From Elusimicrobiota bacterium (GTDB lineage: Bacteria > Elusimicrobiota > Elusimicrobia > UBA1565 > UBA9628), in contig JAHFCE010000024.1 of assembly GCA_023249675.1 (NCBI GenBank), positions 1-46,189 of the forward strand: a stretch of 46,189 bases of DNA, written 5' to 3'. Both the position numbers and the translations under genes were made by a program. Below, in pieces: positions 1 to 46,189 of the stretch; positions within the stretch are counted from its first letter, which is position 1, and each line of letters begins with the position of its first letter. The notes under the pieces are model-generated. The model made no database searches, had not been told where the DNA came from, and worked only from the letters and a program-made list of their open reading frames with translations.

Positions 1-653
1 TACGTCGTCGGTTCGATATCGACGAATATAGGCTTGACCCCTTCGTAAAGCAGGCAGTTGCTTGAAGCAATGAAGCTGAAAGGAGTCGTGATGACCTCGT
101 CTCCCGGACCCAAGCCGAGGGACTTGACGACCAAGTGGAGGCCCGATGTGCCGCTGTTGACGGCGACGGCATGGCGCCTTCCAGCGTAGGCTGCGATCTT
201 GCGTTCAAATTCAAGCACCTTGGGGCCGAGACTGAGATTGGAGGATTGTAGAACCTCGAGGACGGCGCGGCATTCGCGATCCGTAATATCAGGATTGGAG
301 AGCGGGATAGAGAGAAGGTCATTGACCTGAACGAGCTCGATGAACCGATTCTCCGAATCCACAACGGGGATATGTTTCAAGGCACGTTCGATAAAAATGC
401 GGCGCAAGTGCTGTGTATCCGCATCTGGAGACACGGTCACCGGATTGCTCTTCATGATGGAGTAAGCCGGCGTACCTAAATCTGTATTTTTCAGGATGGC
501 GCGGCGGATATCTCCATCCGTGATCGTTCCCAACAGCTTGTCTTTTTCATCCACGATGATAGCGATCCCCGTGGCCCCTTGGTTGATGGCCTCGATGGCG
601 TCGCGAATGGAAGCGCCGGAGTCTATGACGTAAGGCTTTCTTTTGTCTTTCAT
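1..653 (-). CDS. CBS-domain pair fused to DegT/DnrJ/EryC1/StrS sugar aminotransferase (partial, C-terminus beyond window)
   Basis: The visible 217 residues begin MKDKRKPYVIDSG. Residues about 1-120 form two CBS motifs, seen in the segments LLGTITDGDIRRAIL and SIMKSNPVTVSPDA, then KHIPVVD. From about residue 125 the protein becomes a PLP-dependent sugar aminotransferase: SNLSLGPKVLEFE, AVAVNSGTSGLHL, GPGDEVITTPFSF and PIFVDIEPT. The PLP lysine lies outside the window. The family transfers an amino group to keto-sugar nucleotides. The NeuB, NeuA and SDR genes upstream in the operon point to a LegC/PseC-like step in nonulosonic acid synthesis (inference). The CBS pair resembles those fused to sugar-1-phosphate nucleotidyltransferases such as PtmE, so finding it on an aminotransferase is notable. 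The ATG lies 4 bases after the neuB stop. Confidence 0.85.
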   Translation of the reverse strand, partial: MKDKRKPYVIDSGASIRDAIEAINQGATGIAIIVDEKDKLLGTITDGDIRRAILKNTDLGTPAYSIMKSNPVTVSPDADTQHLRRIFIERALKHIPVVDSENRFIELVQVNDLLSIPLSNPDITDRECRAVLEVLQSSNLSLGPKVLEFERKIAAYAGRRHAVAVNSGTSGLHLVVKSLGLGPGDEVITTPFSFIASSNCLLYEGVKPIFVDIEPTT

Positions 654-657
654 AAAT

Positions 658-1686
658 TCATACGGAAAGAGTATCCCACCTGAGGGTTTCATCAGCTTTA
701 ACGTCCTTGCGCAGGGTCCGGCCCATGACTTGCGCCAAAGCTCCGGGCGGGATGCCGGTGCCGGGGCGCTTCACCGATACCATATCAGGAGTCAAGGCGG
801 TTCCCGCCGGCAGATTCCGGCGGGCGACAAGGCTCTTACGAGCGATTAAGCGCGTCTCCTCCTCGCCGGGCATCACACGTTTGACTCCGTCACCGAGAGC
901 GGTCTCGACCTGCCGGATCATGGCAACCATCGTCCTCAACTCATCGGGTTCCAGGGATGCGGCATGGTCAGGCCCCTTCATGCCCCGGTCCAACGTGAAG
1001 TGTTTTTCCAAGACCACGGCACCCAAGGCCACGGCCGCCGCCGGAATGGCAAGACCGAGGGTATGGTCTGAGTAGCCCACAGGCACCCCGAAATTACTGT
1101 GAAGGCTTTGCATGGCCCTCAAGTTGGCGGTGTCGAACGGAGCGGGGTAAAGGGAGGTGCAGTGCAGAAGGATCACGGGGATCTTGTGGCGACGGACAAC
1201 CTTGAGGGCATCTGTGATCTCGCGGTCATCGGACATTCCTGTGGAGAGAATCATGGGCTTTCCCATCGCGACGACGTATTCCAGAAACGGGATATCGGTC
1301 AGGTCTCCGGAGCCGATCTTAAACCGCCGGACAAGGGGGGCCAAAAGGTCCGCGGCCTCTTTGTGGAAAGGAGTCGACATAAACTCGATTCCGATGTCCC
1401 GGCAATGGCGCGCGAGCTCCCGGAACTCTTCGTTCTTGAGCTCCAACGGACGCAGCATATCCGCCTGACTGCCGGCCCCAACTCCTTTTTTCTGGTAAGC
1501 CGCTCTTTCAGCGGTTCTGTTGACGAGCAAATCGGACGTGAAGGTCTGGAACTTCACGGCGTCTGCGCCGGCTTGGGCGGCGGCGTCAACGAGCTGATGC
1601 GCCAGCTTCAGACTGCCGTTATGATTGACGCCGGCTTCGGCGATTACGAAAACCTTGCGGGGTTCGAGCTTCACCAGGCCGTCCAT
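658..1686 (-). CDS. neuB: N-acetylneuraminate/legionaminate synthase (NeuB family)
   Basis: 342 residues, the normal length for NeuB/LegI/PseI. These enzymes condense phosphoenolpyruvate with a six-carbon aminosugar to give a nine-carbon nonulosonic acid. Visible signatures are VFVIAEAGVNHNGSL at the N-terminus, DAVKFQTF, FKIGSGDLTDIPFLEYV, MILSTGMSD, LLHCTSLYP, GYSDHTLG and VLEKHFTLDR of the TIM barrel. A C-terminal antifreeze-like SAF domain covers about residues 285-342 (RKSLVARRNLPAGTAL). The start overlaps the upstream SDR gene by 16 bases and a CBS-aminotransferase follows 4 bases after the stop, so it is internal to an operon. Sialic, legionaminic and pseudaminic acid synthases cannot be told apart from sequence reading alone. 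Confidence 0.93.
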   Translation of the reverse strand: MDGLVKLEPRKVFVIAEAGVNHNGSLKLAHQLVDAAAQAGADAVKFQTFTSDLLVNRTAERAAYQKKGVGAGSQADMLRPLELKNEEFRELARHCRDIGIEFMSTPFHKEAADLLAPLVRRFKIGSGDLTDIPFLEYVVAMGKPMILSTGMSDDREITDALKVVRRHKIPVILLHCTSLYPAPFDTANLRAMQSLHSNFGVPVGYSDHTLGLAIPAAAVALGAVVLEKHFTLDRGMKGPDHAASLEPDELRTMVAMIRQVETALGDGVKRVMPGEEETRLIARKSLVARRNLPAGTALTPDMVSVKRPGTGIPPGALAQVMGRTLRKDVKADETLRWDTLSV

Positions 1687-2471
1687 CCGCCGTCGACGAT
1701 CAGATTTTGACCCGTGACATACGAAGAGGCTCTGCTCGAGAGAAACAGGATCGCCCCCATCAACTCATCCGCGCGCGCCATGCGTCCCATAGGAACCCGT
1801 GCGGAGTAGCGCCGCGTGAATTCGTCATTCTGTCCGCTGAAAACCCCCCCGGGAGTCAGGGCGTTGACGCGCACGCCCCGGTGGCCCCAATAGGCGGCCA
1901 GATAGCGCGTGAGACCGAGCAAGCCCGCTTTACTCGCCGAGTACACCGCCGGATTGTTGATGGGGCGCCCAAGATACTTGGATTTCTCATAGATGCGCTG
2001 ATCCGAGCCCACGACCCCGTAGATGGACGCGATATTGATAATGCTTCCCTCGCCTCTCAGAGCCATCGCGCCGCCGACAACCTGGGCACAGACCATCGCC
2101 CCCGTTAGGTTGACGTCCATGACCGCATTCCAGTCCTTGAGGGAATAGTCCTCGAAGCGTTGGAAAAACCCGGGAGTCTTGGTCGCTGCGTTGTTGATGA
2201 GAATATCCACCGGCCCGAGCTCCTTCTCCACTCGGGCCTTGAGGCGTTTGACGGAATCCGGCTGAGGCAAGACCACTTTATAACCTTGGACAGCCGCTTT
2301 GCCGCGCGCCTTGATGCCTTGAGCCGCTCGCCGAGCTCCGACTTCATCGCAGTCGGCGATCGCCACGGAAGCGCCTTGGGCCGCCAGCGCCGCCGCGAAT
2401 CGAGCGCCGAGAAGTCCCGCGCCGCCGGTGACGACGGCGACTCGCCCGGCCAAAGAAAACCGCTCATCCAT
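1671..2471 (-). CDS. SDR-family oxidoreductase of the nonulosonate operon (PtmA-like)
   Basis: 266 residues with a complete short-chain dehydrogenase fold: TGGAGLLG nucleotide-binding motif near residue 15, LINNAA, the catalytic serine in IINIASIYG, and YSASKAG with the Tyr-x3-Lys pair. The C-terminus is the usual substrate-loop segment (VNALTPGGV, then SSYVTGQNLIVDGGW). It sits between neuA (8-base overlap) and neuB (16-base overlap). PtmA-type SDRs are regular members of legionaminic/flagellin-glycan clusters, which makes a sugar-precursor oxidoreductase role likely. The exact substrate is not visible. Confidence 0.85.
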   Translation of the reverse strand: MDERFSLAGRVAVVTGGAGLLGARFAAALAAQGASVAIADCDEVGARRAAQGIKARGKAAVQGYKVVLPQPDSVKRLKARVEKELGPVDILINNAATKTPGFFQRFEDYSLKDWNAVMDVNLTGAMVCAQVVGGAMALRGEGSIINIASIYGVVGSDQRIYEKSKYLGRPINNPAVYSASKAGLLGLTRYLAAYWGHRGVRVNALTPGGVFSGQNDEFTRRYSARVPMGRMARADELMGAILFLSSRASSYVTGQNLIVDGGWTAW

Positions 2472-3171
2472 GAGCGCAGCTCTCCTTCTGACGCCGAAGC
2501 TCCATTAGTTTCTCGACGAGGATGAAATCGATCTCAGAGTCAATGTCGATCGAGCGCTCCCGAGGCATAACGTGAAGATAGGTGCGTCCTTCAAAGAGCC
2601 CCCGCTCCAACGTCTCGCGCCGCCAAATATAGATCGAGGCGTTCATGCTGAAAACCGGCGGCGCATCCTGCCTGCGGATCGGCGGCGGCTCGATCGGTTT
2701 CACCAGCCGGGCCCAGCCTTCCTCATTGCGCTCCACCATATTGAAATAGGGACTCTTCTCAGACGCATAGGCGGTGACGACATTGTCCACGCCCGGCTTC
2801 AAGGCGTCGATGCACGCCTGAATGTCGGCGACCGTGCGCAACGGCGAGGTCGGGTCGAGATCGACAAGCACCTCAAACGGAAGATCGTTCACGAGGACAT
2901 GCTCAGCGAGATGCCGAATCACCGGGAGCTTCCCCGCCGCATCGGTCGAGAGTGCTGTCGGACGCAGAAAGGGGACCGTGGCGCCGGCCACGCGAGCGGC
3001 CTCAGCGATCTCCGGATCGTCGGTCGACACGTATGTTTGGTCGATTGATTGACAGGCGAGCGCCTGCTCGATCGTATGGACGATGAGAGGCTTGCCGCAA
3101 AGCATGCGGAGATTCTTGCGCGGAACTCCCTTGGAGCCGCCGCGAGCACAGACGGTCGCGATAATCCTCAC
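2464..3171 (-). CDS. neuA: CMP-N-acetylneuraminate/nonulosonate cytidylyltransferase
   Basis: 235 residues from a GTG start chosen because the protein then begins MRIIATVCARGGSKGVPRKN, the canonical CTP-binding N-terminus of this family. That GTG overlaps the stop of the upstream Gfo/Idh gene as GTGA. Other motifs are GKPLIVHTIEQAL, VSTDDPEIAE, DLDPTSPLRTVADI and SIDIDSEIDF. The enzyme activates the NeuB product with CTP to give the CMP-sugar donor. An in-frame extension to 3270 exists but adds an Arg-rich stretch lying inside the preceding gene, so it was not used. The stop overlaps the SDR start by 8 bases. Confidence 0.92.
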   Translation of the reverse strand: MRIIATVCARGGSKGVPRKNLRMLCGKPLIVHTIEQALACQSIDQTYVSTDDPEIAEAARVAGATVPFLRPTALSTDAAGKLPVIRHLAEHVLVNDLPFEVLVDLDPTSPLRTVADIQACIDALKPGVDNVVTAYASEKSPYFNMVERNEEGWARLVKPIEPPPIRRQDAPPVFSMNASIYIWRRETLERGLFEGRTYLHVMPRERSIDIDSEIDFILVEKLMELRRQKESCAHG

Positions 3172-4145
3172 GCAACGACCTCCAATGGGCCGGCGGCCCG
3201 CAGAGCCAACCCGAGGGATGCGACGCCTTCGGACAAAGGCTGAGAGGATGGCTTCCCGGTTTCGACACATTGAAGGAATTGCCGCATCGCCTCAAGGTAG
3301 GTACCGGCGACGTCGAAATCCTTCGGATCCGTTTGGACCACAAGCCAACCCTCGCCCGGCACGAAGCGCCGCAGGAGGCGCGCCGGGAGATCCCATTCGA
3401 TAGTTCCCTGGGTTCCGATAATCCGATACTGGCGCACGGGATGGCGCGCGACATAATCGAGCGCCACTGTCACGATCGGGCCCTCCCGCCGAGAGAGGAG
3501 GATGCAAGCGACATCCTCCGTTTCGATCTCGAGATCACTCAAGCGCCCATGGTGGGCATCGACCCGATCAAACTCTCCGAAAAACCATCGCACCATGTCT
3601 ATCTCATGGATCAGGTCCATCAGAACCCCGCCCCCCAAATGGCGACGGGCGCTGTAGCTTTGCCGATAGTCTACGGTCGGTCGCCAGTCCGGAAGCCACT
3701 GGCCGCATTCGAGATGGGCCCTGACGATTCGGCCGCAAGCGCCTTCCCGTATCAATTTTTGCACAGTCTGCAACGAGGGGAGAAACCGTAAATTGCATCC
3801 GACCATAGTCACCGGCTCGGTCACATCGGTGCGCTCCAGCAGGGCGGGTAAACCCTCCATGGTCGTCGCGACTGGTTTTTCGACATAAAATGGCACCTTT
3901 GACCGGACAAGAATTTCCAGTGCCTCCCGATGGCAGGCGGACGGAGTCGCGACGATCGCCAGACTAGGGGCCTCACGCAACGCCGCCTGGATGGTCGCGA
4001 ACACCTCGACTGAAAACATCCGCGTGGCTGGATGAGGAGCACCGTTTTCACGGACGACCAAAAAATGGACTCCGGGGACCAAGGCGGCCAAGTTCCGCAT
4101 ATGACGCTGGCCCATCGAACCAGCACCGAGAATCAGAGCCTTCAT
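3168..4145 (-). CDS. Gfo/Idh/MocA family oxidoreductase
   Basis: 325 residues. The N-terminal Rossmann fold shows MKALILGAGSMGQRHMRNL and IVATPSACHREALEIL, followed by the family's EKPVATTMEGL motif containing the conserved Lys. The C-terminal half has GGGVLMDLIHEIDMVRWFFG with the catalytic-type His. Family members are NAD(P)-dependent dehydrogenases acting on sugars or sugar nucleotides. Its position immediately upstream of neuA (GTGA overlap) and downstream of the Wzz-like gene (31-base gap) argues that it acts in the same glycan pathway. Substrate unknown. Confidence 0.88.
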   Translation of the reverse strand: MKALILGAGSMGQRHMRNLAALVPGVHFLVVRENGAPHPATRMFSVEVFATIQAALREAPSLAIVATPSACHREALEILVRSKVPFYVEKPVATTMEGLPALLERTDVTEPVTMVGCNLRFLPSLQTVQKLIREGACGRIVRAHLECGQWLPDWRPTVDYRQSYSARRHLGGGVLMDLIHEIDMVRWFFGEFDRVDAHHGRLSDLEIETEDVACILLSRREGPIVTVALDYVARHPVRQYRIIGTQGTIEWDLPARLLRRFVPGEGWLVVQTDPKDFDVAGTYLEAMRQFLQCVETGKPSSQPLSEGVASLGLALRAAGPLEVVA

Positions 4146-4176
4146 TCAGCGGAGGTCCGCCACGTAATGATGGACA

Positions 4177-5169
4177 TCAGGCGAAAGTAGTCTTCCAGCG
4201 CTCGATGAACAGCGCCGACAAGACACCGACGATCAAGCCAACGGCTCCGGCGATCAGGATGCTCTCTTTTCTCTTTGGTCCGACTGGCCGGGGAGAAACA
4301 TGCGGCTCCCGGAGCATCAAAAGATTCTGCACGTCATTTTTCAATAAATTCTGATTCTCAATCTCAATCCGATTCGCATCCATATCGTTTCTCAGGCTGC
4401 CCATCGCATCCGCAAGATCCTTGCTCTTATTCTTTGCATCCGCCAGGTCGCTTTTTAACTGAGACACATGATTCATATTTTGCTGCACTGCGGTATAAAA
4501 CAAAACCGTTGCGTCATTTTTACTGTCGCTCCGTACGAATGCGGCATCTTGTTTCTCGAACAATTTCGCCGAATTAGATTTGGCCTCGTTAATTTCCACA
4601 ACCAACTGGCGCTCCCGATCTGCTAGCACCTCAAGCTGGGTGGCATTCAACTTTATCTCACCTTCTTCTTTGTTGATTAGGCCACGGATCGTTCTTATCT
4701 GATTATCGATGCGACTGCGCTTGTCCTCGATGATTGTCTTATAGCCAAGGGCCAGCTTCTCCAACAATTTGGCCAATATTTTCTTGCCTGCATCAACGCC
4801 GTCTGTAGACCTCTTCAGGCTAATTTTGATCAACCGCGTGTCTTTAGGCTGCGTGACGTCGAAGTGGAGCTCCTTCTCCTGCAGATGAAGCTCTTCGATT
4901 ATTCCCACGTCGTGGACGCCCGATTCGATAAGTGCCTTTATGTTCGCGACCGAATCGAAGTTCTGCACTCCGACATCTGTTATCGCGTTAACGGGAGGCT
5001 CGATAAACATTGACACTTCGTAGACCCGTGGAAGAAGAAAAACCCGCGCTGCGACGGAAAAAACAGAAACAAAAAAAACGCCTAATACGACTTTTTTTTG
5101 CTTGACCGCGATCTTCACACATTCGCGTAAGTCAATCTCATGATCCAGTTCATCTCGCATAATACCCAT
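4177..5169 (-). CDS. Wzz/chain-length-determinant-like membrane protein
   Basis: 330 residues from the ATG at 5169. A further ATG three codons downstream and an in-frame extension to 5226 are alternatives, and the ribosome-binding signal does not decide. The architecture is Wzz-like: a short cytoplasmic IDLRECVKIAVKQKK segment, an N-terminal membrane helix (VVLGVFFVSVFSVAARVFLL), a long periplasmic coiled-coil-prone middle rich in Lys, Glu and Asp, a PRPVGPKRKESILI segment and a second C-terminal helix (AGAVGLIVGVLSALFIERW). No Walker motif follows, so it is the kinase-less type that sets polysaccharide chain length. The coding sequence is visibly more AT-rich than its neighbours, with A/T homopolymers around 5093-5101, which may indicate transfer. 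Confidence 0.85.
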   Translation of the reverse strand: MGIMRDELDHEIDLRECVKIAVKQKKVVLGVFFVSVFSVAARVFLLPRVYEVSMFIEPPVNAITDVGVQNFDSVANIKALIESGVHDVGIIEELHLQEKELHFDVTQPKDTRLIKISLKRSTDGVDAGKKILAKLLEKLALGYKTIIEDKRSRIDNQIRTIRGLINKEEGEIKLNATQLEVLADRERQLVVEINEAKSNSAKLFEKQDAAFVRSDSKNDATVLFYTAVQQNMNHVSQLKSDLADAKNKSKDLADAMGSLRNDMDANRIEIENQNLLKNDVQNLLMLREPHVSPRPVGPKRKESILIAGAVGLIVGVLSALFIERWKTTFA

Positions 5170-5233
5170 GGCCCTCACTTCTTCACGCTTAGAAACTTCG
5201 TGATCATGCGACCGCGTCCGTAGCATGCAAGTT

Positions 5234-5259
5234 ATTGTACTAATTCAAAGTTGTACAAT
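5234..5259. repeat. Inverted repeat in the wzz/GT2 divergent intergenic region
   Basis: ATTGTAC at 5234-5240 is mirrored by GTACAAT at 5253-5259 with 12 bases between, and the right half is itself palindromic (TTGTACAA). It lies in the AT-rich strip between two divergent genes where promoters are expected, so a regulator-binding site is possible. No well-spaced -35/-10 pair could be assigned. If the GT2 gene starts at 5258 rather than 5273, the arm overlaps its start codon. Confidence 0.4.
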
Positions 5260-5272
5260 GCCCGCTTCGTCC

Positions 5273-6100
5273 ATGAATCCCTCCGTGAAACCCGCAATAT
5301 CCGTTTTAATTCCGGCCTACAACGGAGCGAGGTGGATCGCCGAGACCCTCAACCGGCTGGCCGGCGCGGCCGGGGGTCTCGCGTTCGAGGCCATCGTCGT
5401 CGACAACGCCTCCGCCGATGGAACGACCGCGATCTGCCGGGCAATACCAGGCGTGAGGGTCCTCCGCAACGAGACCAACAGGGGATTCTCTCACGCCGCC
5501 AACCAGGCGGCGGCCGCCTCTCAAGGTCGGATACTGGTCGCGGTCAACCAGGACCTGCATCTTCAGCCAGGCGCGCTCAAGGCGGTTCACGGATTCCTAG
5601 CTTCAAGCAACAGCATCGTTGGCGGAGCGCTTTCCTTCCAAGATGGGGCCGAACAGCCCTCCTCCGGGCCCTTCCCCACTTTGGCCGGAACCCTGTGGAG
5701 GATGACGCTGCCACGCCGGATCCGGAAGTACGATCTCTCGCGCCATCGTTCCGGGGAAGCGCAGCCGGTCGACTGGATCACAGGGGCCTTCATCGGCTTT
5801 CGACGGGAGCTGTTCGATCAGGTCGGCGGGTTCGACGAAGACTATTTCATGTACTACGAGGACGTCGACTTCTGCCTGCGCGCGCGCCGCGCGGGATTTC
5901 GGTCGTACTGTCTGCCCGCGGCCAAGGCCGTGCATCTGCATCCCTTCAGCAGTCGCGACGACGCGCCCGACTGGCTGCGCCAGGAAGTCCGTTTTTCCCA
6001 GGTGAGATATTTCTCGAAGCACCGCCCCCGCTGGGAGCAGGCCATCATACGGGCTTTGAATCGAGCCTATTTTCTGGCCCACGGCTGGCCGTGGCGATAA
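5273..6100 (+). CDS. GT2 family glycosyltransferase (rhamnosyltransferase-like)
   Basis: 275 residues from the ATG at 5273; ATG at 5258 and an upstream start at 5225 are alternatives. A classic GT-A fold: ISVLIPAYNGARWI, AIVVDNASADGTT, the NRGFSHAANQAA segment, and VAVNQDL in the place of the DxD metal site. The acceptor-side motif WITGAFIGFRRELFDQVGGFDEDYFMYYEDVDFCLR carries the ED(V)D pattern typical of rhamnosyl- and related transferases. The cytosolic enzyme should add one sugar to a lipid-linked glycan. The downstream flippase overlaps its last 10 bases, so the two are co-translated. Confidence 0.88.
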   Translation: MNPSVKPAISVLIPAYNGARWIAETLNRLAGAAGGLAFEAIVVDNASADGTTAICRAIPGVRVLRNETNRGFSHAANQAAAASQGRILVAVNQDLHLQPGALKAVHGFLASSNSIVGGALSFQDGAEQPSSGPFPTLAGTLWRMTLPRRIRKYDLSRHRSGEAQPVDWITGAFIGFRRELFDQVGGFDEDYFMYYEDVDFCLRARRAGFRSYCLPAAKAVHLHPFSSRDDAPDWLRQEVRFSQVRYFSKHRPRWEQAIIRALNRAYFLAHGWPWR

Positions 6101-7320
6101 CTCCGGCGCGCCGGCGCATCGGCCGCAATTTTTTCTGGAAGTCCGCGGCCGAGGGCTCCAAGGCGATCTCGGCTCTTTATTTCATCCTGCTTGCGCGCCA
6201 CCTGGGGGCCGCCGAGCTCGGGCGGTTCTCGGTGGGCTTCTCCGCGGCGATGATCCTGGCGACCGTGGGCGATTTCGGGCTCAACACCTTGCTGACGCGG
6301 CAGGTAGCCGTCGACCGGTCGCAAGGCACGAAAGTCTTTCTCCAAACAGCCTATCTCAAGGTTCTCTTCTTCGCCGCTCTCTTTGTCGGAGTCGGACTTT
6401 GGCCCGGACTGGAACAGCGCCGGGCATTCCTCCTGCTCTTCTTGGGTATTGCCGCGGGCCGCAATATGATCGACCAGTTGAGCTACCTCTGTCTTGCGTA
6501 CGAAAACCTCATCATCGAAGCGAAGATGAAGTTCCTCCTCGGGTTCTTCAGCCTGGCCCTGGCGTGGCCAGCTCTCGCCTTCAAACCGAGCGTCCCTGCG
6601 GTGGCCGCAGCGCTTCTCGGCGCCCACATCCTCGCGGCGGCCATCGGCATAGCGTTGGTCGCCCGTCACGCCGTCTCCCTGCCGGGAACCCCGCGCTGGC
6701 CGCCGCTAGGTTGGCCGGTCTCGGATGTGAAGGAATTGCCGGCCATGGCCATCATCGGCGTCGCCTTGGCCGGCTTCTCCCGGATCGACATCTCCTGCCT
6801 CAATTGGCTCGGCGTAGCGACGGCCGACATCGGAAACTATTTCGCCGCGGAAAGGATCATCGCGATGACCTGCCTCCTGCCGGGATTCCTGGCGATCGCG
6901 GCGCTGCCTGTTTTCTCGCGGCCCGAGGACGCCGGACACGCGGGGACGATTTCTCGGCTCAGACGGGAGCTTTTTTTGGCGGGATGCGCCTCTGGATTGA
7001 TTTTGAACGTCTTCGGCTCGACTTTAATTCCACTCCTCTACGGCCTGAAATTCCACGACGCAAGCCGGCCCCTGGCTTGGCTTGCGCTGGCGCTGCCGTT
7101 CATGTTCATCAATCATTTTTCCTTGATCGCGCTGATCGCGGGCAAGCGCTCCTGGCACGCGGCCTTCGCGGCCGCGACCGCGTTTTCGCTGAATATTCTC
7201 ATCGACCTGATCCTGATTCCCCGGCTGGGCATATTCGGCGCGGCGCTGGGAGCGGTGAGCGGGCAGGCCGCGGTCTCGCTGCTTGTTTGGCCTCTTTTCT
7301 CGCCTAAGCGGCAAATCTGA
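6091..7320 (+). CDS. Wzx-type polysaccharide flippase (MATE/MOP superfamily)
   Basis: 409 residues from a GTG overlapping the GT2 stop. The open frame extends much further upstream, but that part is the shadow of GT2. The protein is almost wholly hydrophobic with about 12 predicted helices, and begins RIGRNFFWKSAAEGSKAI followed by ALYFILLARHLGAAELGRF, the usual opening of Wzx/RfbX flippases. Near the end GIFGAALGAVSGQAAVSLLVW is the typical final helix pair. The role is to turn undecaprenyl-linked oligosaccharide across the inner membrane. No ribosome-binding site is obvious, consistent with coupling to GT2. Confidence 0.85.
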   Translation: MAITPARRRIGRNFFWKSAAEGSKAISALYFILLARHLGAAELGRFSVGFSAAMILATVGDFGLNTLLTRQVAVDRSQGTKVFLQTAYLKVLFFAALFVGVGLWPGLEQRRAFLLLFLGIAAGRNMIDQLSYLCLAYENLIIEAKMKFLLGFFSLALAWPALAFKPSVPAVAAALLGAHILAAAIGIALVARHAVSLPGTPRWPPLGWPVSDVKELPAMAIIGVALAGFSRIDISCLNWLGVATADIGNYFAAERIIAMTCLLPGFLAIAALPVFSRPEDAGHAGTISRLRRELFLAGCASGLILNVFGSTLIPLLYGLKFHDASRPLAWLALALPFMFINHFSLIALIAGKRSWHAAFAAATAFSLNILIDLILIPRLGIFGAALGAVSGQAAVSLLVWPLFSPKRQI

Positions 7321-7345
7321 GCTATACTGTGGCAGGACAAGGATA

Positions 7346-7426
7346 GAGGGTGTCATAATACTCAACGATTGAGTATTATTACTCAACGATTGAGTAAATT
7401 AAGAAACACCGGGCACCGACACCCTC
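7346..7426. repeat. Twin-hairpin palindromic element bounded by 9-bp inverted repeats (MITE/REP-like)
   Basis: GAGGGTGTC at 7346-7354 and GACACCCTC at 7418-7426 are perfect inverted repeats. Inside are two tandem copies of a 17-base palindrome (TACTCAACGATTGAGTA at 7359-7375 and 7380-7396) with a 21-base period. Each folds as a hairpin with a CGA loop: 9-bp stem at 7357-7377 and 8-bp stem at 7379-7397. The element ends 4 bases before the ATG of the DUF4143 ATPase, leaving that gene without a visible Shine-Dalgarno sequence. The outer GGTGTCA resembles the tip of the RAYT inverted repeat at 28443. Confidence 0.7.
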
Positions 7427-7430
7427 CACC

Positions 7431-8624
7431 ATGAAAGAATTCAAACACCAGCGCCCGCTGGTCTCCGAGATTTGCAAATCCCTGCGGGGGAATCTCCCGT
7501 TTCTGCACGTCATCATCGGGCCCCGACAGGTCGGCAAGACGACCGCGGCACGGCAAGTGGCGGCGGCCTGGAGCGACGAGACGATATTCGCCGCGGCAGA
7601 CGCACCGCTTCCGCCCGGCCCCGAATGGATCCATGCTCAATGGGAAAACGCGCTTTCCCGCTGCGGCAAAGGCCGGAAGGTCCTGCTGGTCTTGGACGAG
7701 GTGCAGAAGGTCAAAGGATGGAGCGAGGTCGTCAAGCTCCTCTGGGACCGGGAACAGCGCGAAGGCAAGGGGCTCAAAGTCCTCCTGCTCGGCTCCTCAT
7801 CTCTCCTCATGCAGAAGGGCATGTCGGAAAGTCTGGCGGGAAGGTTTCTGACCTATCGTTGCGGCCATTGGGGCTACGGCGAAATGAAGGAAGCCTTCGG
7901 TTGGAATCTGGAGGATTGGATCTATTTCGGGGGCTATCCCGGCGCCGCTCAGTTGAAGAAAGACGAAGCGTCTTGGCGCCGCTATATCAGCGATTCCCTC
8001 ATCGAAACGGTGCTCGCACGCGACATACTGCAATTGACGACGGTCGCCAAACCCGCGCTGCTGCGCAATCTTTTCGGCCTTTCGGTGTCCCACCCGGCTC
8101 AAATTCTTTCCTACAACAAGATGCTGGGCCAACTTCAGGATGCCGGCAACACCACGACCTTAGCTCATTACCTGAAACTGCTGGAAACAGCTTTCCTGAT
8201 CAGCGGGTTGGATCAATACAAGGCGGGACGCGGGCGCAAGAGAGCCGCAAGTCCCAAGCTGGTCTTGTGGAATAACGCTCTCGTGACGGCCTATGTCGGC
8301 AGCGACTACCGAGAAACGCGCCGGGACCTCCCCTGGTGGGGACGGTTGGTGGAAAATTCCGTTGGAGCGCATCTCTTCAATGGTCTTGACCACACGACCC
8401 ACCAGGTCTATTACTGGCGCGAGCGGAACGATGAAGTGGATTACATCATCAAATCTCCTCGGAACCTTTGGGCCCTCGAGGTAAAGTCCGGCCGCAATAC
8501 GACAAATCATGGCTTAGCTGCGTTTCTCAGGCGTTACCCGGACGCCAGGCCCCTGATGATCGGCAACGGCGCAACGGATCTGGAAACGTTCTTTCTCTCC
8601 GATCCAATGAAAATATTCGCGTGA
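7431..8624 (+). CDS. AAA (AAA_14) / DUF4143 family ATPase, first copy
   Basis: 397 residues. Walker A is GPRQVGKTT (residues 30-38); Walker B is VLLVLDEVQK (about 84-93); a sensor-like LLLGSSSLLM follows. The C-terminal DUF4143 region ends in a PD-(D/E)xK-like nuclease fold with NDEVDYII and ALEVKSGR (about residues 332-355). The family is widespread and variable and its function is unresolved; a selfish or defence-like role has often been suspected. It directly follows the twin-hairpin repeat, and its TGA overlaps the lptD ATG by one base (TGATG), so lptD translation may be coupled to it. That is an odd partner for an essential envelope gene. Confidence 0.9.
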   Translation: MKEFKHQRPLVSEICKSLRGNLPFLHVIIGPRQVGKTTAARQVAAAWSDETIFAAADAPLPPGPEWIHAQWENALSRCGKGRKVLLVLDEVQKVKGWSEVVKLLWDREQREGKGLKVLLLGSSSLLMQKGMSESLAGRFLTYRCGHWGYGEMKEAFGWNLEDWIYFGGYPGAAQLKKDEASWRRYISDSLIETVLARDILQLTTVAKPALLRNLFGLSVSHPAQILSYNKMLGQLQDAGNTTTLAHYLKLLETAFLISGLDQYKAGRGRKRAASPKLVLWNNALVTAYVGSDYRETRRDLPWWGRLVENSVGAHLFNGLDHTTHQVYYWRERNDEVDYIIKSPRNLWALEVKSGRNTTNHGLAAFLRRYPDARPLMIGNGATDLETFFLSDPMKIFA

Positions 8625-10735
8625 TGAAAGGCAGGGGAAGCGCTTTGAGGGAAGCTTTGCTCGCCTTGCTCCTGGCCGGGCCCGCGGCGGCCGCGGACTA
8701 CCCCCTGCCCCCGCCGCCGGGCCCTCACGTAGACTATGCGGCCGACAAGGCCGAGTTCGACGGCGCGAAGTCAATGCTGCATCTCTCCGGCAACGTCACG
8801 GTCAAAGAGTCGACGATCACGATCAAAGGCCAGGATTTCTGGATCGACACCTCAAGCCGCACCGGCCGCTCCGACCGGCCGTTCATCCTCGATGACGGCG
8901 CCTCGGCGGTCTACGGCGCATCGGGCGAGTTCGACTTCGCCCGGCACGCCGGCCGTCTCTTCCGCTCCTCAACGGGCATTGGAAGCTGGCACATCCTCGC
9001 GCAAGAGGCGCATCTGTACCCCGATCGCCGCATCAAGTACCGCGCCGCGGACTTCACCTCCTGCGACCGCATCCCCCCGGACTACCACTTTCGCGCCTCG
9101 TCGGTCCGCATCACGCCGAAAAAACGCGCGCTCGCCTTCAACACGCGGTTTTACTTGGGCAAAGTGCCGGTCTTCTACACGCCGGTCTTCTACCAATCCT
9201 TGGACCCGAACCCAAGGCTGAAGTGGCAGTTCCAACCCGGCTACGACCGTCGCAGCGGCTACTACCTCAAAGGCTGGCTGACGACCCGGCACACGCCGAC
9301 GACCTACAGCAAGATCTTCGACGATTATTACTCGAATCTAGGCTTCGGCTTGGGCGCCGAGGTGGATCACAACTCGGGGGAAGATTCCCGCGGCTCCTTG
9401 TTCGGCTACCGAATTCACGAGGACGGAACCGTGAACAACCGCTGGGGGCTGTTCGGCGGCGGCTATAAAAATCTCGGCGCGGCTTTTTCCCTGCAGGGCC
9501 GGATCCAGTTCCAGTCGGACTCCCGCTTCTCCTACGACTATGTACGCTCCGATATTTTCCGTCTGACGCCAAGTCTGGTGAACAGCGCCGCATTGACTCG
9601 CAGCTTCTCCAAAGCCACGGTGCGCCTGATCTATTCCCGAACAGATGTCCAAAAATCGGATAATCCCTACCGCTTCGTCAAAGATTCCGAAAGCACTCCA
9701 CGCATCGAGGCGCAGGGCGCAACCTTCCGGATCGGAAAGCTGCCGTGGCTCAACACCCTCAGCGGCTACGCCGACAATAACTTCAACAGATCCCGCCCCT
9801 ACATGGAAAAATCGGTCCAGGGCGCGTGGAATGGAACGCGAAGTTTCCTCGTCGCCCGAGGCATCAGCTTCACGCCGGGGCTGAACTACAGCGAGACTTA
9901 CTACAACCGTGTCGATCTGACGAACTTCGAGCCCTCCGTAACAAAGCAGAATCGCAACTCCGCCATCGGACGCTGGAACGCGTCCAACAACCTGCGCTTC
10001 AATACGCCGTTGGGCGACATTGACGCAACGCACAGCTACAGCAAGCGCCTCAAACCCGACAGCTTCACCGAAGATACGGGCAACGCCGACAAGGGCGTCG
10101 AACAGAACGCCGTCACGCTGACGGACGTCTTCATCCCCGCTCCGAGGATGTGGGCGCGCCTGTCCACCGGCTACGACTATAGGACCTTCCGCGACCGCGC
10201 GTTGACCTTCGACCAGAGGATCAACCCGATCACGACCGACGTGAGCTGGCAATCGTCGAAAAGCCTCGTCTTCACCTTTCATAATAACTACAAACTCGGA
10301 CCGGGAAAAGGCGAGAACCAATCGATCATCGGCGACGTCCAGTGGGGAGACGAAAACGGCGTTTCGGTCCGCGGCGGGGTCGGCTACAACCTCTTGAGCC
10401 CGGCCACCTCTTATCAAAGTCTCGATGTCTCGTTTGCGCCCTCCAGCCCCACCTGGCGGCTCTCAGTGGGACTGAGGACTTTCGTGGTGGCCCCTCATGG
10501 GTTGCCCAGCGCTCAACGCATGATGCTCTTCGAGAAGGAGATCGCCTGGAGCCGCCGCTGGCACGATTTCTACACGAAGATCCTCGCACGGGTCCGTCCC
10601 CACGGGTTCCTCGATATCACGGCTCGCGTCGAATTCAAGTTCGGGAGCACCGATCCCAAGCAGGCCCCGCACCGCGACTGGGAATCGGAGTGGTTCCCCG
10701 GCCGGGCAAAAGACGGCGACGATCTGCGGCCATAG
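8624..10735 (+). CDS. lptD: LPS-assembly outer-membrane protein LptD-like
   Basis: 703 residues from the ATG overlapping the ATPase stop. An N-terminal signal peptide (ALLALLLAGPAAAA) leads into an OstA/LptA-like jelly-roll region: HVDYAADKAEFDG, MLHLSGNVTVKES, IKGQDFWIDT. The motif FNTRFYLGKVPVFYTPVFYQSLD is the conserved junction to the barrel. The remainder is alternating aromatic/polar beta-strand sequence. LptD inserts LPS into the outer leaflet. Only one cysteine (TSCDRIPPD) is apparent, so the inter-domain disulfides of the E. coli protein cannot form. An LptD-fold export pore for another lipid is an alternative. Confidence 0.88.
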   Translation: MKGRGSALREALLALLLAGPAAAADYPLPPPPGPHVDYAADKAEFDGAKSMLHLSGNVTVKESTITIKGQDFWIDTSSRTGRSDRPFILDDGASAVYGASGEFDFARHAGRLFRSSTGIGSWHILAQEAHLYPDRRIKYRAADFTSCDRIPPDYHFRASSVRITPKKRALAFNTRFYLGKVPVFYTPVFYQSLDPNPRLKWQFQPGYDRRSGYYLKGWLTTRHTPTTYSKIFDDYYSNLGFGLGAEVDHNSGEDSRGSLFGYRIHEDGTVNNRWGLFGGGYKNLGAAFSLQGRIQFQSDSRFSYDYVRSDIFRLTPSLVNSAALTRSFSKATVRLIYSRTDVQKSDNPYRFVKDSESTPRIEAQGATFRIGKLPWLNTLSGYADNNFNRSRPYMEKSVQGAWNGTRSFLVARGISFTPGLNYSETYYNRVDLTNFEPSVTKQNRNSAIGRWNASNNLRFNTPLGDIDATHSYSKRLKPDSFTEDTGNADKGVEQNAVTLTDVFIPAPRMWARLSTGYDYRTFRDRALTFDQRINPITTDVSWQSSKSLVFTFHNNYKLGPGKGENQSIIGDVQWGDENGVSVRGGVGYNLLSPATSYQSLDVSFAPSSPTWRLSVGLRTFVVAPHGLPSAQRMMLFEKEIAWSRRWHDFYTKILARVRPHGFLDITARVEFKFGSTDPKQAPHRDWESEWFPGRAKDGDDLRP

Positions 10736-10746
10736 CGCGCTTCGCT

Positions 10747-11892
10747 TCATCTCGCAAGTTCGCCTGCCCAAAGCCGCTGAAGAAATGTCTCCCAGGGCAG
10801 GATCAAAATACCGTCGACGATCCTGGGCTTGGCATCCAACGAAACGATGATGGAATGCTTGGTCTTGTATTCCTCGCGGAAGGCCTTGAGTCCCCTCAGA
10901 TGATGGGGGACGACCTGCTCGGTTCCTTTGATCTCGATGGCGACCTGATGGTCTCCCAGAATAAAGTCCACCTCAAGCTGAGACGCCGTGCGCCAGTAGG
11001 CGATGGGGTAGTGAAAACCTGAATAGCGGCTGTGGGCCGACAACTCTTGATAAATGAAGTGCTCAAAAGCTCTCCCAAAATTTTCGCTGCGCGGCACGAC
11101 CGACGAACGCTTGAGCAAAAAGTTCGCCAGTCCGACATCGAAGAAATAAAAACGCGGCGCCTGAATCACCCGTCTCTTGGGCCGCTTCTGGAATGAGGGC
11201 ACGCAGCACGCGATCAAGGTATCTTCCAGAATTTGGAAATACTGCTTAACCGTCGGCGCGCTCACGCCGCATTCGGAGGCGATGTTCTGATAATTCAGAA
11301 TCTCCCCGTTGCTGAACGCCGCAGACTCGAGAAATCGGCTGAACGCCGGAATGTTCCTTGTCAGAGCCTCCGCCGCGATCTCCTCCCTCAGATAATCTCC
11401 AACATAAGCTTCCATGAGTCCTAAAGGCTTGTCGGCCGCATAATGGCGCGGGAGCAAGCCGTTGTTGAGGGCTCGCCGCAAGTCGAAAGCGGGAATCTCC
11501 GGATAGACCAGGGGGGTGAGCTCAAAACGCAGCGCCCTCCCTCCTAGTAGATTTGCGCCGCTGCGTTTGAGCTTGCGCGCGCTCGAGCCGCAAAGGATGA
11601 ACTGCACGCGATGGTTGACGATGAGCCACTGCACCTCGTCAAGCAGTTCGGGGATCTTCTGGACCTCGTCGATGACGACAGGCATGTTTCCGGGAGGCTC
11701 AGCCAGCAGTTCCTCGCGAAGCAGCGCCGGGCGCCTTCGCAGGCGTCCATATTCGTCGGAAAGAAGGAGGTCGTACCGCGGCGAGTCCGGGAAGAGATGC
11801 TTGAGTAAAGTGCTCTTGCCCGTCTGCCTCGCGCCCCAAAGAAAGCACGATTCCTGGCCCCTGCCGGCTAAAATCTGTTTTCGTTTATACAT
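10747..11892 (-). CDS. AAA (AAA_14) / DUF4143 family ATPase, second copy
   Basis: 381 residues. Walker A is GARQTGKST (residues 20-28); Walker B is MPVVIDEVQK (about 70-79); sensor segment ILCGSSARKLK. The DUF4143 part shows FYFFDVGLANFLL, then a PD-(D/E)xK-like end with LEVDFILGD and AIEIKG. It is clearly diverged from the first copy at 7431, which belongs to the same family. It converges on lptD with an 11-base gap and has its own promoter and palindrome at 11899-11941. The family is often described as horizontally mobile single genes; function unknown. Confidence 0.9.
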   Translation of the reverse strand: MYKRKQILAGRGQESCFLWGARQTGKSTLLKHLFPDSPRYDLLLSDEYGRLRRRPALLREELLAEPPGNMPVVIDEVQKIPELLDEVQWLIVNHRVQFILCGSSARKLKRSGANLLGGRALRFELTPLVYPEIPAFDLRRALNNGLLPRHYAADKPLGLMEAYVGDYLREEIAAEALTRNIPAFSRFLESAAFSNGEILNYQNIASECGVSAPTVKQYFQILEDTLIACCVPSFQKRPKRRVIQAPRFYFFDVGLANFLLKRSSVVPRSENFGRAFEHFIYQELSAHSRYSGFHYPIAYWRTASQLEVDFILGDHQVAIEIKGTEQVVPHHLRGLKAFREEYKTKHSIIVSLDAKPRIVDGILILPWETFLQRLWAGELAR

Positions 11893-11898
11893 GATAAT

Positions 11899-11915
11899 CT
11901 AAATTATATATTTAG
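11899..11915. promoter_or_regulatory. Palindromic putative operator in front of the second DUF4143 ATPase
   Basis: CTAAAT and ATTTAG form a perfect inverted repeat separated by TATAT. It begins 7 bases upstream of the ATPase start and overlaps the -10 element and predicted transcription start. A repressor bound here would block the promoter. No linked regulator is present. Confidence 0.4.
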
Positions 11916-11941
11916 TATAGCACAAATAGGGGGCGCGTCAA
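11914..11941 (-). promoter_or_regulatory. Sigma70-type promoter for the second DUF4143 ATPase
   Basis: On the minus strand TTGACG (11936-11941), 16 bases, then TATACT (11914-11919). The same hexamers occur in front of the SprA-like gene. The predicted start is about 15 bases upstream of the ATG at 11892. Confidence 0.65.
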
Positions 11942-11978
11942 TGGGCCCTGGAAAGCGCGGCGGCACGGAGCGAATTGA

Positions 11979-11984
11979 TATAAT
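11979..11984 (+). promoter_or_regulatory. Candidate -10 element (TATAAT) directly before the sugar transferase
   Basis: A consensus TATAAT in otherwise GC-rich DNA, with only 7 bases between it and the chosen ATG at 11992. Transcription would begin at or next to the start codon, giving a leaderless message. No matching -35 hexamer is visible. Confidence 0.35.
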
Positions 11985-11991
11985 CGCGACG

Positions 11992-13419
11992 ATGGCTCTG
12001 CGCGCTCAGCCGATTGGACTTCCTCCCTGGTTGAGGCACGGTTTGCGCACGCTCGGCCACCTCGCCTTCGACGCGTTTGCGGTCGCGGCGACCTACCGCG
12101 CCGCCTTCTGGGCGCGTTTTGAATGGGCGTGGCTGTTTTCCCGCATCCCGCTGTCCGGAAACGCAGTCCTCTGGACTGAGTATCAGGCCCTGCTCTACGC
12201 CGCAGTGCCGATTTGGCTTCTCCTACTGCGTTCCAACCGGGTCTACACCGCGTCCTACATGGTCTCGGCCGACCGGTTCATTCAGATCGCCAAATCCGCC
12301 GCGCTCGGAACTTTGACGACTCTTGCCGCCGCTTTCCTGTACGAGCGATTGGCGTACTCGCGCGTCATGCTTGCGATCGTGTTCCCGATCGGCGTCATCT
12401 TCTTGTGCCTGTCGCAGACCTTGGCTTTATGGCTCGACGAGTGGCTCGCCAACCTCGAAGCCGCGCGCCCGGTCCTGCTTGTGGGCGGCGGCTCGGTCGC
12501 GGCCGTGCTCAAGGAGCGCGTCCTGACGCGCCATCCCGGTGCAGCCGTGCGCGAGTCCTCTCAACTCGGTGACGAGCCTGAATTCAACCGTCTTCTCGAC
12601 AGCGCGAACTGGTACGAGGTCATCGTGCTGCGCACCCGCGATGCGCACGAGCGCATTCTCGCCGCGGCCGAAGCCTGCGACGCACGCGGCATCCGCTTTG
12701 CTCTGGTTCCCGACCTGCTCGAGATCCGCATGGGCGAGGTCCAGATGGACCACCATCTCGGGCTGCCCGCCTACCGCATCAAGCACGCGTCGCTGACACG
12801 CGCCAATTTCCTGGCAAAACGGTTTTTTGACGTCATTTTTTCAGCACTACTCCTGGCGGCCACAGCGCCCCTCTGGATGATGATCTGCCTCCTGATCAAG
12901 CTCGACTCGCGCGGACCGATCCTCTTCCGGCAAAAGCGCTACGGCTACAAAAGAACGGTGTTTCAGGCCTTCAAGTTCCGAACCATGGTCGAGGACGCGG
13001 AAAAGACGATCGACTCGGTGAAAGGGCTCAACGACACGAAAGGAGCCTTCTTCAAGTCGAAGAAAGACCCGCGCGTGACCCGCGTCGGCAAGTGGCTGCG
13101 CCGCTTCTCCCTCGATGAGTTCCCGCAGTTCCTCAACGCCTTGCTCGGCGACATGAGCGTCGTCGGGCCGCGGCCGCTGGCGCTCACCACGGGAGAGGTC
13201 GAGGCCCTCGAACGCGACTTCGGCGCGACTGCGAAAAAACGCATGAATATCTTGCCCGGAATCACCGGCCTGTGGCAGGTCTCGGGCCGTTCCGACGTGT
13301 CAAGCGAACAGCGCTTCGCGCTCGACCTCTTCTACATCGAGCACTGGTCTATGGGCCTCGACCTCGAGATCATCGTGAAAACGCCGGCCGTTATGGTGTT
13401 TGGCAAGGGGGCCTATTGA
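11992..13419 (+). CDS. Polyprenyl-phosphate sugar-1-phosphate transferase (WbaP/WcaJ type)
   Basis: 475 residues from ATG 11992; an in-frame ATG at 11941 is less likely because it precedes the TATAAT. The N-terminal half has about four to five membrane helices and a nucleotide-binding-like VLLVGGGSVAAVL segment (CoA-binding-like domain). The C-terminal bacterial sugar transferase domain starts at KRFFDVIFSALLL, then LIKLDSRGPILFRQKRYG, FKFRTMVEDAE and SLDEFPQFLNALLGDMSVVGPRP with the catalytic Asp-Glu pair. It ends PGITGLWQVSGRS. It starts glycan assembly by loading the first sugar phosphate onto undecaprenyl phosphate. An aminotransferase starts within its stop codon. Confidence 0.93.
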   Translation: MALRAQPIGLPPWLRHGLRTLGHLAFDAFAVAATYRAAFWARFEWAWLFSRIPLSGNAVLWTEYQALLYAAVPIWLLLLRSNRVYTASYMVSADRFIQIAKSAALGTLTTLAAAFLYERLAYSRVMLAIVFPIGVIFLCLSQTLALWLDEWLANLEAARPVLLVGGGSVAAVLKERVLTRHPGAAVRESSQLGDEPEFNRLLDSANWYEVIVLRTRDAHERILAAAEACDARGIRFALVPDLLEIRMGEVQMDHHLGLPAYRIKHASLTRANFLAKRFFDVIFSALLLAATAPLWMMICLLIKLDSRGPILFRQKRYGYKRTVFQAFKFRTMVEDAEKTIDSVKGLNDTKGAFFKSKKDPRVTRVGKWLRRFSLDEFPQFLNALLGDMSVVGPRPLALTTGEVEALERDFGATAKKRMNILPGITGLWQVSGRSDVSSEQRFALDLFYIEHWSMGLDLEIIVKTPAVMVFGKGAY

Positions 13420-14543
13420 CCAAGACCGCCGCCGATATTCCGCTTCTCACGCTCAAGGGTCAGCAAAATGAGATCGGCGCTGAAGTGAAGGCTGCCGTCG
13501 CGCGCGTGCTCGACTCAGGCGTCTTCATCTTGGGTCCCGAGAACAAAGCGTTCGACAGCGAGTTCGCGCGGGCGGTGGGCGCAAAGTTTTGCCTTGGCGT
13601 GGATTCTGGAACCTCCGCGCTCGAGTTAGCACTCGAAGCCGCCGGCGTGGGCCCCGGCGACGAGGTCGTCGTTCCCTCGTTCACCTTTATCGCGACGGCG
13701 ACCGCCGTATCGGCGCTCGGCGCCAAACCGGTGTTCGCCGATATCGACCCGGTGACCTTGACGTTGGATGCGAAATCGGTGGAGGGCGCTCTTTCTCCGA
13801 GAACCAAAGCCGTGATCGCCGTTCATCTCTTCGGCCAGCCGTGCGATCTTGATCCGCTCTTGTCATTGGCTCGCTCCCGCCATCTCGCCGTGATCGAAGA
13901 CTGCGCTCAATCGCACCTGGCCACGTATAAGGGCCGTCCGACGGGATCCATCGGCCGTCTCGCCGCCTTCAGCTTCTACCCATCGAAAAACCTCGGCGCG
14001 GCCGGCGACGCCGGCGCTGTCACGACCAACGATGCGCAATTGCGCAACATCATCGATGAATTGCGCAACTGCGGCCGCTCAGCGATCGGCGGCTATCACC
14101 ACGTCCGCGTCGGCCACAACTGCCGCCTCGATGAAATTCAGGCCGCGATTCTTCGCGTGAAGCTTCTGCGCCTGGAGGCCTGGACCGCCTCCCGGCAACG
14201 TCTCGCCGCACTTTACAACGAGGGCTTATCGGGCCTGCCTCTGAAATTACCGCCCCTGGGCTCCAAAACAACCCGACCTGTATTTCACCTCTACACCGTG
14301 CGCAGCGACCGCCGCGACGCGCTGGCCGAAGATCTGCGCCGCCACGGCATCGGCACGGGCGTCTACTACCCAACGCCGGTCCATCTTCAGCCCGCCTACG
14401 CAGTATCCGGAGTGAAGGCCGCGGCGCTTCCAGTCTCGGAAGAAGCCTCGCGGGAGGTCCTGTCTCTGCCGATGTATGCCGAGCTCTCCACCTCGGACGC
14501 CGGGCGCGTCGTTGAGACGGTGCGCCGCTTCTTCAAAAAATAA
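13416..14543 (+). CDS. DegT/DnrJ/EryC1/StrS sugar-nucleotide aminotransferase
   Basis: 375 residues from a TTG that overlaps the preceding stop and follows a strong AAGGGGG ribosome-binding site at about 13405-13411. PLP-fold signatures: LDSGVFILGPENKAFDSEFA, GVDSGTSALELAL, GPGDEVVVPSFTFIATA, VIEDCAQSHLATY, and the PLP lysine in FYPSKNLGA (about residue 190), then RLDEIQAAIL. It makes an aminosugar nucleotide, probably a donor for the glycan started by the upstream transferase. It is a distinct gene from the CBS-fused homologue at 1-653. Confidence 0.92.
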   Translation: MTKTAADIPLLTLKGQQNEIGAEVKAAVARVLDSGVFILGPENKAFDSEFARAVGAKFCLGVDSGTSALELALEAAGVGPGDEVVVPSFTFIATATAVSALGAKPVFADIDPVTLTLDAKSVEGALSPRTKAVIAVHLFGQPCDLDPLLSLARSRHLAVIEDCAQSHLATYKGRPTGSIGRLAAFSFYPSKNLGAAGDAGAVTTNDAQLRNIIDELRNCGRSAIGGYHHVRVGHNCRLDEIQAAILRVKLLRLEAWTASRQRLAALYNEGLSGLPLKLPPLGSKTTRPVFHLYTVRSDRRDALAEDLRRHGIGTGVYYPTPVHLQPAYAVSGVKAAALPVSEEASREVLSLPMYAELSTSDAGRVVETVRRFFKK

Positions 14544-14544
14544 A

Positions 14545-15660
14545 TTGGCGCGAATCCTCTACGTCAGCACGTCGACGACGGTTGGCGGCGCGGAAAAGAC
14601 GCTGTACACGCTCGCGACCTTGCTCGACCCGAAGTGCTGCCAGGTCGCCGGCGTGGTCAGCGTCAAGCCCGAGGGGCCCTACGCCCGCAAGCTGAAGCTC
14701 CAGGGCATCACGACCGAGTCCCTGGGCCTCGCCGGCTCCCCGCGCTCCGCCGATGCGGCGCGTCTAGCCGCAATCATCGAACGAGAGCGCCCCGACCTCG
14801 TTCACGCCATCATGTACCAGGCCATCCAACTCTGCCGCCTGGCCAAGCCGCGCGTGGGATTTCCGTTCCAACTCGTCGCTTCCCCCCGGGTCAATTACCG
14901 CTCCCGCTCCTGGTGGACCCGGCTCGTGGACCGCTGGCTCAAGGAGCGCGACGACCTGCTCATCGCCGAGTGCGAAGCCAGCCGTCGCTTCCTCATTCAG
15001 CGGATGGGCTACTCCCCCTCCAAGGTGATCACCATCCGCAATGGGGTCGATCTGGCGGGCTGGCCCACCTCAAAAATTGAACGCCAGAAGAAACGGATGG
15101 AGCTCAGACTCAATTCAGGCGAACTACTCATCGGCGCGATCGGCCGCCTCGATAAGCAAAAAGGCTTTTCCACCTTGATCGACGCCATGGCCGAGCTGAA
15201 GGACTCCCCGCTGCGCTGCGCCATCCTGGGCGAGGGCCCTGAACGCGCGGCACTGGAAGCTCTCGTGCGCAAAAATCATCTAGAGAAATCGGTGTGGCTG
15301 TTGGGAGAAAAAGACGACATCCCCTCCTGGCTTTCGGCCCTGGATCTCTACTGCCTGCCTTCTGTGTGGGAGGGCCTGCCCAACTCCCTCTTGGAAGCCA
15401 TGGCCCTCGGTCTGCCCGTCGTAGCTTCGGCGGTGGATGGCGTGCCCGAAGTCGTTCGAGACGACCGCAACGGTATCCTGGTTCCTCCAGGCAAACCCGC
15501 CGCCCTGGCCGCGGCCCTGCGCAAGCTACTCGATGAGCCGGCGCGGCGCACCGCTTTAGGCCAGGCGGCCCAAGCAACAATCTCCGAACGCTTCACTTTG
15601 CGCCGAATGCTCGATGAGTACCAGGCCGCCTACACGACCCTGCTCGCGTCCGCGTATTGA
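14545..15660 (+). CDS. GT4 family glycosyltransferase
   Basis: 371 residues from a TTG one base after the aminotransferase stop, chosen because the protein then begins LARILYVSTSTTVGGAEKTL, the expected N-terminal strand and glycine-rich loop. No Shine-Dalgarno is visible. GT-B fold: ITIRNGVDL, IGAIGRLDKQKGFSTLIDAM, CAILGEGPERAAL, LLGEKDDIPSWLSALD, and the donor-binding E-x7-E motif in EGLPNSLLEAMALGLPVV. It should extend the lipid-linked glycan on the cytoplasmic face. Last gene of the three-gene glycan operon before the SprA-like gene. Confidence 0.92.
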   Translation: MARILYVSTSTTVGGAEKTLYTLATLLDPKCCQVAGVVSVKPEGPYARKLKLQGITTESLGLAGSPRSADAARLAAIIERERPDLVHAIMYQAIQLCRLAKPRVGFPFQLVASPRVNYRSRSWWTRLVDRWLKERDDLLIAECEASRRFLIQRMGYSPSKVITIRNGVDLAGWPTSKIERQKKRMELRLNSGELLIGAIGRLDKQKGFSTLIDAMAELKDSPLRCAILGEGPERAALEALVRKNHLEKSVWLLGEKDDIPSWLSALDLYCLPSVWEGLPNSLLEAMALGLPVVASAVDGVPEVVRDDRNGILVPPGKPAALAAALRKLLDEPARRTALGQAAQATISERFTLRRMLDEYQAAYTTLLASAY

Positions 15661-15686
15661 CGCTGTAACATCCGTACCGCTATACT
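15657..15686 (+). promoter_or_regulatory. Sigma70-type promoter for the SprA-like gene
   Basis: TTGACG (15657-15662) overlaps the end of the GT4 gene, followed by an 18-base spacer and TATACT (15681-15686). The predicted start leaves a roughly 30-base leader carrying AAGGA (15712-15716), 7 bases before the TTG start at 15724. Confidence 0.65.
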
Positions 15687-15723
15687 CCCAAACGTCTCGC
15701 GCGCGCGTATTAAGGAACGCCGA

Positions 15724-18700
15724 TTGCTCTCAACCCGCTTTAGATGGCTCATCGGCGCAGCATGGTTCGCGGCCTTCGCGGGCTTGGGCTGGATGCCGGC
15801 ACGCGCCCAGTTCGGGGCGCCTTACGACCCGGATTTTGCCCCCGCGCCGCCCCAAAAAACGGAGCCGACCGCAACCGAACCCATCGAGCCCGCTCCAGCC
15901 GCAGGCCCGGCCGTGGAACCTCCATTCGAGCCGCGCCCCGGCGCGACGGCCGCGCCGACGTTCCAGCTGCTCGATCGTCCCGCGGGCGCCGGGTTCCTGA
16001 CTCCCCCGCCCGCCGCATCGGCCGGTCCCGTACAAACGCCGCATGACCCCAACGACGTGCGCGCCGGCATGACGCCGGTCCAATACGACGCCTCGCGCTT
16101 TGAACGTGTGCGCGAACAGATCGACCGCGGCGAAGAACCGGGCACGGAACGCGCGGCCGGCGGCGGCCCCCTCCCCGCTCTCGAGGACGTCTCCCTCTCG
16201 ACCTCCGCCCCCAAGCCGCCGCCTCCCGAAGTCGAATTGCCGACCTACGGCACCAGCCTGTCCGTCACCGGCCGTAAAGTGATCGGCTTTAACTTCTCCG
16301 AAAAGCGGTTCCTGAACTCTCAGAAGACGACGGGCCGGGTGCAGACGACGAATCTCATCGAGATTGATCAGCAGCTTCAACTGCGTATGCAAGGGAAAGT
16401 CGGCCCCAAGATCACGGTCAACGTCGATTACGATGACACGAAGCTCAACCAGCAGGACATCTCCGTGGTCTACCAGGGCGACCCGAACGAGGTCGTCCAG
16501 AATGTCTCGTTCGGCGACATCGACCTGTCCCTGCCGGCGACGGAATTCGTGTCGTACAACAAGCAGCTCTTCGGCATCCGCGCCGACGTGAAGTACAAGG
16601 GTTTCCGCTCGACCTTCATCGGCTCGCGCACGAAAGGCACGACCAAGACCAAGCAGTTCACCGGCAACACCCAGTTCGTGGCGCTCGACCTGCAGGACAT
16701 CACCTATCTGCGCCGCCAGTATTACGATGCGACCTTCGACAACCCCGCCCGTCTGCCGATCCGCGCCGGCACGGAGCGCGTGTTCCTGGCCAAGCAGGAG
16801 ATCGGCGTCACGAACCTCAATGAGCAAACGCGGACCGTCGATGACATCGTCAACGGCTCCACGTTCACCGGGAAGTTTCTGCCCCTCGTCGCCGGCCAGG
16901 ATTACACAATCGACTACGCCAAGGGCATCATCCAGTTCCGCAATCAACTATTGCCCCAATACGTCGTCGCCATCGACTATCTCGACAACACCGGCAACCA
17001 GCTGACGTTGCAGTCGTCCAGCAGCACGCTCGCGGCCGGCGGCTCTGGAAACTTCAAGCTGATCAAGACCCCGTCCGACGCGCCGATCATCTCATCTACG
17101 ACCGAGGCGGGCTACAATCGGGAAATGAAGACGTTCTACTCCATCGGCCAAAACCAGATCGTGCGCGACAACGGCCGCGGAAACTTCATCCTGCGCATTC
17201 TCGACTTAAACCGCATCGAAGTCGGCTCCGGCCTCGTCCCCGAGCAGAAGTACCCGGACACCATCGAGGTCGACTTCGAGAACGGCATCTTCCGCCTTAA
17301 AAAGCCCTTCTCCATCGCCAACTCCTCGCCGACAACCCCCGACCCCGACGTCTACGCCCAGACACCGATCTCCAAGCGACTGTTTCGCGTCGAGTACAAC
17401 TACCGCTTCAAGACCTTCTTCCTCGAGCCGAACCTGGTCGTGCAGTCTGAGATCGTCATCCTCGATGGCCAGAAGCTGACCCGCAACGTCGACTACTTCA
17501 TCGACTACGAGGCCGGCTTCATCACCTTTTTCAATCCAGACCGGATCGGCCCCGCCTCAACGATCGACATGAGCTTCGAGGTCGCACCCTTCGCCAACCT
17601 CAACAACGACACCTTGCTCGGCACGCGCGTCTCGCACGAATGGGGCGGCGGGAAATACTCCGTCGGCTCGACCGTGCTGTACCAAGCAGGCTCGAAATCG
17701 CCCACGGTGCCGCAAATCACCGAACTCGCCAAAAGCCTGCTCGTCTATGAATTCGACGCCCAGGCCAAAAGGATCAAGATCGGCGACAAACTCATCGTCA
17801 CACTGGCCGGCGAGTTCGCGCAGAGCCGCCAGGACCTGAACCTCAACCCGTTTGCCTTGATCGACAACATGGAGGGCATCAAGCAGGAGAACCAGGCCCC
17901 GACCTTGGCCGCGCAATGGCAGATCGCCTCCAACCCGAGCGGGGTTCCAGCCGCGCCGAACAAGTTGAACTGGTACTCCGAGGACGTCAACACCCTCCAA
18001 ATCAACCCGCGCGCCCAGGCAAGCGCCAGCGAGAGCCAGAAGGTGCTCGACTTCGCATACGGCGCCAGCGGCGCTGTCCCCCTCGCCAACGGCGACGAAG
18101 TGTCCATCGTCTTCCCGTTTTCGATTTCAGGCGTGGACATGTCGCAGAAGACGGTCCTCGAGGTCGTCATGCTCGGCGACGGCAGCGGCAACGAAATTAA
18201 CTTTCGCCTCGGCGGCATCGATGAGAACGCGGACGGCACCGGCGTGCTGCGCACCGAAGACGCCAACAACGACGGCCTCCTCCAACCGAGCGAGGACATC
18301 GGCTTTTTGTACGGCGTCGCACCCACCGAACGCTACGGAGCGAGCAATGGCCTCATCGACAGCGTCGACCTTAATAAAAACGGGGTCCTCAATCCCGACG
18401 ATTTCAGCGGCGCCGACTTCGGCTACTTCTGCACGGGCGGCTCCAACTGCACCACGGCCGACGGCAACAAGCTCAATGACGTGACGAGTGTCAGCACCCG
18501 CACCGCAATCGACTTTAGCGGCACCGCCTGGCACACCTTCCAGATTCCCCTGAACATCTCAACGGCAACGCTCAGCCGTTTCACCAACATCAAGCATCTG
18601 CGCGTCTCGATCCGAAAGGCCGCCGCCGGCGCGACGAACGGCCTCCTCAAGTTCGCCCGCATCGCGGTCGTCGGCAACACCTGGCAGCGCGGCGCGGCCG

Positions 18701-21276
18701 GCGACCCCGCGGTCGCGGGCTCGGGCGCGTCGACCGCCGGGGAAACCTTGACGGTCACGCCGGTCAACAGCGTGGACAACCCGACCTACACGCCGATCTT
18801 CAACGCGGGCGGCGACGCGTCGCAGACCTTCAACGATCTCTACGGGAGCCTCTCGACGCTGCAGAAACAGTCGAACTCGAAGAACCTGTCCGAGCAGGCC
18901 CTCCAACTGGAGTACACCAACCTGGCCGCGGGCACGACGGTCTACACCAAGCGCGTCTTCTCGCGCGCCATCGACATCAGCCAGCACCGCTACTTCAACT
19001 TTCTCATCTTCGGCAGCGCGGACGGCGGAGAGGATCGCTCGGGCGACCGGACCTTCTTCCTGCGCGCGGGCTCCGACCAGGATTATTTCGAAGTTCAGGT
19101 CCCGATCAACTTCACGGGCTGGAAAAAGATCCGCGTCGAGCAAACGGACCGCAACAGCGACTCGGTGATGGACGGTTGGAAGGCGAACACCCCGGGGACC
19201 GTCGTCGTTTCGAGCGGAAATCCAAGCCTCCAGCAGATCGGCCAGCTTGTCGCCGGCGTGAAGTCCCGCCCAGGCGGCAGCGGACCCATCAACGGCGGCC
19301 ACCTATTCCTCAACGAAATCCATATGGCCGATCCCGTCACCCGCGTCGGCACCGCGAGCAAGATCCAAGCCGACTTTGAGTCGCCCGGCTGGGGCACGTT
19401 CGGGCTCAAGCACCGCGCGATCGACCGTAATTTCCAGACGCCGACCTCGGTCGTCGCCAACCAGGACAACATCGAGGACGCGAGCTACCTCAACTTCACG
19501 CGCCTGGCGTGGTTTCCGATGAACTTCAGCATCAACCGGCATATCACCGACACTCCGAGCACGGTACAGACGGGTAGCCTGTCGAACCTGGTCAACTTGC
19601 TGCAGCAGGGCAAGGTCACGACTTGGACCGGATCGGCTCAAGGCAACATCGCCTACGGCGCTTATCCGCGCTTGAATCTCTCCCACACGCGCAATCGCGT
19701 GGAATACGACCTGATGACGCGTCTTGACGACCGCCAGACCTACAACGGGACGCTGCAGTACGGCATTCCCTGGCAGAGCCGATTCCTGCCTCGGACGATC
19801 GATGCCAGCGCCGGCCATATCCGCTACGACGTGACGTTCGACAATCCGCTGGTCAAGCGCGCGCCCGGCAATTTCGACACGGCCGAGCGCACCAATTCCT
19901 ATGGCCTGCGGATGACCTTCACTCCATGGACCGGCTCCTCCTTCAATCCGACCTGGTCGATGACCCAGGTGACGGAAAGCCGCGTGGACTCGACGGGCGC
20001 CACCCCGCTCTCGACCCGCTACCCGAAGTCGTTTTCTCAGTCGGCGGGCTTCTCATCGAACTATCGTCTCGCGCGCTGGCTCAACCCGCAGCTCAACTAC
20101 CAGATCGATACGATCGAGAACAACGTCTTGGCGGTCTCCACATTCGTTCTCGCCAATTCCACGTATGTGTTCGCGTCCGGCGACATCAAGACCGTCAACC
20201 GCTCGGCCAACGCGTCGGTCAGTCTGCCCATCCAGATCAGCGATATTTTCCCAAAGACGAAGCTGTTCCACTCGGTCAATATCATCTCCGGCTACCAGCT
20301 CCAGGACGGCGACGTCTGGAACCAGGTGGAGAAAGACCTCTCCACTCAAAAGGCGCTGTGGATCCGCACTCCGCTGCGGCCGACGAACCCCGTCGCGCAG
20401 CGCGTCAACCTCACACAACGCGACACCTGGAACTCGACTCAGCGCTGGTCGCCGCTCGACGGCTACAACCTGCGCGGGCGCATCGCGGCCTTGCGCTCTC
20501 TGTCCCTGTCGAACAACTATGTCCTGAGCATCCAACGCAACGAGGTCACGGGCACGCCGTCTAAAACCGTCTCCCGGACCTTGCCCGACGCGGTCGCCAG
20601 CATCTCCTCGCTCGAACAACTCTGGCACTCCGAGCGCTGGATGGCCAACACCCAGATGAACTTTAAATATTCGCGGCGCACAACTGAAAATGTCGGCTCC
20701 ACGCTCTCGACCGAGGACAGTTTTGGCACCGACCTGCGCACGATCATAGTCAAGCGCTACGAGACTTTGCTCAGCTACAACCAGCGCGCATCGAGGAACA
20801 AAGACCTGCGCATCGACGCGAACACGCAGAAAACGAAGCACGAGGACGCGACGACACAGGTCACTTTCGACATCCGCAAGTTCCGCATCACGCCGAAGGT
20901 GGATTACAGCAAGGATCTGACCACGCTCGGCACCGGCGTGAAGACCCAGGACGTGGAGGTCATCACGCCGAGCGTGCTCGTGCGCGCCGACCTGGCTCTG
21001 CCCTCCGGCCTGCGCCTGCCTGGCTCGGCAAAACCCATCCTTTTCACCAACCGCATCATCTGGACGACGACCGCATCCCTGGCCCAGCGGCGCTCGCCGG
21101 TGACCGTCGCCGACAACTCCAAGCTCTTTTCGCTGAATACCAGCGGCGACTACGAGATCGCGAAAAACCTGCGCATGACCCTCAACGGCTCAGCGCAGCG
21201 CCTATGGCATAAATTCCTCAAGGAGGAAGACTTCATCGCCTACGCCTTCGGAACGACTTTGACCTTCCAGTTCTGA
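15724..21276 (+). CDS. SprA-like giant outer-membrane beta-barrel protein
   Basis: 1850 residues from TTG 15724, set by AAGGA 7 bases upstream and a signal peptide (WLIGAAWFAAFAGLGWMPARAQ, cleaved near residue 29). A Pro-rich linker follows to about residue 165. Residues about 175-430 look like the N-terminal region of SprA, the type 9 secretion translocon channel: NVDYDDTKLNQQDIS, VSFGDIDLSLP, then KQLFGIRADVKYKGF. Around 979-990 FARIAVVGNTWQRG matches the SprA pattern of a small strand before Asn/Gln-Trp-Arg. The rest is amphipathic beta-strand sequence ending in Phe. Residues 846-857 and 882-893 are EF-hand-like Ca loops. Bacteroidota SprA proteins are longer (about 2300-2500). No other T9SS gene is in the window, so the function is inferred. 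Confidence 0.72.
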   Translation: MLSTRFRWLIGAAWFAAFAGLGWMPARAQFGAPYDPDFAPAPPQKTEPTATEPIEPAPAAGPAVEPPFEPRPGATAAPTFQLLDRPAGAGFLTPPPAASAGPVQTPHDPNDVRAGMTPVQYDASRFERVREQIDRGEEPGTERAAGGGPLPALEDVSLSTSAPKPPPPEVELPTYGTSLSVTGRKVIGFNFSEKRFLNSQKTTGRVQTTNLIEIDQQLQLRMQGKVGPKITVNVDYDDTKLNQQDISVVYQGDPNEVVQNVSFGDIDLSLPATEFVSYNKQLFGIRADVKYKGFRSTFIGSRTKGTTKTKQFTGNTQFVALDLQDITYLRRQYYDATFDNPARLPIRAGTERVFLAKQEIGVTNLNEQTRTVDDIVNGSTFTGKFLPLVAGQDYTIDYAKGIIQFRNQLLPQYVVAIDYLDNTGNQLTLQSSSSTLAAGGSGNFKLIKTPSDAPIISSTTEAGYNREMKTFYSIGQNQIVRDNGRGNFILRILDLNRIEVGSGLVPEQKYPDTIEVDFENGIFRLKKPFSIANSSPTTPDPDVYAQTPISKRLFRVEYNYRFKTFFLEPNLVVQSEIVILDGQKLTRNVDYFIDYEAGFITFFNPDRIGPASTIDMSFEVAPFANLNNDTLLGTRVSHEWGGGKYSVGSTVLYQAGSKSPTVPQITELAKSLLVYEFDAQAKRIKIGDKLIVTLAGEFAQSRQDLNLNPFALIDNMEGIKQENQAPTLAAQWQIASNPSGVPAAPNKLNWYSEDVNTLQINPRAQASASESQKVLDFAYGASGAVPLANGDEVSIVFPFSISGVDMSQKTVLEVVMLGDGSGNEINFRLGGIDENADGTGVLRTEDANNDGLLQPSEDIGFLYGVAPTERYGASNGLIDSVDLNKNGVLNPDDFSGADFGYFCTGGSNCTTADGNKLNDVTSVSTRTAIDFSGTAWHTFQIPLNISTATLSRFTNIKHLRVSIRKAAAGATNGLLKFARIAVVGNTWQRGAAGDPAVAGSGASTAGETLTVTPVNSVDNPTYTPIFNAGGDASQTFNDLYGSLSTLQKQSNSKNLSEQALQLEYTNLAAGTTVYTKRVFSRAIDISQHRYFNFLIFGSADGGEDRSGDRTFFLRAGSDQDYFEVQVPINFTGWKKIRVEQTDRNSDSVMDGWKANTPGTVVVSSGNPSLQQIGQLVAGVKSRPGGSGPINGGHLFLNEIHMADPVTRVGTASKIQADFESPGWGTFGLKHRAIDRNFQTPTSVVANQDNIEDASYLNFTRLAWFPMNFSINRHITDTPSTVQTGSLSNLVNLLQQGKVTTWTGSAQGNIAYGAYPRLNLSHTRNRVEYDLMTRLDDRQTYNGTLQYGIPWQSRFLPRTIDASAGHIRYDVTFDNPLVKRAPGNFDTAERTNSYGLRMTFTPWTGSSFNPTWSMTQVTESRVDSTGATPLSTRYPKSFSQSAGFSSNYRLARWLNPQLNYQIDTIENNVLAVSTFVLANSTYVFASGDIKTVNRSANASVSLPIQISDIFPKTKLFHSVNIISGYQLQDGDVWNQVEKDLSTQKALWIRTPLRPTNPVAQRVNLTQRDTWNSTQRWSPLDGYNLRGRIAALRSLSLSNNYVLSIQRNEVTGTPSKTVSRTLPDAVASISSLEQLWHSERWMANTQMNFKYSRRTTENVGSTLSTEDSFGTDLRTIIVKRYETLLSYNQRASRNKDLRIDANTQKTKHEDATTQVTFDIRKFRITPKVDYSKDLTTLGTGVKTQDVEVITPSVLVRADLALPSGLRLPGSAKPILFTNRIIWTTTASLAQRRSPVTVADNSKLFSLNTSGDYEIAKNLRMTLNGSAQRLWHKFLKEEDFIAYAFGTTLTFQF

Positions 21277-22022
21277 CGAATAGGTTTTCGCGCAAGGACG
21301 ACGAGGCGGCCGTTGAACTTGCGGCGCACGGAACCGACCAGCGCAGTCCACGACTTCAAAGGCCTCAGCCCCGCGCGGCGCAGAGCCGCGTACAGGCGCG
21401 GCTTGTCGTAGCCGCGGAGGGTGAAGCGCGTGCGCAGCGGCTTGCACCCCCGGCGCAGGATGGTCCACTCGTTGATCATGCGGGGATCGCGGCCTTCAAC
21501 GAGCCCCGCATCTTGGAGCAGGTAGGATCCGTCGCTTTGCCGGTTCCAGTGCCGATGGCTCGTCCGCGCTCGGACCCAGGCATGGTCTACCATCTCGATG
21601 AGAAACAGGCCCCCGGGCTTAAGCGCGCGCGCCACGCCCCGGAGCGCCTTGAGGTCGTCTGATTCCTTGGCGAAATAGCCGAAGCTCGTCCAAAGATTCA
21701 TCGCCGCGTCGAACTCGTTCTCAAACGGCAGGCGCCGCATATCGCCGCGCACGAAACGGCAGTTGCGCAACGTCCCGGCCCTCCGGCGCGCCTCCTTGAG
21801 GTAGGCGGGCGTCTTGTCCAGACCGAGAACAATCGCGCCCCGACGCGCGAGCAGGATCGAATGACGGCCCGTGCCGCAGGCAAGGTCGAGGACGCGCGAG
21901 CCGGGCTTGAGATTCAGCGCCTTCCACGCCGCCGAGGCCTCCCCCGGAGCGGCGGCAAGCGCCTCCAACGAGCCAGGCGTGAAGATCGCCGCGCGGAAGA
22001 ACTGCTTCGTCCAGTCGCTCAC
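21240..22022 (-). CDS. Class I SAM-dependent methyltransferase
   Basis: 260 residues from a GTG that overlaps the hydrolase stop as GTGA and has GGAG 5 bases upstream; an in-frame GTG at 22037 is the alternative. Motif I is VLDLACGTGRHS (about residue 45), with LGLDKTPAYL, FVRGDMRRLPF and ALKPGGLFLIEMVDH following. Substrate unknown. Its last 37 bases overlap the 3' end of the SprA-like gene on the other strand, an unusually long convergent overlap. Confidence 0.88.
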   Translation of the reverse strand: MSDWTKQFFRAAIFTPGSLEALAAAPGEASAAWKALNLKPGSRVLDLACGTGRHSILLARRGAIVLGLDKTPAYLKEARRRAGTLRNCRFVRGDMRRLPFENEFDAAMNLWTSFGYFAKESDDLKALRGVARALKPGGLFLIEMVDHAWVRARTSHRHWNRQSDGSYLLQDAGLVEGRDPRMINEWTILRRGCKPLRTRFTLRGYDKPRLYAALRRAGLRPLKSWTALVGSVRRKFNGRLVVLARKPIRQNWKVKVVPKA

Positions 22023-22702
22023 CGCTTCTCCAGCCACCCCAACAGACCTTCAAGAATTTCAGCCGGGATCGTGTGCCCGCCCTCAAAACGGCGCAACTGC
22101 CCCTTCCAGCCGGCCTCGATCAGGACTTTTTCCAGCGCTCGCGCCTGTGCAAAACCGAGAATGGGGTCGACTGATCCGTGTGATTGAAAGAAGGACAGGC
22201 CCTTTTTGCGCGGCGCGAGCGCGGCGGTCGTTTTCTCATCTACCAAGGTCCCGGACAAGATCACGACTCCCGCGGGCGGCGCCGCGGCGCGCAAAGCGAG
22301 ATCCACCGCAAGCATGGCGCCCTGGGAAAAGCCCATCAGGATAATATTCTCCCATGAAACGCCCAGCGCCTGGATGAAGCGCTGGAGCTCCTCGCGCGCC
22401 CATTCAAGACCCTCAGGCTCTTTCAGAGACAGGTCGCGCGGCGTGCCGGTCCGCTGACCCTCCTCGAACGCCGCAACGTCGATGGGGAACCACGCCCGGC
22501 CGCCCCAGTCGAGGACCTCGGGCGCGTCGGGAAACAGCCATCGGATCGGGCGTTCGGTCTGCAGCTCCTCCGCGAGCGGCGCCAAGTCGCGCCTATCGGC
22601 GCCGTAGCCGTGCAGACACATCACGGTCAGCGCGTTTGGATCTGAATTGGGGACCTCAATCGCGTCGAGAGGACCAAAATGAACGAGCCTCGCCTTTTCC
22701 AT
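22019..22702 (-). CDS. Alpha/beta hydrolase, carboxylesterase/phospholipase type
   Basis: 227 residues from the ATG overlapping the YgiQ stop (TGATG). Signatures of the Abhydrolase_2 family: VMCLHGYGADRRDLAPLA, LFPDAPEVLDWGGRAWFPID, nucleophile elbow GFSQGAM, the acid in HGSVDPILGF and the histidine in FEGGHTIPAE. Length is normal for these cytosolic esterases acting on small acyl esters or lysophospholipids. It lies between and is coupled to ygiQ and the methyltransferase. Confidence 0.88.
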   Translation of the reverse strand: MEKARLVHFGPLDAIEVPNSDPNALTVMCLHGYGADRRDLAPLAEELQTERPIRWLFPDAPEVLDWGGRAWFPIDVAAFEEGQRTGTPRDLSLKEPEGLEWAREELQRFIQALGVSWENIILMGFSQGAMLAVDLALRAAAPPAGVVILSGTLVDEKTTAALAPRKKGLSFFQSHGSVDPILGFAQARALEKVLIEAGWKGQLRRFEGGHTIPAEILEGLLGWLEKR

Positions 22703-24660
22703 CAGCGCTTGCCTTCCCTTCGCCCCCACGTGGAGCGGTTCGGCCGATAGCCAATTTTGGGTGATTTCGGCATGTCTTGAGCGTGCGTATGCTCGTGAAA
22801 ATCCTTTGCGGAGCGCGCGCGGCGCGCAAGCAGGGCCTCTTTCGGCGGACGGGTCGGAATCAAGGCGTCGCAGCCGGCGCCGATCAGGTCGCCGCGGCCC
22901 GTCTTGAGCAGGGCCTCGCGCACCTCAAAATAGTTCTCGGGCTTGAAGAATTGAAGCAAGGCGCGCTGCAGACGGCGGTCGCGTAGGCCCTTGGCGACGG
23001 GCATCGGCAGGCCCGTCTCGGGGTTGCGCCCGGTGTAGTACATCGCGGTGGCCAGATCGTGAGGTCCAGGAATAAAGTCCTGGACTTGGTCGGGCTTGTA
23101 GCCGTTCTTTTTGAGAAAGACCGCGAGTTCGATCATAGCCTTCAAGTCGGAGCCAGGGTGACTGGCAATGAAATAGGGGACGAGATACTGTTTCTTGCCC
23201 GCTTTCTTGCTCTCCTCATTGAACTTCGCGGCGAAGTCCTCGAACGTGTCGTGCCGCGGCTTCTTCATCATCTCGAGGACTTTTGGATCGGCGTGCTCGG
23301 GTGCGACCTTCATGCGGCCGCTGACGTGGTGGGCGGTCAGCTCCTTCATGTATTCTGGTGATAAGCGCGCTAAATCCATGCGGATGCCGGAAGCGACGAA
23401 CACCTTCTTGATGCCGGGCGTCTCGCGTGCTTTTCTCATCAGCTTCACGAGCGGACCATGGTCGGTGCCGAGAAACTTGCACACGACGGGATGAACACAG
23501 GACTGGCGCTTGCAGATCTTCTCGATGTCCGGCTCGGTGCAGCGCATCTGGTACATGTTAGCCGTCGGACCGCCGATGTCGGAAATGACGCCTTTGAACT
23601 CGGGGTCGCTCGAGATTGTCTCGAGCTCCCCTAAAACGCTGCCCTCCGAGCGCGACTGGATCGTGCGGCCCTGGTGGGCCGTGATCGAGCAGAACGTGCA
23701 GCCGCCGAAGCAGCCGCGCATGATCGTGACCGAGTCCTTGATCATCTCCCACGCCGGGATCGCCGCGCCCGCGTACGACGGGTGCGCGCGGCGCGTGTAG
23801 GACAGGCCGTAGTAGTCGTCCATCTGTTCCTGCGTGACAGGCAGCCGGGGCGGTGTGACGACGACAGCGCGCGCTCCGTGCTTCTGGACGACGGTCTTCG
23901 CGTTGAACGGGCTCGTCTCGCGGTGGACGAGTCGCGCCATGGACAGGAAATCGTCCTTTGAGGACTTCACGGCCTCGAAGCTCGGCAGCTCGACAATGTC
24001 CGAACCCGAAGGTGCTCGCTCGGAAGCGCCAAGGGCATAAGCCACGCCGCGAAGATCGCGGCAATCTTTGACGGTCTTTCCGTCCCGGAGACGCTGGGCG
24101 ATCTCCACGATCGATTCCTCACCCATGCCGTAGGCCAGCAAATCGGCCTTGGAGTCCATCAGGATCGAGGGACGAACCGTGTCGGACCAGTAGTCGTAAT
24201 GAGCCAAGCGGCGGAGACTCGCCTCAACGCCTCCGGCGATCACCGGCACCCCCGGGAAAGCCTCCCTGGCGCGCTGACAATAGGGAATGGTGGCCCGATC
24301 CGGGCGAAGGCCAATTTGACCTCCCGGCGAATAGGCGTCGTCGTTGCGCACTTTCTTGTTCGCCGTGTAGTGATTGATCATCGAATCCATGTTCCCCGCG
24401 GAAATCGCAAAGAACAGGCGCGGACGGCCGAAGGTACGCCACGGCTCGGCGCTGCGCCAGTTCGGCTGGGAGAGCACCGCCACTCGAAAACCCGCCTTGT
24501 CGAGCACGCGTCCGAGCAGAGCCGCCGCGAACGAGTAGTGGTCGATGTAGGCGTCGCCGGTGACGAAGACAATGTCCGCCTGATCCCAGCCGCGCGCGTC
24601 CATCTCGGCGCGCGTCATGGGCAGGAAACGAGGATCGGGGCGGAAGGAGGGAGCAGACAC
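22702..24660 (-). CDS. ygiQ: YgiQ family radical SAM protein
   Basis: 652 residues. The N-terminal YgiQ/UPF0313 signature is present (FLPMTRAEMDARGWDQADIVFVTGDAYIDH), followed by a cobalamin-binding-like domain (VPVIAGGVEASLRRLAHYDYW). The radical SAM cluster motif is RGCFGGCTFCSI (CxxxCxxC) at about residue 315-325. The C-terminal part (DFIPGPHDLATAMYYTG) is typical of the family. The biochemical reaction of YgiQ is unestablished. First gene of a three-gene minus-strand unit. Confidence 0.95.
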   Translation of the reverse strand: MSAPSFRPDPRFLPMTRAEMDARGWDQADIVFVTGDAYIDHYSFAAALLGRVLDKAGFRVAVLSQPNWRSAEPWRTFGRPRLFFAISAGNMDSMINHYTANKKVRNDDAYSPGGQIGLRPDRATIPYCQRAREAFPGVPVIAGGVEASLRRLAHYDYWSDTVRPSILMDSKADLLAYGMGEESIVEIAQRLRDGKTVKDCRDLRGVAYALGASERAPSGSDIVELPSFEAVKSSKDDFLSMARLVHRETSPFNAKTVVQKHGARAVVVTPPRLPVTQEQMDDYYGLSYTRRAHPSYAGAAIPAWEMIKDSVTIMRGCFGGCTFCSITAHQGRTIQSRSEGSVLGELETISSDPEFKGVISDIGGPTANMYQMRCTEPDIEKICKRQSCVHPVVCKFLGTDHGPLVKLMRKARETPGIKKVFVASGIRMDLARLSPEYMKELTAHHVSGRMKVAPEHADPKVLEMMKKPRHDTFEDFAAKFNEESKKAGKKQYLVPYFIASHPGSDLKAMIELAVFLKKNGYKPDQVQDFIPGPHDLATAMYYTGRNPETGLPMPVAKGLRDRRLQRALLQFFKPENYFEVREALLKTGRGDLIGAGCDALIPTRPPKEALLARRARSAKDFHEHTHAQDMPKSPKIGYRPNRSTWGRREGKR

Positions 24661-24816
24661 GGCTCGTCTATTATCGCATGTCGGCGCCCATCCAACGTAG
24701 GACTAAAGACCTGGACCACCTGCCCCTTGAATTGTGCCCGTACGGCCCATGCGATCAATTCCCCCGCCCTGTACAATCATAGAGACGCCAGCCTAGCCGC
24801 AGGAGAAAAATCGAGC
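24661..24816. other. Divergent intergenic region between ygiQ and the membrane-protein gene
   Basis: 156 bases without a gene. A TACAAT at 24772-24777 could be a -10 element for the plus-strand gene, though no clear -35 was found. AGGAG at 24801-24805 is the likely ribosome-binding site, 11 bases before ATG 24817. Nothing else recognisable. Confidence 0.4.
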
Positions 24817-26490
24817 ATGGCCCGACGCCTTCGTCGCACCGCCGCCCTGGGGGCGATCTTTTTCTTGTTTGCCGCGACCGCCGAGCGAGGCGTGCGCATT
24901 CTGTGGGCAGCCGCAGCGCCTCGCGCCGCGGCTGAATCTCCGATTGTCCACGGCACAGGCGGCAGCGCCGTTTCCCCCGCCGCGCTGATCGGCGCCATTC
25001 AGCTTTCGCTTGAATCCGTTCACCTGCCTCCCGGGACGACACCACTCCCGCTGCCCGCAACGCTCCCCGATTCCCACGGCCTGTCGCCGGCGAACTGGGC
25101 TAAGCTGATCCGACTCATTGCGCGCGCGCACAGCGAGCATATTCCCCGTCCCGTTCTGCCGGCCTCCGCCTCTGCCCTCGGCGCCGTTTCTGAAGAGCAG
25201 GCCCTGGACGCGCTGCGCGCGATCAACACGATGCTCGAGGGGGCATCCTCCGAAAGTTTGGACAATCCGCACGAAATCGGCATCCTCTACCAGCGGCTTT
25301 GGGACGGCTTGCAATCCTCGCCTCCGTCTTTTGCCGCCCCGCCGCGCCGCGACTCTCAGCGGCATTGGCAGAGGCATCGTGAGACCATTCTGAACGATGT
25401 GGAGATCCTGCGCTCGAAACTGTCCCGTTACGCAAGTCAACAGGAGGAGGCGATTGGAGTCAGGGCGTTTGAACAGGAGCTGGATAAGAGCAAGGTCTCG
25501 GTTCAGGAGCCGGGATTGGGCAAGGCCGTGATGACCACGGTCGACCGACGTCGAATCATTCGCGTCGTCCACGCGCCCACTGAGTTGTCGCTTCTTTTGA
25601 TCGATGAGTCCGCTGTTTCCAAGAACTCCAGACATCTTCGCCGACTCATCGGCCGGCAATTCTTCGATGCCGGGACGGAGCGCCCGGACGGGCGGAACGG
25701 ACGCGCCACCATAGTGCTGTGGCAGCGGGAAGGCGCAATCGCTTCCATCGAATTCCACGAAAAACCTCGCTTCTGGAGCCGGAGGTGGTGGAAAAGCTAC
25801 TGGGACGCGACCTACAAGACCCCGGACGGCAGCGACATGGTTTTTGGAATCACGATGGGGCTCCTCCAAGGCGCGCTGGCCCTGGGCTTGGGCGAGCTCA
25901 AGTCATCCATGCTGGGAACTCCTCTGGAGTGGACGCCGATTGTCTTTACCATGGGCTTCGGCTTTTTCATCTGCACGTTTGTCAGCACCTATACGAATTG
26001 GACTTATCGCGGCAGCAAAATCAGTCAATTCCTGAAATCGGCGCTCATCAGCCTGGCCTTCGCCTATCCGGTGATCATCTCCACTCAGGGGCTGGGCGCC
26101 GTGGCTCTGACAAGCAGCGGTCTGCTCATGCACGCCCATGTCTTCTCCAATGTGGCGCTCAACAACATGGGCAAGGTCGCTTGGCAGCAGATTCCCGTCA
26201 TCGGTGAAAAACATCGTCAATTCACCGGGAAGTTATTCTGGAAAATCAAGAAGTCCGCCATGGTCAACCAAGGCTTCTACACGATCAATTGGACGCTGCG
26301 CTTGGCCGATCTCCTGGGGATTCCGGGAGGCAGGCTTATTTTCCTTGCCGGTCTGCCGCTGGCCATGATTATTTCTTACTGGTATGCGCGCCGGCACGGC
26401 TTCCCCGAAGCCGCGCACATGCGCGAACTGCCCGCACGTCTGTATCGACGTTGCTGCGCCCTTATGGCTTCGGCGCGGCCTCGCGGCTGA
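24817..26490 (+). CDS. Unknown integral membrane protein
   Basis: 557 residues, not recognised. The start is the ATG preceded by AGGAG; the open frame continues upstream antisense to ygiQ. An N-terminal hydrophobic segment (LGAIFFLFAATAER) may be a signal or anchor. Residues about 45-320 are soluble and presumably periplasmic, with Ala/Pro-rich and helical stretches. From about residue 340 there are four or five membrane helices, including MVFGITMGLLQGALALGLGE, WTPIVFTMGFGFFICTFVS, ALISLAFAYPVIIS and LIFLAGLPLAMIISYWYARR. The conserved-looking loop FVSTYTNWTYRGSK might mark a family. Its 3' end overlaps the convergent small lipoprotein by 29 bases. Confidence 0.75.
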   Translation: MARRLRRTAALGAIFFLFAATAERGVRILWAAAAPRAAAESPIVHGTGGSAVSPAALIGAIQLSLESVHLPPGTTPLPLPATLPDSHGLSPANWAKLIRLIARAHSEHIPRPVLPASASALGAVSEEQALDALRAINTMLEGASSESLDNPHEIGILYQRLWDGLQSSPPSFAAPPRRDSQRHWQRHRETILNDVEILRSKLSRYASQQEEAIGVRAFEQELDKSKVSVQEPGLGKAVMTTVDRRRIIRVVHAPTELSLLLIDESAVSKNSRHLRRLIGRQFFDAGTERPDGRNGRATIVLWQREGAIASIEFHEKPRFWSRRWWKSYWDATYKTPDGSDMVFGITMGLLQGALALGLGELKSSMLGTPLEWTPIVFTMGFGFFICTFVSTYTNWTYRGSKISQFLKSALISLAFAYPVIISTQGLGAVALTSSGLLMHAHVFSNVALNNMGKVAWQQIPVIGEKHRQFTGKLFWKIKKSAMVNQGFYTINWTLRLADLLGIPGGRLIFLAGLPLAMIISYWYARRHGFPEAAHMRELPARLYRRCCALMASARPRG

Positions 26491-26929
26491 ACGCGAGAGA
26501 CGGGGTCCCGTCGGAACCGTAACGCAGGGTCAGGCGCACGATCGCGCCTTCCTCAATGCGCACGAAGCGTTCGCGCGGCTGCAGGGCACCGGGCAGGCGC
26601 GTCCACTCTCCGATCGGCGGCAGGAACCAATATTCAAGACGTACGGGCTGATTCCCCGCGGGAAGCTTCAGACGCGCGCGCTTTTCCTGAGAGCGCAGGC
26701 CCACCGCGGTATGCCCCGCTTCCTGACCATCGACGAACACCTTCGTAAAGGACACGCCCTCATCATCGGCATTCGGCACGGCCTCAATGACGACAGCCTC
26801 AAAATTGGGGTCCTTGACCTCGACGACCGCCACGGGCGGGGGCGGCGGCAGTGGCTTAGGGAATTCCGCCAGGCGCGGCCCGGCGCAGGCCGCGGCGATC
26901 AAGAGGGCCAAAAGCGGGAGGCACTTCAT
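26462..26929 (-). CDS. Small exported protein, putative lipoprotein
   Basis: 155 residues starting MKCLPLLALLIAAACAGPRL: a signal peptide with Cys15 in a weak lipobox (AAAC). A Pro-rich segment (FPKPLPPPPPVAV) follows, then a compact beta-rich domain with FTKVFVDGQEAG and ARLKLPAGNQPVRLEYWF, which resembles PEGA-type surface domains. It overlaps the PPC lipoprotein stop by 4 bases (ATGA), so the two are probably co-expressed in the envelope. Function unknown. Confidence 0.75.
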   Translation of the reverse strand: MKCLPLLALLIAAACAGPRLAEFPKPLPPPPPVAVVEVKDPNFEAVVIEAVPNADDEGVSFTKVFVDGQEAGHTAVGLRSQEKRARLKLPAGNQPVRLEYWFLPPIGEWTRLPGALQPRERFVRIEEGAIVRLTLRYGSDGTPSLAFSREAAPKP

Positions 26930-28488
26930 TTCACACGCACGCGCAGCGAATATTTATCGCGTATGTTGTTTTGCGCGGCGTCGGCCGGCTTCAGCCGTAC
27001 GACGTAGGTCCCGCGATCGAGCTCGCGCTCAATTAAAACCGGCTCGCCGGACTTCGGCGCGGCGGTGGCCGCCACTTCCTTATATTCCTGATCGAATAAG
27101 GTCATCGTCGGCGCGACGTTGATCACGCCGGTGAGTTCGAGCACCACGACGCCCTTCTGATAAAGATTGAACTCGTACCAGTCCTCGTCCCCCTTCGGCG
27201 CGAAATAGCCGTCGACGGACTCTCCGACCTTGAGCGGCTGCGCCGCGGCGCTCGAGTTATTCGGCTCCCACTCGAGCCCCTCCTGCAACGGGATCAGCTT
27301 GCGAACGAGCTGGTAGCTCCGGCGGCTGTCGGACTTCTTTCCGGTCTTCTCCGACACGACAATGTGATAGTCGCCGCCCGTGAGGCCCCAGCCCGTCATG
27401 ACCTCGGGCTGTTCCTTGCCCATATTGTCGATAAACAAGAGCTCGTTGCCCAGACCATCGCGTAGCGACAAGGCCAGGTCCATGTCGGCCAGGCCCGACA
27501 GCTCCGCGCGCAGAAGCTGCTTCGTGTCGCTCGCAGCCGCGACCTTGTACCAGTCCTGGTCTCCCGCAGGCGCGATCGTCCCGGAAATCGAATCAAGGCT
27601 GAGCGGCGTCGCGTCGACGCGCTGGTCGTTCGGCTCGAACTCGGTCGCGCCCTGATACGGCAGCAGCTCGGTCAGCAAATCATACGGCACGTCGGGATTC
27701 CCTGCGTTCTTATACTTCGAGCGTAGCCGCAGCGAAAACTTGCCCGGACCGCGCACGCCGAAGTTGCGCAAGCTCTCGCCCTCGCCGATGCCGCCCGCGT
27801 CAAGCTCCTTAAGCTTGTAGCCGTTCGTGTCGTACACCTCGAGGACCGCGTCCACCTTCGGAACTTCGCTCACATCGATATTGAGCAGGAACAATCCGGT
27901 CTTCGCCACCTCGATCGAATACCAATCCTCTTCAGCGGCCTCCGGGTCGTCGGACAACAGCTGTTTGGCCGGCCAATAATGCCCCTTTGCGAGCCCGCCC
28001 GCCTCGAGGGTCTGCGCCGTCAGCGCTGTGTTATTCGGCTCGCGCTCTCGTCCTGCAGCCGAATCGAGCCTTGTGCACAACTCGTAGACCTGGCTGGGGT
28101 TGTTCGCCTTCTCGTTCTTATTCGCGACAACAAGGTAGTAGACGCCCGGGGACACGCCGAGGTCGAGCAATTGCTCGTCGCCGCCGACGGTGGTCTCATC
28201 GACGCGCTTGAGTTCGCGCCGGTTCTTGTCGAAAAAGGAGAGGACGAAATCCACTTCTTTGATCCCGCCGATCTTGGCCGTCAGCGCCCCCTCGGCCGCA
28301 ACGTCCAGGCGGTACCAGTCCTGGTCTTTCGGGTTACCAATGGTTCCAGTCGCCTTCCCGCCAATTTTGAGAAAAGTTGATTGCTGATACGAGTCGTTTG
28401 GCTCCGCCTCTTTCGATGGTCCGCAGGCAGGAAGCGATAGGAGTGTCAGGCCTATAGTTACTTGAATTAATTGACGGGAAGGGAACAT
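26926..28488 (-). CDS. Lipoprotein with four PPC (pre-peptidase C-terminal) repeats
   Basis: 520 residues. A signal peptide with lipobox LPAC gives Cys22 as the acylated residue. Four repeats follow, each opening with EPN(D/N) at 29, 150, 285 and 408 and each carrying a D-x-D-W-Y or E-x-D-W-Y motif. This is the signature of PPC beta-sandwich domains, which normally hang on secreted proteases but here form the whole protein. A surface or periplasmic binding role is likely. The first 15-16 codons lie inside the RAYT element: residues 10-16 are encoded by its left inverted repeat. The native 5' end appears to have been replaced. It probably was, or still is, downstream of the PBP1A gene on the same strand. 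Confidence 0.85.
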   Translation of the reverse strand: MFPSRQLIQVTIGLTLLSLPACGPSKEAEPNDSYQQSTFLKIGGKATGTIGNPKDQDWYRLDVAAEGALTAKIGGIKEVDFVLSFFDKNRRELKRVDETTVGGDEQLLDLGVSPGVYYLVVANKNEKANNPSQVYELCTRLDSAAGREREPNNTALTAQTLEAGGLAKGHYWPAKQLLSDDPEAAEEDWYSIEVAKTGLFLLNIDVSEVPKVDAVLEVYDTNGYKLKELDAGGIGEGESLRNFGVRGPGKFSLRLRSKYKNAGNPDVPYDLLTELLPYQGATEFEPNDQRVDATPLSLDSISGTIAPAGDQDWYKVAAASDTKQLLRAELSGLADMDLALSLRDGLGNELLFIDNMGKEQPEVMTGWGLTGGDYHIVVSEKTGKKSDSRRSYQLVRKLIPLQEGLEWEPNNSSAAAQPLKVGESVDGYFAPKGDEDWYEFNLYQKGVVVLELTGVINVAPTMTLFDQEYKEVAATAAPKSGEPVLIERELDRGTYVVRLKPADAAQNNIRDKYSLRVRVK

Positions 28489-29300
28489 TTTCGGGGGGTC
28501 AATCGTCTAGTTAGAGTGGGACGACGACCAAGAATACATTATCCCGGCGCGGTCTATCATGCGATGGCCAGGGGTGTCGATGGGAGAGACGTTTTCATCG
28601 ATGACCATGACCGCCATGGATTTCTAAACACTCTGGAGCGCATAAAACGGCAAACAAATACCGTTGTTTATGCCTACTGTCTCATGGGCAACCACTTCCA
28701 CCTCGCAATCAAGGTCGGTCCGGTCGAATTGGCCTCTGTCATGCAAAGATTGCTCACTTGCTATTCAATAACTTTCAACAATCGGCATGCACGTACCGGC
28801 CACCTCTTCCAGGCTCGTTATAAGGCGATCTTATGCCTTAATGACGCCTACCTGGTGGGATTGATCCGCTACATTCATCTAAACCCCGTGCGCGCTGGAC
28901 TGACCATGCGTCCGGATGAGTGGCCGTGGTCAAGCTACAACAATTATCATGAGTCCGGTCTTGATGGCCTGGTCCCATCGCAGCACGACCTCCCAGATTT
29001 CGATCCGTGGAAGACGGGAAAGCAGGAGGACCACTCCACCTTGATTCGCTCCAACATTGCACCTGTGTTGCCACTTGCCGAGATTGGCGCATCGGTATCA
29101 GCGAGAACAGGCATCAGCGTCGGGGAGCTTTGTTCCGGATCGAAACGTCATGCTGTCGTGGCTGCAAAACGACTTCTGGTAGAAGAGGCCGTGAGGAGTG
29201 GCCATCGACTTCTACCCATCGCCAGTTGGCTGGGGTCTACCCTAGGCGCGATTACACACTATCTACGCCAAAGTAATTGACGAAACTATAGGCCTGACAC
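28443..29300. mobile_element. RAYT/IS200-like element with 17-bp terminal inverted repeats
   Basis: GTGTCAGGCCTATAGTT at 28443-28459 is matched exactly by its reverse complement at 29284-29300. A 9-base direct repeat, TAATTGACG, lies just inside each end (28468-28476 and 29274-29282); the right copy contains the transposase stop. The unit holds one gene, the transposase. The right end touches the stop codon of the PBP1A gene and the left end lies in the signal-peptide region of the PPC lipoprotein. It therefore sits precisely between two genes of a minus-strand unit. Confidence 0.8.
28516..29280 (+). CDS. REP-associated tyrosine transposase (IS200-like, Y1 HUH family)
   Basis: 254 residues from GTG 28516, which gives the standard RAYT opening MGRRPRIHYPGAVYHAMARG; an in-frame TTG at 28471 is the alternative. 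The HUH metal site is NHFHL in YCLMGNHFHLAIK. The family motif RYIHLNPVRAG and the WPWSSY segment are both present. These enzymes are single-strand DNA nucleases using one catalytic tyrosine. The C-terminal region (about 185-254) looks like a helical, DnaA-like DNA-binding domain as in longer RAYTs. The gene is intact. Confidence 0.92.
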   Translation: MGRRPRIHYPGAVYHAMARGVDGRDVFIDDHDRHGFLNTLERIKRQTNTVVYAYCLMGNHFHLAIKVGPVELASVMQRLLTCYSITFNNRHARTGHLFQARYKAILCLNDAYLVGLIRYIHLNPVRAGLTMRPDEWPWSSYNNYHESGLDGLVPSQHDLPDFDPWKTGKQEDHSTLIRSNIAPVLPLAEIGASVSARTGISVGELCSGSKRHAVVAAKRLLVEEAVRSGHRLLPIASWLGSTLGAITHYLRQSN

Positions 29301-31322
29301 CTAAAATTCCTTTGTCGGCCTCGACAGGTAGAGCTCCTTGACGAAGGACATCCAGGCGGGGGCGGCGATGGAGCCGCCGGCCTTGCCGGGGGGCATGGCG
29401 CGCATGTCGTCGTGGCCGATCCAGACCGCCGCGGAGAGGTCGGGGGTCACGCCGGCAAACCAGGCATCGCGATAGTCGTTGGTGGTTCCGGTTTTCCCCG
29501 CCGCCGGCACATTGAAGCCCAGGCGGCGGGCGGACGCGTAGGCCGTGCCCTCGGGGCCCAAGACGCCGCGCATCGTTTCGATCATTGTGCGGGCGGTGGT
29601 CGAGGAGAAAACGACAGGCCCCTCAGTTGTCGGAGCGTCGCCTTCGCTTAAAACCTTGCCCTCGCGATCTTCGATGCGGCGCAGCCACCAGGGGCGAACA
29701 GCGCGGCCGCCATTGGCAAAGACGGCGTAGGCGGATGCCATCTGAACGGGCGAAATATCCGCGGTGCCGAGCGCCAAAGACAGATTGCGCGGCAAGCGCT
29801 CGATGGAAACGCCGCTCGCCTTCGACAGCGCATCGAGGACTCGATCGATATCGATTTCCTTGAGAAGCTTGATCGAAACCGAGTTGAGCGACTTCCATAA
29901 GGCGAAGTCAAGGCGCACCTCGCCGTAATACTTGTTGCCGTAATTGTGCGGCGACCACTTGCGGCCTGCGCCGATCGAGTAGGTAACGGGGCTGTCCAAG
30001 AATTTATCTTCCGGCTTGTAGCGACCGCTCTCGAAGGCCTCAGCCCAGACGAAAGGCTTCACCGATGAGCCCATCAAGCGGCGTCCATCGGTCGCGCGGT
30101 CAAGCTGGTTCTGGAAGCTGAAACCGGCGCCGCCGACCAAAGCCAAGAGGGCTCCATTATGCGGGTCCAAAGCCGCGAGCGCGCCTTCGACCGGAGCTTC
30201 CTTGCCGGCGGGCTCGCCGTCCTCATCGGGCTTGGCCGCGGGATCATTCTCCTTCGCGAGGCGCTCGCGCAGGGCGCGCTGGGCGGCTTTTTGCGCCTCA
30301 AGGTCGAAAGTGGTGCGGATCACGAGGCCGCCGCGCAGCAGGCGCTCCTTCGTGTAGGCGCGCAGCATCTGGCGGCGCACAAACTCAACGACATAGGGCG
30401 CCTCGTTGACTCGGGTGCGCCAGAAGGAGACCTCGGGGACGCTTGCACGGCGCTCGTAGCGCTCCCAAAACTCGCTCTCGATGCGGGCAACCGAAGAGTC
30501 CGGAAGAAAGCCGTTCTTAGCCATGCGCTTAAGCACGGTGCGCTGGCGCGGACGCGCGAACTCCGGAGAGTCGAGCGGCGAATATTTGTTCGGGCTCGGA
30601 ATAATGCCGACCATCATCGCGGCCTCGCCGACGTCGAGGGCGGCGGTCGGTTTGTCGAAGTAGTAGCGCGACGCGGACTCGACGCCGAAGGCGCCATGTC
30701 CGAAGTAGGCGAAGTTCAGGTACATCATGAGGATCTGGTCCTTCGTGAATTTCTGCTCGAGCTTGCGCGCGCAGAAGAACTCGAAGATCTTGCGCCCGGC
30801 GGTGCGCTTGCGAGTCGTGAACATCTGCTTGGCCAGCTGCTGAGTCAAAGTCGAGCCGCCCTGGCCGCGGCGCACGCCGGTGAGAGTGACGATGACCGCG
30901 CGGACAGTCGCCTTCCAATCCACGCCGTGATGCTCGTAGAAGTGGGCGTCCTCACTCGCGACGAGCGCCTTTTTGAGGAAGACGGGCAGATCGTCGGAGG
31001 AACGGATGTACTGGCCCTTCTCAACGGAAAATTCGGCGATCAGTCGGTCTTTCACATCGAGGATGCGCGTCGGAGCGGCCGTGACCGACAGCTTCGAGGC
31101 CATATAAGGAACCTCGAAGACCTCATCCTCGGAGAGCAGGTACTCCTCACGGCCCGGAACAGTGAGGTTGAGGTAGTACGCGTCCATCTTTTCGATGATG
31201 GAGCGCTCGAGCTGATGGTAACGCCACCAGCCGGACAGGAGCATACTGCCGATGACGGCGCCGACAGCGAAGACCGCCGCGGCCGCCGCCAGAAGCGCGC
31301 GTCGCATCCAGACCCGGAACAT
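29301..31322 (-). CDS. Class A penicillin-binding protein (PBP1A-type transglycosylase/transpeptidase)
   Basis: 673 residues. An N-terminal membrane anchor (LLAAAAAVFAVGAVIGSML) is followed by a GT51 glycosyltransferase domain with ASEDAHFYEHHGVD and GQGGSTLTQQLAKQ. The transpeptidase has GSSVKPF (catalytic Ser near 420), KSLNS (SxN, about 476) and KTGTT (about 609). It polymerises and crosslinks peptidoglycan in the periplasm. There is no recognisable OB insertion. The stop codon abuts the right end of the RAYT element, so the last residues could differ from the ancestral ones. It diverges from comF across 59 bases. Confidence 0.95.
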   Translation of the reverse strand: MFRVWMRRALLAAAAAVFAVGAVIGSMLLSGWWRYHQLERSIIEKMDAYYLNLTVPGREEYLLSEDEVFEVPYMASKLSVTAAPTRILDVKDRLIAEFSVEKGQYIRSSDDLPVFLKKALVASEDAHFYEHHGVDWKATVRAVIVTLTGVRRGQGGSTLTQQLAKQMFTTRKRTAGRKIFEFFCARKLEQKFTKDQILMMYLNFAYFGHGAFGVESASRYYFDKPTAALDVGEAAMMVGIIPSPNKYSPLDSPEFARPRQRTVLKRMAKNGFLPDSSVARIESEFWERYERRASVPEVSFWRTRVNEAPYVVEFVRRQMLRAYTKERLLRGGLVIRTTFDLEAQKAAQRALRERLAKENDPAAKPDEDGEPAGKEAPVEGALAALDPHNGALLALVGGAGFSFQNQLDRATDGRRLMGSSVKPFVWAEAFESGRYKPEDKFLDSPVTYSIGAGRKWSPHNYGNKYYGEVRLDFALWKSLNSVSIKLLKEIDIDRVLDALSKASGVSIERLPRNLSLALGTADISPVQMASAYAVFANGGRAVRPWWLRRIEDREGKVLSEGDAPTTEGPVVFSSTTARTMIETMRGVLGPEGTAYASARRLGFNVPAAGKTGTTNDYRDAWFAGVTPDLSAAVWIGHDDMRAMPPGKAGGSIAAPAWMSFVKELYLSRPTKEF

Positions 31323-31381
31323 ATCCCGATGATACCATTCGGACCCATGGAACTTTTTGGGGGTCTCAATCGTATAAAGGC

Positions 31382-32104
31382 ATGGGAACCTGCTGGGACA
31401 TTGCGCTCGACATCCTGCTGCCCCGGGCCTGCGCGCATTGCCGCAAGGACCTCAAGCGTTCCTCGGGACCTCTGTGCCTGGAATGCGCTGCCTCCTTGCC
31501 CGCGCCGCCGGAGCCCTCTTGCGTGCGTTGCGCCGGCCGCCGCGGCGGAGCGTCGCCGTTCTGCGCGGACTGCGCGGGCAAACGCTTCTCCTGCCGCCTG
31601 ATCCGGGCGGCGGCCGCGCACCGCGGGTCGGCCGCCTCGCTCGTGCACGCTTTTAAGTTCCGAGGATCTCAACTGGCCGCGACAGCGGCTGGTCGCCATA
31701 TGGCCGAGGCTCTGGCCTTGCGCCCAGAGCTGAGGGGGTTCGCCGCTCTAACCGCTGTTCCCATCCATCCGCGGCGCGAACGTGAGCGCGGCTACAACCA
31801 GGCGGAAATCCTCGCGCGCGAGATCGCCGCCGCAACAGGGCTGCCTCTTCTGGATGTCCTCGAGCGCACCCGCGCTGCCGCGCCATCGTGGAAGCTCGGC
31901 CGCGTGGAACGGCGCGCGGAACTCGCCGGAGCCTACGCGTTACGTGCGGGAGCCCCGGTACTCGTCGCCGGCAAGCGAATACTAGTTATCGACGATGTGG
32001 CCGCGACCGGCACGACGCTCGAGGAATGCGCAGCCGCGCTACGCGCGGCGGGAGCGGCAGACACGGCGGGCTACGCCTTCGCACGGGCCGGGTCCTTTAC
32101 TTAA
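31382..32104 (+). CDS. comF: ComF family phosphoribosyltransferase-like protein
   Basis: 240 residues. The N-terminus has a zinc-ribbon of paired cysteines (CAHC, CLEC, CVRC, CADC). The phosphoribosyltransferase domain carries AVPIHPRRERERGYNQAEILA and the PRPP-binding loop ILVIDDVAATGTTLEEC. ComF is needed for DNA uptake in competent bacteria, but homologues occur widely without proven competence. Its end overlaps the convergent histidine kinase by 8 bases. Confidence 0.93.
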   Translation: MGTCWDIALDILLPRACAHCRKDLKRSSGPLCLECAASLPAPPEPSCVRCAGRRGGASPFCADCAGKRFSCRLIRAAAAHRGSAASLVHAFKFRGSQLAATAAGRHMAEALALRPELRGFAALTAVPIHPRRERERGYNQAEILAREIAAATGLPLLDVLERTRAAAPSWKLGRVERRAELAGAYALRAGAPVLVAGKRILVIDDVAATGTTLEECAAALRAAGAADTAGYAFARAGSFT

Positions 32105-34031
32105 GACCGAGCAACTTCTTCCACCACGGAACAGCATCCGGCGAAGCGGACTTCGTGCGCACGACGGACGCCTCGGCCACGGCCGCGAGATGAACGGGCA
32201 AGGTGAACAGGAAGGTTGCGCCCTGGCCAACGTCGCTTTCGATCCACATCTTGCCCTGCTGCATGTGGACAAGCGTCTTGGCGATCGACAGCCCGAGGCC
32301 CGTGCCGCCGATATTCATCTCGCCCGCGGCGATCTGGACGAACTTCTCGAAGATCTTGCCCTGCTCCGCCTTGGCGATGCCGGGGCCGGTGTCGGTCACC
32401 GCATACTCGACAAGGCCCTTGTTGCCCTCGGCGCGCTTGGCCAGCTTGACTGTGATCTTGCCGCCGGCCGGCGTGAATTTGATCGCGTTGGACAGAAGGT
32501 TGACGATGACCTGAACAGTCCGCGCCGCGTCCGCCTCAACGAGCGGCAAGCCCTCAGGTGCGACCAGGGAAAGCTCAATGCGCTTCTTCTGGGCCCATGG
32601 CTGGAGGCTGTCGACCGCGTCCTGGGCGATCTTGATGGCCTCGGTCGGCTTCGTGTACACCGTCATCTGGCCGGATTCGATCTTGGAAAAATCAAGAATG
32701 CTGTTGACCATCTCGGCCAGGCGGTCGGAATTTCTGATGGCGGTGTTGAGCATGCGCGCCTCATCTTCCTCGATCTTGCCGGAAAACTGCCCCTGGAGAA
32801 TATCCAGCGCGGCTCGGATCGAGGACAACGGCGCGCGCAGCTCGTGCGTGACATGGGAAATAAGATCACGCTGCATCCTCTGCAGCTCCTTATGCTTCGT
32901 CTCGTCCGGCAGAGCGGAGAGCATACCGACGACCTTTCCTTCCTCGGTCTTGACGATAGCGCTCGAAGCGCGCAAGGTCCGCTGGGTATCAGCCGCGCCC
33001 TGGAGCTTGACCTCGGTGCCGATGTCGCGGTCAGCCGGTGTGGTGAGCTCAGAAGCCAAGGCCACGATGAACTGCTCGCTCGACTTCACCGAGATAGCCT
33101 TGCCAGCACTTTGCGCAAGAGTCTGTCCGTAAATCTGCTCGGCGGCCGGGTTCATCATCAAGATCTTGCCCTGCTCATCGACAACGACCACGCCTTCGAC
33201 CATGTTGCTGATCACGCTCTCCGTGCGGGTGCGCTCGTTTTCGAGCGTCCTCTTATCGCGCTTGAGAGGCAGCGTGACTTCATCAACGCGCTTGGCGATG
33301 TCAACCTCAAGAAGCTTCATCACCTGCTCGATGACTTGCTTGCGCAGCGCGGGGTCAGGGACGGCCTTCGCCACGAGTTCCATCATCGTGCGCTCAAGCG
33401 AGCCGCCCGCGATCGCGTCGTTGATTCCCGTCATCGCAGCCGAAGCAGTCGCCGCCCCGCCCCCGCCCGAACCGGAACCGTTGCCGACTCCTCCATCGCC
33501 CGCCCCCGCACCGAGGCCTGTTCCCGCGCCGGGGCCAGCCACCGCGCCGTTGTCGCCAGCCTTGAGGTACACGGCTTCGTTAAAGATGATATTGGTCACG
33601 GAACGCCCGGTGAGATACCCTTTAGGATCCGCCGCGGCCGGCGAATCGGCGCGCATGGCGGCTAGTTCGCAGAAGGCGACGAGTTCATCGGCGCTCAGGC
33701 CGGTGCGAAAGGAAAGGCTCGTGAGCTTGAAGCGATTGAAGAGGCCGGCCAGCGAGACGGGAAGCTGGCCGAGGTTGCCAACGACGCGCCCATTCAGGAT
33801 AAGCTTGTCGCGGTCGATGCCGATCGCGAGCTCCCCGCTCGAAGACAGCGCCAGCGCGGCGGCTAGATTTTCCTGTGCTATCGCAATGGTCGCGATCACA
33901 GTGGGATGTCCGACCTTGTACAGGGCCATCTGTCCGAGCGCCTTGCCGATCGCCTTCAGGGCCTCAAGCGTCTGCTGGTCAAGACCCGCGCTTGATCCAA
34001 GATCCTTGGATGTCGGAATATTCTCGGCCAT
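32097..34031 (-). CDS. Orphan sensor histidine kinase with PAS domain and Gly-rich linker
   Basis: 644 residues from the ATG overlapping the dehydrogenase stop (TGATG). Residues 1-150 form a soluble domain with an ALYKVGHPTVIATIAIA segment. Next is a long Gly/Ala linker (GPGAGTGLGAGAGDGG and GSGSGGGG), then a helical region, a PAS domain (MVEGVVVVDEQGKILMMNPAAEQIYG) and a HisKA domain with H-box SHVTHELRAPLSSIRAAL. The HATPase has the N-box NLLSNAIKFTPAGG, DTGPGIA and GGTGLGLSIAKTL. No membrane helices are seen, so it is cytosolic. No response regulator is in the window. It is coupled to the nucleotide-sugar dehydrogenase, which could mean envelope sensing (inference). Confidence 0.92.
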   Translation of the reverse strand: MAENIPTSKDLGSSAGLDQQTLEALKAIGKALGQMALYKVGHPTVIATIAIAQENLAAALALSSSGELAIGIDRDKLILNGRVVGNLGQLPVSLAGLFNRFKLTSLSFRTGLSADELVAFCELAAMRADSPAAADPKGYLTGRSVTNIIFNEAVYLKAGDNGAVAGPGAGTGLGAGAGDGGVGNGSGSGGGGAATASAAMTGINDAIAGGSLERTMMELVAKAVPDPALRKQVIEQVMKLLEVDIAKRVDEVTLPLKRDKRTLENERTRTESVISNMVEGVVVVDEQGKILMMNPAAEQIYGQTLAQSAGKAISVKSSEQFIVALASELTTPADRDIGTEVKLQGAADTQRTLRASSAIVKTEEGKVVGMLSALPDETKHKELQRMQRDLISHVTHELRAPLSSIRAALDILQGQFSGKIEEDEARMLNTAIRNSDRLAEMVNSILDFSKIESGQMTVYTKPTEAIKIAQDAVDSLQPWAQKKRIELSLVAPEGLPLVEADAARTVQVIVNLLSNAIKFTPAGGKITVKLAKRAEGNKGLVEYAVTDTGPGIAKAEQGKIFEKFVQIAAGEMNIGGTGLGLSIAKTLVHMQQGKMWIESDVGQGATFLFTLPVHLAAVAEASVVRTKSASPDAVPWWKKLLGLK

Positions 34032-35323
34032 CAAAGCCTCTCGATGCGGCCCTTGAGGCCCGCGACGGCATTGCGCGCGTCGAAGACGCGGCGGGACAGG
34101 CGGACGATACGCGGGTAGTCGAGCCCTGGATGCGCGGTCAAGATCAACACGCAATCAGCCGCGCGCACGACGGCATCCGTGAGGCGGCGGCTGCTCCACG
34201 CGCGGCCGCCGACCGCGACGCGCGGCACATACGGGTCGTGATAGGAAATCTTGGCTCCGTCCTCGGCAAGCAGATGCATGACGTCGAGCGAGGGCGAGTC
34301 GCGACAGTCGCCGACGCCCGGCTTGTACGCGACGCCGAGCACAAGCACCCGAGCGCCCTTCACCGACTTGGCGTCCGCGTTCAGCAGGCGCGCGACGCGG
34401 CCGGCCGCGTACAGCGGCATCTGTCCATTGACCGTCGAGGCAAGCTCGATGAAACGCGGCTCGAAATTAAGCGACTTCATCTTCCAAGCCAGCAGCTGCG
34501 GGTCCTTGGGAATGCAGTGGCCGCCGATGCCGGGACCTGGCCAGAACGGCATGAAGCCGAAAGGCTTCGTCGCCGCCGCGGCGACGACCTCCCAAACATC
34601 GAGGCCGAGGCGGTCGCAGATCTGCGCGAGCTCGTTGACGAGCGCGATATTGACGGAGCGAAAAGTGTTCTCCAGGAGCTTGACGAGCTCGGCGGTGGTG
34701 GCACTCGACACGGGCACGACCCTCGAGATCACCGCGGAGTACAGTCCCACGGCGAACGCAGTTGAACGCGCGTCAATGCCGCCAACGACCTTCGGCGTGT
34801 TCTCGATCTTCCACAGCTTATTGCCCGGGTCCACGCGCTCGGGCGAAAACGCCAACCAGAAATCCTTTCCGGCCTTAAGGCCCGATTTTTCCAATTCGGG
34901 ACGAACGGCCTCCTGAGTGGTGCCGGGATAGGTCGTGCTCTCCAGAATGACGATCGTGCCGCGCTTCATTTTTTTGGCGACCGCGCGGCAGGCCGAAACG
35001 ATGTTGGAAATGTCGGGTTCTTTCGTCTTGCGCAGGGGCGTCTGCACGCAAATGAGGATGGCATCGAGCTTGCCCACGGCGGAGGCATCATCTTCGATCG
35101 TGAGGACGCCGCGCTTGATGAGCGCCGATAATTCTTTCGACGAGACGTCCTCGATGTAGGACCGGCCCTTGCGCAGGCTCGCCGCACGCCGCGCATCGAT
35201 CTCAATGCCCGTGACTTGGAAGCCGCGGCGGGCGAATGCGGCCGCCAGCGGCAGTCCGACGTAGCCCAGGCCCACGACCCCCACGCGGGCTGTTTTTTCG
35301 CGAATTTTCCAATCGAGCTCCAC
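34031..35323 (-). CDS. UDP-N-acetylhexosamine 6-dehydrogenase (WbpA/WbpO/TviB-like)
   Basis: 430 residues from GTG 35323, where the protein begins VELDWKIREKTARVGVVGLG as in other members; an in-frame ATG at 35359 overlaps the promoter -35. The Rossmann motif is GLGYVGLPLA. Further motifs are VQTPLRKTKEPDIS, ESTTYPGTT, FSPERVDPGN, and the catalytic cysteine in GPGIGGHCIPKDP. The C-terminal UDP-binding domain has LGVAYKPGVGDCRDSPS. The reaction is NAD-dependent four-electron oxidation of UDP-GlcNAc or UDP-GalNAc to the uronate. The FSPER and GGHCIPKDP motifs favour a HexNAc over a glucose substrate. Confidence 0.9.
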   Translation of the reverse strand: MELDWKIREKTARVGVVGLGYVGLPLAAAFARRGFQVTGIEIDARRAASLRKGRSYIEDVSSKELSALIKRGVLTIEDDASAVGKLDAILICVQTPLRKTKEPDISNIVSACRAVAKKMKRGTIVILESTTYPGTTQEAVRPELEKSGLKAGKDFWLAFSPERVDPGNKLWKIENTPKVVGGIDARSTAFAVGLYSAVISRVVPVSSATTAELVKLLENTFRSVNIALVNELAQICDRLGLDVWEVVAAAATKPFGFMPFWPGPGIGGHCIPKDPQLLAWKMKSLNFEPRFIELASTVNGQMPLYAAGRVARLLNADAKSVKGARVLVLGVAYKPGVGDCRDSPSLDVMHLLAEDGAKISYHDPYVPRVAVGGRAWSSRRLTDAVVRAADCVLILTAHPGLDYPRIVRLSRRVFDARNAVAGLKGRIERL

Positions 35324-35329
35324 GGCCAG

Positions 35330-35358
35330 AGTATAGAGGATGATGCGGGTCTTGTCCA
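35330..35358 (-). promoter_or_regulatory. Sigma70-type promoter for the UDP-HexNAc dehydrogenase
   Basis: On the minus strand TGGACA (35353-35358), 17 bases, TATACT (35330-35335). The expected transcription start falls at or next to the GTG at 35323, suggesting a leaderless message. Confidence 0.5.
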
Positions 35359-35392
35359 TCCCCGCTATTTATGAAAGAATGCGTCCTTCCCC

Positions 35393-36708
35393 ATGAAAAG
35401 CCACGATATCTGCGTCGTTGGCGCCGGCTACGTCGGCTTGGTCACCGGCTCCTGCCTGGCTGAGATCGGCCACCGCGTGGTCTGCGTCGATTCCGACCCC
35501 CGCAAACTGAAGTCCCTGAAAGCCGGCAAGGTCCCCATCCACGAACCCGGCCTCGACGAGGTGTTCCGGCGCGTCGTGAAGTCGGGCCGGTTGTCTTTTG
35601 CCGCCTCGGTCGAGGAGGGGCTCAAATTCAAGGGCCGCCGCGCCTGCGTCGTGTTCATCGCCGTCGGCACTCCGCCGCGGCAGGACGGCTCCGCCGACCT
35701 CTCCGCCGTGGAGGCCGTGGCTGAGACGGTCGCCAAGCACATGTCCGGCTACACCGTGATCGTGGATAAATCCACGGTGCCCGTCGAGACCGGCGATTGG
35801 GTCTCCAAGACGATCCAACGCTTCAATAAGTCCGGCACGCCCTACGATGTCGTGTCGAACCCCGAATTTCTCAGCGAGGGATCAGCCGTTCGCGACTTCA
35901 TGAAGCCCGACCGCGTCGTGCTCGGCGTCTCCTCCAAGCACGCGGAGACCTTGATGCGCGAGATCTACGCGCCGCTCAAGGCGACGGTGCTCGTCACCGA
36001 CCTCAAGAGCGCGGAGCTCATCAAGCACGCGTCGAACTCCTTCCTCGCGACCAAGATTGCCTATATTAACGCGGTATCCGTGCTCTGCGAGAAGGTCGGC
36101 GCGGATGTGAAGATGGTGGCCCAGGGCATGGGCCTCGACCGGCGCATCGGCCCGATGTTTCTCAACGCGGGAATCGGCTTTGGCGGCTTCTGTTTTCCGA
36201 AAGATCTCGAAGCCTTCCACTGGATCAGCAAGCAGAAAGGCTACGACTTCAAGCTCCTCAAGTCCGTTCAGGAGATCAACGAGCGCCAGCTCTCGTGGGT
36301 GTCGCGCAAGATCGAGGAGAAACTTTGGAACCTCGAGGGCAAGACAGTCGCCGTGCTCGGCCTCGCGTTCAAACCCGACACCGACGACATGCGCTACGCC
36401 CCCTCGCTTGCGGTCGTAACCGGCCTGCGCGAGCGGGGCGTCAAGATCCGCGCCTTCGATCCCGTCGCGATGGGGCGAGCCCGAATTCTTCCAGAGTTCA
36501 AGGGCGTGCACTTCGCCAAAGACGAGTACGACGCGATCAAGGGCGCCGACGCGCTCGCGCTCGTGACCGAGTGGCCGCGCTTCAAGAAGCTCGACCTGCG
36601 CCGCGCGAAAAAACTGATGCGCACGGCCGTGCTCTTGGATGGACGCAACATATTCGATCCGCAGCAAGCCCGAGCGCTGGGCTTCGACTACGCGGGCGTG
36701 GGCCGTCC

Positions 36709-36712
<4 letters not shown>
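35393..36712 (+). CDS. ugd: UDP-glucose 6-dehydrogenase
   Basis: 439 residues, typical of bacterial Ugd. N-terminal [68 protein letters not shown], and the catalytic cysteine in [14 protein letters not shown]. The C-terminal domain has [17 protein letters not shown]. It oxidises UDP-glucose to UDP-glucuronate, which the next gene can decarboxylate. The stop overlaps the downstream start as GTGA. It is divergent from the other dehydrogenase. Confidence 0.95.
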
Positions 36713-37656
<944 letters not shown>

Positions 37657-37658
37657 GA

Positions 37659-39050
37659 ATGGCCGCACTCGGCACGCCGCAGCGCCCCCTCGCCGTCGCG
37701 ATCGTCGGAGCCGGCCCTTCGGGGTTCTATGCCGCCGAGGCCCTGCTCAAGGCCCCGGGCCTGACGGTGCGCGTCGACTTGTTCGACCGCCTGCCCACGC
37801 CGTTCGGGCTGGTGCGCGGCGGCGTCGCCCCGGACCACCAGAAGATCAAGTCGGTGGTCGCGGTCTACGAGAAGACGGCCGCTGATCCCCGACTGCGCTT
37901 CTTCGGGGCGGTCAAGCTCGGCTGCGACCTCACCGCTGAGGAATTGGCCGCGCGCCACGACGCGGTGATCTACGCCGTCGGCTGCGAAAGCGACCGGCAC
38001 ATGGGAATTCCCGGCGAAGACCTCGCGGGCTCGCACTCGGCCACCGAGTTCGTCGGCTGGTACAACGGCCACCCCGACCATCGCGGACGGACCTTCGACC
38101 TGAGCTGCGGTGCTGTCGCGGTCATTGGCGTCGGCAACGTGGCCATGGACGTGACCCGCATTCTGTCCCGCGATGCCGAAGACCTCTCCAAGACCGACAT
38201 CGCCGGCTACGCCCTCGATGCCCTGCGCGCAAGCAAGGTCAAAACTGTTTGGCTCCTGGGCCGCCGCGGCCCCGCTGAGGCCGCGTACTCTCCGGCCGAG
38301 ATCGAGGAGATCGGGGAACTGTCCACGGCCGACTTGGTCGTCGATCCCGCCAAAGCCGTCGTCGATGAGGTCTCCCAGGGAGAACTCGCCGACCCCGCCG
38401 TGAAGAAGAAAGTCGAGTACGTCCAGGAACACGCGAAAAAAGGCGAGGGCTCCAAAGAACGCAAGGTGCGCCTGCGCTTCCGCATTTCGCCGGTCGAGAT
38501 CATCGGCGAAAACGGCCGCGTGACCGCTTTGCGCATCGAAAAAAACGAGCTTGTGAGCGACGGCAAGGGCGGCGTGAAGGCCGTCGGCGCCGGCGTCTTC
38601 GAGACGATCCCCGTGGGACTCGTGCTCCGCTCGGTCGGCTACCGGGGCATCCCGATCCCCGGCGTGCCCTTCGATGAAAAATCAGGACACATCCCGAACG
38701 TCGATGGCCGCGTCGTGGCGGCCTCCGGTAAGCCCGCTCTGCCCGGCCAATACGTCGTCGGCTGGGCCAAGCGCGGACCCTCGGGGCTCATAGGGACCAA
38801 TCGCGCCGACTCCGTCGCCACCGTCTCATCTTTACTTGCTGACTTGAAGGCGGGAACGCTGCCCGCCGCGACCGATGCATCGCTTGACGCGACTTTGCGC
38901 CTGCTCGCGGACAAGAAGGTCCGCGCGCTCAGCTTCGCCGACTGGCGGAAGCTCGACGTTCTGGAAAAAGCCGCCGGCGCCAAGACCGGCAAGATCCGCG
39001 AGAAGTTCACCCGCGTGTCGGACATGCTCGCCGCCCTCATTCCCCAATAG
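37659..39050 (+). CDS. Ferredoxin/adrenodoxin-NADP+ reductase (FprA-like)
   Basis: 463 residues starting 2 bases after the UXS stop. FAD site VAIVGAGPSGFYAAEALL, then VDLFDRLPTPFGLVRGGVAPDH, a hallmark of adrenodoxin reductase/FprA. The NADP site is AVIGVGNVAMDVTRIL followed by GRRGPAEAAYSPAEIEEIG. The C-terminal FAD contact is VVGWAKRGPSGLIGTNR. It shuttles electrons between NADPH and ferredoxin in the cytosol. Possible partners such as the radical-SAM YgiQ are only guesses. Confidence 0.93.
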   Translation: MAALGTPQRPLAVAIVGAGPSGFYAAEALLKAPGLTVRVDLFDRLPTPFGLVRGGVAPDHQKIKSVVAVYEKTAADPRLRFFGAVKLGCDLTAEELAARHDAVIYAVGCESDRHMGIPGEDLAGSHSATEFVGWYNGHPDHRGRTFDLSCGAVAVIGVGNVAMDVTRILSRDAEDLSKTDIAGYALDALRASKVKTVWLLGRRGPAEAAYSPAEIEEIGELSTADLVVDPAKAVVDEVSQGELADPAVKKKVEYVQEHAKKGEGSKERKVRLRFRISPVEIIGENGRVTALRIEKNELVSDGKGGVKAVGAGVFETIPVGLVLRSVGYRGIPIPGVPFDEKSGHIPNVDGRVVAASGKPALPGQYVVGWAKRGPSGLIGTNRADSVATVSSLLADLKAGTLPAATDASLDATLRLLADKKVRALSFADWRKLDVLEKAAGAKTGKIREKFTRVSDMLAALIPQ

Positions 39051-39054
39051 CACC

Positions 39055-39378
39055 ATGTTCTTCCCCCTGATCTACTGGGTCGTCATGCCCCTGTTCTTCG
39101 CCGGGCTCGTCGTGCGTTGGCTGAAGAAGAACAGCCCGCACGTTCCCCCACCCGAGGTTGTCGCACTGTACGCCGAACGCCCGATCGAGCCGAAGTGGTT
39201 CCGCGCCGCACGCCGCGACCAGGGCCGGCTGCTGCGCTGGCTTGGCGACTACGAGAAGCAGCCCGAGGCCGTCGACGCCGCATACGCCGCCAAGGAAGCC
39301 GCCGTCGCCGCCGGAGAAAAGGCCTCCTTCCTCGTCTTCAATGCCAAGGCCGAGCTTCTCGAGCAAGTCGACTCGTAG
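39055..39378 (+). CDS. Small membrane-anchored protein of unknown function
   Basis: 107 residues, ATG 4 bases after the reductase stop. One N-terminal membrane helix (FFPLIYWVVMPLFFAGLVVRWL) is followed by a basic and then helical cytosolic part with Ala/Glu repeats (DAAYAAKEAAVAAGEKASF). Not recognised. It sits tightly between the reductase and trmO (5-base gap), so it is co-transcribed. Confidence 0.7.
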   Translation: MFFPLIYWVVMPLFFAGLVVRWLKKNSPHVPPPEVVALYAERPIEPKWFRAARRDQGRLLRWLGDYEKQPEAVDAAYAAKEAAVAAGEKASFLVFNAKAELLEQVDS

Positions 39379-39383
39379 CCCTC

Positions 39384-40139
39384 ATGCCCGCCCAACCCCT
39401 ACGCGTCATCGGCCGCCTGCGCTCCTGCTTCCGCGAAAAGTTCGGCACGCCGCGGCAGCCTCTGCTCGTTCCGGGCGCGACCGCGACCTTGACGATCGCG
39501 CGCGAGTTCCTGCCCGAGCATTCGCTCGCGGGACTTGAACGCTTCAGCCATGTCTGGCTGCTCTCCTACTTTCACCTCAACACAAACAAGACGATCCGCC
39601 CCAAGATCCACCCGCCGCGCCTGCAGGGCGGAAGCATCGGCCTGTTCGCCTCCCGCTCGCCGCACCGCCCAAGCCCGATCGGACTCTCTCTCGCCCGCCT
39701 CATCGCGGTCACAGGCGCGACCGTGCACCTCGCCGGCATCGATCTCGTGGATGGGACGCCGATCCTCGACCTCAAGCCTTACATCCCGGAATGGGATATT
39801 GCGGCCGACGCAACGGCGGGGTGGACGATCGACGCGCCGTTTCCTTCATTAAACGTTGGTTTTTCGCCTGCGGCGGTGAAAGAGATTAAATCCGCCGAAA
39901 AAAGATTAAACGTCAACGACATCAAGAAATTACTTCAGGACATTCTCGCTCACGATCTCAGAAACCCCCGGGACCGGGCGCAGAATAAAGACGGCTTGGA
40001 GCTTGGGTTTTTCCTACATGACTTCGAATGCCGCTTCGCGGTACGGCGCGGCACGGCGACCGTCGTTCGTCTTTTGACCGGCACGGTGATGCATAAGAAG
40101 GAGCGGCGCGTCTCTCCGACGCGCATCGACCTCGCATGA
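39384..40139 (+). CDS. trmO: tRNA (N6-threonylcarbamoyladenosine37-N6) methyltransferase, TsaA/TrmO family
   Basis: 251 residues from ATG 39384. The N-terminal TsaA beta-barrel has VIGRLRSCFREKFGTPRQP, LERFSHVWLLSYFHLN, the SAM-binding GLFASRSPHRPSPIGLSLA and LVDGTPILDLKPYIPEWD. These match TrmO, which methylates t6A37 in tRNA. The C-terminal region (about 155-251) is the smaller TrmO_C domain. The stretch near 39840-39930 is AT-richer than its surroundings. The stop overlaps the MFS start (ATGA). Confidence 0.92.
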   Translation: MPAQPLRVIGRLRSCFREKFGTPRQPLLVPGATATLTIAREFLPEHSLAGLERFSHVWLLSYFHLNTNKTIRPKIHPPRLQGGSIGLFASRSPHRPSPIGLSLARLIAVTGATVHLAGIDLVDGTPILDLKPYIPEWDIAADATAGWTIDAPFPSLNVGFSPAAVKEIKSAEKRLNVNDIKKLLQDILAHDLRNPRDRAQNKDGLELGFFLHDFECRFAVRRGTATVVRLLTGTVMHKKERRVSPTRIDLA

Positions 40140-41326
40140 CCGGTCCCGCTGTTTGGCGCGCCAACGTCCAGCGCATGTATGTCTGGCGCGCGCTGACGAT
40201 GATGCACTTCTTCGCGGGCGCGCTCGTCCCCTTTTTCACCGACTGGGGCGGCCTGACCTTGCCCCAGCTGTTCCTGCTGCAGGCCTGGTTCTTCCTCTGG
40301 ACCTTCCTGCTCGAGGTGCCGACGGGCGCGGTCGCCGACAAATTCGGCCGCAAGGCTTCGCTGATCTGCGCGAACGTCTGCCTGCTGACGGCAACCGCAA
40401 TCTACGCCACCGGCAAGGGCCTGCCCCGCTTCTGCTTGGCCGAGGTCATCTGGGCCGCGTCGGCAGCACTCGCCTCCGGCGCCGACGAGGCGATGATCTA
40501 CGACAGCCTCAAGGCCTGCGGCGAAGAGGCGCGCTCGAAGAAGGCGCTCGCCACTCTCGCGTCCTTCGACATCGGCGCGATCGCCTTCGCAGCGCCCGTG
40601 GGCAGCCTGATGGCCGCGCACTGGGGCCTGAACGTCCCCATGCTCGCGATGTTCGTCCCTTTTTCTCTCGGTTTGCTGCTGAGCCTGACCTTGCGCGAAC
40701 CCCCGACCGAGGAGGAGGGCCCGAAGCCCGCGTACCGGGAAATCATCTCCCGCGGCGTGCGCTACTTCGCCTCGCACCGGCCGCTGCGCGCCCTGGCCTT
40801 CGACTCGGTCACGATCTGGATGCTCTCGTTCATGATCGTGTGGCTGTTTCAGGCGCGTCTAAAAGAGCTCGGCATCGGCGTGGGCGTCTATGGGTTCGTC
40901 ACGATGGCGATGACCTTGTCGCAGATCGCGATCCTCAGCAGCCCCGACCGTGTCGAGAGGTTCTTCGGCGGCACGCGCCGCTACCTGATCTGGAGCGCGG
41001 TGATCCCGGGACTCGCGTTCCTGGCCCTTCCTTTCGCGACGAACCCGTGGGCCGCCTGCGCGCTGTTCGTGCTGATTCCAGCGTTCGGCCTCTCGCGCTC
41101 GGTCGTAATCTCCAACTACATGAACAAGCACATCGGCAGCGCTCAGCGCGCGACCGTGCTCTCGACCGTGGGCATGGCCCGCCAGCTCATGGGCGCCGCC
41201 GCTCTCCTCACGGTCGGCCTGCTCACGAAGATATCGCTCGGCTGGACCTTCACAGCGCTCGGCGTCGCGATCCTCGCCTGCGCCTGGGCCTCCTCGGTCG
41301 AGGAAGCGCACCTCACGGGCGCCTAA
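40136..41326 (+). CDS. MFS transporter
   Basis: 396 residues with about 12 hydrophobic helices. The motif-A-like loop VADKFGRKASL lies between helices 2 and 3. The N-terminal LEVPTGAVADKFGRKAS and the GADEAMIYDSL segment fit the efflux-type MFS group whose substrates are usually unknown. The start overlaps trmO by 4 bases. The 3' end runs straight into the tRNA terminator region on the other strand, with no separate terminator on its own strand. Confidence 0.88.
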   Translation: MTGPAVWRANVQRMYVWRALTMMHFFAGALVPFFTDWGGLTLPQLFLLQAWFFLWTFLLEVPTGAVADKFGRKASLICANVCLLTATAIYATGKGLPRFCLAEVIWAASAALASGADEAMIYDSLKACGEEARSKKALATLASFDIGAIAFAAPVGSLMAAHWGLNVPMLAMFVPFSLGLLLSLTLREPPTEEEGPKPAYREIISRGVRYFASHRPLRALAFDSVTIWMLSFMIVWLFQARLKELGIGVGVYGFVTMAMTLSQIAILSSPDRVERFFGGTRRYLIWSAVIPGLAFLALPFATNPWAACALFVLIPAFGLSRSVVISNYMNKHIGSAQRATVLSTVGMARQLMGAAALLTVGLLTKISLGWTFTALGVAILACAWASSVEEAHLTGA

Positions 41327-41435
41327 AATAAAAAGCCCGGCCGTCCATTGCGCTCGCCGGGAATCGAACCTGGATATCTGCCTTCGCAGGGCAGCACACT
41401 ATCCTTTGTGTTACGAGCGCAATCGACGGCCGGGC
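41322..41435 (-). terminator. Leader/trailer stem of tRNA-Arg ending in a U-tract (intrinsic terminator)
   Basis: The 5' leader (41425-41435) and 3' trailer (41335-41345) are exact 11-base complements. One mismatch, then three more pairs, join them to the 7-bp acceptor stem, making a 22-position helix around the tRNA. On the minus strand the trailer is followed by TTTTTATTTT (41325-41334), the layout of a rho-independent terminator built around the tRNA itself. Confidence 0.6.
41349..41420 (-). tRNA. tRNA-Arg (anticodon GCG)
   Basis: 72 bases folding as a complete cloverleaf: acceptor GCGCTCG/CGAGCGC (perfect), U8-A9, D-stem ACAC/GTGT with GG in the loop, anticodon stem CTGCC/GGCAG, loop CTGCGAA with U33 and anticodon GCG, a 4-base variable loop, T-stem CCAGG/CCCGG with one A-C mismatch, loop TTCGATT and discriminator A. 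CCA is not encoded. C35 and an A in the D-loop suit arginine identity. Codons read would be CGC and CGU. Confidence 0.92.
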
Positions 41436-41440
41436 AAATG

Positions 41441-41446
41441 ATTATA
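41441..41446 (-). promoter_or_regulatory. -10 element of the tRNA-Arg gene
   Basis: TATAAT on the minus strand, 5 bases before the first leader base of the extended stem, so transcription would begin about where that stem begins. No good -35 was found. Confidence 0.5.
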
Positions 41447-41467
41447 GCGTATCGCCGGGGGCGATCG

Positions 41468-42655
41468 CTAGCGACGAACGAGACGAACGATCGTTTCGAC
41501 GTGGTCCGTGTGCGGAAAGAGGTCCGCCACGACGAGACGCTCAACAGCGTAGCGCGGGCCCAGGATCTTGAGGTCCCGCCCCAACGAGTCGGGATTGCAG
41601 GAGACGTAAAAGATCAACGGCGGCGCTATCTCGAGCAGGGCCGCTGTCGCCTTCGCGTGCAGTCCGGCCCGCGGCGGGTCCACGATGACGGCCGCGGGTC
41701 GCATGTCGAGCAACGACGGCAGGATCAGCTCGACGGCCGCGCAGTAGAACTCGCAGTTCGCAAAACCGTTGCGCTCGGCGTTTGACTTCGCATCGGCCAC
41801 GGCCGAGGAATTTGATTCGACGCCGACGACCTTGCGCGCGGCCGCGGCCAAAGACAGCGCAATGCCGCCGCCTCCGCAGTACAGATCGAGAATGAGCCCG
41901 GACTCAAGCTCGCGCGTCCAAGAGCGCAGCAGGCCGTACAACGCCTCAGCGCCCCTGGTGTTAGTCTGAAAAAATGATTGCGGAGAAATCCGGTAATCGA
42001 CGGCGCCGTCGGGGAAGTACAAGGTCTCGGTGATAGACCCCGGACCCATGAGCACCGCCATCGAATCCGAGATCGCGGTATCGGATGCTTTGGAGTTGGA
42101 GCCAAGAAGAATGGTCGTCGCGGGATAGGACGATAGAACCGCCTCTATGAAGGAAGGCTGTGGAATTTGGCCGTTGGTCGTGACGAGCACGACCATGCGC
42201 TCGGGACGGTTCTTGGCCTCGCGGATGACAAGGTGCCGCAAAACGCCCTCTTTTTTATGGGCATTGTACGGAGGCACCTTTTCACGCTCGGCCCATTGCC
42301 GCACGGAGGAAAGCAACTTGGCCGCCTCGAGACTGGGAAGGTGGCATTCCTGAAGGTCGAGGATCTCATACCAACGCCCTTTGGGTTTCAGACCCAGCTT
42401 CAGCCACCGGCCTTCGACGGGCGGGTAAACGTCCCCGAAACTGAACTCCATCTTGTTTCGGTAGTTCCACGGATCGGGAGAGCCGAGAACAGCGGGCTCC
42501 GGCAAACCCGCGATGCCCGCCAAGGCGGCCAAGACCTTGTCTTTTTTTAAGACAAGCTGGGCCTCATAGGACTTGTCCTGGAGGGAGCACCCGCCGCACG
42601 TCCCGAAATGGCGGCAGCGGACGGACTCAGTTGTCGAACTTAAAGTGGCGGACAT
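41468..42655 (-). CDS. rlmD: 23S rRNA (uracil-5-)-methyltransferase, RlmD/RumA type
   Basis: 395 residues from ATG 42655; a GTG at 42679 is possible. The iron-sulfur cluster cysteines are in CRHFGTCGGC (C-x5-C-x2-C) plus a later Cys in LQECHLPS, which separates RlmD-like enzymes from TrmA. The methyltransferase domain has QSFFQTNTRGAEALY, ILDLYCGGGGIALSLA, VIVDPPRAGLH, and the catalytic cysteine in FYVSCNPDSLGRDL. There is no clear N-terminal TRAM domain, so it is shorter than E. coli RlmD. It forms m5U in 23S rRNA. The tRNA-Arg lies just downstream on the same strand. Confidence 0.88.
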   Translation of the reverse strand: MSATLSSTTESVRCRHFGTCGGCSLQDKSYEAQLVLKKDKVLAALAGIAGLPEPAVLGSPDPWNYRNKMEFSFGDVYPPVEGRWLKLGLKPKGRWYEILDLQECHLPSLEAAKLLSSVRQWAEREKVPPYNAHKKEGVLRHLVIREAKNRPERMVVLVTTNGQIPQPSFIEAVLSSYPATTILLGSNSKASDTAISDSMAVLMGPGSITETLYFPDGAVDYRISPQSFFQTNTRGAEALYGLLRSWTRELESGLILDLYCGGGGIALSLAAAARKVVGVESNSSAVADAKSNAERNGFANCEFYCAAVELILPSLLDMRPAAVIVDPPRAGLHAKATAALLEIAPPLIFYVSCNPDSLGRDLKILGPRYAVERLVVADLFPHTDHVETIVRLVRR

Positions 42656-42795
42656 CTTCGCGGAGGTCCATGGTATCACATCGAGCCCCGTCGGGTCCGC
42701 GGACTGAAGGTCCCGAAATTTCCTAGGCCCTCTCCCATCTTAAAAAAGGACCAACGACCCCCCAAGGAGCTGCTCGAAGTTAATAGGATTCGCGC

Positions 42796-44130
42796 ATGAA
42801 CAAACAGCCCCGACTTTTCCCCGCGCTTGTCTCCGCCTCTCTTTTCCTCGCCTCCGGTCCGCTTCCTGCCGCCGCGCAGATGCGCGCGCAGGTGAACGCC
42901 GGCTCCAGCGCCATAGTTCCCGTTGTGCCCGCAATTGGCGGCGTCAACCTGCCGAGCGCCGGCGCCTGGTCGAACGCGCTCACTGTGGTCGGCCCCAACG
43001 GCTTGCTCGCCGCTCCGAGCATAGCGCCCGCGCCTCTCGCGTCCGCGGTTCCGACCGCCGCCGTCCCAGCACCCGCAGCCCTGACCATCGCCGCGCAGCA
43101 GGCCGCCGCGGCGCGCAGCGCCGAGTCTCCCGCCGCGAATGCGCCGGCCGCCGCAGTCCCCACCGCTCCGGCCCAGGAGAGCGGGGTCGGCCGCGCCCTC
43201 GACACACTTCTTAATCGCCCCGCGGCCGCCGTTTCGTTTGACGGCGCCGCCGCGAGGTCCGTCCCGCTCATTACCAACTCCTGGTATTACCGCGCGCCCA
43301 ACCTCAGCGAGGACGGCAAGATCATCGCCACCGTGCGCAACGGCGCCGCCAGATCCAAGACGTTCCAGTCCCTCAATAGTGAGTTCAGCAATCGGGGCGG
43401 GTACTACCTCATCGACGATACCCCAAACGCCCGCAACATGGCCGCCGCCGCCGTGGACTCCAGCGGCCGCCCAGTCATCCTCCTGACCAACGACCTGCTC
43501 AACCGGGACAACGGACGCTGGGAGGACATCTACCGCGGCGCCCCCTGGGAGTTCATCGCCGCGGTGATCGCCCGCGAGCAGGTCCTCCACAACGGCTGGT
43601 ACGGCGTCATCCCCGCCTCCGCCGAGAAGCTGGCCGTCTCCTTCATGAACATGGTGCATGTCTTCGTCGACCTCACCAACGGCACCTCCCGCTCCTGGGC
43701 CACCGACAAGGACTTCCAGGCCGTCATCGGCGACCGCACCAGCAACGTGCAGTGGAACTGGTTTGAGCAACTCGTCGCCGCCGGCCGCGCCGCCGCCTCG
43801 GGCGTGGGCACCAACTCCGGCCACCTCATCGGTAGCAAGTTCTTCTCCTGGATCCGGAACTACACCGCGCCCCAGGAAAAGGCCGCCACGCCCGCCTTCC
43901 AGTACTCTCTCTGGGAGCAGCTCAAGGGAACGTACCACCGCCCCGGCGACGTCAAGCACGGTCAGCCCCTGCCGCCGAACGCTCCTCGGATCGATCAAGC
44001 GACTTACGACCAAGCCGCCTACCGCGCCTATGGCGCCGACGGCAAGGGCAACGCCCAAAACGGCGGACTGGACACGAAGACCGTCTACGGTTTGATCATC
44101 CAGTGGCTGAGAGGCCGCTCTGAGATCTGA
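42796..44130 (+). CDS. Unknown exported protein with Ala/Pro-rich N-terminal region
   Basis: 444 residues. A signal peptide (LFPALVSASLFLASGPLPAAAQ, cleaved after about residue 28) is followed by a low-complexity Ala/Pro/Val region to about residue 140. A globular domain begins at VPLITNSWYYRAPN. Within it GGYYLIDDTPNARNMAAAA, PWEFIAAVIAREQVLHNGW and MVHVFVDLTNG look conserved but match no family I can name. AGGA lies upstream of the ATG. The downstream exported protein starts 24 bases after its stop, so the two probably form an operon and act together outside the inner membrane. Confidence 0.8.
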   Translation: MNKQPRLFPALVSASLFLASGPLPAAAQMRAQVNAGSSAIVPVVPAIGGVNLPSAGAWSNALTVVGPNGLLAAPSIAPAPLASAVPTAAVPAPAALTIAAQQAAAARSAESPAANAPAAAVPTAPAQESGVGRALDTLLNRPAAAVSFDGAAARSVPLITNSWYYRAPNLSEDGKIIATVRNGAARSKTFQSLNSEFSNRGGYYLIDDTPNARNMAAAAVDSSGRPVILLTNDLLNRDNGRWEDIYRGAPWEFIAAVIAREQVLHNGWYGVIPASAEKLAVSFMNMVHVFVDLTNGTSRSWATDKDFQAVIGDRTSNVQWNWFEQLVAAGRAAASGVGTNSGHLIGSKFFSWIRNYTAPQEKAATPAFQYSLWEQLKGTYHRPGDVKHGQPLPPNAPRIDQATYDQAAYRAYGADGKGNAQNGGLDTKTVYGLIIQWLRGRSEI

Positions 44131-44154
44131 CGTTTTTTCTGAATAGGAGAAACT

Positions 44155-45864
44155 ATGAGAACCAACCAAGTGCTGTCAAAAGCCGCCGCAACCGCTCTTC
44201 TGTTCGTCCTGACGGTTGGCCCGCTTCGGGCTGAAACGCCGACCCTGAGCGCTCCTGAAGCCTGCCAACAGCTCGAGGCGCAAGCTCGTCGTCTGTTGGC
44301 CGAGAAAGTTCGCTGCGAGGTCGGCCCCTCCGGCCTGATCCTGCGGGATGCCTCCGCTGCGGGCCTCAAGACGCTCCAGCGCAAGCTGTTCCCCACTCAG
44401 CGCTACCTCGGTTACGCCGTCGGGCCGGACCTCGCTCAGACTGCCCAGACGTCGACCGGGCCTTCCCAGACGGTGGCTCAACGGCAGGCGACCCAGCTCC
44501 AAACAGCCTCGATGCGCCTGAAGGATTCCCCGGCCATGGCGCAGGCCGTCGACGCGAACTTCGACAACAGCGCTTCCCACCCGGACCTCGCCCTCGGCGC
44601 GGACACCAACGCCTGGGGACTCTTGACCCGAAAGGCGGCCGTGCTCGCCGGCGCGGCAGGAGCGGTCATGATGCAAAGCGGCCCGCCCGGCAGCGATGAC
44701 GACGGGCCTCCCGGCAGCAATGATGGCCCCCCCGGCAGCAACGATGGGCCTCCCGGCAGCAATGACGGGCCCCCGGGCAGCGGAAATCCCCCCGGCCACA
44801 ATCCTCCCGGCGGCAGCACGCCGCCTTCCCGCCCGGCCCCGGTCTGGCGCAGCTCCTTTCCGCCTCCGGCGCCGAATTGGTGGAACACCGACTTCGACCA
44901 TTACGATTGGTGGAGCAACCTGCCTTCCGGCTACGACCGCCCCTACCGGGACCAGAGCAACCCGGACTCCTTCCTCTACTACAGCGGCTGGTACCGCTGG
45001 CGGGACGTCTTCACGATGAACTGGGAGAGGACGGAAGACACGGCCTCCATCAGCCGCACGCCGGCCAACCAGCAGCAGATCCAGTCAGTCTCGTTGACCA
45101 GCGAGGTCCACCGCGAGTCCAAAGAATGCTACTACCAGGCCGTCTACCGCTACGACTGGGCCCAGGGCGGCTTCCACGGCTCTCACTGGGAAGAGAACTT
45201 CAACGGATACAAGGCACGCTGCATCCGGCTGCCCACCGAGTACGGACAGCCTCGGGTTTACACGACGAATATCGCCTTCGACCTGAACCTGGTTCAAGGC
45301 CAGGACCTGCCCTGGGAGTCCGACGTCATCCGCGTCAGCTATAACGGTTCAGGACAGCCGCGCTACGACTTCTCGGGCGCAGCCTACAACTACACCCCCC
45401 GGCTTGACGCCCAGCGCTCAGGCAGCGAGAGCGTGACTCTCGTCGCCGGAACCAAAAAACTGCGCGCGCCCGAGTCCGACAAGGTGCAGGCCTTCCTCCG
45501 GGTCAACGCCGGCAAGATCGAGCTCGTGATCAACGATGACCGGGCCTCGTATTATCAGGGCGAGACCCTCCGGGTCAACGCGCGGATCGTGCGGCGCGTC
45601 GTCACCAAGACGAAGGGCCGTCTCTGGGGATGGAACGAGAAGAACGTCGACTCGGTCATCTACAGCCAGCCTCTGGACATCCTGGTGGGGGCCAACAATC
45701 CCCAGAGCGTCACGGACCTGACGGGCCAGGTCAGTGCGCCCAAGCCCGCCAACGCCGTGAGCTCCAGCGTCTTCATCGACTCCTGGGATTTCAGCCGCGT
45801 CAACAGCCGAATCAGCACCGGTGCGGTGATCCAACGCGGGCAAGGCAACAACGTTCCCAACTAG
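44155..45864 (+). CDS. Unknown exported protein with collagen-like GPPGSND repeats
   Basis: 569 residues with a good ribosome-binding site (AATAGGAGAAACT before the ATG) and signal peptide (AAATALLFVLTVGPLRA). Residues about 27-85 form a small domain. A possible membrane-interacting segment (AAVLAGAAGAVMMQ) precedes a repeat of GPPGSND units (about 176-210) and a Pro-rich stretch. The C-terminal 330 residues are rich in Trp, Tyr and Asp (NWWNTDFDHYDWWSNLPSGY) and likely beta-structured. The repeats are collagen-like in spacing only over a short stretch. No family recognised. Surface or matrix location is inferred. Confidence 0.8.
   Translation: MRTNQVLSKAAATALLFVLTVGPLRAETPTLSAPEACQQLEAQARRLLAEKVRCEVGPSGLILRDASAAGLKTLQRKLFPTQRYLGYAVGPDLAQTAQTSTGPSQTVAQRQATQLQTASMRLKDSPAMAQAVDANFDNSASHPDLALGADTNAWGLLTRKAAVLAGAAGAVMMQSGPPGSDDDGPPGSNDGPPGSNDGPPGSNDGPPGSGNPPGHNPPGGSTPPSRPAPVWRSSFPPPAPNWWNTDFDHYDWWSNLPSGYDRPYRDQSNPDSFLYYSGWYRWRDVFTMNWERTEDTASISRTPANQQQIQSVSLTSEVHRESKECYYQAVYRYDWAQGGFHGSHWEENFNGYKARCIRLPTEYGQPRVYTTNIAFDLNLVQGQDLPWESDVIRVSYNGSGQPRYDFSGAAYNYTPRLDAQRSGSESVTLVAGTKKLRAPESDKVQAFLRVNAGKIELVINDDRASYYQGETLRVNARIVRRVVTKTKGRLWGWNEKNVDSVIYSQPLDILVGANNPQSVTDLTGQVSAPKPANAVSSSVFIDSWDFSRVNSRISTGAVIQRGQGNNVPN
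44682..44782 (+). repeat. Tandem 21-base repeats encoding GPPGSND
   Basis: About four to five imperfect 21-base units (GGGCCTCCCGGCAGCAATGA and variants) in frame, so each unit adds seven residues. Third positions differ between copies, which suggests the repeat is maintained for its protein sequence, although slippage could still change copy number. Confidence 0.85.
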
Positions 45865-45877
45865 ACCGGCTGCAAGC

Positions 45878-45919
45878 AAAGTGGCGGGGAAGTTTTATCT
45901 TCCCCGCCACTTTTTTTTT
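45878..45919 (+). terminator. Rho-independent terminator between the exported-protein operon and ychF
   Basis: AAAGTGGCGGGGAAG and CTTCCCCGCCACTTT pair perfectly around a TTTTAT loop, followed by a run of Ts on the plus strand (45911-45919, partly inside the stem). It lies between convergent genes and may also stop minus-strand transcription from ychF, though that side has only a short T-run. Confidence 0.92.
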
Positions 45920-45923
45920 GGGT

Positions 45924-46189
45924 TCAGTTGGCGAACTTGAAGTGGCAGATGTCGCCGTCTTTGACCGCGTACTCCTTGCCCTCGGAGCGGATCAGGCCCT
46001 TCTCGCGCAGCGCCGCCTCGGAGCCATATTGGTCAATTTCGCTGTAAGCGAAAATGTCGGCCTTGATGAAGCCTTTCTCGAAGTCGGTGTGGATCACGCC
46101 GGCGGCCCGGGGAGCCTTGTCGCCGACGTGGATGGTCCAGGCGCGGACTTCCTCGACGCCGACGGTGAAGTACGAGCACAGGCCGAGGG
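45924..46189 (-). CDS. ychF: Redox-regulated ATPase YchF (Obg-like), partial: C-terminus only
   Basis: The last 87 or so residues are present; the gene continues beyond the window edge. They read SYFTVGVEEVRAWTIHVGDK, then a PRAAGVIHTDFEKGFIKAD segment and DGDICHFKFAN before TGA. This is the highly conserved TGS-domain end of YchF, an ATP-preferring member of the Obg GTPase group that binds ribosomes. The G-domain is outside the window. Confidence 0.95.
   Translation of the reverse strand, partial: LGLCSYFTVGVEEVRAWTIHVGDKAPRAAGVIHTDFEKGFIKADIFAYSEIDQYGSEAALREKGLIRSEGKEYAVKDGDICHFKFAN

Follow-up and report, generated by a model that had tools for sequence, protein, structure and literature searches.

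RAYTs are vertically inherited and their function is unknown (PMC8049555), and REP palindromes are preceded by a conserved tetranucleotide, which is usually GTAG (PMC8266576). The outward promoters of insertion sequences have been reviewed (PMC9208149), and the palindromic elements of Rickettsia are translated in frame within host genes (PMC10969869). The locus described here lies in a window of 46,189 nucleotides (the whole stretch analysed) from an Elusimicrobiota bacterium and resembles RAYT (TnpA-REP) genes with their REP/REPIN palindromes, or REPtrons (PMC8266576, PMC8049555), in its Y1 HUH transposase, in terminal arms common to short palindromes throughout the genome, in linked copies that broadly follow the host tree and in the joint change of arms and transposase. 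Unlike REPtrons, it shows no GTAG tag, its palindromes are single, long, near-perfect hairpins of 66-82 bp, its transposase does not reach the NCBIfam RAYT cutoff, matches number 6-11 in several relatives, and one element end lies within host coding sequence. As with the outward promoters of insertion sequences (PMC9208149), mobile DNA may drive a neighbouring host gene, here through a candidate seen as a frozen motif; unlike those promoters, the candidate control region lies within transposase codons and is conserved genus-wide, and the start codon and signal peptide are element-derived as well. As in Rickettsia (PMC10969869), a palindromic repeat stands in frame in a host gene; however, the Rickettsia elements are inserts within genes, whereas here the start and the N-terminus, and probably the promoter too, come from a transposase-bearing element whose repeat still matches the palindromes of its genome. 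A partial literature search found no precedent for a signal peptide derived from an IS or MITE, which is weak evidence of absence.

From the sequences compared in a genus of uncultured Elusimicrobiota, an old element appears to supply the start codon, most of the secretion signal and probably the promoter of the conserved surface-lipoprotein gene next to it, and this host gene appears to be element-dependent. The features of the locus are as follows.

26462..26929, minus strand: 155-aa ORF (ORF155) 3' of the lipoprotein gene, which travels with the block (synteny in relatives)
26926..28488, minus strand: PPC-domain lipoprotein, 520 aa (PF04151, 9.3e-13)
28423..28442, minus strand: host-encoded remainder of the signal peptide and lipobox Cys (28425-28423)
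28443..28488, minus strand: element-encoded start codon and lipoprotein residues 1-16
28443..29300, plus strand: RAYT-like Y1-transposase element with exact inverted repeats at both ends, at the same site in 13 genus members
28443..28469, plus strand: left repeat arm (17-bp inverted repeat 28443-28459 plus 10 nt), whose minus strand encodes lipoprotein residues ~7-16
28516..29280, plus strand: transposase, 254 aa, with a GTG start, an in-frame TTG at 28471 and the HUH motif NHFH
28528..28543, minus strand: frozen 16-mer GATAATGTATTCTTGG within the transposase gene, a candidate promoter of the lipoprotein, containing the -10-like GATAAT (28538-28543)
28555..28561, minus strand: second frozen block, CATGATA (transposase codons 14-15, invariant in 13/13), which would form the upstream portion of the candidate control region
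29271..29300, plus strand: right repeat arm, identical over 30 nt to one arm of the genomic palindrome L021
29301..31322, minus strand: PBP1A (TIGR02074), whose TAG stop (29301-29303) abuts the element

The transposase matches Pfam Y1_Tnp (PF01797) at 1.1e-9, above the gathering score, and NCBIfam REP_Tyr_transpos (NF047646) at 1.4e-19 with 70.4 bits, which does not reach the curated cutoff of 80. Most relatives have an ATG at the position aligned to its GTG start. The source genome (G000) holds one close copy, and the 6-11 matches of some genus species (unlinked loci L064-L122) are unusual for RAYT-like genes. Cognate palindromes are scattered through the genome and flank the gene, also in relatives, where the arms match as well; the element ends read GGTGTCAGG and lack the GTAG tag, the conserved tetranucleotide before the palindrome. 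The label RAYT given in the preliminary description is reasonable, but not in a strict sense, given the score below the NCBIfam cutoff and the missing tag.

The 17-mer GTGTCAGGCCTATAGTT occurs exactly at 28443-28459 (plus strand) and 29284-29300 (minus strand) and nowhere else in the window, where its chance expectation is 0.04 with up to 3 mismatches allowed, and the terminal arms can be followed over about 30 nt at 87%. The genomic repeat unit is one base longer than the repeat first described (GGTGTCAGG...), the outer bases of the window element being A on the left and C (29301) on the right. Across the source genome, the terminal repeat occurs in 16 inverted pairs, namely 1 full element and 15 short palindromes, a lower bound of at least 15 pairs beyond the full element. 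These near-perfect palindromes of 66-82 bp (14 folded) have arms that vary from copy to copy past the 17-mer yet stay complementary. Their ends read GGTGTCAGGCC (L003-L030; contigs C16, C17, C21, C26, C30, C32, C33, C37, C38, C49), and their location is apparently intergenic, some lying immediately 5' of Shine-Dalgarno-like sites. An Rfam search of 28100-29500 matched no known RNA element. The left arm (28443-28469) is identical over 27 nt to arms of the genomic palindromes L011 and L015; part of the lipoprotein signal peptide is therefore translated from a palindrome arm that recurs genome-wide.

The lipoprotein reading frame (28488..26926, minus strand) begins with an ATG inside the element, and its N-terminus reads MFPSRQLIQVTIGLTLLSLPAC. 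This ATG at 28488 is the sole in-frame ATG, GTG or TTG upstream of the lipobox Cys, no Shine-Dalgarno sequence precedes it, and the Pro at -2 of the lipobox LPAC is unusual. The preliminary description had placed the start and first codons deeper in the element than the repeat, as the ORF coordinates bear out, and had held that removal of the element at its repeat ends leaves no start codon, which is what joining the flanks gives. It had also assigned residues 10-16 (VTIGLTL) to the 17-bp repeat; these residues are in frame with it, but they span 28461-28441, so that residues 10 and 16 lie partly outside the 17-mer.

Among the Elusimicrobia/Elusimicrobiota metagenome assemblies that provided the relatives' contigs, 13 genomes of the genus, source included, proved to encode the lipoprotein. 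The antisense start of a transposase lies directly upstream in 13/13, the repeat arm falls inside the signal peptide in all of them, and each locus (13/13) has an in-frame start within the element. A charged n-region, a hydrophobic core and a lipobox Cys are present in the N-termini of the 13 species, as judged by eye and pattern in genomes that are mostly metagenome assemblies. The repeat end stands 17, 20, 26 or 29 nt from the Cys codon, in the same phase in 12/13; the exception (G010) is likely an indel error, because its PBP1A and transposase are also broken into two frames. In that genome (L038/L098, CP096137), PBP1A, transposase and lipoprotein alike carry frameshifts, suggesting indel errors in the genome. 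In G003 and G006, which have lost the ATG, its role falls to a GTG or TTG located two codons further upstream. The encoded residues track the repeat of each species without any change of frame: LIKNFKGLTL (G004), LFERFESLTL (G018), EFNEFASLTL (G016) and LIQVTIGLTL (source). The element arms are the same and species-specific at both ends in most relatives readable at both, and those of G004, G016 and G018 equal their own species' palindrome arms over about 24-26 nt in a by-eye comparison. Since the arm matches the genomic palindromes of each checked species, the predicted signal peptide changes along with the repeat in each of them. Alignment of orthologous PBP1A-PPC loci, the check proposed for the replaced N-terminus, revealed no element-free relative that shares this N-terminus, in line with the transposase at 13/13 genus loci. 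A recent insertion confined to the source genome was ruled out, as the element is genus-wide. In a further genome (G002), the transposase adjoins PBP1A at a contig end.

Many genomes of other genera of the family and order carry the lipoprotein gene directly 3' of PBP1A with no transposase at the junction. There, the PBP1A stop, a TAGAAT/TAAAAT box, the ATG and the signal peptide are all found within ~50 nt, and the lipoprotein genes have a promoter-like box and an ATG of their own and encode N-termini unrelated to that of the genus. The PBP1A stop either overlaps this -10-like lipoprotein box or lies only just ahead of it (L047, L050, L056, L058 and similar). Because the ATG follows the box within about ten bases, leaderless or short-leader lipoprotein transcripts are suggested in these genera. 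Their PBP1A ends 2 to over 20 residues past an RPTxxF motif, mostly 5-8, whereas the genus PBP1A ends at the element or close to it, with RPT(K/R)EF or RPTRDF, and is shorter than in element-free relatives, mostly by 5-8 aa. Comparison of the PBP1A tail, box and ATG positions leads to the estimate, made from divergent relatives, that the insertion replaced roughly 65-80 bp comprising the last PBP1A codons and the promoter, start and n-region of the lipoprotein gene. The preliminary description had left open whether the secretion signal was replaced or created; given that element-free genera have N-termini of their own, replacement fits better than creation. Beyond that description, the comparison supports an event that would be ancestral to the genus and would also have cut the PBP1A C-terminus. 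One genome that branches within the genus when PBP1A is used for the tree (G011) has neither transposase nor lipoprotein and still has the short PBP1A tail RPTRDF* (L137) typical of element-bearing species, as if the transposase-lipoprotein unit had been lost as one. Moreover, the transposase-lipoprotein-ORF155 block is inverted with respect to PBP1A yet intact in six species (G001, G003, G006, G008, G015 and G016, at loci L093-L097 and L124), a count in which the G001 transposase runs off its contig.

Within the linked transposases, codons 6-9 (AGA ATA CAT TAT) and 14-15 (TAT CAT) are invariant in 13/13 copies, and they are not synonymously frozen in 27 unlinked copies, R6 alone using six codons there. 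Overall, the commonest codon is used about 60% of the time in conserved columns, and invariant columns make up 6/10 of the conserved ones in codons 1-15 vs 1/47 elsewhere (Fisher p 4e-5, a value to be read with species that are not independent and a codon-15 boundary chosen after the data were seen). The freezing persists despite a transposase dS near or above 1, with a dN/dS of about 0.13-0.3 that indicates purifying selection. On the lipoprotein strand, the frozen codons read CATGATA-N11-GATAATGTATTCTTG, and the 16-mer occurs in exactly one copy per genome, always at the lipoprotein locus, even with one mismatch allowed, in the nine lipoprotein-bearing genomes searched. A regulon site was ruled out for this motif owing to its single copy per genome at this locus. 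Because the codons are frozen in linked copies and the 16-mer is found once per genome, a lipoprotein promoter or operator inside the transposase gene is suggested as the best-fitting reading. The earlier proposal that the element possibly brought the promoter gains support from these frozen synonymous codons, as a candidate. A consensus sigma-70 scan of the locus gave no -35/-10 pair and no terminator, and the 11-nt spacing between the two frozen blocks does not fit sigma-70.

These observations make it very probable, in our assessment, that an ancestral insertion took place at the PBP1A-lipoprotein junction and that the lipoprotein has since been expressed from inside the element. A RAYT-like Y1 element would have entered this junction in the ancestor of the genus, with a loss of about 65-80 bp that took the last PBP1A codons and the lipoprotein promoter, start codon and n-region. 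Transcription would most likely proceed from an antisense promoter located in the first ~15 transposase codons (the GATAAT box and the upstream CATGATA), and translation would start at the ATG, GTG or TTG in the transposase leader. Translation of the repeat arm would yield the last part of the n-region and the beginning of the hydrophobic core, with the remainder and the lipobox contributed by the host. The position and frame of the repeat, its conservation in the genus and absence in other genera, the frozen codons and the co-movement of the block can be read in the compared sequences, from which promoter activity, the actual start site and export of the lipoprotein are predicted.

Repeated independent insertions of related elements at one hot spot, each supplying a start, could account for the transposase of G005, which falls outside the other linked ones with moderate support (94/75) and groups with an outgroup copy, as well as for the dS of the linked transposases, which in matched species pairs exceeds that of lipoprotein and PBP1A by a factor of about 1.5-6. 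Such a history is unlikely, since the boundary and the frozen motif are the same in all, the branching of the linked transposases broadly mirrors that of the host genes (most unlinked copies being later radiations), and allele replacement at the occupied site, which like weaker codon bias could underlie the elevated dS, would explain it without new insertions. A single origin of the linked transposases is not rejected (AU p 0.13), with G005 as its weak point, and the lipoprotein tree places the genus as monophyletic (100/100). It is also conceivable that the lipoprotein is not expressed via the element, its 5' end being decayed and the in-frame repeat a coincidence, as 16/24 unlinked elements are open through the repeat end and neither a Shine-Dalgarno sequence nor a consensus promoter is present. 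Openness was accordingly rejected as weak proof of expression, and what these open frames suggest is an element predisposed to donate an N-terminus. The telling evidence is the same phase over variable lengths in 12/13 loci and the start turnover from ATG to GTG or TTG in G003 and G006. With this conserved phase, the indels of 3n over 13 species and a mature protein of 499 aa that is conserved with a dN/dS near or below 0.15, a decayed 5' end is highly improbable.

Instead of a promoter, the frozen codons might represent a peptide (M-I-D-x-A-G-I-M-Y-S-W) encoded on the lipoprotein strand, antisense to and overlapping the transposase, and in some species joined to the lipoprotein as a fusion. 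The blocks are indeed readable as its codons, and the frame is open and fused in G001, G003, G006 and G005; however, it is out of frame or stopped in other species (after MYSWSSSHSN in G000), its residues change from D to G, from G to W and from G to A, and R6 is frozen as well, although its change from AGA to CGA, which never occurs in linked copies, would be silent on both strands. A peptide of this kind is quite unlikely to be the cause of the freezing.

If expression from within the element is correct, loss or excision of the element would silence the lipoprotein, and a host owing the start, the secretion signal and probably the promoter to the element could not drop it without losing a conserved lipoprotein. 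We propose, tentatively and with the balance of likelihood somewhat against it, that host dependence on the element end anchors the transposase, so that transposase and lipoprotein persist, move or vanish together, and the signal peptide is rewritten as the transposase and its repeat family change in sequence. This would offer a testable route to the retention of RAYT-like transposases over millions of years, the reason for which is an open question. The locus would moreover illustrate that a repeat whose changes are driven by the transposase can be translated as a signal peptide, and that frozen synonymous codons apparently keep a promoter in place within a transposase gene.

Beside unlinked element copies, neighbouring genes often keep their own TATAAT-like box and ATG next to the repeat, and such copies usually leave the start of the neighbouring gene intact. 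A TACGAT/TATGAT palindrome in the transposase leader was also considered as the lipoprotein promoter and ranked behind GATAAT, as it is found in unlinked copies too and is degenerate in the window. The leaders of the unlinked transposases have a palindromic -10-like ATCATACGAT in common, which is decayed in the window copy.
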